NCBI GenBank assembly: GCA_946407725.1
Contig: CAMJPM010000022.1
Coordinates: 1-40,719, forward strand
Reading direction: 5' to 3'
Length of the DNA stretch: 40,719 bases
From: an uncultured Lachnospiraceae bacterium
Lineage (GTDB): Bacteria; Bacillota; Clostridia; Lachnospirales; Lachnospiraceae
Part shown: positions 1 to 40,719 of the stretch, piece after piece
Position numbering within the stretch: the first letter of the stretch is position 1
Layout: each line of letters starts with the position of its first letter
The notes under the pieces: model-generated
Seen by the model: only the letters and a program-made list of their open reading frames with translations
What the model was told of the DNA's origin: nothing
Databases searched by the model: none
Program-made: the position numbers and the translations under genes

Positions 1-163
1 CGGAAAGGCAAGTAATTTTTGAAAGATCCGGGGAATAGAATACTTGCCGAACGGGCAAAAACGACGGAAAGGCAAGTAATTTTAAGGAATCAGAAGGGAA
101 AAAATACTTGCCAAACGGGTAAAAATGTTGAAAAGGCAAGTAAACAGGGAATAGACAAGTAAA
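1..163. repeat. 64-bp tandem repeat with inverted GGCAAGTA/TACTTGCC arms
   Basis: GGCAAGTA occurs at 7-14, 71-78 and 135-142, exactly 64 bp apart. Its reverse complement TACTTGCC occurs at 41-48 and 105-112, also 64 bp apart, so each unit could fold into an 8-bp stem. A degenerate GACAAGTA near 154 begins to decay the third unit. The array runs off the left edge of the window, so its full length is unknown. No coding function is supported. Confidence 0.85.
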
Positions 164-180
164 TTAGTATTGATGATCCT

Positions 181-209
181 TTGGAAAATAACGGTTTCAG
201 TGGTATAAT
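181..209 (+). promoter_or_regulatory. Predicted promoter of the amino acid ABC transporter genes
   Basis: TTGGAA at 181-186 and TATAAT at 204-209 are separated by 17 bp, and the -10 box is preceded by TGG (extended -10). Transcription would start near 216 and leave a leader of about 178 nt before the ATG at 394. The leader contains degenerate repeats but no riboswitch class that I recognise. Confidence 0.7.
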
Positions 210-283
210 TCTTGTTTGTATCCGCAATGTCCGGGATTTTAACTAAACGGCATTGGTGTGATGCTTGCGGCGCTATGATTATG

Positions 284-357
284 TATGCATGGCGGTACTT
301 GTGGGAAAGATGCGTGGCGGCAGCTGCGGGTAAGATGCATGCGGTATCTGTGGGCAC
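284..357 (+). repeat. Three degenerate ~25-bp tandem repeats in the transporter leader
   Basis: Units at 284-308, 309-333 and 334-357 share the pattern (g/t)atGC(A/G)TG-CGG-TG-GGG. A weaker fourth unit may precede them around 260-283. They lie between the predicted promoter and the ribosome site (AAGGGGG, 377-383), so they would be transcribed as leader RNA. Confidence 0.6.
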
Positions 358-393
358 AAAAAGCAAATCAGTTAATAAGGGGGTATTCTCTGA

Positions 394-2001
394 ATGGTCA
401 CTGGATTTAAGAAAACAATAATTACACTGGCAGTGCCGGTGCTTTTATTGCTGATATTGAACGCAATTCCGGTTTTTGCCGGATCCGGAGCAACTGCTTC
501 AAATGAAAACCGGAATGAACAGGACACAGCGGTCAGCGATTCCGGAAAGATGGTTCCGGAAATCAAAAGCTTTTCGGAATTGAAGGGAAAAAATGTTTCC
601 ATGCTGACAGGAGCTCCTTTCGAGGAGCTGGTCTTAAGCAAAGCGCCGGATGTGGGAGAATTCTCCTTTTATAACAGTGTTCCGGATAATATCCTTGCGC
701 TGAAATCCGGAAAAACCGATGCGGCCCTTAATAATAACGCCATTGCGTCACTTGCCGTAAACAGGAATCCGGATCTTATGCTTTTTCCAGAAAGCCTGAA
801 GGACGGTGTCTTTGGTTTCGCATTCCAGAAGGGGGATCCCGAAAGGGATAAGTGGCAGGAGGCCTATGACAGGATACCAAAAGAGGAGATCAATGAGGCC
901 TGGGAAAAATGGACCGGCTCCGATGAGAGTATAAAGATCCTTCCGACCCAGGACTGGCCGGGAAAGAGCGGTACAGTTACCGTGGCAGCATGTGATACCC
1001 TTGAGCCCATGAGCTATACGGGGGAAGGGGGAGAAATAAAGGGCTTTGACATTGAACTCATCTTAAAGATGGCAAAGGATCTGGATTATCATGTTGAATT
1101 CAAGGGCATGGAATTCTCCGCAATCCTCGCGTACGTCCAATCCGGAAAAGCCCTTATGGGAACAGGCTCCATAATTGTGACTGACGAGCGAAGGGAAGCA
1201 GTGGATTTTATAGAGTATTATCCCGCAGCCTTCGTGCTCATGGTCAGAGCGACCGGTGAAGAAGAGAAAACATCCTCTATAATAAATTCTCTTTATGAAA
1301 GCTTTGAAAAAAACTTCATAAGGGAATACAGATGGAAGCTGTTTATCGAAGGTGTGGTCACCACCGTTATCATCACCCTTTTTTCCATTCTCTTCGGAAC
1401 AGCATTGGGATTTATGCTGCTGATCCTCTGTAAGGATGGGAACCCGGCTGCAAACAAAATTACGGATATATGTTTAAGGCTTGTACAGGGAATGCCCGTG
1501 GTGGTGCTGTTGATGATCCTTTACTATGTAGTGTTCGGCAAGGTCAGCATCAACGGTATCATTGTGTCAATAATCGGCTTTACCCTGGTCTTCGGTTCAT
1601 CTGTATACGGCCTTTTAAAAATGGGAGTGGGAACCGTGGACAAGGGACAGTATGAGGCGGCATACGCTCTTGGTTACTCTTCAGATCCGGCATTTTTCAA
1701 TGTGATACTTCCCCAGGTCCTGCCCCATATAATGGATGCATATAAGGGAGAGATAACAGGTCTCATAAAGGCTACTGCCATTGTGGGTTATATCGCGGTC
1801 CAGGACCTTACAAAGGTGGGCGACCTGGTAAGAAGCCGTACCTATGAAGCCTTTTTCCCGCTGATAGCCGTTGCGGTCATCTATTTTCTGCTGGAGGGAC
1901 TTTTCGGCGCAGCCGTTGAGTGTATAAGAAAGGCAACGGATTTAAGGGGCAGGGATAAGGAAAGTATTATTAAAGGGGGTATCGGCAATGATAAGGATTG
2001 A
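394..2001 (+). CDS. Amino acid ABC transporter, substrate-binding/permease fusion
   Basis: This 535-residue protein joins an extracytoplasmic solute-binding part to a HisM/GlnP-type permease for polar amino acid import. A signal-anchor covers residues 1-29. Residues 58-172 resemble the second lobe of a SBP_bac_3 binding protein (LKGKNV, ALKSGKTDA, GFAFQKGD). Residues 194-285 resemble the first lobe (LEPMSY, GFDIEL, VTDERREAVDF). The permease follows, with several helices from 318 and the EAA loop at 421-441 (EAAYALGYS, VILPQ) that docks the ATPase. AAGGGGG lies 10 nt before the ATG. The ATPase gene overlaps the 3' end by 14 nt. The substrate cannot be named from sequence. The lobe order looks permuted compared with a normal binding protein. 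Confidence 0.88.
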   Translation: MVTGFKKTIITLAVPVLLLLILNAIPVFAGSGATASNENRNEQDTAVSDSGKMVPEIKSFSELKGKNVSMLTGAPFEELVLSKAPDVGEFSFYNSVPDNILALKSGKTDAALNNNAIASLAVNRNPDLMLFPESLKDGVFGFAFQKGDPERDKWQEAYDRIPKEEINEAWEKWTGSDESIKILPTQDWPGKSGTVTVAACDTLEPMSYTGEGGEIKGFDIELILKMAKDLDYHVEFKGMEFSAILAYVQSGKALMGTGSIIVTDERREAVDFIEYYPAAFVLMVRATGEEEKTSSIINSLYESFEKNFIREYRWKLFIEGVVTTVIITLFSILFGTALGFMLLILCKDGNPAANKITDICLRLVQGMPVVVLLMILYYVVFGKVSINGIIVSIIGFTLVFGSSVYGLLKMGVGTVDKGQYEAAYALGYSSDPAFFNVILPQVLPHIMDAYKGEITGLIKATAIVGYIAVQDLTKVGDLVRSRTYEAFFPLIAVAVIYFLLEGLFGAAVECIRKATDLRGRDKESIIKGGIGNDKD

Positions 2002-3079
2002 ACACTTAAGTAAGTCTTATGAGGATATTACACCCTTAAAGGATGTAAGCGTGAATATCAATGACGGGGATGTTATCAGCATTATCGGGCCCTCGGGAAT
2101 GGGAAAAAGCACGCTCCTTCGCTGTATAAATCTTCTGGAAAGACCCACTGAGGGGAAGATCTATATTGATGATACCGAGATCACGGCTCCCGGTTGCGAT
2201 ATAGAGGAAGTACGGAGAAAGGTCGGCATGGTGTTCCAGTCCTTTAACCTCTTTCCGCATCTTACGGTTATAGAGAATATAATGCTGGCTCCCAGGGATC
2301 TTCTTAAAAAGAGTAAAAAGGAAGCATATGATAAGGGAATGGAGCTTCTTAAGACGGTGGGACTGTCGGATAAAGCATTGAATTTCCCTGATGAGCTGTC
2401 AGGCGGCCAGAAACAGCGGATCGCCATTGCCCGCACCCTTGCCATGGATCCGGGCACGATACTTTTTGATGAGCCCACCAGCGCCCTTGATCCTACAATG
2501 GTGGGAGAGGTTCAGACAGTAATAAGGGAGCTGTCCGGAACCGGGAAGACCATGATGATCGTGACCCATGAGATGAATTTTGCCCGTACTGTTTCAAACA
2601 GGGTTTTCTATATGGATGAGGGCGGTATATATGAGGACGGCAGCCCGGAACAGATATTTGATCATCCGGAAAAGGAAAAAACCCGCAGGTTTGTGCACGG
2701 GTTGAGATCCCTGGATCTTTATATTGAAAATGATTCCTTTGATTTTCCGGGAATGCAGGGCAGCATAGAAGCCTATTGCATTAAAAACCAGGTGCCTTAT
2801 AAAATGACCATGAATGTACAGCTTGCCTTTGAAGAGCTGGTACGGCAGAACCTCGTTAATTCACCGGGGCATGAAGAGATCCATCTTTCCGTTGAATATT
2901 CCGGTAAAGATGAGAAAATGGGATTCGTTATTGAGTACAAAGGAGAGCAATACGATCTCTTAAAGGAATGTGATCCCCTGTCGCTTGCGGTATTAAAGAA
3001 AGCAATATGCGATGAAGAGTATGGCTTCGACCCGTCGGCGGAATACGCTAACAAAGTGGAAATGAAGATCAGCTTATAG
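1988..3079 (+). CDS. Amino acid ABC transporter ATP-binding protein with C-terminal extension
   Basis: This is the energising subunit for the preceding fusion permease. Walker A GPSGMGKST is at residues 34-42, the Q-loop (MVFQSF) near 81-86, the signature LSGGQKQR at 137-144, and Walker B ILFDEPTS at 158-165. These are typical of the GlnQ/HisP family, whose members are usually about 240-250 residues. Here there are 363. Residues from about 245 onward form an extra domain (SIEAYCIKNQ, VQLAFEELVRQN, then alternating strands) that loosely resembles an RsbW/GHKL-type ATPase fold. That assignment is tentative and its role is unknown. The gene overlaps its upstream partner by 14 nt, which indicates translational coupling. 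Its stop codon overlaps the end of the convergent yfhO gene. Confidence 0.9.
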   Translation: MIRIEHLSKSYEDITPLKDVSVNINDGDVISIIGPSGMGKSTLLRCINLLERPTEGKIYIDDTEITAPGCDIEEVRRKVGMVFQSFNLFPHLTVIENIMLAPRDLLKKSKKEAYDKGMELLKTVGLSDKALNFPDELSGGQKQRIAIARTLAMDPGTILFDEPTSALDPTMVGEVQTVIRELSGTGKTMMIVTHEMNFARTVSNRVFYMDEGGIYEDGSPEQIFDHPEKEKTRRFVHGLRSLDLYIENDSFDFPGMQGSIEAYCIKNQVPYKMTMNVQLAFEELVRQNLVNSPGHEEIHLSVEYSGKDEKMGFVIEYKGEQYDLLKECDPLSLAVLKKAICDEEYGFDPSAEYANKVEMKISL

Positions 3080-5842
3080 CCTCTTTAATATCTGATGGAT
3101 GAAGAAGGAGGCGATGGGGATCATATATACAAACAGGATCAGGGAAAACCACAGGATCCGCAAAAGGAACAGGGATATGGTGCCGGCAGCCTCATTGAAG
3201 GAGATATTGCCGGCATCAACATTATTGCCGATATTTCCGGAATTGCCGGAGTCAGCAATATTGCCGGTTTTGCTTAAACTTACTGCATAGAGCAGGATAA
3301 GGAAAAGCAGCATGATAATACTGATCACGGCGCCGGGGATCAGACCCTTTGGCAGAAAGCTTATTTTCACAAGATTTTCTCCGGGATCCAGAGGCACACC
3401 CGTTAAAAGCGAGCATACATTTTTTCCTGATACCTTTCTTCCGTTTACTGTAATAGAACTGTATTCATCCGGATTTACCGGCAGGACCGCCATAGTGCCG
3501 TCATCCTTTGAGGTGATGTCAAAGCTTAAGCTGTGGTTGTCTGCGGAGAGCTCCCAGGGGCTTCCGGTTTCATCCGCGTATCTTTTTAATACCTCTGACA
3601 GCATTTCAAGCTTATCGATATCCAGCTCAAATATATCGGATCTTACGGGACAGATTATGGAAACCGTCTCGTTTTCAAATTCCCCGAGGCAGATAAGATT
3701 AGAATTAAACCAGGCGGGATAGGCAGTGTTGTCCGGCTCCGAAATGGAGGGAACCGGAACAGCTTTTCCGTTAACGATTATCTTATCGGTCTTTCCCTTT
3801 CTTAAATAGAGGAGCTTTCTTCCTGAGATCTCTTTTTTAAGCTCTGTTTCCCCGTCCTTTTTTTCTCCCCGGCAGAGATAAGAAGCTATATCCCCTGCAC
3901 CATCATTTCCGGAGCCTGCACCATCATTTCCGGAGCCTGCACCATCATTTCCGGCGCCTGCAAGAAGCATTTTGAAAAGCCGGTTATGCAGTTCCACCAT
4001 ATCCATGTCCCCGATGGCTTCATCCCCTGTCACTACGGTATTGATATAGGGGAAAGTGTTTTTAAGGTCATAGAGGTGATATGTGCCGTTAAAAGCTCTC
4101 TGCGCGTAAACGGAAGGCATACGCTTTTCATCATCAGTAAGGGAAAGGGACTCCGTGATGCCGAGAAGCGCATCCGTGAAGGCGGTTCCGCCGGAATCAA
4201 GTATCCGCATAAAATGGGTGCTGTATCCGAATTTTTCGGCTCCCTTCTGAAAGGGTCTGGACAGTGTCTGAGCCCAGCCGCAGAAGGTGGCCCGGTTCAT
4301 TATGATACCGTAATTTGCGTTTAACGAGGTGTCGGGATTCTTTATGCGGTAAAGAGGGGAGGGGGCTATGTCAAGGTCACTGGAGAGCTTAAGCGCCTCC
4401 TCCACAAAAGTCCCGTTCTGCTCGGGATCGGAAAAGAAATGGTCATATATATGAGGCTTTCCGTATCCGATGGCCGATCCGACAATGAGCTCCGAAAGAA
4501 CAAACCAGATAAACACCTGTTTTGGTATGCGCCGGATGGAAAAAATGACAAGGTAGATACAGAAAAATACTGCGGAAAATATGAGTGAGGCCTTAAATAG
4601 GGTCTCAACAGCCCAGATGTCATGCTTAAAAAACAGTATAAGGGTTCCGGAAGCTATAAGTGTTGCCATAACCATCGCCGGGATATGCTCCCTTATCCGG
4701 GTGCCGGAAAGTCCGCTGGAAAGTCCGCTGGAAAGCTCATTGGAATAAAGCCTTCCGGCATAATATGACGCAAGGACAAGAAGCGAAAAGGGTATCAGAT
4801 ATCCGCAGCGGATGGGATAGTGGAAATAGCTTAAGAGATGCCATATCAGGTTAACGGATTCAAAGGGAATAAGGGCGCAGGGGGCAAAGCAGAAGATAAA
4901 GGCAAACAGGGTTTTCTTTCCCTCCTTTCTGAACTTCCACATGCCGTATATGATGATTACAAGGGCCGCCTCCATGGCAAAGAGCTGCCAGAATTTCACG
5001 TAATACTGGTCCGCGCCGATGGCACTGAGAACGGATATCACTGTTCCCGAAAGAGAGGAATCATAGTTTTCGTTTATCCTGGAGGATTTAGCCAGGGAAA
5101 AATACACGGGAACAAGGACGAAGGCTGACAGTATGATCCCTGAAACTGTAGAGAGAGCAAGACGCAGCGCCCTGTCTGCCTGCTTATCCTTATCGCAGAG
5201 GAACGTGATATATGCGCCGCTTATTATAAGGAGATATATCATATCTATGGCCCCGAGATAGTAGCTTATTATAAGTGAGAGGGCGAGCATAAAAATATAG
5301 AGATAGGTTTTTCCTTGCTTTAAGAGCATGTAGAGCCCGAGGATTATGAGGGGCAGGAAAACCGCGCTGTCCAGAAAGGTGGGTGAGGTATAATGGGTCA
5401 GCGTATATCCGCACATACCGTAGGCCACGGAAAACACATAGCGGAAGTACCAGGGGGTTTTCCTGGTGACCCGGTAAAGAAAATACTGCATTGAAACAGT
5501 CATTCCCACAAAGTGCATTCCGATGTAAACGGAGAGAAAGCGCATGAGATTGATACGGGGAACAAAGAGGAAGGTCAGGATAAAGGGAGAGAGGTTCCAC
5601 TGGTTGGATGCTGCCATGGCAATATTCTGGCCTTCATTTATATACCAGTTAAAAAACAGGGAAGCTCTTCCGTGAAGTACATCCCAGGCGTGATAAAAAA
5701 GAGGGGCATTGATCTGTCCCATATCGTAGTAATCTATGGTCTCTTTGCCGAAGGGAAAAATGCCCTTGGCTGCAAGGACTGTCAAAAATATCACCGTCAC
5801 CGTCAATGACGGAAGGAGCGTAAAAATTCTCCGCTCTTTCAT
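3074..5842 (-). CDS. YfhO family multi-spanning membrane protein (paralogue 1)
   Basis: This 922-residue membrane protein has an N-terminal helix, then many hydrophobic segments to about residue 460, an extracytoplasmic region, and a last pair of helices. The C-terminal pattern (ITVNGRKV, LLTGVPLDPGENLVKISFLPKGL) is the hallmark of the YfhO family. YfhO proteins are GT-C-fold enzymes thought to transfer sugars from undecaprenyl-phosphate to wall or lipoteichoic acids outside the membrane. The start overlaps the metF stop (ATGA), so it is translated as the second gene of a metF operon. An imperfect GNDGAGS heptad repeat in the extracytoplasmic part comes from 21-bp DNA repeats. A GN-rich stretch precedes the last helix. 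The exact polymer modified cannot be told. Confidence 0.82.
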   Translation of the reverse strand: MKERRIFTLLPSLTVTVIFLTVLAAKGIFPFGKETIDYYDMGQINAPLFYHAWDVLHGRASLFFNWYINEGQNIAMAASNQWNLSPFILTFLFVPRINLMRFLSVYIGMHFVGMTVSMQYFLYRVTRKTPWYFRYVFSVAYGMCGYTLTHYTSPTFLDSAVFLPLIILGLYMLLKQGKTYLYIFMLALSLIISYYLGAIDMIYLLIISGAYITFLCDKDKQADRALRLALSTVSGIILSAFVLVPVYFSLAKSSRINENYDSSLSGTVISVLSAIGADQYYVKFWQLFAMEAALVIIIYGMWKFRKEGKKTLFAFIFCFAPCALIPFESVNLIWHLLSYFHYPIRCGYLIPFSLLVLASYYAGRLYSNELSSGLSSGLSGTRIREHIPAMVMATLIASGTLILFFKHDIWAVETLFKASLIFSAVFFCIYLVIFSIRRIPKQVFIWFVLSELIVGSAIGYGKPHIYDHFFSDPEQNGTFVEEALKLSSDLDIAPSPLYRIKNPDTSLNANYGIIMNRATFCGWAQTLSRPFQKGAEKFGYSTHFMRILDSGGTAFTDALLGITESLSLTDDEKRMPSVYAQRAFNGTYHLYDLKNTFPYINTVVTGDEAIGDMDMVELHNRLFKMLLAGAGNDGAGSGNDGAGSGNDGAGDIASYLCRGEKKDGETELKKEISGRKLLYLRKGKTDKIIVNGKAVPVPSISEPDNTAYPAWFNSNLICLGEFENETVSIICPVRSDIFELDIDKLEMLSEVLKRYADETGSPWELSADNHSLSFDITSKDDGTMAVLPVNPDEYSSITVNGRKVSGKNVCSLLTGVPLDPGENLVKISFLPKGLIPGAVISIIMLLFLILLYAVSLSKTGNIADSGNSGNIGNNVDAGNISFNEAAGTISLFLLRILWFSLILFVYMIPIASFFIHQILKRL
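3894..3962 (-). repeat. 21-bp tandem repeat inside yfhO-1
   Basis: The 21-bp unit starts at 3894, 3915 and 3936, and a partial fourth copy begins at 3957. On the coding strand it encodes the flexible heptad G-N-D-G-A-G-S, three near-identical copies in frame. It looks like replication slippage in a tolerated loop. Confidence 0.9.
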
Positions 5843-6711
5843 TCCCTGACCGCCTTGAATATGGCTTCACAGAGCTCCGGCTTATTCATGGCATATACGT
5901 GTATGCCGTGGACACCGTTTTCAAAGAGGTCAATGGCCTGATTTACGGCGTAGTCGATGCCTGCTTTTTTCATGTCTTCCGGATCATCACCGTATTTAGC
6001 TATTATGTCAGACAGCTTTTTGGGCACCGAGGTTCCGGACAATGTGACAGTCCGTCCAAGCTGGTTACTGTCGGTGATTGGCATTATGCCGGCGTGAACC
6101 GGAATGGTTATGCCGTTCTTTCCCGCATGATCCAGAAACCTGTAGTACAGGGTGTTTTCAAAGAAGAGCTGGCTTATAAGGAAATCACAGCCCATATCCT
6201 GTTTTTTCTTAAGATAGAAAATGTCAGTGGGCTTGTCCGGGGCTTCGGGGTGCTTTTCGGGATAACAGGCACCGGCGATGGAGACCCTGTCTGCTGTCCT
6301 TCCGGAGGAACGGATATAGCTCATCATATCCGAAGCGTGCTCAAATTCTCTGGAATAAAACTGCTCATCAGTCATATCCTTCGGTCTGTCGCCCCTTAAG
6401 GCGAGAACGTTCATTATTCCCTTTTCCTCATATTTTTTCAGACCCTCCTCAAGCTGCTCCCGGTTAAAGCCGACACTTGTGATATGGGCCAGAGCCTCTG
6501 TTTTTGTACTGTTCTGGATATAGTCCAGTATCTCCAGCTGCTTTCCGGAATTGGAGCCGCCGGCACCGTATGTCACGCTGATAAAAGCGGGGTCAAGAGC
6601 CGCTATTCTGTCTACGATCTCATATACCCCCGGAAAGGAGGATTCCTTTTTCGGAGGGAAGATCTCACAGGAGAGGACAGGTTCCCTTGTTTCGGTGTTT
6701 ATTTTTATCAT
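5839..6711 (-). CDS. metF: Methylenetetrahydrofolate reductase
   Basis: MetF is a flavoprotein that reduces 5,10-methylene-THF to 5-methyl-THF, the methyl donor for MetH (18486-21050). The 290-residue length is normal. Family motifs are present: the N-terminal CEIFPPK, FISVTYGAGGS, a region with ALRGD, the FLISQLFF strand and HAGIMPI, all parts of the FAD/folate TIM barrel. A ribosome site AAAGGA lies about 6 nt before the ATG. The stop overlaps the start of yfhO-1 by ATGA. The gene is divergent from the receiver protein gene at 6849, with a 137-bp shared intergenic region. No SAM riboswitch was seen there. Confidence 0.95.
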   Translation of the reverse strand: MIKINTETREPVLSCEIFPPKKESSFPGVYEIVDRIAALDPAFISVTYGAGGSNSGKQLEILDYIQNSTKTEALAHITSVGFNREQLEEGLKKYEEKGIMNVLALRGDRPKDMTDEQFYSREFEHASDMMSYIRSSGRTADRVSIAGACYPEKHPEAPDKPTDIFYLKKKQDMGCDFLISQLFFENTLYYRFLDHAGKNGITIPVHAGIMPITDSNQLGRTVTLSGTSVPKKLSDIIAKYGDDPEDMKKAGIDYAVNQAIDLFENGVHGIHVYAMNKPELCEAIFKAVRE

Positions 6712-6778
6712 CGTTTATTTCCTTTCACTATCCCTGCGCTTAAATTGTTGAAAACTAACAAGGCAGCATTCGTCATTC

Positions 6779-6807
6779 TTGAAAATAAGATAAAGATATA
6801 GTATCAT
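6779..6807 (+). promoter_or_regulatory. Predicted promoter of the receiver-domain gene
   Basis: TTGAAA at 6779-6784 and TATCAT at 6802-6807 are separated by 17 bp. A ribosome site AAAGGAG follows at 6831-6837, 11 nt before the ATG at 6849. Confidence 0.6.
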
Positions 6808-6848
6808 AAACGGTATATATTTCAACCGCTAAAGGAGTATAAATCCCC

Positions 6849-7250
6849 ATGAACAGAAGTGATAAAAAAGTGCTTATAGTTGACGATCTCCCTACAGTTC
6901 TGAAACAGGTCGTGGAGGTTCTCGGCGACAGATATGATGTGGATACCGCCTCCACCGGAACAGAGGCTGTGGAAAAGGTTCATAGCTATAAGCCGGATGT
7001 GATACTCATGGACATGAATATGCCTGATAAGAACGGTATCTCCTGTATGGAAGAGATCCATGCCATTCCGGGCTTCTCGGATGTACCCGTGATCTTCATG
7101 GTAAATGATGTGTCGGTTATGACCAATGCAAAGGCCTACGATCAGGGGGCTGTTGATTTTATCAAAAAGCCGGTCATCGCAAACAGCGCTTTCAGAAAGA
7201 TAGATATGCATCTCAAGCTCTCCGAGATCGGATGGAAGTTCGAGCTGTGA
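6849..7250 (+). CDS. Stand-alone response regulator receiver domain
   Basis: This 133-residue protein is only a CheY-like receiver, with no output domain. The acidic pair D12/D13, the phospho-acceptor D55 (VILMDMNMP) and the conserved lysine (FIKKP, 106-107) are present. The conserved Ser/Thr at the end of strand 4 is replaced: the segment reads PVIFMVND where the family has PVIFLTA, so V85 occupies the switch position. It may therefore signal unusually or act as a phosphate sink. No histidine kinase gene is adjacent. The gene has its own promoter and is divergent from metF. Confidence 0.88.
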   Translation: MNRSDKKVLIVDDLPTVLKQVVEVLGDRYDVDTASTGTEAVEKVHSYKPDVILMDMNMPDKNGISCMEEIHAIPGFSDVPVIFMVNDVSVMTNAKAYDQGAVDFIKKPVIANSAFRKIDMHLKLSEIGWKFEL

Positions 7251-7334
7251 TGCAAAGGTGCGGTGTGGGCTGAACAGTAACTTTGAAATAGCGGCAGGCG
7301 GTTTCGTATAACTGCCCCCGGGGAAATGGAAGTT

Positions 7335-8057
7335 ATGAAAGAGAAGATAAGGATAAACAAATACCTGTCTGCTTCCGGCGTAATGTCCAGGAGAGAAGCA
7401 GACAGGTTTATTATGTCAGGCAGGATAAGCGTCAACGGTGAAAAGGCCGTGGAAGGCATGAAGGTAAACGGGGATGATGAGATAAGGATCGATGGTGTTC
7501 TCCTGGAAAAGAATCCGGATTCGGAAAAAAAGGTGGTGCTGGCCTATTATAAAAAACGGGGCATCATTACCAGTACCGTGGACCAGGGAAAGGAAAACAA
7601 CAACATCATTGACGCCATAAACTACCCGGTGAGGGTATTTCCCATCGGGAGGCTTGACAAGGAGTCGGAGGGACTCATACTCCTTACAAATGACGGCAGC
7701 ATGGTAAACCGGCTGTTAAAGCCCGGAAAGGGTATTGAAAAGGAATATGAAGTATCCCTTGATAAGGATATTTCCGATACGGATATAAAGAAGATGGCAA
7801 GGGGCGGGATAGAGCTTGTTCCCGGCAGGAGAAATAAACCCTTTAAGATAATAAGGATCGACAACTGCCATTTAAGGTTCATCCTTACGGAGGGCATAAA
7901 CCAGGAGATCCGAAGGGTGGTATATTACTTCGGCTACAATGTGATGAAGCTTAAAAGGATACGTTTTAAGAATATCACACTGGGTGAGCTTAAGCCCGGG
8001 CATTACAGGGAGTTAACAAAAGAAGAGATCAGGGTGCTGTTAAATGACAAGAGATGA
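7335..8057 (+). CDS. RluF/RluB-like 23S rRNA pseudouridine synthase
   Basis: An N-terminal S4 RNA-binding domain (INKYLSASGVMSRREADRFI) is followed by the RsuA-family catalytic core with GRLDKESEGLILLTNDG, whose Asp is the nucleophile. Motifs GIITST, GINQEIRR and LKRIRF fit the RluF branch best, which modifies uridines in 23S rRNA. I chose the ATG at 7335 because GGGGA (7320-7324) sits 10 nt upstream. An in-frame ATG at 7326 has its ribosome site too close. The 3' end overlaps ligA by 14 nt, so the two are probably co-translated. A CTGAACAGTAAC motif lies upstream at 7270-7281. Confidence 0.88.
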   Translation: MKEKIRINKYLSASGVMSRREADRFIMSGRISVNGEKAVEGMKVNGDDEIRIDGVLLEKNPDSEKKVVLAYYKKRGIITSTVDQGKENNNIIDAINYPVRVFPIGRLDKESEGLILLTNDGSMVNRLLKPGKGIEKEYEVSLDKDISDTDIKKMARGGIELVPGRRNKPFKIIRIDNCHLRFILTEGINQEIRRVVYYFGYNVMKLKRIRFKNITLGELKPGHYRELTKEEIRVLLNDKR

Positions 8058-10047
8058 ATACGAAGCGCTTAAACAGAAGATAGAATACCACATGAACCTC
8101 TATTACAATGAGGATTCTCCGGAAATCTCCGACTACGAATACGATATGCTGATGCAGGAATTAAAGAAAGCGGAGGCGGAGAATCCTTCATTCATTACGG
8201 CGGATTCCCCTACAAAAAAGGTGGGAGGAAGGGCAAAGAGGGAAGCCGGGGTCAAGGTAGCCCATGATGTGCCCATGCTCTCCATAGAGGATGTTTTCAC
8301 AAAGGAGGATGTGGAAGCCTGGGTGGGAAAGGTCCGGGATAGATTTCCGGACTGCCGGTTTTCCGTGGAGGCAAAGATAGACGGTCTCAGCATGAGTTTA
8401 CGCTACAGACGTACAGAGGGCGCTCTTAAGCTCTATCTTGCGGAGACCAGGGGCGACGGTTTTACGGGAGAGGACGTGACCCTTAACGCCCGGGAGATCG
8501 ATGACGTAAAGGAGACCATAGATTTAGACTGTGACGAAATAGAGCTGAGGGGCGAGGTTTATATGAAGAGTGAGGATTTTGACCGTTTTAACGCTCTTCA
8601 GGAAAAACAGGGAAAGAGTCCTGCCGCCAATAAGAGGAATCTCTCCGCAGGCACCCTAAGGCAGTTGGATCCCCTTGTGACAAGGGAGCGGCACTTAAGC
8701 ATGTTTGTGTTTAACGTGCAGAAAGGCCCCGCCGAAATGATGAAGAGCCACGGGGAGGCTCTTGATACCCTGCACTCTGCAGGTGTTCCGGTGGTACCCC
8801 ACTATATCTGCAGCGACGAAAAAGAAGTGACAGCCGCCATAGACAGAATAGGTGAGAACAGGTCGGAATATGATTTTGACATAGACGGAGCAGTAGTAAA
8901 AATAGATGATGTATCCTTAAGGGATATGTTTCCTGCCGGAAGCAAGTATTCCAGCGGGCATATAGCATATAAGTATCCCCCGGAGGAGCGGGTGGTTACC
9001 ATGGAGGATATCATCGTGGACATAGGGCGCACGGGAAAGCTTACCTTTACCGGCATAGTTCACGACAGCGAGACAGGGCTTCCTGCAAAGCTCTGCGGAA
9101 CCAACGTCTCCAGGGTCACGCTCCATAACGCCGATTATATCAGGGATATGACCATAGGAGTCGGGGGAAAATACAGGATCTTTAAGAGCGGTGAGATCAT
9201 ACCCAAGCTAAACGGCTGTGTGGAAAAGCCGGAGAGGGTCTTTACACCTCCATCAAGCTGTCCCGTCTGCGGTGAGGGGCTTGTCCGGGAGGAGGACACG
9301 GCAGACATCCGGTGCATAAACCCCTTATGTCCCGCCCAGTCGGTGCGCTCCATAGCCTATTTTGTTTCCAGGGACGCCATGAATATCATGGGCCTCGGGG
9401 ACACCCTTATAGAGACACTGGTACATAACGGTTATCTTATGAGCTATGCGGATATTTACCATCTCCATGAGAGCCGGGATGAGCTTATTTCGAAAGGGCT
9501 TATAGGTAAGGAAAAGAATACCGATAAGCTGTTAAACGAAATAGAAAAGTCAAAGAACAATCCCCCCGACAGGCTTCTTACCGCCCTTGGAATAAGGAAT
9601 GTGGGAAAGAGGACCGCTTCGGATATAATGAAGCAGTTTAGGGATTTAAGAAGGCTTCAGGACGCCTCCGTGGAGGAGCTTATCTCTGTCCAGGACGTGG
9701 GGGAGACCACGGCAAAGGCACTTTATGAATTTTTCCGTAACGAAAAGGATCTCCTTGTGTTTAACGACCTCATGGCCTCGGGGTTAAACCCGGTGATGCC
9801 GGAGGAAGAGGGCGGTTCTGAAAAGCTGTCGGGTCTTACCATAGTGGTTACGGGCACCCTTAATAATTTCGGCAGAAAGGAAATACAGGAGGTCATTGAA
9901 AAGAACGGGGGCAAGGCCACCGGTTCGGTCAGCAAAAAAACGGATCTCCTCATTGCCGGGGAGGCCGCGGGAAGCAAGCTTGACAAGGCAAAAGCCTTAG
10001 GGATCCGGGTTATAAGCGAAGAGGAGTTTATGGAAATGCTGAAATAA
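8044..10047 (+). CDS. ligA: NAD+-dependent DNA ligase
   Basis: LigA seals nicks in DNA during replication and repair using NAD+. The 667-residue length is standard. Domain order: the Ia domain and adenylation domain with the AMP-accepting lysine K111 in EAKIDG; the OB fold (IVDIGRTGKLTFTG); a four-cysteine zinc finger (CPVCG then CINPLCPAQ); a helix-hairpin-helix region (LGIRNVGKRTA, VQDVGETTA); and a C-terminal BRCT domain (LSGLTIVVTGTL to ISEEEF). The start overlaps the pseudouridine synthase gene by 14 nt. Nothing is missing. Confidence 0.98.
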   Translation: MTRDEYEALKQKIEYHMNLYYNEDSPEISDYEYDMLMQELKKAEAENPSFITADSPTKKVGGRAKREAGVKVAHDVPMLSIEDVFTKEDVEAWVGKVRDRFPDCRFSVEAKIDGLSMSLRYRRTEGALKLYLAETRGDGFTGEDVTLNAREIDDVKETIDLDCDEIELRGEVYMKSEDFDRFNALQEKQGKSPAANKRNLSAGTLRQLDPLVTRERHLSMFVFNVQKGPAEMMKSHGEALDTLHSAGVPVVPHYICSDEKEVTAAIDRIGENRSEYDFDIDGAVVKIDDVSLRDMFPAGSKYSSGHIAYKYPPEERVVTMEDIIVDIGRTGKLTFTGIVHDSETGLPAKLCGTNVSRVTLHNADYIRDMTIGVGGKYRIFKSGEIIPKLNGCVEKPERVFTPPSSCPVCGEGLVREEDTADIRCINPLCPAQSVRSIAYFVSRDAMNIMGLGDTLIETLVHNGYLMSYADIYHLHESRDELISKGLIGKEKNTDKLLNEIEKSKNNPPDRLLTALGIRNVGKRTASDIMKQFRDLRRLQDASVEELISVQDVGETTAKALYEFFRNEKDLLVFNDLMASGLNPVMPEEEGGSEKLSGLTIVVTGTLNNFGRKEIQEVIEKNGGKATGSVSKKTDLLIAGEAAGSKLDKAKALGIRVISEEEFMEMLK

Positions 10048-10204
10048 AAATGCCACGGTTTTCATACGACCCAGGCTCACCGCTATTGAAGATTCCAGGT
10101 TGCTGTTTGGCTCCGAACCACCCGCCGTGGAGGCATAACGCACTATATGTGTGATAAGTCCACGCACTCCGTTACGTGGCTACTGGAAAGAGCCTTGGCA
10201 TTTT
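10047..10204 (+). ncRNA. Candidate structured RNA between ligA and the zinc-ribbon gene
   Basis: AAAATGCCA (10047-10055) pairs perfectly with TGGCATTTT (10196-10204), closing a ~158-nt segment. Inside, several smaller stems are possible: CCAC/GTGG around the GCCG loop near 10130, CCACG/CGTGG near 10170-10188, and GGTT/AACC near 10103-10122. The layout resembles a closed multi-branch RNA rather than a simple terminator, since no T-tract follows immediately. I do not recognise a family; SRP, 6S, tmRNA and common riboswitch motifs were looked for by eye and not found. The first ~25 nt are similar to the leader at 23363-23386. It could be a free RNA, a leader element or a decayed repeat. Confidence 0.35.
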
Positions 10205-10335
10205 GGTTCCTGCATGGCTTTTTGACGCAGGGGAATTATCGTGCTATTATTTTGAAAATCAGTAACTGTTTGGGAAGTTCAGTGTGCTGGGTCCTGAATA
10301 GCTGCTATGATCACTGAATAAAGGAGGAGCTTATT

Positions 10336-10917
10336 ATGTTTTGTCCAAACTGTGGAAGCGAGATCGCTGAAGGCACAAAGTTCTGCAGCAACTGCGGCGC
10401 AACCCTGACTGATGACATTGCTGCAGCCGGAAATGCGGCTGAAACTTCAACCGAAACCTATACCGGAGCCGGAGCTGATAATACCGGCGAAGAGAACGTT
10501 CAGAGGGTTGAGGCTTATACTGACTACAGCAGTAATTACGGAGCCGCAAATGACGTTATATTTGGAAACGGAACAAACAGGAATATTGTTCTTTGTATCA
10601 TTTTCACCATCATCAGCTGCGGAATATACGGCCTCTACTGGATGTACGTATTAAATGAGGAGATCAATTCCCTGTCGGGTAAGGAAAATGCCACAAGCGG
10701 CGGGCTTGTTATACTCTTTACCATTATCACATGCGGCATCTACGGTCTCTACTGGTATTACGTTATGGGCGAGAGAACGGATGAGATAAAGAAGAGGCTC
10801 AATATGAATGCATCCGGCTCTAATATCCTGTTCCTGATACTGGGGCTCATAGGTCTAGGGATCGTTAATTATGCCATAATGCAGGACGCTGTGAATAAGG
10901 CAGTGGGAGAGGCTTAA
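10336..10917 (+). CDS. Zinc-ribbon DUF4234-like membrane protein
   Basis: This 193-residue protein opens with a zinc ribbon (CPNCGSEI, CSNCGATL). A Thr/Ala-rich linker follows, then two copies of a membrane hairpin signature (IISCGIYGLYWMYVLNEEINSL and the matching IITCGIYGLYWYYVMGERTDEI) and a last hydrophobic segment. CGIYGLYW is the mark of DUF4234. The function of the family is not established. A strong AAAGGAGG lies 9 nt before the ATG, and a TGCTATGAT extended -10 box at 10303-10311 may serve as its promoter. It ends 16 bp from the convergent yfhO-2 gene. Confidence 0.8.
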   Translation: MFCPNCGSEIAEGTKFCSNCGATLTDDIAAAGNAAETSTETYTGAGADNTGEENVQRVEAYTDYSSNYGAANDVIFGNGTNRNIVLCIIFTIISCGIYGLYWMYVLNEEINSLSGKENATSGGLVILFTIITCGIYGLYWYYVMGERTDEIKKRLNMNASGSNILFLILGLIGLGIVNYAIMQDAVNKAVGEA

Positions 10918-10933
10918 GACCGGCAAAAGGTTT

Positions 10934-13564
10934 TTACACCATCTTATGACGGCGCACGTGCATTGCTCTCTTTTTCAGGACAGAGAAGTATTTTATCAGG
11001 AAAAGAGCGGTGAACAGTGAAAGCAGGCTGATGATCATCCCGGATTTAAGTCCTTTTGGAAAGAATCTGATCTCTATGTCATGATGTCCTTCCGAAAGGC
11101 CGGTGGAGATAAAAAGGCCGTCAAACAGGTCGATATGGGTCTTCCGGCCGTCAACATACAAAGACCATCCGGGTTCATAGGGTACCATCAGAACGAGGTG
11201 CCCTGATGAACCCATTTCTATTTTTCCTCTTAAGCTGTCATCATCCTTTTCAATGTCATAGAGCCTTTCAGAGAAATTCAGCATATCTGAAAAGGTGTCG
11301 AGTACCGTGGGATTTAAGCGGTAAAACTCCATGTCTATCCCGTCCTCTTCCTTGTTTTCGGAGTAAAAGGTGGCAGTTGTGCCCTCCTCATGATATCCGA
11401 GATCATAGATGTACCGGTATTTGTTGGCGCTCATTTTTCCTCCGGGATAGGAATCCGTCATGGAGATCTTTAATTCACCCTTTGTCTTTGTGTGGTTGTA
11501 GGCATAGAGGTGGCAGTCGTCAGAAAACTTCACGCTTACGAAATCAGAACCCTTGTAAATTGTACCTCCGTCTCCTGAGCCGTATTCCATCAGAGCCGTC
11601 CCGGATATATTTAAGTCATGCATCAGCCTGTTCTGTACTTCAAGGGGTGAGCCGTCACTGTTTGGAGGGGAAATCTCGCCATCTATTATCTTTTCCGCAT
11701 CCGAGGCGGGAATGAAGAGCTTTTTCTCTGCATCATCATTCAGCCTTAAAACATAACCGTTTGGAATGCTGTCGTTAAACTCATAGATAACTGAGTTGTT
11801 GCTAAAGCTTAAGGGCTTTGAAATATCCTCAGAAAAATAGACACCGTTTTCGGGCACAAAGGTGTAGCGCTGCCCCAGGATCAGGGAGGTAAAGGCCGTG
11901 GCCCCGTCAGAAAGATAGAATACCCGGCTGTTCATAAAGCCGTATTTATTCAGGTACTTAATGAGAAGTCCGTTTGTGGTGGAGGAAAAATTGGACAGGG
12001 AGGAGTAATCAATTGTCATGGAATCATTCCGAACATTCCGGTCAACCTCATCGGCCCTTGATAAGGGAGCGTCATTTTTAATGTCAGTTTCCTTCTTTAC
12101 CTCGTTTAATGCCCTGTAATCATCAAACTTTGAAAAATAGGCAGTGCGGTGGACGGACCGGTTGTTTGTATAGTACATATTGAAAAAGACCTCCGCCGCA
12201 AAGAAGATCAGGATACCGTATCGGAAAAAGAGCTCCTGTCCGTTTCCCGGGAAATGGATCTTATCCGGTGCGGTGCGGTATAAAAGAAAGAGGATCACCA
12301 TGCATACCGCAGAAACCAGAGTGACTATCTTGCTTATTTCCGACATTTCCTCTCCCTTTGATAAAAAGGCGCAGAGGGTGATGGTTAGATAGGCCGCAAC
12401 TATTGAGATATAAAAAACGTTCTGTTCCATATCACGGAGGATAAGGAAGGCGCTGTAGGAAATGGTGATGAGAAGCAGTGTATAGAGATAGCCCTGGCGT
12501 GCGGGAAGGGAATCCGGATAGTTAAGGCCGTGCCAGATAAAGTTTAAGAAGTTGATGTCAAAGGACAGCAGGAAGAAAAACAGTAAAGAAAGGGCACAGA
12601 TTTTATTCTTCAAAGGTGTCTTTTTTGACAGGGCATAGACAAAGACCAGGAAGATTATCAGTATCCCGCAGTAGATATTTGGCTGGTGTCCGAGACCCGT
12701 TTCCGGTGCAACACCGAAGAAGTGCCTTACCATAAGCTCCCTGGGACTTAAATAGACATTTAATTCCTTTGGAAACCTGATATTTGTAAAGGTGGTGAAT
12801 TTAAGGGCGAAATACTCCGGCAGGATAAGGACTGCGCAGGTTCCGCCGGAGAGCAGGGAAAAGATAATGAACCTTACTGTATTTTTCCTGCTGAAACCCT
12901 TTATCACCTGCATGGCAATAAAATACAGGAATACGTATATACATAACATTATGGAAAGGTAATAATTTGTAAATATGGCATAGCTTAGGGAGAAGTAATA
13001 GAAGACCGGGGAGTGCCCGTCCATCATTTTTTCCAGACCGTAAAGAACCAGGGGAGAAATGAAAAGTACATCCATCCACTCCACATTCCAGTTGTAGGCC
13101 GCCATATAGGCACTCATGGCATATGCAAAGGAAAAGAAGGCCATGGCGGGATCGTGGCGCTTATAGTGGTATGAGAGGTAGGAGGAAGAACAGAGCCCCA
13201 TGAGGCCTGTCTTAAATACCACAGAGTAGGACATGAATTCCAGAATGAGCTTTTCCGGAAAAAGGACGATAAGGAAATTTAAGGGAGAAGCGAGATAGTA
13301 GGCTATCACCGCAAGGAAATTCGCTCCAAGACCTGCATTCCAGGAGTACCAGAGGCTGTCGCCGCCCTTAAGCTTTCTGTAATACTCATAGAAAAAAGGA
13401 GTGTATTGCTGGTACATATCCTTTTTTAAAAAGGTGACGTCGCCGAAAGGATAGATCTCACGGACTGCGAATAATAAAAGGGTCATGGAAAAAGGCAGCA
13501 GGAATGCTGTCACATAGAATATGGCTCTCGTATGCTTTTTGTAAAACATTTTAAGCTCGTTCAT
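10934..13564 (-). CDS. YfhO family multi-spanning membrane protein (paralogue 2)
   Basis: This 876-residue membrane protein has the same architecture as the 3074-5842 gene product: an N-terminal helix, a block of about a dozen helices, an extracytoplasmic domain, and the YfhO C-terminal signature (LVLMVPYEPGWSLYVDGRKT, GLFISTGLSEGHHDIEIRFFPKGL) before a last helix and a basic tail. It has the family's early FLKKDMYQQYTPFF segment. It is third in a metA / sulfatase / yfhO run, 41 nt after the sulfatase stop. With a LtaS-like enzyme next to it, sugar addition to a glycerol-phosphate-type polymer is a plausible role (inference). The ribosome site before the start is weak. Confidence 0.85.
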   Translation of the reverse strand: MNELKMFYKKHTRAIFYVTAFLLPFSMTLLLFAVREIYPFGDVTFLKKDMYQQYTPFFYEYYRKLKGGDSLWYSWNAGLGANFLAVIAYYLASPLNFLIVLFPEKLILEFMSYSVVFKTGLMGLCSSSYLSYHYKRHDPAMAFFSFAYAMSAYMAAYNWNVEWMDVLFISPLVLYGLEKMMDGHSPVFYYFSLSYAIFTNYYLSIMLCIYVFLYFIAMQVIKGFSRKNTVRFIIFSLLSGGTCAVLILPEYFALKFTTFTNIRFPKELNVYLSPRELMVRHFFGVAPETGLGHQPNIYCGILIIFLVFVYALSKKTPLKNKICALSLLFFFLLSFDINFLNFIWHGLNYPDSLPARQGYLYTLLLITISYSAFLILRDMEQNVFYISIVAAYLTITLCAFLSKGEEMSEISKIVTLVSAVCMVILFLLYRTAPDKIHFPGNGQELFFRYGILIFFAAEVFFNMYYTNNRSVHRTAYFSKFDDYRALNEVKKETDIKNDAPLSRADEVDRNVRNDSMTIDYSSLSNFSSTTNGLLIKYLNKYGFMNSRVFYLSDGATAFTSLILGQRYTFVPENGVYFSEDISKPLSFSNNSVIYEFNDSIPNGYVLRLNDDAEKKLFIPASDAEKIIDGEISPPNSDGSPLEVQNRLMHDLNISGTALMEYGSGDGGTIYKGSDFVSVKFSDDCHLYAYNHTKTKGELKISMTDSYPGGKMSANKYRYIYDLGYHEEGTTATFYSENKEEDGIDMEFYRLNPTVLDTFSDMLNFSERLYDIEKDDDSLRGKIEMGSSGHLVLMVPYEPGWSLYVDGRKTHIDLFDGLFISTGLSEGHHDIEIRFFPKGLKSGMIISLLSLFTALFLIKYFSVLKKRAMHVRRHKMV

Positions 13565-13605
13565 TTTAACAGGAAATATGCGGTCCGGGGGCTTTCGTAT
13601 CCTTT

Positions 13606-15453
13606 TTATTCAAGGGTATCGGTGTCATCAAACATTTCGTAGTATTGCATACGCCGGTAATTCTGTAAAGCCTCATCATCAATATCGGCGGAGTTCCTTC
13701 TGCCGTCTGAAAAAGAGGTGTATACGGAGGTGATGACCGGTGCTTCTTTGTATTGTTCATTAAGAAAAGCCCGGTAGCCTGCAATATCTATGCCGGCGCT
13801 TTTAAGCACCAGATTCCCGAGGTAATTGGTGCTGAGCTCCAGATCAGAGGCCCCGTCCAAAGGGTAGTTCGCCCAGATCAAAAAGGGAACCTTATATCTT
13901 TTCCTGAGGTCATCTTCCTTTAATTCACTGCCCTTTTTGTTATTCAGGTTCCAGATAGGTTCAACAACGCTGTCTGCGGGCTGGTGATCCCCGAAAAACA
14001 CTACGAGGGTTGGGTCGCTTATGCTGTCAAAGTAGGAAATGAATTCCTTAAAAGCCTGATCGGTGATCTTTTCTAAGGAAAGGTATCTCTCCGCCGGCCG
14101 TATCCCCTTAACTCCCTCTATTTCTATATCGGGAGTGAAATTGTCAAAATCCTGGGTGTAATCCGAGTGGTTCTGCATGGTGACATTGTAGGAAAAGAGA
14201 GGGGTCTCCTTCACGTTTTCCTTGTATAGCTCTGTTATCTTATTAAAAAGTGTCCTGTCGCTTATGTATTTCCGTATGTATTCCGGAGAGGAATTTAGGA
14301 AACTGTCCGAAAAGTACATTTTTTCAAAGCCGAGAAGGGGATACACCCTGTTTCTGTCCCAGCCTTTCGCACCGTAGGGATGCATGGCCACGGTGCGGTA
14401 GCCCAGATCCTTAAGATACGAGGGCAGGGCGTCGGTCTTATGCTTTACAAACTGCAAAAATGGCACGCTTCCCGCAGGGAGAAAGGCCATGGTATTTCCG
14501 GTTAAGAATTCATATTCGGTGTTGGGGGTGTTTCCGCCGATGACTGACACGTTCAATGTGCCGGAAACCGTGGACCCATCATTGATAAGGGAGCGGATAA
14601 AGGGCATATAGTCAGTGTTCACATTGAAATCCCCAAGGACCGCGGGATCTGAAAAGGCTTCGCAGACTATTACTATGATGTTGGGGAGCTCATTTCCGGA
14701 TTGTATTTTAACCCCCTCTTCACCCCCGTAGTCGGTAAAAAGAGAGGAGCGTATACTGTCACTGTTATATCCGCCGGGCTTTTTCACATTTAAGAACTGC
14801 ATATTATAGACAAAGGAGAAAAACATGCCGTCCCTCATGGTCATGGTGGCAGGGGTAAAGAGCTTGTCATAGACCTTAAGAGTCTTTATGGTATTTTCGG
14901 ACTGGACAAAGGGAAAAAGGACAAGGAAAAGCATTAAAAAAGAAAGGATCCCGGTCGTCAGACGGAGCTTCTTTTTGTTCTTTATGCTGATATTGCAGAA
15001 TATGAGGCTTATCCACATCAGGATAAATATAAGGGTCAGTATCACCGTTGTCTTATCCGGCTTAAACTCATAGTTATCCGATACGGAAAGGGCGGTCTTA
15101 AGGGACAGGAAATCCCAGGGCACAAGGGTACTTCCCCGGAATGAATAGACGTAGTGTTCGGTTATCCCAAAAATAAATGAGAGAACCGACAGAATATAAA
15201 GGGAGGCCCTGAGGCTTCCCGTAATGGCATAAAAAAGAAATTCAAGGATGTAGAAGATGAGAAGGTTAACGATAAAGAGAACCGCCTTTATCCCCCATTT
15301 TTCCATGAAAGGGTTTCTTAGATACCACTCCATACAGATAAAGATGATTGCCGGACAAAGTATCAGATAGCAAAAGCCTTTTATCTGTTCTGTTAAAGGA
15401 GAACCGGGAGCGGATGCGAAAGCCTGTGTCTTACGGAGCAAGTCTTTCTTCAT
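13606..15453 (-). CDS. LtaS-like membrane sulfatase (phosphoglycerol transferase family)
   Basis: This 615-residue protein has about five N-terminal membrane helices (to ~185) and an extracytoplasmic alkaline phosphatase/sulfatase-fold domain. Catalytic features of LtaS are present: the metal ligand E265 (VIVCEAFSD), the probable nucleophile T309 (GGNTPNTEYEF), the WDR motif (GWDRNRVY), the histidine in MQNHSDY, and the FFGDHQP metal site. LtaS-family enzymes polymerise or transfer glycerol phosphate from phosphatidylglycerol. The sequence is not close enough to say whether this is an LTA synthase, a primase or a phosphoglycerol transferase acting on another glycan. The start lies inside the metA 3' end (23-nt overlap), indicating coupling. 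Confidence 0.88.
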   Translation of the reverse strand: MKKDLLRKTQAFASAPGSPLTEQIKGFCYLILCPAIIFICMEWYLRNPFMEKWGIKAVLFIVNLLIFYILEFLFYAITGSLRASLYILSVLSFIFGITEHYVYSFRGSTLVPWDFLSLKTALSVSDNYEFKPDKTTVILTLIFILMWISLIFCNISIKNKKKLRLTTGILSFLMLFLVLFPFVQSENTIKTLKVYDKLFTPATMTMRDGMFFSFVYNMQFLNVKKPGGYNSDSIRSSLFTDYGGEEGVKIQSGNELPNIIVIVCEAFSDPAVLGDFNVNTDYMPFIRSLINDGSTVSGTLNVSVIGGNTPNTEYEFLTGNTMAFLPAGSVPFLQFVKHKTDALPSYLKDLGYRTVAMHPYGAKGWDRNRVYPLLGFEKMYFSDSFLNSSPEYIRKYISDRTLFNKITELYKENVKETPLFSYNVTMQNHSDYTQDFDNFTPDIEIEGVKGIRPAERYLSLEKITDQAFKEFISYFDSISDPTLVVFFGDHQPADSVVEPIWNLNNKKGSELKEDDLRKRYKVPFLIWANYPLDGASDLELSTNYLGNLVLKSAGIDIAGYRAFLNEQYKEAPVITSVYTSFSDGRRNSADIDDEALQNYRRMQYYEMFDDTDTLE

Positions 15454-16369
15454 CCGGAATATCCTCCAGAGTGTAGGGCGTAGCCTGATATACGTAGTAA
15501 TTCAGCCAGTTGGTATAGAGGTTGTTGGCGTGGCTTCTCCAGGAGAGATTTGGACGTTTTGAGGGATCGTCTCCGGGATAGTAGTTTTTCGGAAGGGCCG
15601 TATCGAGGCCCTTATTCTGATCCCTTACATACTCCTTATCGAGGGTCAGCCTGTCATATTCGGGATGTCCCATAACGTAGACCTGGCTGCCGCTCTTTGT
15701 CATGCAGAGGAAAATCCCTGCCTCTTCGGATTCCGCGCAGACTATGAGATCAGGACAGTTATGTATATCCTCCGGATCCACGCAGGTATATCTGCTGTGG
15801 GGTGCGTAGAAGATATCGTCAAAACCCCGGACTAAGGGGATCTTCCTGTTCATGACCTTCTGGGCATAGATCCCGAAGAGCTTTTTTTCCAGCATGTGCT
15901 TTGGAAATCCAAAATGATAGAAAAGCCCGGCCTGGGCTCCCCAGCAGATATGGAAGGTGCTGGTAACGTGGGTTTTGGTCCATTCAAAGATATCGCATAA
16001 TTCCTCCCAGTAGTCCACCTCATCAAATTCCAGGGTCTCAACCGGCGCACCGGTGATTATCATGCCGTCATAGCGGTGGCGGTGTATCTCGCTGAAGGTG
16101 GTGTAAAACTGGTTCAGGTGGTTAGCGGAGGTGTTCTTTGACACATGGCTCTCTATGGTGAGGAAGGTAATGTCCACCTGCAGCGGTGAATTGGAAAGGG
16201 AACGGAGTATCTGCAGCTCCGTATCCTCTTTTAAGGGCATGAGATTTAAGATCACTATCTTTAAGGGACGGATGTCCTGGTGCAGGGACCGGAATTCGTC
16301 CATCACAAAAATATTCTCGTTTTCAAGTATCTCTCTTGCAGGCAGATCCCGCTGTACCTTAATAGGCAT
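15431..16369 (-). CDS. metA: Homoserine O-acetyltransferase (MetA/HTS family)
   Basis: This enzyme activates homoserine for methionine synthesis. The 312-residue protein has the family's N-terminal MPIKVQRDLPA, nucleophile C142 (HICWGAQAG), H235 and E237 (GHPEYDR), and the conserved RPNLSWRSHANNLY. Residue 111 is Glu (GAPVETLEF). Known work on the family links Glu111 to acetyl-CoA and Gly111 to succinyl-CoA use, so the product should be O-acetylhomoserine. That is the substrate of MetY, encoded at 39362-40648. GAGG lies about 8 nt before the ATG. It heads a minus-strand operon with the LtaS-like and YfhO genes and is divergent from the arginase-fold gene. Confidence 0.94.
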   Translation of the reverse strand: MPIKVQRDLPAREILENENIFVMDEFRSLHQDIRPLKIVILNLMPLKEDTELQILRSLSNSPLQVDITFLTIESHVSKNTSANHLNQFYTTFSEIHRHRYDGMIITGAPVETLEFDEVDYWEELCDIFEWTKTHVTSTFHICWGAQAGLFYHFGFPKHMLEKKLFGIYAQKVMNRKIPLVRGFDDIFYAPHSRYTCVDPEDIHNCPDLIVCAESEEAGIFLCMTKSGSQVYVMGHPEYDRLTLDKEYVRDQNKGLDTALPKNYYPGDDPSKRPNLSWRSHANNLYTNWLNYYVYQATPYTLEDIPDEERLAP

Positions 16370-16434
16370 GTGCTGTACCTCACATTAGATTTATCTGTAT
16401 AATCTATCACTTTTTTCGGTTTATCACAAGCCTG

Positions 16435-16463
16435 ATGACAGGTTTTGCTTTATATGGTATTAT
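16435..16463 (+). promoter_or_regulatory. Predicted promoter of the arginase-fold gene
   Basis: ATGACA at 16435-16440 and TATTAT at 16458-16463 are separated by 17 bp. The start site would fall near 16470. That argues against translation from the ATG at 16435 and for the ATG at 16471, possibly with almost no leader. Confidence 0.45.
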
Positions 16464-16470
16464 GTGTGGA

Positions 16471-17160
16471 ATGATTGAGGTCTTAAGTTTTTCGGGAATG
16501 TATGAGGAATACGGGCCGGGCTTTTTTAAGGATCACAGGATGTTTGACCTTAAAGGGCTGTCCGGCACAAAGCTCTATATCGATCCGGAAAGTGAAAAGG
16601 AGATAAGGAAGATAACCGCTTTATCTGATGCGGTAGTACACCTTACGGATATTGGTGATTACCATTACATAACGAGGCTCTATCTCCACAATATGACGGA
16701 AGCCTTTGATCTTCTGGTTTTTGATAATCATAATGACAGTCAGGAACCTGTGATAGAGGGACTTAAGTCCTGCGGATCCTGGATAAGGGATGCGATAAAA
16801 GAGCTTCCGGACACGCTGTCAGGCATAAAGCTTGTGCAGGGCAGGGACAGGATAACGGTGCTGAAAGGCTCCTTTGACAGAAGCAGGCCTCTTTATATCT
16901 CAATAGACAAGGATGTTCTGAAAGCCGGAGTCTGCCCCACCAACTGGGATCAGGGGGATATGGAGCTTTCAGGGATAAGGGATATTATTTTGAAAGAGGC
17001 TTTTAAGAGGAGGATCGCCGGCTTTGATATCTGCGGGGGAGTGGCAGGAGACGGTATCACGGACCGTAGGGAGATCCTTAAAAATGAGGAAACGGATGGT
17101 TTCCTTATTGAGGTTTATGAGGAAACAGTGAATGATGGGCAGCGCACCATCCATCATTGA
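16471..17160 (+). CDS. Arginase/ureohydrolase-fold family protein
   Basis: Residues around DNHNDS and SIDKDVL match the two metal-binding segments of the arginase/agmatinase fold (family DxHxD and SxDxDxxDP), with one or more ligands altered. The usual C-terminal D-x-x-E pair is not evident, and the protein (229 residues from this start) is shorter than true arginases. It is therefore better called an arginase-family protein of unknown substrate than a ureohydrolase. I chose ATG 16471 (MIEVLSFSG) because the upstream ATG at 16435 lies inside a likely promoter. ATG 16462 is also possible. It precedes the zinc-ribbon and sortase genes on the same strand. Confidence 0.7.
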   Translation: MIEVLSFSGMYEEYGPGFFKDHRMFDLKGLSGTKLYIDPESEKEIRKITALSDAVVHLTDIGDYHYITRLYLHNMTEAFDLLVFDNHNDSQEPVIEGLKSCGSWIRDAIKELPDTLSGIKLVQGRDRITVLKGSFDRSRPLYISIDKDVLKAGVCPTNWDQGDMELSGIRDIILKEAFKRRIAGFDICGGVAGDGITDRREILKNEETDGFLIEVYEETVNDGQRTIHH

Positions 17161-17185
17161 ATACAACAGAAAGACTTTATTATAA

Positions 17186-17647
17186 GTGCTGAAAGATAAA
17201 TTCCGACAATTTATGTCAGGCAGATACGGCCATGATGACATGTCCCTGAAAATTCTTATTGTAGCCGGGATATGTCTTCTTTTTGCGGCTTTATCCAGAA
17301 ACAGGAATGCCGCCACCTTTTTTGTGTTCGTACTTATTGTACTGGTGGGCTGGAGCCTGTTTCGGATGCTGTCAAAAAACATCAGCGCCAGGGAGAGAGA
17401 GAACATGATTTTTAAAAACCTTACCGGCGGAGTTTCGGACAGATCCAGGCCCTTTGTGAAGAGCATGAAGGAATGGTGGGGAAACATAAAGAGCATAAAG
17501 CCCTTTCAGAATAAAAAGACCTACGGGCTGAAAGCCTGTCTTTTCAAGTGTCCCGGCTGCGGAGTGGAAGTAAAGGTCCCTGCCAATAAGGGAAGGATAA
17601 TGGTAAAATGTCCCAGATGCAAAAAAGAATTTGAGAGGATGAGCTGA
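17186..17647 (+). CDS. Zinc-ribbon membrane protein of unknown function
   Basis: The 153-residue protein has an N-terminal RQFMSGRYG segment, two close hydrophobic helices (about 22-60), a basic linker and a C-terminal zinc ribbon (FKCPGCGVEVKVPANKG, VKCPRCKKEF). Small proteins of this layout are common in Lachnospiraceae, but I know of no assigned function. Translation appears to start at GTG 17186. The stop overlaps the ATG of the sortase gene by one base (TGATG), so the two are probably translationally coupled. Confidence 0.78.
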   Translation: MLKDKFRQFMSGRYGHDDMSLKILIVAGICLLFAALSRNRNAATFFVFVLIVLVGWSLFRMLSKNISARERENMIFKNLTGGVSDRSRPFVKSMKEWWGNIKSIKPFQNKKTYGLKACLFKCPGCGVEVKVPANKGRIMVKCPRCKKEFERMS

Positions 17648-18441
17648 TGAAAAAGCGTTCCGCCGCAAGGCTCATTGCCTTTCTCATATTTGCGGCCTGT
17701 GCCGTATATCTTGGGTTCTATTTATATAATGCGGGAGCAAATTCCGATATGTCCGGGAAGATGGCGGACACGGCCGAAAATGTGTTTTTTGACAAAAACC
17801 AGGGCAGCGAGTTGGTACAGGTGACGGACGGCAGCGGGCAGGAGAGGAGCCTTATGATCCTTGGCCAGTACCAGAAGCTTTATGACCAGAATAAGAACCT
17901 GACGGGGTGGCTTAAGATCAAAGGCACGGATATTGATTATCCGGTTATGAAATCCTTAAACGGAAACGGTGAATTCTATCTGGATCACAATTTCAAGGGT
18001 GAAGAGGACAGGAACGGAACCCTTTTCATGGATGATCTCTGTGATATAGTAAAGCCTACGGAAAACTTCATTATTTACGGGCACAATATGAAGTCCGGGC
18101 AGATGTTCGGGAGTCTTGACAGGTATAAATCAAAGGATTTTTACGATAAGCACCAGATAGTGCAGTTTGACTCCATATATGAGACCGGCACATATCAGGT
18201 GATGATGGCCTTTCAGTCCCATGTATATGAGGAAAATATCATTGCTTTTAAGTATTATCAGTTTATAGATCCCGCCTCTGAAAAGGAATTCAATTCAGGT
18301 ATGAATGAAATGAAGGCTGTTGCCCTCTATGATACCGGGGTCACCGCAAAATACGGGGACAACCTTTTATTCCTGTCCACCTGTGATTATGATGAGCAGA
18401 ACGGAAGGTTCGTGGTGGTTTGTAAAAAGCTTGAGGGATAA
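17647..18441 (+). CDS. srtB: Class B sortase
   Basis: This is a membrane-anchored transpeptidase that links proteins to the cell wall. The 264-residue protein has an N-terminal anchor (residues 9-28) and a sortase core with catalytic H146 (IIYGHNM), C246 (LSTCDY) and R254 (GRFVVV). The helix-containing insertion between strands 6 and 7 (around HVYEENIIAFKYYQF) is typical of class B. No gene in the window shows a clear C-terminal sorting signal followed by a hydrophobic tail, so its substrates are probably elsewhere. It follows the zinc-ribbon gene by a TGATG overlap. Confidence 0.93.
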   Translation: MKKRSAARLIAFLIFAACAVYLGFYLYNAGANSDMSGKMADTAENVFFDKNQGSELVQVTDGSGQERSLMILGQYQKLYDQNKNLTGWLKIKGTDIDYPVMKSLNGNGEFYLDHNFKGEEDRNGTLFMDDLCDIVKPTENFIIYGHNMKSGQMFGSLDRYKSKDFYDKHQIVQFDSIYETGTYQVMMAFQSHVYEENIIAFKYYQFIDPASEKEFNSGMNEMKAVALYDTGVTAKYGDNLLFLSTCDYDEQNGRFVVVCKKLEG

Positions 18442-18485
18442 GATCCGGACCCGTAAAGGGTGCGGACAGGCTTTGGAAAGAACAG

Positions 18486-21050
18486 ATGACAAAAGACGAA
18501 TTCAGACAGTTAACCGAAAATAACAGGATCTACCTGGACGGAGCCACCGGAAGCATGCTTCAGAAAAGAGGAATGGGCGCCGGTGTATGTCCTGATCTCT
18601 GGATATCGGAAAACCCGGAGGTTTTGATCAACCTGCAGCTTGAGTATCTCCGGGCAGGCTCCCGGATAGTCTATGCTCCCACCTTTACCGCAAACCGGAT
18701 AAAGCTAAAGGAATTCGGCCTTGAGGAGAGGCTGTATGAGTTAAACAGTATCCTTGTGGGAGAGTCAAAAACAGCAGTTAAAAGATTTCATGAGGAAAAC
18801 CCTGAAGCCCTGCCTGTGTTTGTGGCCGGGGACGTGACTATGACAGGAAAGTCCGTGGGGGCTGCAGGAGAGCTTGACTTTGAGGAACTGATCGATATCT
18901 ATAAGGAACAGACGGATGCACTTTGCAGGGCCGGAGCCGACCTCATTGTGGTGGAGACCATGATGAGCCTGCAGGAGACAAGAGCCGCAGTCATTGCCTG
19001 TAAGGAGGTCTGTGATCTTCCGGTAATGACCACCCTTACCTTTGAGGAATCCGGCAGGACACTGTACGGTACGGATTCCCTTACCGCGCTTATCACCCTG
19101 CAGGCACTGGGGGTTTCCGCCTTTGGGATAAACTGTTCCATGGGCCCGAAAGAGATGAAGGGCATGATAGCAGAGCTTAAGAGATATGCCCGGATCCCTG
19201 TCATATGTAAGCCCAATGCCGGCCTGCCCTATATGGATGAAAACGGTAATACGTCATACGCTCTGGATCCCGGGGGCTTTGCCCTGGAGATGGAGGAAAT
19301 AGCCCGCTCCGGTGCGGACATTATGGGAGGGTGCTGCGGCACTTCCCCGGAACATATCCGCGCACTTGTTGAACATACCGTAAATATTGAGCCGGAAAAC
19401 ACAGACAGACAGGATGATCTGTATATGCTCACAAGTGAGCGGCAGAATTTCTGCTTTGGTCTTGAGGACAGATTTTTCATAATCGGGGAGAGGATAAATC
19501 CCACCGGAAAGAAAGCCCTGCAGGAGGAGCTAAAAAAAGGTGTCTTTGACATGGTCACTTCCTTTGCGGAGGAGCAGGAGGAGACGGGAGCAAAGGTTCT
19601 GGATGTGAATATGGGAATGCCCGGGGTGGATGAAAAAGCCCTTATGCTCCGGGCCATAGATGAGGTTACGGGGGTGACAAATCTGCCCCTTTCAATAGAT
19701 ACCAGCCATGTGGATATAATGGAGACGGCGCTCCGTCTTTATCCCGGAAGAGCCCTTATGAACTCCGTTTCCCTGGAAGAGGCGAAATGCGTTCCCCTTC
19801 TCAGGCTTGCAAAAAAGTACGGGGCCATGTGCATATTGCTCCCCTTAAGCGATAAGGGGATACCCGAAAGCCTTGAAGAGAAAAAGGATATAATAAGGCA
19901 GCTTCTTGAGAGAGCGCTTGCAGCGGGATTAAGTAAAACCGATCTCGTGGTGGATGGTCTGGTAGGAACTGTGGGAGCCAATAAAATGGCTGCTCTTGAA
20001 ACACTGGAGACCATAAGGTACTGCAGGGAGGAGCTGGGAATCGCCACTGTCTGCGGTCTTTCCAATATTTCCTTTGGACTGCCGGAGAGGCTCTATGTAA
20101 ACTCCGCCTTTCTTACCATGGCCATAAACAGGGGACTTACCATGGCAATATGTAATCCCATGCAGGAGAGCATAAGGATAGCGGCTCTTACCGGAGATCT
20201 TCTTATGGGAAGGGAAGGCGCAGATCTTTCATATATAGAATTCATGTCCTCCATGGTTCCCGGGGACGGAGTTACAGGGCACAGTAAAATGGCTCCCGGG
20301 GACGGGGTTACAGGGCATAGTAAAAAGGTCTCTGGGGACGGGGTTACAGGGCACAGTAAAAAGGTCTCTGGGGACGGGACTGCCGGGTACAGTAAAGGGG
20401 ACGACCCGGTTTTTGAGGCGGTGCTGAAGGGGAAACGGGACGCAGCCCCGGAGGCTGTCAAAAAGGCCTTAAAAGAGGGTCTGGAACCCGGGGATATTTT
20501 GAATAACTCCCTGCTCCCCGCCATAAACAGGGTGGGAGAGCTTTTCGATAAAAAGAAGTATTTTCTGCCCCAGCTCATTGCCAGCGGCGAGGCCATGAAA
20601 AAGAGCATAGATGTGCTGGAACCCTATCTTAAGAAGGATAAGGATTCCGGTAAAGAAGCCCCGAAGGTAGTCATAGGAACAGTTGAGGGTGACATACATG
20701 ACATAGGGAAAAACCTGGTGGTGATGATGCTAAAAAACCATGGCTTTATGGTTTCAGATCTGGGAAAGGATGTTTCAAAGGAAGCCTTTTTAACGGCCGC
20801 AAGGGAGAATAACGCCGATATAGTTGCAATGTCGGCCCTTATGACAACCACCATGAAACAGATGAAGACAACAATAGAGCATCTCAAAGCCAACGGATAC
20901 GGCGGAAGCTTTATGATCGGGGGAGCGGTCATTACGGAGGGATATGCACGGGAGATCGGGGCTTTTTACTCAAAGGATGCGGCGGATGCGGTAAGGGTAG
21001 CAAAGAGCATTACAGCAGGAAACGCAGATAAGCGCCAGGAAACGTCCTGA
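18486..21050 (+). CDS. metH: Cobalamin-dependent methionine synthase without the activation domain
   Basis: MetH transfers the methyl group of 5-methyl-THF to homocysteine. Of the 854 residues, about 1-300 form the zinc/homocysteine domain (C217, C283, C284 in GINCSMG and GGCCGT). About 325-590 form the pterin-binding domain (GERINPTGKK, DVNMG). About 640-850 form the cobalamin cap and Rossmann domains with the Co-ligand His in GDIHDIGKN (about 738). The C-terminal SAM-dependent reactivation domain of E. coli MetH is absent, as in many anaerobes, which need a separate partner; none is in this window. A four-copy 12-residue repeat sits in the linker at about 590-638. The 3' end is partly duplicated beyond the stop. 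Confidence 0.96.
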   Translation: MTKDEFRQLTENNRIYLDGATGSMLQKRGMGAGVCPDLWISENPEVLINLQLEYLRAGSRIVYAPTFTANRIKLKEFGLEERLYELNSILVGESKTAVKRFHEENPEALPVFVAGDVTMTGKSVGAAGELDFEELIDIYKEQTDALCRAGADLIVVETMMSLQETRAAVIACKEVCDLPVMTTLTFEESGRTLYGTDSLTALITLQALGVSAFGINCSMGPKEMKGMIAELKRYARIPVICKPNAGLPYMDENGNTSYALDPGGFALEMEEIARSGADIMGGCCGTSPEHIRALVEHTVNIEPENTDRQDDLYMLTSERQNFCFGLEDRFFIIGERINPTGKKALQEELKKGVFDMVTSFAEEQEETGAKVLDVNMGMPGVDEKALMLRAIDEVTGVTNLPLSIDTSHVDIMETALRLYPGRALMNSVSLEEAKCVPLLRLAKKYGAMCILLPLSDKGIPESLEEKKDIIRQLLERALAAGLSKTDLVVDGLVGTVGANKMAALETLETIRYCREELGIATVCGLSNISFGLPERLYVNSAFLTMAINRGLTMAICNPMQESIRIAALTGDLLMGREGADLSYIEFMSSMVPGDGVTGHSKMAPGDGVTGHSKKVSGDGVTGHSKKVSGDGTAGYSKGDDPVFEAVLKGKRDAAPEAVKKALKEGLEPGDILNNSLLPAINRVGELFDKKKYFLPQLIASGEAMKKSIDVLEPYLKKDKDSGKEAPKVVIGTVEGDIHDIGKNLVVMMLKNHGFMVSDLGKDVSKEAFLTAARENNADIVAMSALMTTTMKQMKTTIEHLKANGYGGSFMIGGAVITEGYAREIGAFYSKDAADAVRVAKSITAGNADKRQETS
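20255..20397 (+). repeat. 36-bp tandem repeat inside metH
   Basis: The core GGGGACGG recurs at 20262, 20298, 20334 and 20370, an exact 36-bp period. The unit encodes (V/A)PGDGVTGHSKK-type 12-mers, the last copy being degenerate (SGDGTAGYSK). It lies between the pterin domain and the cobalamin cap, where a flexible linker is tolerated. The DNA resembles the GGGGACGG element found between genes elsewhere in the window. Confidence 0.92.
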
Positions 21051-21094
21051 AGGCGCAGGGATAACACCGTAGCAAAGAGCATTACAGCAGGAAA
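20997..21094 (+). repeat. 72-bp-period tandem duplication across the metH stop codon
   Basis: A 26-bp segment starting GTAGCAAAGAGC at 20997 is repeated at 21069. The 72-bp period is a multiple of three. Reading on from the TGA at 21048-21050 in the same frame stays open for 26 codons, including VAKSITAGN again, to a TAA at 21129-21131 that abuts the ilvB ribosome site. Confidence 0.85.
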
Positions 21095-21146
21095 TACCGC
21101 AGGAAACGGGGAAAAGGCTGACAAAGAATAAAGGAGCGTATTACAA

Positions 21147-22775
21147 ATGAATGGTGCTGACGCCATAGCAAAATGCCTGATAAAGGAGGGAGTGGACACC
21201 ATCTTCGGATATTCCGGAGTGGCCATTGATCCCTTCTGGAATAGTGTCGGAAAAGAAAAAATAAGGACGGTTTTGGTCCGTACCGAGCAGAATGCGGGAC
21301 ATGCCGCCAGCGGATATGCCAGAACCCTTGGAAAAACCGGGGTCTGTGCCGTGACCAGCGGTCCCGGGGCCACAAACCTTTTAACCGGAATAGCCACGGC
21401 CTATGCGGATTCCATTCCGCTGGTATGTATTACGGGACAGGTCAATACAGACCAGATAGGCTCTGATGTCTTCCAGGAGGTGGATGTGACCGGAGCCGCG
21501 GAATCCTTTGTTAAATACAGCTATCTCATACGGGATGTAAAGGATATACCAAGGATCATCCACGAAGCCTTTTTTGTGGCATCTACAGGAAGAAAGGGAC
21601 CGGTGCTTATCGACATCCCCTGTGACGTGCAGCTCCAGAAGATAGGGGACTTCGAGTATCCGGAAGAAGACCCGAAGATGCGCACCTATAAGCCCACCGT
21701 TAAGGGTAATACGGTACAGATAAAAAAGGTTATAAAGGTTTTGGAAAATGCCAAAAAGCCCCTTATAATCGCGGGGGGAGGAGTTTTTCTTTCAAACGCA
21801 AAAAAGGATCTCAGGGCCTTTGTGGAGAAGCATCAGATACCGGTGGTCTCCACCATGATGGGATTAGGAGTGCTGCCCACGGATCACCCCATGTACTACG
21901 GTATGGTGGGTAATAACGGTAATCAATACGCCAATCGCGCCATGAGGGAGTGCGATACCCTTCTCATGGTGGGGGCAAGGGTTGCGGACAGGGCAGTGGC
22001 TGCCCCCGACATGACCTTTGAGGGAAAGATTCTCATCCACATGGATGTGGATCCCGCGGAGATCGGAAAGAACGTGGGTCCCACCATTCCCATAGTCGGA
22101 GATATAAAACACATATTTGCGGATTTCATGGAAGAGGATTTTAAGGACAAACATGAGACCTGGGTGAATATGCTGGATCTCTACAGGGATTCCATGAAGG
22201 AGGAACACCATTCGGATCCGGAGTTCGTTAATTCCTGCGCCTTTGTAAGGAAGCTCTGCCATGAGATGAGGGATGACGCGGTTTATGTGGCGGATGTGGG
22301 ACAGAATCAGTTATTTTCCTGCAGGAACATCATCATGCGTGACAGGAATAAATTCTTTACCAGCGGCGGCATGGGAACCATGGGATACTCCATTCCGGCA
22401 GCCATGGGGGTAAAGGCTGCGGAGCGTGATACCCAGGTAATCGCGGTCTGCGGTGACGGTTCCTTCCAGATGTCCATGATGGAGCTTGCCACCATAAACC
22501 AGTATGATTTTCCGGTGAAGATAGTGGTGATGCGGAATGAGTATCTGGGGCTTGTGAGGGAGCATCAGCATTACAGCTATGATGATGATTACAACATGGT
22601 GTTTTTAGGAAAGGATCCCGATCTTTCAAAGATCGCCCAGGCTTACGGAATAGGATATTTAAGAGTTGAAAACATGGGTGAAGCGGATGAGAGGATAAAG
22701 GAATTCCTGTCGGATGACACTACGGTCATCATGGAGGTAATGGTGGATCCCATGGAAAATGTTTCGGAGAGGTAG
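21147..22775 (+). CDS. ilvB: Acetolactate synthase large subunit (divergent)
   Basis: This ThDP enzyme condenses pyruvate (or pyruvate and 2-oxobutyrate), the first common step of branched-chain amino acid synthesis. The 542 residues keep the activating glutamate (RTEQNAGHAASGYAR, E47), SGPGATN, TGQV and the ThDP/Mg motif (GDGSFQMSMMELAT). The normally conserved GYPGGA near residue 21 reads GYSGVA, and Arg-His-Glu reads Arg-Thr-Glu, so it is a divergent branch. Genes for two regulatory subunits and ilvC follow, which supports the assignment over other ThDP enzymes. AAAGGAG sits 10 nt before the ATG. Confidence 0.9.
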   Translation: MNGADAIAKCLIKEGVDTIFGYSGVAIDPFWNSVGKEKIRTVLVRTEQNAGHAASGYARTLGKTGVCAVTSGPGATNLLTGIATAYADSIPLVCITGQVNTDQIGSDVFQEVDVTGAAESFVKYSYLIRDVKDIPRIIHEAFFVASTGRKGPVLIDIPCDVQLQKIGDFEYPEEDPKMRTYKPTVKGNTVQIKKVIKVLENAKKPLIIAGGGVFLSNAKKDLRAFVEKHQIPVVSTMMGLGVLPTDHPMYYGMVGNNGNQYANRAMRECDTLLMVGARVADRAVAAPDMTFEGKILIHMDVDPAEIGKNVGPTIPIVGDIKHIFADFMEEDFKDKHETWVNMLDLYRDSMKEEHHSDPEFVNSCAFVRKLCHEMRDDAVYVADVGQNQLFSCRNIIMRDRNKFFTSGGMGTMGYSIPAAMGVKAAERDTQVIAVCGDGSFQMSMMELATINQYDFPVKIVVMRNEYLGLVREHQHYSYDDDYNMVFLGKDPDLSKIAQAYGIGYLRVENMGEADERIKEFLSDDTTVIMEVMVDPMENVSER

Positions 22776-22860
22776 TTTCGGACAGATAGTTTCGACAGTC
22801 CTAAGTATAAGGAACCGGAGGAATCCGGTGAGAGACAGAAAAGGAGCGGCATCAGCTGAT

Positions 22861-23340
22861 ATGAAAAAGATTTATTCAGTGCTGGTTGAGAACAGATCCG
22901 GTGTGCTTTCAAAGGTGTCAGGGCTTTTTGCCAGACGTACCTTTAATATAGATTCCCTTGCAGTGGGGGAAACGGAAGATAATAAGGTGTCCTGCATGAC
23001 CATCGTGTCCAGCGGTGACGACCGCACTCTGGAGCAGATCGAAAAACAGCTCAATAAAAAGCTGGATGTGATAAAGATAAAGACCTTCCAGGAGGAAGAA
23101 GCCATAAGCCGGGAGCTTGTGCTCATAAAGGTGAAATACAATAAGAGCAACCGCCGGGAGATAATGGAAACCTGTCAGGCCATGAAGGCCGATATAGTGG
23201 ACATGGGTAAATACCAGATGATGATACAGATCTGTGACACGCCCGAGAGAACCGGACTTTTTGTAAAGCTCTTAAAGGGCATAAGCATTGTGGAGCTTGC
23301 CCGCACCGGAACCCTGGCGCTTTCAAAGTGTGAGATATAG
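22861..23340 (+). CDS. ilvN: Acetolactate synthase small (regulatory) subunit, copy A
   Basis: An N-terminal ACT domain (KKIYSVLVENRSGVLSKVSGLFARRTFNIDSLAVG) and a C-terminal ALS_ss_C domain (RELVLIKVKY, IVELARTGTLAL) are both present. These are the parts that bind valine and stimulate the large subunit. From ATG 22861 it has 159 residues, normal for the family. A GTG at 22828 has a better placed GGAGGA 5 nt upstream and would add 11 residues, so the true start is uncertain. It lies about 85 bp after ilvB. Confidence 0.9.
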   Translation: MKKIYSVLVENRSGVLSKVSGLFARRTFNIDSLAVGETEDNKVSCMTIVSSGDDRTLEQIEKQLNKKLDVIKIKTFQEEEAISRELVLIKVKYNKSNRREIMETCQAMKADIVDMGKYQMMIQICDTPERTGLFVKLLKGISIVELARTGTLALSKCEI

Positions 23341-23423
23341 TGCTATAATAGACCGGATATCTAAATGCCAGGGTTTTAATACACCCTCAGCAGCAAGTGC
23401 TTCGGGCTGCTCTGAACAGTTAC
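23341..23423 (+). promoter_or_regulatory. Internal promoter and leader hairpin upstream of the small ORF
   Basis: TATAAT at 23344-23349 is preceded by TGC (extended -10), immediately after the ilvN-A stop. The -35 region is weak. The leader holds AGCAGC (23389-23394) pairing with GCTGCT (23406-23411) and a CTGAACAGTTAC motif at 23412-23423. This suggests that the small ORF, ilvN-B and ilvC can be transcribed separately from metH-ilvB. Confidence 0.5.
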
Positions 23424-23454
23424 AAATGATTATTTTTTGAAAGGAGGAATTGAT

Positions 23455-23640
23455 ATGCTTTCAAACGAAAAGGAATTGAACGTTAATTTGTTTGAAAGAC
23501 TTCATCTTTTGAAAAGGATCAAAAAGGTTGCAATTAAAGAAGGTGCAACGATTGAAGAAGTGATCGAAGCGATAGAAAGTGAAGAAGCGGATATCAATGA
23601 GATGCTGTATCAAAATCCTCCGCTGACGGATGGGAAATAA
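23455..23640 (+). CDS. Small protein of unknown function between two ilvN genes
   Basis: This 61-residue ORF has a very good ribosome site (AAGGAGG at 23441-23447, 7 nt before ATG 23455). It ends one base before the ATG of ilvN-B. The product is probably mostly helical and acidic at the C terminus (EGATIEEVIEAIESEEADI). It has no cysteines, signal peptide or membrane segment. I do not recognise it. Its codons are more A/T-rich than those of its neighbours, hinting at separate origin. The position suggests that it may be co-expressed with, and possibly act on, the acetolactate synthase subunits, but that is only inference. Confidence 0.7.
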   Translation: MLSNEKELNVNLFERLHLLKRIKKVAIKEGATIEEVIEAIESEEADINEMLYQNPPLTDGK

Positions 23641-23641
23641 G

Positions 23642-24160
23642 ATGAAGAAAAAAGTATTCCAGTTATTAGTTGACAATACCTCCGGTGTTTTGAGCCGGAT
23701 AGCCGGGCTTTTTGCCAGAAGAGGCTATAATATAGACAGTATCACCGCCGGTGTCACGGCAGATCCCAGGTTTACCAGGATAACCATTGTGACGGACGGG
23801 GATGATGAGATACTTGAGCAGATAGAAAAGCAGCTGGGCAAGCTTGTGGACGTCAGGGACATCAGGGTGCTTGAACCCGATAACTCCGTTTACAGGGAGC
23901 TCTGTATGATAAAGATAGAGGCGGATGCGAAGAGCCGTCAGGGGATCATTGCTCTTGCGGATGTATTCAGGGCAAGCGTGGTGGATGTGGCTCCGGATTC
24001 CCTTATTGCGGAGATCACGGGAAGCCAGTCCAAGATAAACGCATTTATAGATCTTTTATCTGATTTCAGGATACTTGAGATCGCCCGTACCGGAATAGCC
24101 GGGCTCCAGAGGGGAACAGAGGGGGTTATCTGGCTGGAGGAAGAGGATCCCAGATTTTAA
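23642..24160 (+). CDS. ilvN: Acetolactate synthase small (regulatory) subunit, copy B
   Basis: This second IlvN-type protein of about 172 residues has an ACT domain (KKKVFQLLVDNTSGVLSRIAGLFARRGYNIDSITAG) and a C-terminal domain ending in ILEIARTGIAGLQRG. It is closer to the common IlvN/IlvH consensus than copy A, and it carries a longer C-terminal tail. I chose ATG 23642, one base after the small ORF stop; the ATG at 23630 would overlap it. Having two regulatory subunits with one catalytic subunit suggests either differential feedback control or a second large subunit elsewhere in the genome. Confidence 0.9.
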   Translation: MKKKVFQLLVDNTSGVLSRIAGLFARRGYNIDSITAGVTADPRFTRITIVTDGDDEILEQIEKQLGKLVDVRDIRVLEPDNSVYRELCMIKIEADAKSRQGIIALADVFRASVVDVAPDSLIAEITGSQSKINAFIDLLSDFRILEIARTGIAGLQRGTEGVIWLEEEDPRF

Positions 24161-24215
24161 CTTTGCAGGACTTTAAGGCTCGCTCACCCGGATCAGACCC
24201 GGATCAGGCACATAG

Positions 24216-25325
<1,110 letters not shown>

Positions 25326-25351
25326 TAATGGATTTAATCCGGAAGATCATG

Positions 25352-25380
25352 CCCCGCAGCTAATGCTGCGGGGTATTTTA
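25352..25380 (+). terminator. Rho-independent terminator of the ilv operon
   Basis: CCCCGCAGC (25352-25360) pairs with GCTGCGGGG (25365-25373) around a TAAT loop and is followed by TATTTTA. It lies 27 bp after the ilvC stop and before the convergent cbiD end. Confidence 0.85.
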
Positions 25381-25413
25381 AGTGATAAGCCGATTGCTAT
25401 TGAGATCTTTCCC

Positions 25414-26490
25414 CTACCCGATCGGGGAATCATAGAGAACCCCGAAAACATTGGAAAAGATGATGAGACCGGTGTTAATGCCGCTGTCGTTATAAAGCCG
25501 GTTTTTCATATGAAAAAGAGCTTTTTTCCCGATATGGTCCATGGTTTCCTGAAGTATTCCCTTTTCCTTAAGGAGCCCCAGGGCTTCATCGGTTGAAATG
25601 CAGCCGGAAATACGTCTTAAAAGACCAATGTCGTCAGTAAAATTTAAGGCTGCAGAGGACAATATCTCCATCCGGCAGTCGCCTTCCCTGCTGTGCGTGT
25701 TCATGATCCCGCCGGCAAGCTTGACCAGCTTTCCGATGTGTCCGATGAGAAGTATCCTCTTAAAACCCTTTATTTTCCCTTCATCCAGGGCAATGCCGAT
25801 ATAGTTTGACGTGATCACAGCCTTATCAAGATCCAGATCCAGGTTTTCCTTAATAAAATCCCTGCCGTAATTTCCGGGAGTGAGGATAAGGGTGTCCTCC
25901 CCCGAAGAACGGTGGACGCTGATATCTGCTTTTATGGTTTCGATAACGGCCTCATTGCTCATGGGTTTAACAAGGCCGCTGCTCCCCAGGATCGAAATGC
26001 CGCCCTCGATCCCGAGCCGGGGGTTAAAGGTGCGTTTTGCTATCTCATCACCTCCGGGAGCGCTTATGAGGACACGGGCTCCGCCTTCAAAACCAAAGCT
26101 TTCAAATACCTCTTCAAGGGAAGACGTTATCATTTCCCGGGGAACCTTATTTATGGCAGCTTCTCCCGGAGGTACCGAAAGCCCGGGCTTTGTCACTCTT
26201 CCCACGCCTTCTCCGCCGTCTATTTCTATTCCCTTCTGATCCTTAAGGGTAACCTCGGAAAAGATGAGCATACCGTTTGTCACATCCGGGTCGTCGCCGG
26301 AATCCTTTTTTACCCCGCACTTTCCGTAGGTTTCATCAAATTCCGGACAGAGTATCTCCGTTCTTATCACCGTTCCGGAGGGAGTAAGCACCTCCCCATG
26401 GGATACAGCCTTCCTTAAAAAGATCATTTCCGCCGCTGCCCTGGAGGCTATGGCAGCGCAGGTGCCTGTTGTATAACCGTATTTCAGCAT
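25414..26490 (-). CDS. cbiD: Cobalt-precorrin-5B (C1)-methyltransferase
   Basis: CbiD methylates C-1 of the corrin ring in the anaerobic cobalamin pathway. The 358-residue protein has the diagnostic N-terminal GYTTGTCAAIASRAAA, a GEGVGRVTKPGLSVPPGEAAINKVPR segment in its first half, and a later ILLIGHIGKLVKLAGGIMNTHSREGDCR segment. No other cobalamin gene lies in the window, so it is isolated from the usual cbi cluster. The only visible local link is the cobalamin-dependent metH on the other strand. The ribosome site is weak. Confidence 0.93.
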   Translation of the reverse strand: MLKYGYTTGTCAAIASRAAAEMIFLRKAVSHGEVLTPSGTVIRTEILCPEFDETYGKCGVKKDSGDDPDVTNGMLIFSEVTLKDQKGIEIDGGEGVGRVTKPGLSVPPGEAAINKVPREMITSSLEEVFESFGFEGGARVLISAPGGDEIAKRTFNPRLGIEGGISILGSSGLVKPMSNEAVIETIKADISVHRSSGEDTLILTPGNYGRDFIKENLDLDLDKAVITSNYIGIALDEGKIKGFKRILLIGHIGKLVKLAGGIMNTHSREGDCRMEILSSAALNFTDDIGLLRRISGCISTDEALGLLKEKGILQETMDHIGKKALFHMKNRLYNDSGINTGLIIFSNVFGVLYDSPIG

Positions 26491-26513
26491 TCTTCGTTAT
26501 TTAAAAATAGCGT

Positions 26514-26605
26514 AAAGCTCATTGATCAGGAAGTCAATTAGAACCGTCCCCTGTGACTTAAAGCTCATTGATCAGGAAGTCAATTAGAACCGTCCCCTGT
26601 GACTT
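26514..26605. repeat. 46-bp tandem duplication carrying the GAACCGTCCCC element
   Basis: Two identical 46-bp copies at 26514-26559 and 26560-26605 run from AAAGCTCATTG to TGTGACTT. Each carries GAACCGTCCCCTGTGACTT, the reverse complement of a GGGGACGGTTC core. The second copy encodes the last residues and stop of the alpha/beta hydrolase (tail VTGDGSN). Confidence 0.95.
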
Positions 26606-27410
26606 CCTTTTTGAAAAAGTTCAGCATCCGCTCCGGATAGTCCGGGGCAAGGTCATATACGGCGTGTCCGTATCCGTCATACATATAGAGTCCGGCGTCC
26701 GGGCTGTTCTTTAAGCCTTCCGTGATCTTTTCGGATGCTTCACCGCCCAGCACCCTGTCGGCTCTGGAACCGATGACAAGGACGGGACAGGTGATTTTAT
26801 TTAAGTCGGCTGTGATATCAAAGCCTTTTATACCCTCCGCCATGGTGATGAAGCGCTTAAGTTCTGCTTGAGTTACGGTTTTTGCGGCCTCCGTATATGC
26901 TTCCTTCATGCTCTCATACACTTCCTCCGGATAGAGTGCCCTGCTGAATGCGAGATAAAGATCGGCTGCTCTGCCTTCCTTAGCGAGAGTGATCCATTCA
27001 TCAAAGGTCTTAAAAACGTCATCACTTATAGCCGCAGAAGAAGAACCGATGACAAGCCTGGAAACAAGTTCAGGATGTCCTATCGCGATCTCCATTGCCA
27101 TCATACCGCCCTGGGAAGCTCCGAAGATATCCGCGTCTTTGATACCGAGCTTATCCATAGCCTCCGCAGTGTCCTCAGCCATATCAGAGACCCTGTAAGT
27201 TCCCGGCAGCTCTCCCTTTCTGCGGTCAAAGACATAAACCGTAAAATCATCTGTCAGCAGCTTAAAGGCATTGGCTATGGCCTCCGCAAGAGGCATGACG
27301 CTCTGCACGCTAAGGCCCGGCAGCACTACGAGGGTTCCGTCACCGCTCCCGAACTTACAATAATCCATGGAAAACCTGTCAGTTTTTACTGTTCCGATCT
27401 GTACACTCAT
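26580..27410 (-). CDS. Alpha/beta hydrolase
   Basis: The 276-residue protein has the fold's N-terminal VVLPGLS oxyanion region, the nucleophile elbow GASQGG (S99), the acid D218 (GSRADRVLGG) and H249 (YGHAVYDLAP), giving a complete Ser-Asp-His triad. It has no signal peptide, so it is cytoplasmic. The substrate cannot be predicted; close relatives range from esterases to epoxide hydrolases. An AAGGAG ribosome site precedes the ATG. Its last six or seven codons are supplied by an intergenic repeat, so the ancestral end was probably different. Confidence 0.88.
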   Translation of the reverse strand: MSVQIGTVKTDRFSMDYCKFGSGDGTLVVLPGLSVQSVMPLAEAIANAFKLLTDDFTVYVFDRRKGELPGTYRVSDMAEDTAEAMDKLGIKDADIFGASQGGMMAMEIAIGHPELVSRLVIGSSSAAISDDVFKTFDEWITLAKEGRAADLYLAFSRALYPEEVYESMKEAYTEAAKTVTQAELKRFITMAEGIKGFDITADLNKITCPVLVIGSRADRVLGGEASEKITEGLKNSPDAGLYMYDGYGHAVYDLAPDYPERMLNFFKKEVTGDGSN

Positions 27411-27480
27411 TATCTCATGCTCCTTCCACTAATAAATACCACTGTTCTGATCAGTCATTCTTTGTAACACTTTCTTTCCG

Positions 27481-27510
27481 ATTATACGCTTTTCAACAGT
27501 CTTCATTCAA
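27481..27510 (-). promoter_or_regulatory. Predicted promoter of the alpha/beta hydrolase
   Basis: On the minus strand TTGAAT (27510-27505) and TATAAT (27486-27481) are separated by 18 bp. The leader of about 65 nt contains a near-palindromic ACTG-TTCTGAT-CAGT (27439-27453 on the plus strand), related to the GAACAG motif seen elsewhere. Confidence 0.55.
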
Positions 27511-27528
27511 GTATTCCGGCCGCCGTTA

Positions 27529-28350
27529 TCATGGTGACAGGCTCACCATAGTGACCCGGTCGCCGTCAAATAAGGACCAGGTGCCGGTGAAATTACCCTT
27601 TCCTGTGATGCCCGTAACCTTGTTATCAGTGAGAACCGCTTCAAAATCAGTTTTTTTGAAGCGGTACTTCTTATTTCCAAATAAACAGAAGACCTTTTTG
27701 ATCCTGGAATTATCCTTTTTCAGCGTGATGACAGGAGAGCAGGTATTTACCGGGCAGGGAGAGATATCAAAGTACATGGGCGCATTCTTAAAGTATGCTT
27801 TAATGGCCTTGTTTATGGCTTTAACAAGATCCTTTTCCGTACTTTGGGCACCGGGCAGGCATTTAAGCTGGATACGCTTAAGAACCGGCGATTTCTTCAT
27901 GCTGCTGTTGTTTCCGGAGATAAAAGCAGCTCCGGTATTTTTAAGTGACAGGCTCTTTATCCCGATCTTTGAAATATTGACCTTATCCTTGTCAGAGGGG
28001 TTCTTGAAATTAATATAGAGCCTGAGATCCAGGGTGTCAGCATCCGGCTTAATTTTGCCCCGGAAGACTATATCTGACAGCATTTTGATATTCAAAGTCA
28101 AGGGAATGCTGCCATCAACCTCCGTTTTCTGGGTAATAAATGTGCGTTTATCCATCTTATCCACGGTGTCAAGACCTTCCACAGCCACGATCTCCCCTTT
28201 GGAATTTCTCAGGGCATAGACCACTCCTTTTTCAGCCTCTAAAAGATTTACGGTTCTGTCCTTATTGCTCTTAAAGCCCTTGCATTCACCACCGCCGGAG
28301 ATCCTTTTCCCTTTTTTAAGATCATCAAAGCCAAGCAGTGCATTATTCAC
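27529..28350 (-). CDS. Unrecognised protein, possibly a truncated surface protein
   Basis: The 273-residue product from a GTG start has no signal peptide or membrane segment. It is rich in beta-forming segments (SIPLTLNIKML, LDLRLYINF, ISKIGIKSLSLKN). It ends with VTGITGKGNFTGTWSL, which recalls the last strands of Ig-like repeats found in secreted clostridial proteins. The reading frame stays open upstream of the GTG for about 40 codons, through a dispersed repeat, with no good start and no clear ribosome site. That fits loss of an N-terminal part containing a signal peptide. It may be a pseudogene remnant or a small cytoplasmic protein. No function is assigned. Confidence 0.55.
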   Translation of the reverse strand: MNNALLGFDDLKKGKRISGGGECKGFKSNKDRTVNLLEAEKGVVYALRNSKGEIVAVEGLDTVDKMDKRTFITQKTEVDGSIPLTLNIKMLSDIVFRGKIKPDADTLDLRLYINFKNPSDKDKVNISKIGIKSLSLKNTGAAFISGNNSSMKKSPVLKRIQLKCLPGAQSTEKDLVKAINKAIKAYFKNAPMYFDISPCPVNTCSPVITLKKDNSRIKKVFCLFGNKKYRFKKTDFEAVLTDNKVTGITGKGNFTGTWSLFDGDRVTMVSLSP

Positions 28351-28381
28351 TTTTAACTGATTATCAGCGTAAAAGTCAGTT

Positions 28382-28447
28382 GGGACGGTTCTTTTTGACT
28401 TATTCGAGGGAATCTTATATGTGACATTGTGGGGACAAAAGAACCAT
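28382..28447. repeat. GGGACGGTTCTTTT...AAAAGAACC composite inverted element
   Basis: GGTTCTTTT (28387-28395) and AAAAGAACC (28437-28445) are exact inverted arms about 41 bp apart. They are flanked by GGGAC-type cores in the same orientation (28382 and 28432). This is a REP-like palindromic unit of the same family as the 26514-26605 duplication. It lies just upstream of the unrecognised minus-strand gene. Confidence 0.7.
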
Positions 28448-28685
28448 CTCTGTGAATTATTCTATAACAGGCGCAAATATGTTACAATACCATATAAGGC
28501 GGGGAAGTCAGCAGGGAAGGTTTTGTTTGACCTGGTTGAAGGTACTGTGTCCGTGACTTCCCTGGGATAAAAAACGTTCCGGTGACTTACAGCGATCCCG
28601 GTTCCACCATTCATCAGACTGGTGTTTTAGGATATAGGGGCGATTGCTAAGAAACATTGTAATATATGGAGGAAAGGAAAAAGAA
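28448..28685 (+). other. Intergenic leader region of the LRR protein gene
   Basis: This stretch holds TACAAT at 28483-28488 with an upstream TG (possible extended -10). It also holds an inverted repeat GGGAAGTCA (28502-28510) / TGACTTCCC (28554-28562), a stem of 9 bp with a 43-nt insert. No T-run terminator follows. I saw no recognised riboswitch, including no obvious c-di-GMP or SAM core. Confidence 0.35.
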
Positions 28686-31600
28686 ATGATGAGAAAGCTT
28701 ATTAAAATGAGTGCGGTTTTCGCCGCAGCTGCAACAATCCTTAGCCTTGGGGCTTTTAACAGTACTGCATGGGCTAAAGAAGTGGAGATTAATGAGGAGA
28801 ACTTCCCGGATGAGAACTTCAGGAATTATCTTCTGGAATATATAGATGATGGCGAAGGAAATGGTGATGGTAAGCTGTCTGATGGTTCAGAGAATACGGA
28901 ATTAACCATCGAAACTATCAATGTAAGTGACAGCGGCATTTCAAACCTTAAGGGTATTGAATACTTTACGGAACTGAGTACTCTTGTTTGTTCAGAGAAT
29001 GATCTTACTTCACTGAGTCTTTCGGAAAACAAAAAACTTGATTTACTGGATTGTTCCCACAATCAGCTGACATCGTTGGATTTGTCTGCCAATACCGCAT
29101 TGACTGAGCTTAGATGTAGTAATAACAGCCTTTCCGGGCTGGATCTTAAGAAGAATACAGGGCTAATAACTCTTTTCTGCGAAAACAATAAGCTCACTTC
29201 CCTGGATCTGAGTAAGCTTGCTGCGCTTGAGGAGCTGCACTGCGGAAATTATTATGATGATTTTCCTGACAGGGATTTTTATAACGGAATAGAATTGATT
29301 GACCTTAGCTATGATAATGCTCTTACAACTTTGGATTGTGAAGGTCTCGGTCTTTCAGCGCTTGATCTGAGCGGAAGTAAGGATCTGGCTGTTCTGGTCT
29401 GCAGGGATAACAGCCTTACGGAACTTGATCTAAGTAATAACGTGAAGCTTAAAGAAGTCTATTGCAGCAACAATAAGCTTACTTCGCTGAATGTGGATAA
29501 TCTCTCCGCTCTGGAGGAACTGTACTATAATAATAGATCGGAAGATGAGCTTTTTTCAGGGAATTTCAACAGTATCACTTCCATAGATTTAAGTCATAAC
29601 GGTAATCTGACATATCTTGATTGTTCGAATAACGGTGTCACCGGCATTGATGTGAGTCATAATACCGCCCTTGAATATCTGTTCTGCGACTCAAATAAGC
29701 TTACATCCATTGATGTGAGTAAAAACACTGCGCTTTTCACCCTGAGCGTTGACAACAATATGCTTACGGATATTGACTTAAGTAAAAACGTAAGCCTTTG
29801 GTGTCTCTATTGTTCCGAAAATCAGCTTACAAAGCTGGATCTTAAGAATAATAAGGAGCTCGATAACTTATTCTGTTACGAAAACAGGCTTACAGAACTG
29901 GATCTGAGTAAAAACAAGGCCATTAAGGAGCTCGACTGCTCAGACAATATGATAAAGAAACTGGATGTAAGTACTCTTTCCAATCTTGTGACTTTTGATT
30001 GTTCAAATAATGAAATGGAGACTCTTATTCTCGGAGATAAAGCTTCTCCCAGAGAGCAGTCAAATAAGATCTGCGGTGCTCTTAATTGCGAAAATAATAA
30101 GCTTACCGAACTTGAGCTTGACTCTGTCCCCAATGTCACATATCTTTACTGCGATCATAATAACCTTACATCCCTGGATCTCAGCGCTCTTAATCATCTG
30201 GATATCCTGCATTGTGACCATAATGCTCTTACATCCCTGGATCTTAGTAAGAACCTGTATCTTTCAAATATGACCTGTTCCCATAACAGAATTAAGAAGC
30301 TGGAATTAAGGAAGGAAAAGAAGCCTGACGACTGGTATGAAGAAGAGTTAGAAGAGGAAGAAGAGGAAACCGGTGAGATAGAAGGAGAAGAAGAAGGAGA
30401 AGGTGAAGGAGAGGATTATTGGGGTGAACCGGAAATCGATGGGGCAGTAGCTCTGTATACCGCTGCTTCTGATGAAGAAGAAGCGGAAGACAGAGACTTT
30501 CCTTATATCGACTGCAGCTTCAATGAGCTAGAGAGCCTGGATGTAAGCCATATGGATGAGCTTGAAGTATTGAACTGCTTCAGAAATAAATACTTAAAAG
30601 CTCCTGATGTTACCGGGAACAAGCTCTTGAAGAGGATCTACGGAAACGGCAATGCTTTTGACAGCATGAACGTGACGGGTCTTAATATAGTTAAAACAGA
30701 CGGAACACTCAGTAAGGATAAAAAGAGCATTTCCTTTAATAAATACGATCCCGATGATCCCATGTTTGACGATCCGGAAGATCCGAATTCCGGCGATCAG
30801 AAAGATCCGAATTCCGGCGATCAGAAAGATACAAATTCCGGCGATCAGAAAGATACAAATTCCGGCGATCAGAAAGATCCGAATTCCGGCGATCAGAAAG
30901 ATACAAATTCCGGCGATCAGAAAGATACAAATTCTGACGATCAGAAAGATTCGAATTCCGGAGATCAGAAGGATTCAAAATCTGACGATCAGAAAGATTC
31001 AAATTCCGGCGATCCAAAAGATTCAAATTCTGACGATCCGGAAGATTCGAAGTCTGACGACCCGGAAAATCAGAAGTCTGTCGTTTCAGGTAACACCGGT
31101 GTCATCAGTCCTAAAAAAGCTGCTGAGAAAGCGGCAAATGAGAATAAGGGTTCCGTAAATGATACCGTGGTATTGCAGCCCTCCGGTAAAAAGTTTGCCC
31201 TGGATTACGAAGGTGTTTCACAGAATGAAGCCGTGATCACCGTTGCAAAGGGAAACAGCTTTAGTATTACCGGAAACTTAAAGGATTTCAAGTCTGATTC
31301 CCCGAATGTGAAGGTCAATAATAAAGGACTTGTGAAGGCAAAGAAGGCTACTGGAGATACCCCGGCTGTCTTAACCTTTAGTTCGGCTTCCGGTGAAACA
31401 AGCTATAAACTGAAGGTTTACGTTAACGATCCGGCGGAAAACCTGGAAACCCTGTCCGGAAACGCGGTGGTTGAAAAGATGAAGATAAAAGCTTCAGCTA
31501 ATGATACTATTCAGGATATATCCATGAAGGGAGTTCCCTTAAACGCCGAGGTGGGAGCTGTCGTGGATAAGAAGGGGGCAAGCCAGCCCCTTCCCGGCAG

Positions 31601-31733
31601 GGATTCCATTTTTGGTATAGGCGACGACGGCTTTTTCCATTTGGCTGCCGAGCTTACCGGCAACAAAGGAAAGGTAAAGCTCCCCTTAAAGATAAACGGA
31701 AAGAAATTTATCTATAACCTGAAGATCAAATAG
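28686..31733 (+). CDS. Secreted leucine-rich-repeat surface protein
   Basis: This protein of about 1015 residues starts with a signal peptide ending TAWA. A long array of ~21-23-residue LRRs follows, of the type L-DCS-N-L-SLDLS-N-AL, with a Cys-containing strand. A highly acidic Glu-rich insertion (about residues 545-590) interrupts the array. Next comes an Asp/Ser-rich linker of twelve octapeptides encoded by 24-bp DNA repeats. The C-terminal ~220 residues look like Ig-like or small beta domains (VSQNEAVITVAKGNSFSITG; KLPLKINGKKFIYNLKI). No LPXTG-type signal or terminal anchor is visible, so surface retention, if any, must use another route. The start ATG 28686 has AAAGGA 7 nt upstream. A protein-binding or adhesive role is likely from the fold, not proven. 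Confidence 0.87.
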   Translation: MMRKLIKMSAVFAAAATILSLGAFNSTAWAKEVEINEENFPDENFRNYLLEYIDDGEGNGDGKLSDGSENTELTIETINVSDSGISNLKGIEYFTELSTLVCSENDLTSLSLSENKKLDLLDCSHNQLTSLDLSANTALTELRCSNNSLSGLDLKKNTGLITLFCENNKLTSLDLSKLAALEELHCGNYYDDFPDRDFYNGIELIDLSYDNALTTLDCEGLGLSALDLSGSKDLAVLVCRDNSLTELDLSNNVKLKEVYCSNNKLTSLNVDNLSALEELYYNNRSEDELFSGNFNSITSIDLSHNGNLTYLDCSNNGVTGIDVSHNTALEYLFCDSNKLTSIDVSKNTALFTLSVDNNMLTDIDLSKNVSLWCLYCSENQLTKLDLKNNKELDNLFCYENRLTELDLSKNKAIKELDCSDNMIKKLDVSTLSNLVTFDCSNNEMETLILGDKASPREQSNKICGALNCENNKLTELELDSVPNVTYLYCDHNNLTSLDLSALNHLDILHCDHNALTSLDLSKNLYLSNMTCSHNRIKKLELRKEKKPDDWYEEELEEEEEETGEIEGEEEGEGEGEDYWGEPEIDGAVALYTAASDEEEAEDRDFPYIDCSFNELESLDVSHMDELEVLNCFRNKYLKAPDVTGNKLLKRIYGNGNAFDSMNVTGLNIVKTDGTLSKDKKSISFNKYDPDDPMFDDPEDPNSGDQKDPNSGDQKDTNSGDQKDTNSGDQKDPNSGDQKDTNSGDQKDTNSDDQKDSNSGDQKDSKSDDQKDSNSGDPKDSNSDDPEDSKSDDPENQKSVVSGNTGVISPKKAAEKAANENKGSVNDTVVLQPSGKKFALDYEGVSQNEAVITVAKGNSFSITGNLKDFKSDSPNVKVNNKGLVKAKKATGDTPAVLTFSSASGETSYKLKVYVNDPAENLETLSGNAVVEKMKIKASANDTIQDISMKGVPLNAEVGAVVDKKGASQPLPGRDSIFGIGDDGFFHLAAELTGNKGKVKLPLKINGKKFIYNLKIK
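30780..31067 (+). repeat. Twelve 24-bp tandem repeats in the LRR gene linker
   Basis: Units of 24 bp start at 30780 and continue in register to 31067. They encode the octapeptide D-(P/T/S)-(N/K)-S-(G/D)-D-(Q/P)-(K/E). The first units are nearly identical and later ones diverge, as expected for expansion from one end. Copy number is likely to vary between strains. Confidence 0.95.
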
Positions 31734-31762
31734 AATTCATAATAACAGATATCAATGATCCT

Positions 31763-31794
31763 GATAACTGTTCAGAACAGAATAGATACTGTTC
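31763..31794. promoter_or_regulatory. GAACAG palindromes upstream of the DUF5674-like gene
   Basis: CTGTTC-A-GAACAG (31768-31780) is an odd palindrome, and GAACAG pairs again with CTGTTC at 31788-31793. The segment GATAACTGTTCAG is the reverse complement of the CTGAACAGTTAC motif found before other genes. It may be an operator, a hairpin or part of a dispersed repeat. Confidence 0.4.
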
Positions 31795-31824
31795 CTGATT
31801 GTTTTTTCATGGAGGAAGTTATTT

Positions 31825-32247
31825 ATGAACAATATGAGTAACATCATTACCGATCAAAGGGGGGTTATTCTTACAGATAATGTTGATCTTGAATGGATCA
31901 ACAGTCTTACACCAAGATATCATAAGGAATATGTAAAATTTGTTGTTGATATGAAGAATAACATTGTTGTTATCGGGATGGATGTACATGCCGATGCCGA
32001 AATTCTTTTGGATGCCGGTATTGAAGATATTTATGGGGGTAATATTTATACGGACGGTCATATTGTTTATCAGTCAACGTTAAATGTGGATAAAAACCTC
32101 AAATTGTACGGCAATGAAGAAGAACAGACCGGTTTTTTAGGTCTCTTCAGAAAAAAAAAGAAGAGGCCTGATAATATGAGGATTATTATTGACAGGGAAA
32201 CCATAGATTTTATCAATACAGTTCTTTTATCATGGGTGATATTATGA
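31825..32247 (+). CDS. DUF5674-like protein
   Basis: The 140-residue protein has a central block YVKFVVDMKNNIVVIG, VHADAEILLDAGIEDIYGGNIY and STLNV. From memory this fits the DUF5674 pattern (VKFVVD, GELHADAE, LWGINLYP). The family has no known function to my knowledge. The C-terminal part (GLFRKKKKRPDNMRIIID) is basic and not part of that core. A GGAGGAAG ribosome site precedes the ATG. The stop overlaps the next gene's ATG (ATGA). Both genes are more A/T-rich than the surrounding biosynthetic genes, suggesting acquisition. Confidence 0.6.
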   Translation: MNNMSNIITDQRGVILTDNVDLEWINSLTPRYHKEYVKFVVDMKNNIVVIGMDVHADAEILLDAGIEDIYGGNIYTDGHIVYQSTLNVDKNLKLYGNEEEQTGFLGLFRKKKKRPDNMRIIIDRETIDFINTVLLSWVIL

Positions 32248-32648
32248 TGGATTTTTCGAAAGTATCTTATGATGATTTTATGAAAAGGGAGCCGGAAGTA
32301 CCGGATATTGATCCTCTGATCCTTAAAAACAGGCAAAGCCATGATCTTCACAGACAACTGCTGGACGTATGGGGTGAGGTTGATTCCTCGCTCTCATTAT
32401 ATGATAAATGGAAGAAGGGACAGGCAGATAGAACTGATCTTGAGAAACAGCTCGAGTGTGTACATAACTGCTGTTTTGTTATTTATTCCGATGAGAAAGC
32501 AAGTAAAGGGATAAAATGGGAGTTGAAGGTTGCAGAATGGGAACTTTATGATTTTATCCTGTGGGATAACCGTTTTAATAATAACAGAAAAACTGTTACA
32601 ATCTGGTTTGATGAGTGGTGCTATGATACGACCTATACCGGGAAATAA
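32244..32648 (+). CDS. Unknown cytoplasmic protein paired with the DUF5674-like gene
   Basis: The 134-residue product starts at ATG 32244 in an ATGA overlap with the preceding gene; the earlier ATG at 32232 is less likely. It is hydrophilic and acidic, with several Trp and Cys residues (LLDVWGEVD, ECVHNCCFVIY, FILWDNRF, TIWFDEWCYD). It has no signal peptide or membrane segment. I do not recognise the family. The tight coupling suggests that the two products work together. Its 3' end overlaps the start of the lipoprotein peptidase gene. Confidence 0.65.
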   Translation: MMDFSKVSYDDFMKREPEVPDIDPLILKNRQSHDLHRQLLDVWGEVDSSLSLYDKWKKGQADRTDLEKQLECVHNCCFVIYSDEKASKGIKWELKVAEWELYDFILWDNRFNNNRKTVTIWFDEWCYDTTYTGK

Positions 32649-33771
32649 AAGAAAAGGATGCATAATTTTATGCCTGCTGGCTGCTTTTGTTTTTTCGTCC
32701 TGTGATAATGACGGAATTTCCGGACAGAAGGAAGCTGCTGGAGAATCAGCATCATCCGTAGAAAATGATAATGACATCATAGTGGCGGTCGAAGCCGAAA
32801 CCGAAATTGCAGAAGAAGCGGATACAGACGCTGAAACCGCTTATGATATTGAAACGGTGGAAGAGAAGGCGGATAGCGCGGCTGAAACCGCGGATAATAC
32901 TGAAATGGCGAAAGAGAAAGAAGATACTGTAGCGGATGCCGCGGACGATGTTGAAATGACGGAAGAGAAAGAAGAAACTGTAGAGGATACCGTGGCTGAA
33001 ACCCCTGAAAATATTGAAACGGTGGAAGATAAGGAGGATACCGCGGACGAAACCGCGGATAATACTGAAATGGCGAAAGAGAAAGAAGATACTGTAGCGG
33101 ATGCCGCGGACGAAACCGAAACGGCAGAGGAAGATAAAGCAGAAGAAAAGGCGCCGGCAGAGGGGGAAGCAGAAGAAACCCCGGAGCAGTTCGCTGAGGG
33201 TTTTACAAAGAGTAAGATAACAGACGACATAAAGAAGAGGATAACAGGTCTCTCCTATGCCGCGGACTGCACTGTTCCCTACGAGGATCTCCGGTACTTA
33301 AGGGTCATGTATGTGAATTTTGGAGGAAGTAAAGTTTCCGGTGAGATCATATGCAATAAAGTAATTGCGGATGATCTTCTGCAGATTTTTAAGGGGCTCT
33401 ATGACGAGGGGTATCAGATAGATAAGATACGCCTCATTGACGAATATGGGGCGGATGACGATCTGTCATGCGCTGACGACAACACCTCCTGCTTCTGTTT
33501 CAGAAAGGTCTACGGCAGTAAGAACCTTTCAAAGCATGCTCTGGGAATGGCGGTGGATATTAATCCGTTTTATAACCCCTACGTGACATATCCCAACGGA
33601 AATATCAGGATATCGCCTCCTGGATCTGAACCCTATGCTGACAGGAATGCGGATTTTCCCCATAAGATAGATAAGAATGATCTTGCCTATAAGCTGTTTA
33701 CGGCCCACGGCTTCAAATGGGGCGGTGACTGGAACAGCCTTAAGGATTACCAGCATTTCCAGAAGGGGTGA
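32623..33771 (+). CDS. Lipoprotein M15-family peptidase (D,D-carboxypeptidase-like)
   Basis: From ATG 32623 the 382-residue protein has a lipoprotein signal (IILCLLAAFVFSSC, lipid on Cys27). A long acidic Glu/Ala/Thr repeat linker (about 45-185) follows, then a zinc peptidase domain. Zinc ligands are H305 and D312 (SKHALGMAVDIN) and H378 (DYQHFQ), with the WGGDW segment typical of M15 enzymes that cleave peptidoglycan stem peptides. The linker contains near-identical blocks (TADNTEMAKEKEDTVADAAD occurs twice) and presumably spans the wall. Longer upstream starts would run through the previous gene and spoil the signal. It overlaps that gene by 26 nt. Confidence 0.87.
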   Translation: MIRPIPGNKRKGCIILCLLAAFVFSSCDNDGISGQKEAAGESASSVENDNDIIVAVEAETEIAEEADTDAETAYDIETVEEKADSAAETADNTEMAKEKEDTVADAADDVEMTEEKEETVEDTVAETPENIETVEDKEDTADETADNTEMAKEKEDTVADAADETETAEEDKAEEKAPAEGEAEETPEQFAEGFTKSKITDDIKKRITGLSYAADCTVPYEDLRYLRVMYVNFGGSKVSGEIICNKVIADDLLQIFKGLYDEGYQIDKIRLIDEYGADDDLSCADDNTSCFCFRKVYGSKNLSKHALGMAVDINPFYNPYVTYPNGNIRISPPGSEPYADRNADFPHKIDKNDLAYKLFTAHGFKWGGDWNSLKDYQHFQKG

Positions 33772-33774
33772 AGA

Positions 33775-34440
33775 TCACCCGCGGTTGAGCATTGGCTTTG
33801 CGATTTTTTCATTGAACACATCGATAAGAGGCCCCATAAAGAATGCTGTGATTATGGTTCCGATCCCCGCTATGGTGGGGATGCTGCTTATGGGATTGCC
33901 TGCCAGAACAAATAGGATGCTGCCGGTTGCTACGCATACAAGATCGGTGCAGATCCTGATATACTTGAATTTTCCCCATTTCCATTTTGAGGACATTACA
34001 ATGGCGACGGCATCGTATGTGGAAACCCCGAGATCAGCGGTCATATAGAGCGAGGAGCCAAAGCAGATAACAACGATCCCGATGATAAGACATACCACGC
34101 GGAAGGGGAGAGAAGGTTCGGGGAAAGTATTCTTAAGAAAGTCATAAGTGAACTGGGTGATGTAACCCAACAGAAAGAGATTTATAAAGGTGGCTATTCC
34201 GATCCTGCTTCTGTCCGCTATGATGCTGAACAGGAGAAGTACCACGTTCACAATAACATAAAGCGTTCCGAAGCTTATGGGTATCATTGCGTCAAGTCCG
34301 CTCATCAGCGACTGGAAGGGATCCACCCCAAGGGCCGCCAGTTTGAAAATGCCCACGCTCACGGCACAGATTATGACCCCTGCCATAGACATAAAGATAC
34401 GTAACTTTCTTTCCCTTAAAAATGCAATGATTTTTTCCAC
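33775..34440 (-). CDS. YczE/YyaS/YitT-like integral membrane protein
   Basis: The 221-residue protein has about five hydrophobic helices. Two internally similar halves carry LAALGVDPFQSLMSGL and MTADLGVSTYDAVAIVMS, the repeat pattern of the YczE family. Members are uncharacterised membrane proteins, some linked to antibiotic synthesis or transcription-factor operons. Translation appears to begin at GTG 34440 with a poor ribosome site. An ATG about 16 codons downstream (MSMAGV) is an alternative. It converges with the peptidase gene (3 bp apart) and is divergent from cysK. Confidence 0.8.
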   Translation of the reverse strand: MEKIIAFLRERKLRIFMSMAGVIICAVSVGIFKLAALGVDPFQSLMSGLDAMIPISFGTLYVIVNVVLLLFSIIADRSRIGIATFINLFLLGYITQFTYDFLKNTFPEPSLPFRVVCLIIGIVVICFGSSLYMTADLGVSTYDAVAIVMSSKWKWGKFKYIRICTDLVCVATGSILFVLAGNPISSIPTIAGIGTIITAFFMGPLIDVFNEKIAKPMLNRG

Positions 34441-34640
34441 TTGAAATACCCGGCCTTTCCTGTAGTGCTCACTGACGAAAATCTTTTCTATTTCGTTAGT
34501 GAGTATAACACTGTTCCAAAAATCACCCCCCTCGGATTATAATCAGATTTTTTTATTATAACTGACAGCAGAGGGTATTTCAATCGTTCTGCCACAAAAG
34601 CGGCTTTTCATAAAAACTGTGCCAAGCCGGTTTTTTGAAA

Positions 34641-34675
34641 AACCTATTGACCTGATAGGTTGATAATGTTATAAT
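34641..34675 (+). promoter_or_regulatory. cysK promoter with overlapping palindromic operator
   Basis: TTGACC (34647-34652) and TATAAT (34670-34675) are separated by 17 bp. A perfect inverted repeat AACCTAT (34641-34647) / ATAGGTT (34655-34661), with a 7-bp centre, lies across the -35 box. Cysteine-synthesis genes in Firmicutes are often repressed by Rrf2-family regulators such as CymR, so a regulator of this kind is a reasonable guess. Confidence 0.75.
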
Positions 34676-34720
34676 CACCAGAAAAATTACTCAGAATGAT
34701 TGGAAAGAGAGGACAGTATT

Positions 34721-35653
34721 ATGGGAAATATCTTCAAGGGAACTCTTGGGCTTGTGGGGAATACCCCTCTGGTAGAGGTTGTGAATATTGAAAAAAAGCT
34801 TGGTCTTGAAGCAACAGTTCTGGTCAAGCTTGAGTATTTTAATCCTGCAGGCAGTGTAAAGGACAGGATTGCCAAGGCGATGATCGAGGATGCCGAGGAG
34901 AAGGGTCTCCTGAAAGAAGGTTCTGTTATAATCGAACCCACTTCGGGAAATACCGGAATAGGTCTTGCGGCCATTGCGGCAGCAAAGGGTTACCGGATTA
35001 TCCTCACAATGCCTGAGACCATGAGTGTTGAAAGACGCAGTATCTTAAAGGCATACGGCGCCGAAATCGTTCTGACCGAGGGCGCAAAGGGCATGAAGGG
35101 CGCAATAGCAAAGGCGGAAGAGCTGGCAAAGGAGATTGAGGGAGGCTTTATCCCCGGACAGTTTGTGAACCCCGCTAATCCAGCCATTCATAAGGCTACC
35201 ACCGGTCCTGAGATTTGGAAGGATTCCGACGGAAAGGTGGACATTTTTATCGCAGGAGTGGGTACCGGCGGAACGGTTACCGGTGTGGGAGAATATCTCA
35301 AAGAGCAGAAGAGTGATATTAAGGTTGTTGCCCTGGAGCCTGCAGACTCTCCGGTGCTTTCGGAGGGCAGAGCGGGATCCCATAAGATACAGGGCATAGG
35401 AGCAGGCTTTGTTCCCGATGTATTAAATACCAGGGTTTATGATGAAGTATTTAAGGCCGCAAATGAGGATGCTTTCGCAGCTTCAAAGCTTCTTGCAAAA
35501 ACCGAGGGCATTTCCGTGGGCATTTCCTCCGGAGCAGCGCTTCATGCAGCCATAGAATATGCCAAAAAGCCTGAAAACAAGGGTAAAGTTATAGTTGCCC
35601 TGCTTCCCGACAGCGGAGACAGATACTATTCAACTGCGTTGTTCACAGAATGA
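34721..35653 (+). CDS. cysK: Cysteine synthase A (O-acetylserine sulfhydrylase)
   Basis: This PLP enzyme makes cysteine from O-acetylserine and sulfide. The 310 residues include LVGNTPLVE, the PLP lysine in [11 protein letters not shown], the substrate loop [12 protein letters not shown], the phosphate-binding [12 protein letters not shown], and the C-terminal SSGAALHAA and [12 protein letters not shown]. Length and motifs are those of CysK rather than cystathionine beta-synthase. I chose ATG 34721 because AGAGAGGA lies 8 nt upstream; a TTG at 34700 would include the ribosome site. Sulfide supply links it to metY. Confidence 0.96.
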
Positions 35654-35712
35654 CACCAGGGGACGGGTTTGCGGGCCAGACACCAGGGGACCCCAGGGGA
35701 CGGAGTTTGCGG
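35654..35712 (+). repeat. CCAGGGGACGG element cluster after cysK
   Basis: CCAGGGGACGGGTTTGCGG (35656-35674) and CCAGGGGACGGAGTTTGCGG (35693-35712) are near-identical, with a partial CACCAGGGGACC copy between them. A reverse-oriented relative, CAAACCCCGTCCCCCAGG, occurs at 39219-39236 upstream of metY. Confidence 0.8.
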
Positions 35713-35760
35713 TCCATTTACAATTAACCCGCTCACTATTGCTTGAAATAATAAAAAAAG

Positions 35761-35797
35761 ATACCCGGCCACTTTGGGGTGGCAGGGTATTTTTTTT
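35761..35797. terminator. Bidirectional terminator between cysK and wecB
   Basis: ATACCCGGCCAC (35761-35772) pairs with GTGGCAGGGTAT (35779-35790), with one mismatch and a 6-nt loop. It is followed by a run of eight T on the plus strand and preceded by a run of seven A, so it can end transcripts of both convergent genes. Confidence 0.9.
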
Positions 35798-35833
35798 AGG
35801 AGATGGTAACTATTCATTTTAGGAGTTGTTTCT

Positions 35834-35895
35834 GCTGTATCAGGAAGCAAGTCATCCGTTCCGTGTACGGGCTGTATCAGGAAGTAAGATATCCG
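35834..35895. repeat. 37-bp-period duplication across the wecB stop codon
   Basis: GCTGTATCAGGAAG starts at 35834 and again at 35871. The 25-bp copies differ at only a few positions. The copy inside wecB encodes its LLPDTA tail. The copy beyond the stop (35852-35854) is in a different frame because 37 is not a multiple of three. Confidence 0.85.
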
Positions 35896-36991
35896 CGATA
35901 CGTTCGGATGCATGCCCGTCTCCGTAGGGATTTACGGATCTTGCCATTTTTTCGTATGCATCCCTGTTATTAAGGAGTTCAGTGAAATTTCTGTATATTA
36001 TCTCTTCATCTGTACCGGTAAGTCTTAAGGTTCCTGCTGCTATACCCTCCGGACGTTCCGTGGTATCCCTCATTACGAGAACCGGAACACCGAAAGAAGG
36101 TGCTTCCTCCTGGATTCCTCCGCTGTCTGTAAGGATCAGGTGGCTTCTCGCAATGAAATTATGGAAATCAAATACGTCCAGAGGTTCTATGATCCTTATC
36201 CTCTCATCCCCGCCGAAAACCTCAAGAGCGGCTTTTCTTACCGCCGGATTCATATGGATCGGGTAGACTGCCTGTACATCATCATGTTCATCAAGAACTC
36301 TTTTGATGGCTCTGAACATATGGCGCAGAGGCTCACCGAGATTTTCCCTCCTGTGAGCGGTTATCAGAATGAGTCTTTTATCCTTCAGGTTATCAAGCCC
36401 GGGGTGTGAATAATCATCCGTCACTGTTGTCTTTATGGCGTCGATCGCAGTGTTTCCTGTAATATATATATTGTCCCTGTTTTTCCCCTCCCGGATAAGG
36501 TTGTTTGCGGATAACTCCGTAGGAGCAAAATAATACTTGGCGATTATCCCTACTCCCTGCCTGTTAAACTCCTCGGGAAAGGGGGAATAGATGTTGTAAG
36601 TGCGAAGTCCGGCTTCCACATGGCCCACAGGAATCTGAAGATAGAAAGCGGCCAGTGCGGCGGCAAAAGCAGTGGTCGTATCTCCGTGAACGAGGACTAC
36701 ATCAGGTCTTTCTTTTTCAAGGATGGGTCTTATCCGTTCCAGAACCCGGATCGTCACATCAAAAAGAGTCTGATTATCCTGCATGATATCAAGATCATGA
36801 TCCGGTTCTGTCTCGAAAACTCTTAATACCTGTTTCAGCATTTCCCTGTGCTGGCCGGTCACACATACTTTGATTTCAGCGGAGGCTCTGCGTTTCAGTT
36901 CTTTTACCACAGGGCACATTTTGATAGCCTCGGGTCTGGTGCCGAATACCACCAATATTCTTTTTATACCGATTTCAGTGTTTTTATTCAT
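35852..36991 (-). CDS. wecB: UDP-N-acetylglucosamine 2-epimerase (non-hydrolysing)
   Basis: WecB interconverts UDP-GlcNAc and UDP-ManNAc for surface glycans. The 379-residue protein has VVFGTRPEAIKM, VCVTGQHREML, VLVHGDTTT, HVEAGLRTYN, ITAHRRENLG, LTDSGGIQEEAPSFG and RDTTERPEGI, which is the complete set of GT-B-fold epimerase motifs. I chose the ATG at 36991 (MNKNTEIG) because AGAGGA lies 6 nt upstream; an earlier ATG at 37027 lacks this. It follows the NfrB-like glycosyltransferase gene by 48 bp on the same strand, so the two probably form an operon that supplies and uses UDP-ManNAc. Confidence 0.95.
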   Translation of the reverse strand: MNKNTEIGIKRILVVFGTRPEAIKMCPVVKELKRRASAEIKVCVTGQHREMLKQVLRVFETEPDHDLDIMQDNQTLFDVTIRVLERIRPILEKERPDVVLVHGDTTTAFAAALAAFYLQIPVGHVEAGLRTYNIYSPFPEEFNRQGVGIIAKYYFAPTELSANNLIREGKNRDNIYITGNTAIDAIKTTVTDDYSHPGLDNLKDKRLILITAHRRENLGEPLRHMFRAIKRVLDEHDDVQAVYPIHMNPAVRKAALEVFGGDERIRIIEPLDVFDFHNFIARSHLILTDSGGIQEEAPSFGVPVLVMRDTTERPEGIAAGTLRLTGTDEEIIYRNFTELLNNRDAYEKMARSVNPYGDGHASERIADILLPDTARTRNG

Positions 36992-37039
36992 TATTTTTCC
37001 TCTGAGCATATTCTGAGAGCCACGCAATTTAAGGTTCGT

Positions 37040-39079
37040 TTACCCCCATATTCCCATTATGCTTCTCATTTTGTATTCAGAGACAGAGTATAAGACGGCA
37101 AACTTACCGATAAGCACCACCTGCTCATAGCTTATCTGGCCGCTGTGATAGAGCCTCAGGCTTTCCAGCAGTCCAGATGAGCCCTCCTCATCATCAAGGG
37201 ATCTTTGCATACATTCTTCCGTTATGTACATCTTCTTTATCCTGACATGGTTTTCTTTCTCAAAATCCCTGATATCTTCTTCGGCAGTGCTGTTACATAT
37301 TCCAATAATAAGCAGGCCGTTTTCCTCTGTCAGGGGAAGAATCCTCTTTTTCTTCAGCATGTCCTTATCGAAGTGTTCCGCGGTTTCCGTGTAATCAAGT
37401 CTTTGAAGCAACTCTCCGGGTATAAACTGTATGTGCTTCACATGGCTTAAAGAGCGTATCATCTGTTCTTCTGTTATCAAGCCCTGTCTGATAAGATATG
37501 CACCCACCTGTTCGCCATGCTCTTTATCTGCGTTTTCCAGGGCATCCTGGAACTGTTTTGCGGTAATAAAGCCCTGTACTATGAGGACATCTCCCAACAT
37601 CCTGCGGTACTGTCTCAACTGATCCCGGGATAAGAAGCTGTGATCGGTTTTAGACCATTTTACTTTTGCCTTCTCTCTGTCCTTCTGCTTCTCTTTTTTG
37701 ACCTTTTGCTTATTCTCATTGTAAAGTCCGAATTTTATCTTCATGGCTCCGATGACTGCACAAAAATTGATCAGATTACCGTATATCAGCCGGATAGGGA
37801 ATAATGGCGGCAGAAGACATCCGAAAAACACGCTCCTTAATCCGTAAACGCTGTACAGCGCATAGGCCCTTGTGAGCTGACGCAGGCACGTAATGACAAA
37901 AACCGCAACGGACATATAATAAAATACGGATCCCGGCTCAAAAAAAGGATCCAGCCCGAGGATGGCAGCAGCAATGATATAGATCGAAAGTATATAGCCT
38001 AACAGGGGCAGGAGATTAAGAAACTTGCTTTTAAGATCTTTGTAAAATGAATACCTTCCGGCAAAGGAAATCTTCTCGGATGAAAAGACATCCTTCATTC
38101 CAACTGACTGCATGGTGATCCCGTAGGTCCACCTGGTTTTCTGCCTCACCGCAGCCCGAAATGTTGAGGGGAAAAGGGATCTGGTGGTGATAAAATCCAT
38201 TTTGATCCTGCCGTTTTTTATGACCCTTGGCAGTTTATTCAGTACATAGTGCAGAGCGATACCTTTTTTATAAAGGTTCAATGACAGAAGATAATCTTCG
38301 GTAAGGCTTTCTTCCGGAAGTATCGGTTCATCCCCGAATTTATCGATAACACGTCTGGAAATAGCAAAACCTGTTCCCGCACAGGGGACAAAGGCACCCA
38401 TATCACGTCTCTGCACCAGTGTCATAAAATGGTTTTCGGCAAACTCATCCGCATAGGTGGCAGTAGTGAGCTGCTTGAAGAAATTCCTGAATCTTGGCAT
38501 CTCAAGTATCGGAAATACAGGGAACTGAAGAGCATCATGATCGTCAATGAGATAATTTGTGGTAAGGAGTTCATAAGTATGGATAGCGTCCTCCGAATCG
38601 TGAACCGTAAGAGCTGAAAAATGAATATTGTTCTCCTTTTCAAATTTTTTGATCTCGGTTATAACATGGTTTATATTCTGTGCCTTTGTTGTCGGTCCTT
38701 CCATACTGTTAATGACAGCGTGTACATTGGGAAATATCCTGCCTGTTTCCTCTACGGCGGCTATTGTCTCCGGGTCATTGGGATATACGCCGACAAAAAG
38801 ATGATACATGGATTTGGGATAATCTGTGGTATTAAGAAAATTTGTTATCACATCTCCGATGACATTGGCCTCATGCCATGCGGCTATTGTTACAGCAAGC
38901 ATTTTAGGCGCGGTGTTTCTTAAAGTATTGAAATCAAGGTAATCATCCTTGCTCCGATTCCGGTGGAACACAGCAGACACAAAGGCAAACAAATACCAGA
39001 TAAGATCATCAAGCCCGAAGATCAGATAAATAACGATCATCGCACAGCCAAAGATCTTGAACACTTCCTCGATATTCAT
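37040..39079 (-). CDS. NfrB-like GT2 glycosyltransferase with C-terminal MshEN domain
   Basis: The 679-residue membrane protein has an N-terminal helix (about 8-38) and a processive GT2 core: HDSED at 160-164, GTGFAISRR near 235, TED at 260-262 and QKTRW at 313-317. A helix bundle (about 350-450), a highly charged Lys-rich linker (456-480) and a soluble C-terminal domain follow. That domain holds two copies of the MshEN pattern (MLGDVLIVQGFITAKQFQDA from 494 and QVGAYLIRQGLITEEQMIRS from 524), which binds c-di-GMP in MshE and NfrB. The architecture is that of E. coli NfrB. With wecB next to it, a c-di-GMP-activated ManNAc-containing exopolysaccharide synthase is the best hypothesis. The polymer is inferred, not shown. 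Confidence 0.88.
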   Translation of the reverse strand: MNIEEVFKIFGCAMIVIYLIFGLDDLIWYLFAFVSAVFHRNRSKDDYLDFNTLRNTAPKMLAVTIAAWHEANVIGDVITNFLNTTDYPKSMYHLFVGVYPNDPETIAAVEETGRIFPNVHAVINSMEGPTTKAQNINHVITEIKKFEKENNIHFSALTVHDSEDAIHTYELLTTNYLIDDHDALQFPVFPILEMPRFRNFFKQLTTATYADEFAENHFMTLVQRRDMGAFVPCAGTGFAISRRVIDKFGDEPILPEESLTEDYLLSLNLYKKGIALHYVLNKLPRVIKNGRIKMDFITTRSLFPSTFRAAVRQKTRWTYGITMQSVGMKDVFSSEKISFAGRYSFYKDLKSKFLNLLPLLGYILSIYIIAAAILGLDPFFEPGSVFYYMSVAVFVITCLRQLTRAYALYSVYGLRSVFFGCLLPPLFPIRLIYGNLINFCAVIGAMKIKFGLYNENKQKVKKEKQKDREKAKVKWSKTDHSFLSRDQLRQYRRMLGDVLIVQGFITAKQFQDALENADKEHGEQVGAYLIRQGLITEEQMIRSLSHVKHIQFIPGELLQRLDYTETAEHFDKDMLKKKRILPLTEENGLLIIGICNSTAEEDIRDFEKENHVRIKKMYITEECMQRSLDDEEGSSGLLESLRLYHSGQISYEQVVLIGKFAVLYSVSEYKMRSIMGIWG

Positions 39080-39117
39080 AATAACAGCGGTCTCCTGTAA
39101 TGTTTTTGCTTTATTTC

Positions 39118-39160
39118 ATTATAGCATAGGATAGCGAATTTTATCGAAAATTCGCTATCC
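39118..39160 (-). promoter_or_regulatory. Promoter and 14-bp perfect palindrome upstream of the nfrB-like gene
   Basis: On the minus strand TATAAT (39123-39118) is preceded by TGC, an extended -10 box with a poor -35. Immediately upstream, GGATAGCGAATTTT (39129-39142) and AAAATTCGCTATCC (39147-39160) form a perfect 14-bp inverted repeat with a 4-bp centre that covers the -35 region. It could be an operator for the glycan operon. Confidence 0.6.
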
Positions 39161-39361
39161 GTACTTGGCACGTGCCCTGTTTTCGTAATCTTCGCACATA
39201 ATCATTTCTTAAAGACCACAAACCCCGTCCCCCAGGACCATAGTTTTTTCCTATACCACATAATAGGTATCAAGTATTGGACGGCTTTTGTTTTCTGTGC
39301 AAAAATATCTCCAGCAAAAGCAATTAAAATTTTTAGGAGAAAAACACCGGAGGTGAATATT
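39161..39361 (+). other. metY upstream region
   Basis: The stretch holds a reverse GGGGACGG-type element (39219-39236) and a short inverted repeat ATACC (39253-39257) / GGTAT (39266-39270) around a CATAAT. A strong GGAGGTGA ribosome site precedes ATG 39362. I saw no S-box or other SAM riboswitch core, so how metY responds to methionine is not evident. No convincing -35/-10 pair was found. Confidence 0.4.
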
Positions 39362-40648
39362 ATGTCAGAAAACAAATTCAGATTTGAAACATTACAGCTT
39401 CATGTAGGTCAGGAACAGGCAGATCCTGCTACAGATTCCAGAGCGGTTCCCATTTACCAGACCACATCCTATGTTTTCCATAACAGTAAACACGCTGCCG
39501 ACCGTTTCGGACTTGCGGATGCAGGTAATATTTACGGCAGGCTTACAAACAGCACTCAGGATGTGCTGGAGAAGAGAGTGGCAGCCCTTGAAGGCGGAAG
39601 CGCTGCTCTGGCTCTTGCATCCGGTGCGGCAGCCATCACATATACGATAGAAGCCCTGGCGGCCAACGGGGGACACATCGTTTCCCAGAAGACCATATAC
39701 GGCGGCAGCTACAATCTTCTTTCACACACCCTTCCCCAGTACGGGATAGAGACAACCTTTGTCGATGCCCATAACCTTGCGGAGGTCGAAGGCGCCATCA
39801 GGGAAAACACAAGGGCCATATACCTTGAAACCCTGGGTAATCCGAACAGCGACATTCCCGACATCGATGCTATAGCAGAGATAGCCCATAAGCACGGCCT
39901 TCCCCTGGTTATAGACAATACTTTCGGAACGCCTTATCTTATACGTCCCATTGAACATGGCGCGGATATAGTGGTACATTCCGCCACCAAGTTCCTGGGA
40001 GGTCACGGGACCACATTGGGAGGAATAATAGTTGAAGCCGGGAAATTTGACTGGAAAGCGAGCGGTAAGTATCCGAATATCGCAGCTCCCAATCCCAGCT
40101 ATCATGGTGTTTCCTTCTATGATGTTGTGGGACCCGCAGCCTTTGTAACTTATATCCGGGCCATCCTTCTTCGTGATACCGGAGCATGCATATCCCCTTT
40201 CAATGCATTTCTTCTCCTGCAGGGAGTGGAGACCCTTTCCTTAAGGCTGGAGCGTCATGCTGAGAATACGAAGAAGATCGTGGAGTACTTAAGTAAAAAT
40301 CCGAAGGTTGAGAAGGTGAACCATCCTTCCCTTCCTGACCATCCGGATCACGCCCTCTATGAGAAGTATTTCCCCAACGGCGGAGCGTCCATTTTCACCT
40401 TTGATATCAAGGGCGGACAGGAAGAGGCCTGGAAGTTTATCGATAACCTGAAGATATTCTCCCTGCTGGCAAATGTGGCTGATGTTAAGAGCCTTGTGAT
40501 ACATCCTGCTTCCACCACCCATTCACAGCTTTCCGAAGAGGAGCTTTTGGATCAGGGCATCAGACCCGGTACTGTCCGTCTTTCCATCGGAACGGAAAAT
40601 ATCGATGATCTTATCGAAGCACTGGATGAGGCTTTTGCTGCGGTCTGA
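39362..40648 (+). CDS. metY: O-acetylhomoserine sulfhydrylase
   Basis: This PLP enzyme makes homocysteine directly from O-acetylhomoserine and sulfide. The 428-residue length is typical of MetY and longer than cystathionine gamma-synthases. Motifs: FETLQLHVGQ at the start, PIYQTTSYVF, YGRLTNSTQDVLEKRVAALEG, the PLP lysine in HSATKFLGGHGTTLGG, and the C-terminal LANVADVKSLVIHPASTTHSQL and GTVRLSIGTENIDDLIEAL. I chose ATG 39362, with GGAGGTGA just upstream; the in-frame GTG at 39353 falls inside that ribosome site. Its substrate matches the predicted product of MetA (Glu111) in the same window. Confidence 0.96.
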   Translation: MSENKFRFETLQLHVGQEQADPATDSRAVPIYQTTSYVFHNSKHAADRFGLADAGNIYGRLTNSTQDVLEKRVAALEGGSAALALASGAAAITYTIEALAANGGHIVSQKTIYGGSYNLLSHTLPQYGIETTFVDAHNLAEVEGAIRENTRAIYLETLGNPNSDIPDIDAIAEIAHKHGLPLVIDNTFGTPYLIRPIEHGADIVVHSATKFLGGHGTTLGGIIVEAGKFDWKASGKYPNIAAPNPSYHGVSFYDVVGPAAFVTYIRAILLRDTGACISPFNAFLLLQGVETLSLRLERHAENTKKIVEYLSKNPKVEKVNHPSLPDHPDHALYEKYFPNGGASIFTFDIKGGQEEAWKFIDNLKIFSLLANVADVKSLVIHPASTTHSQLSEEELLDQGIRPGTVRLSIGTENIDDLIEALDEAFAAV

Positions 40649-40664
40649 AAACAGGAAGTCTGAA

Positions 40665-40719
40665 ATGCCGCCCCGGCGAGGGTTTATCCCATATCTTTGA
40701 TATGGGATGCCGCCCCGGC
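40665..40719. repeat. Direct and inverted repeat unit at the window edge
   Basis: ATGCCGCCCCGGC occurs at 40665-40677 and again at 40707-40719, 42 bp apart. Between and partly under the second copy lies a perfect hairpin, ATCCCATAT (40686-40694) and ATATGGGAT (40700-40708), with loop CTTTG. It lies just after metY and is cut by the window end, so it may be the first units of an array or a terminator. Confidence 0.7.

Follow-up and report, generated by a model that had tools for sequence, protein, structure and literature searches.

An NfrB-like glycosyltransferase with a predicted MshEN-type domain, encoded beside wecB, as a candidate c-di-GMP-controlled glycan system in a Lachnospiraceae bacterium

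Analysis of a 40,719-nucleotide stretch of DNA from an uncultured Lachnospiraceae bacterium (the window) revealed a gene for an NfrB-like GT2 glycosyltransferase (GT) with a C-terminal domain of predicted MshEN fold, lying next to wecB in a likely operon. We consider it reasonably probable that c-di-GMP switches on a ManNAc-containing surface glycan made by this pair from UDP-ManNAc. In the proposed mechanism, c-di-GMP would be made by a diguanylate cyclase, a gene for which lies beside nfrB in some relatives, and, by analogy with E. coli NfrB, would bind the LG-motif pair near G496 and G526, freeing the GT domain. WecB, by its family membership, would convert UDP-GlcNAc to UDP-ManNAc, and the GT2 domain would add sugars to a chain that may pass through its own helices. 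The product would emerge directly at the surface, as no NfrA was found nearby and the cell probably has one membrane. The simplest reading is a reduced form of the E. coli NfrB logic, which would draw on local or global c-di-GMP and need no outer-membrane pore.

The GT gene (37040..39079, minus strand) encodes 679 residues, as delineated by its open reading frame, profile matches, conservation and predicted structure. The protein fits the NfrB group of NCBIfam models; because it reaches only 299.9 bits of the NF008411 equivalog cut-off of 1170, it is filed here as NfrB-like and not as NfrB. Alignment with E. coli K-12 NfrB (29.9% identity, 639 residues aligned) placed D161 of the DSED motif (residues 161–164, 38588..38599) at E. 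coli D169, D262 of the TED motif (residues 260–262, 38294..38302) at D267, and W317 of the QKTRW (QxxRW) motif (residues 313–317, 38129..38143) at W330, all three motifs being on the minus strand. For the conservation analysis, the best 120 of 1301 homologues were taken (A1 took in 94 of the 120) and six outside 640–740 residues were removed, leaving 114. D161 is kept in 113 of these 114, and E163, D164, TED, Q313, R316, and W317 are kept in all of them, so that every GT2 motif (D, D, TED, QxxRW) named in the sequence-only reading is present. Structure comparison of the predicted model indicated a GT2 core fold akin to those of cellulose and hyaluronan synthases. Membrane helices, also claimed earlier, are predicted on either side of the GT domain, and in the model helices 339–354, 357–374, 385–412, and 429–449 link the GT and C-terminal domains; hydropathy strongly backs only helices 12–29 and 361–372. 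Some Clostridia members are named 'phage adsorption protein NrfB' in databases. Two relatives carry disrupted genes, reflecting decay or draft-assembly error: an nfrB-like gene in which an in-frame TAG takes the place of a conserved Trp (L017, 904–3081), and a frameshifted nfrB with a wecB that lacks its N-terminal half (L020, 9983–12752).

The neighbouring wecB (35852..36991, minus strand), a non-hydrolysing UDP-GlcNAc 2-epimerase gene by family, begins at an ATG with AGAGGA upstream, in a frame open to TTG 37027. Its product scores 516.2 bits against TIGR00236 (cut-off 210.15) and, at E 1e-30 or below, matches 24 different sequences with solved structures, mostly named UDP-GlcNAc 2-epimerase. 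The same-strand gap of 48 bp reported earlier fits the ATG at 36991, and the gap is 12 bp if the longest frame, from TTG 37027, is used; the two genes likely form one operon. Since the other TIGR00236 matches of the host are far weaker (224.6, 71.7, and 66.6 bits, only the first over the cut-off), the window wecB is regarded as encoding the host's best WecB. A cysK-like gene is convergent with wecB and a metY-like gene is divergent upstream (names assigned by eye), and a symmetrical terminator-like hairpin (35755..35800; plus-strand stem computed, minus strand judged by eye) separates the cysK-like gene from wecB.

The C-terminal MshEN-type domain comprises residues about 487–632 (37184..37621, minus strand), with N and C subdomains in the predicted fold. 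Two tandem 24-residue MshEN-like motifs (37445..37597, minus strand) underlie a match to NCBIfam NF053729 ('c-di-GMP_motif') on residues 495–545, scoring 45.3 bits (cut-off 38); no second match was found in the host genome. The Pfam MshEN model PF05157 gave 13.9 bits on the GT protein, under its cut-off of 23.1, and no match anywhere in the host genome; it was therefore judged too insensitive here, and NF053729 and a fold search were used. Because MshEN was absent among the matches listed for the whole GT model, the domain was folded separately, and predicted alone it showed an MshEN-like fold in structure comparison. The two MshEN repeats proposed in the sequence-only reading thus find support in NF053729 and the predicted fold, but not in PF05157. 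Past the part matching MshEN structures, residues 640–679 (37040–37162) form a conserved helical C-terminal tail, LYxxGxIxYEQ...MGI.

Comparison with the MshEN motif, (R/K/L)LGxx(L/V/I)(L/V/I)xxG(L/V/I)(L/V/I)xxxxLxxxLxxQ, as given in the available part of PMC11731258 and with its spacing taken as 24 residues, revealed that neither repeat follows the consensus in full. Both keep G3, L6, G10, and L21, with M and Q at position 1, F and M at position 17, and A and V at position 24. Gln24 is lost from both motifs in all 114 homologues aligned (from the best 120 of 1301), and Arg1 is lost in 53 of the 53 members of the window's own subgroup, though not throughout the branch. These pocket departures weaken the case for c-di-GMP reading. 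The domain might instead serve as a structural tail or bind another ligand, leaving a GT-WecB pair that works without c-di-GMP control; the lost residues would fit this, as would the motif II glycine missing in two distant members, the sub-threshold PF05157 score, and the role in binding reported for Arg9 and Gln32 of MshE (available part of PMC5013675). We regard it as unlikely, because the glycines of both motifs, R493, and D497 are invariant in 114 of 114 homologues (from the best 120 of 1301), the PilF GSPII-B domain binds c-di-GMP at 6 nM without the Arg (available part of PMC11731258), changing Arg9, Asp12 or Gln32 of MshE shifts affinity by not over fivefold (available part of PMC5013675), and GGDEF genes neighbour nfrB-like genes above chance, as follows.

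The nfrB-like gene is sporadic, being present in 3 of 299 family, 2 of 48 genus, 4 of 391 class, and 8 of 398 phylum genomes, in partly overlapping samples that each count the host. Twenty-four distinct loci were assembled, including the window (L021); L022 was merged as L014/G293 and L025, L026, and L036 as L010/G337, and L023, L027, L028, and L029 were replaced by the larger L037–L040 and L041–L047 by L048–L054. A GGDEF gene (GG[DE]EF signature) lies within 1.5 kb in five of the 24 (L012, L036, L037, L039, and L050), against an expectation of 0.97 in a simple density model that takes related loci as independent (P 0.002; 0.009 at a 3-kb radius), and L012 has a second one 2.7 kb off. GGDEF matches occur in all 24 carrier genomes; the host has 40, 39 of them over the cut-off and none on the window's contig. 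Genome G385 has just two GGDEF matches, and one of them immediately adjoins nfrB and is in turn followed by wecB (L039), making this locus a candidate minimal dedicated c-di-GMP circuit.

The wecB neighbour recurs in relatives, as the survey of nfrB-wecB adjacency showed: it is no more than 1.5 kb away in 10 of the 24 loci, against about 0.1 expected (P below 1e-14; the same model, with 1.6 wecB per genome assumed). It is downstream on the same strand in the window, L009, L010/L036, L018, L020 (truncated wecB), L049, and L050, upstream in L012, divergent in L015, and separated by one GGDEF gene in L039. None was seen in the available sequence of the other 14, of which L016, L017, L019, L040, L051, and L054 have short contigs or flanks. 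The wecB-linked members fall in three branches of a tree that was built without L019, with partial proteins for L017, L018, and L020, and with some weakly supported nodes (0.06, 0.19). At the genome level, wecB is over the cut-off in 12 of 14 distinct genomes tested (13 of 15 entries, G293 being G304), a set that excludes G392, G385, G375, and the genomes of seven phylum-level loci; the two genomes without a detected wecB, G301 (L011) and G309 (L019), are metagenome assemblies.

E. coli NfrA and YbcH gave no tblastn match at E 0.01 in any of the 24 loci, the loci being the sequences searched, which agrees with the proposed system without NfrA. Nor was a conserved NfrA substitute found in an all-against-all comparison of open reading frames within 7.5 kb in these loci: among clusters with a member of 90 residues or more, those spanning most loci were wecB (10), spurious antisense frames of wecB (9), and GGDEF (6, including L016 at 5.6 kb), followed by a mixed cluster counted as three loci. 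The host probably has one membrane, judging only by the Lachnospiraceae names of its close relatives.

Two further alternatives concern what the GT makes. It may be non-processive, transferring a single sugar, ManNAc or some other, onto a lipid or wall polymer, with export left to a separate flippase; this seems to us rather improbable. Slightly less probable still is that WecB provides a general supply of UDP-ManNAc, for example for wall polymers, and that the GT works with a different sugar nucleotide. In favour of this are the part that relatives of WecB play in other pathways, the absence of a nearby wecB from 14 of the 24 loci, and two of the 14 tested genomes without a detected one; the linkage in 10 loci, with varied gene order and in three branches, and the rank of the window wecB as the host's best (516 against 224.6, 71.7, and 66.6 bits) argue against it. 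E. coli NfrB function, moreover, requires WecB, according to the available part of PMC8669469. The reading of a c-di-GMP-controlled NfrB-WecB glycan system thus keeps the NfrB-like GT with its MshEN-type domain, the recurrence of wecB, the lack of NfrA in the loci, and a GGDEF-rich host; the ligand pocket, which deviates at Gln24 and Arg1, counts against it.

Upstream of the GT gene lies a perfect palindrome (39129..39160), whose 14-bp arms (39129–39142 and 39147–39160) are complementary at 14 of 14 positions. Genome search located its 28-base core at six sites with no mismatch and at none with one to three; a longer right-hand flank is common to four of the six copies, and the copies adjoin seemingly unrelated genes (homoserine dehydrogenase, argC, cobalamin-synthesis and others, by eye). 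Given the identical dispersed copies, shared flank, and seemingly unrelated neighbours, an operator of a c-di-GMP regulon was rejected. A promoter scan placed a sigma-70-like site at 39118..39147 (minus strand) with its -35-like hexamer within the palindrome; with 11 found in the scan and 7.4 ± 3.0 in shuffled sequence, these sites do not exceed chance expectation. The palindrome noted earlier is real but constitutes a dispersed repeat, lying by chance over a promoter-like site, and not an operon-specific promoter element. The segment 39129–39186 and loci L030–L035 represent a six-copy composite dispersed repeat of palindromic modules, and L031 has, after the first module, another one built alike, with its arms flanking ATCG. 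No riboswitch match reached the Rfam gathering score within the window.

Elsewhere in the window, a methionine-synthase-like gene (18486–21050, by Pfam domains) contains an in-frame 36-bp tandem repeat (20260–20396; 3.8 copies, 12-residue units) built on a GGGGACGG core, which also occurs around 26544/26590, 35659/35696, and 39225; the dispersed repeat with the GGGGACGG core is apparently translated inside this enzyme. The region 28644–33771 encodes a leucine-rich-repeat protein (1029-residue frame), with an internalin-J model match far under the cut-off, and an M15-peptidase-like protein, each with internal tandem repeats.

More tentatively, and as a possibility rather than an expectation, the Bacillota NfrB-like branch may form a stand-alone, one-membrane, c-di-GMP-run ManNAc-polymer system of synthase, WecB, and sometimes a local diguanylate cyclase, with no outer-membrane pore, in which the window's subgroup would read the messenger through an MshEN pocket rebuilt around the paired glycines and an invariant R493/D497, without the motif Arg and Gln contacts. 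To our knowledge, few c-di-GMP effectors for polysaccharides have been described in one-membrane rumen and gut bacteria. If true, the mechanism would give such bacteria a ManNAc-type surface glycan gated directly by c-di-GMP and pare the NfrB system down to a minimum of synthase and precursor enzyme. It would also make it possible to test cleanly whether NfrB by itself carries polymer across a membrane, to test how much the MshEN pocket can vary while still binding c-di-GMP, and to name a candidate glycan that phages of such bacteria might use as receptor.

Among known systems, cellulose synthase BcsA and hyaluronan synthase share the GT2 core in structure comparison, but the window GT has fewer predicted membrane helices, and BcsA carries a PilZ domain where the window GT has its MshEN-type domain. 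In MshE (MshEN) and PilF (GSPII-B) the domain is fused to an ATPase, whereas here it is fused to a GT, and both motifs in the window protein have other residues in place of Arg1 and Gln24. Eggerthella lenta, a Gram-positive, belongs to a different phylum from the window bacterium. Its NfrB homologue, compared here by description only, likewise occurs without NfrA (PMC8669469, section 11, in the available part). The same source, in its available part, describes NfrB as a c-di-GMP-binding, c-di-GMP-controlled GT (Junkermeier and Hengge 2021), reports a wecB linked to nfrB in organisms that have no other, and notes that GGDEF genes accompany nfrB in most pseudomonads. Titles and abstract beginnings of the open-licence literature yielded no description of the system in Bacillota; calling it little-described is fair, but Gram-positive occurrence without NfrA and linkage to wecB already appear in the available part of PMC8669469. 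What is new here is the recurrence across Bacillota, the local GGDEF genes in Bacillota, and the altered ligand pocket. The closest parallel is the N4 glycan receptor pathway of E. coli (NfrB-NfrA-YbcH with WecB), in which NfrB, 30% identical to the window GT, which stays below the NF008411 cut-off, shares the GT2 motifs, with aligned catalytic and key glycine positions, a C-terminal MshEN-type domain, and a WecB partner (available parts of PMC8669469 and PMC8669472). E. coli NfrB keeps the Gln24 of motif II that the window protein has lost, and the E. coli system includes NfrA and YbcH, neither of which was matched in the 24 loci; its wecB lies in the ECA operon, whereas here wecB adjoins the GT gene itself.
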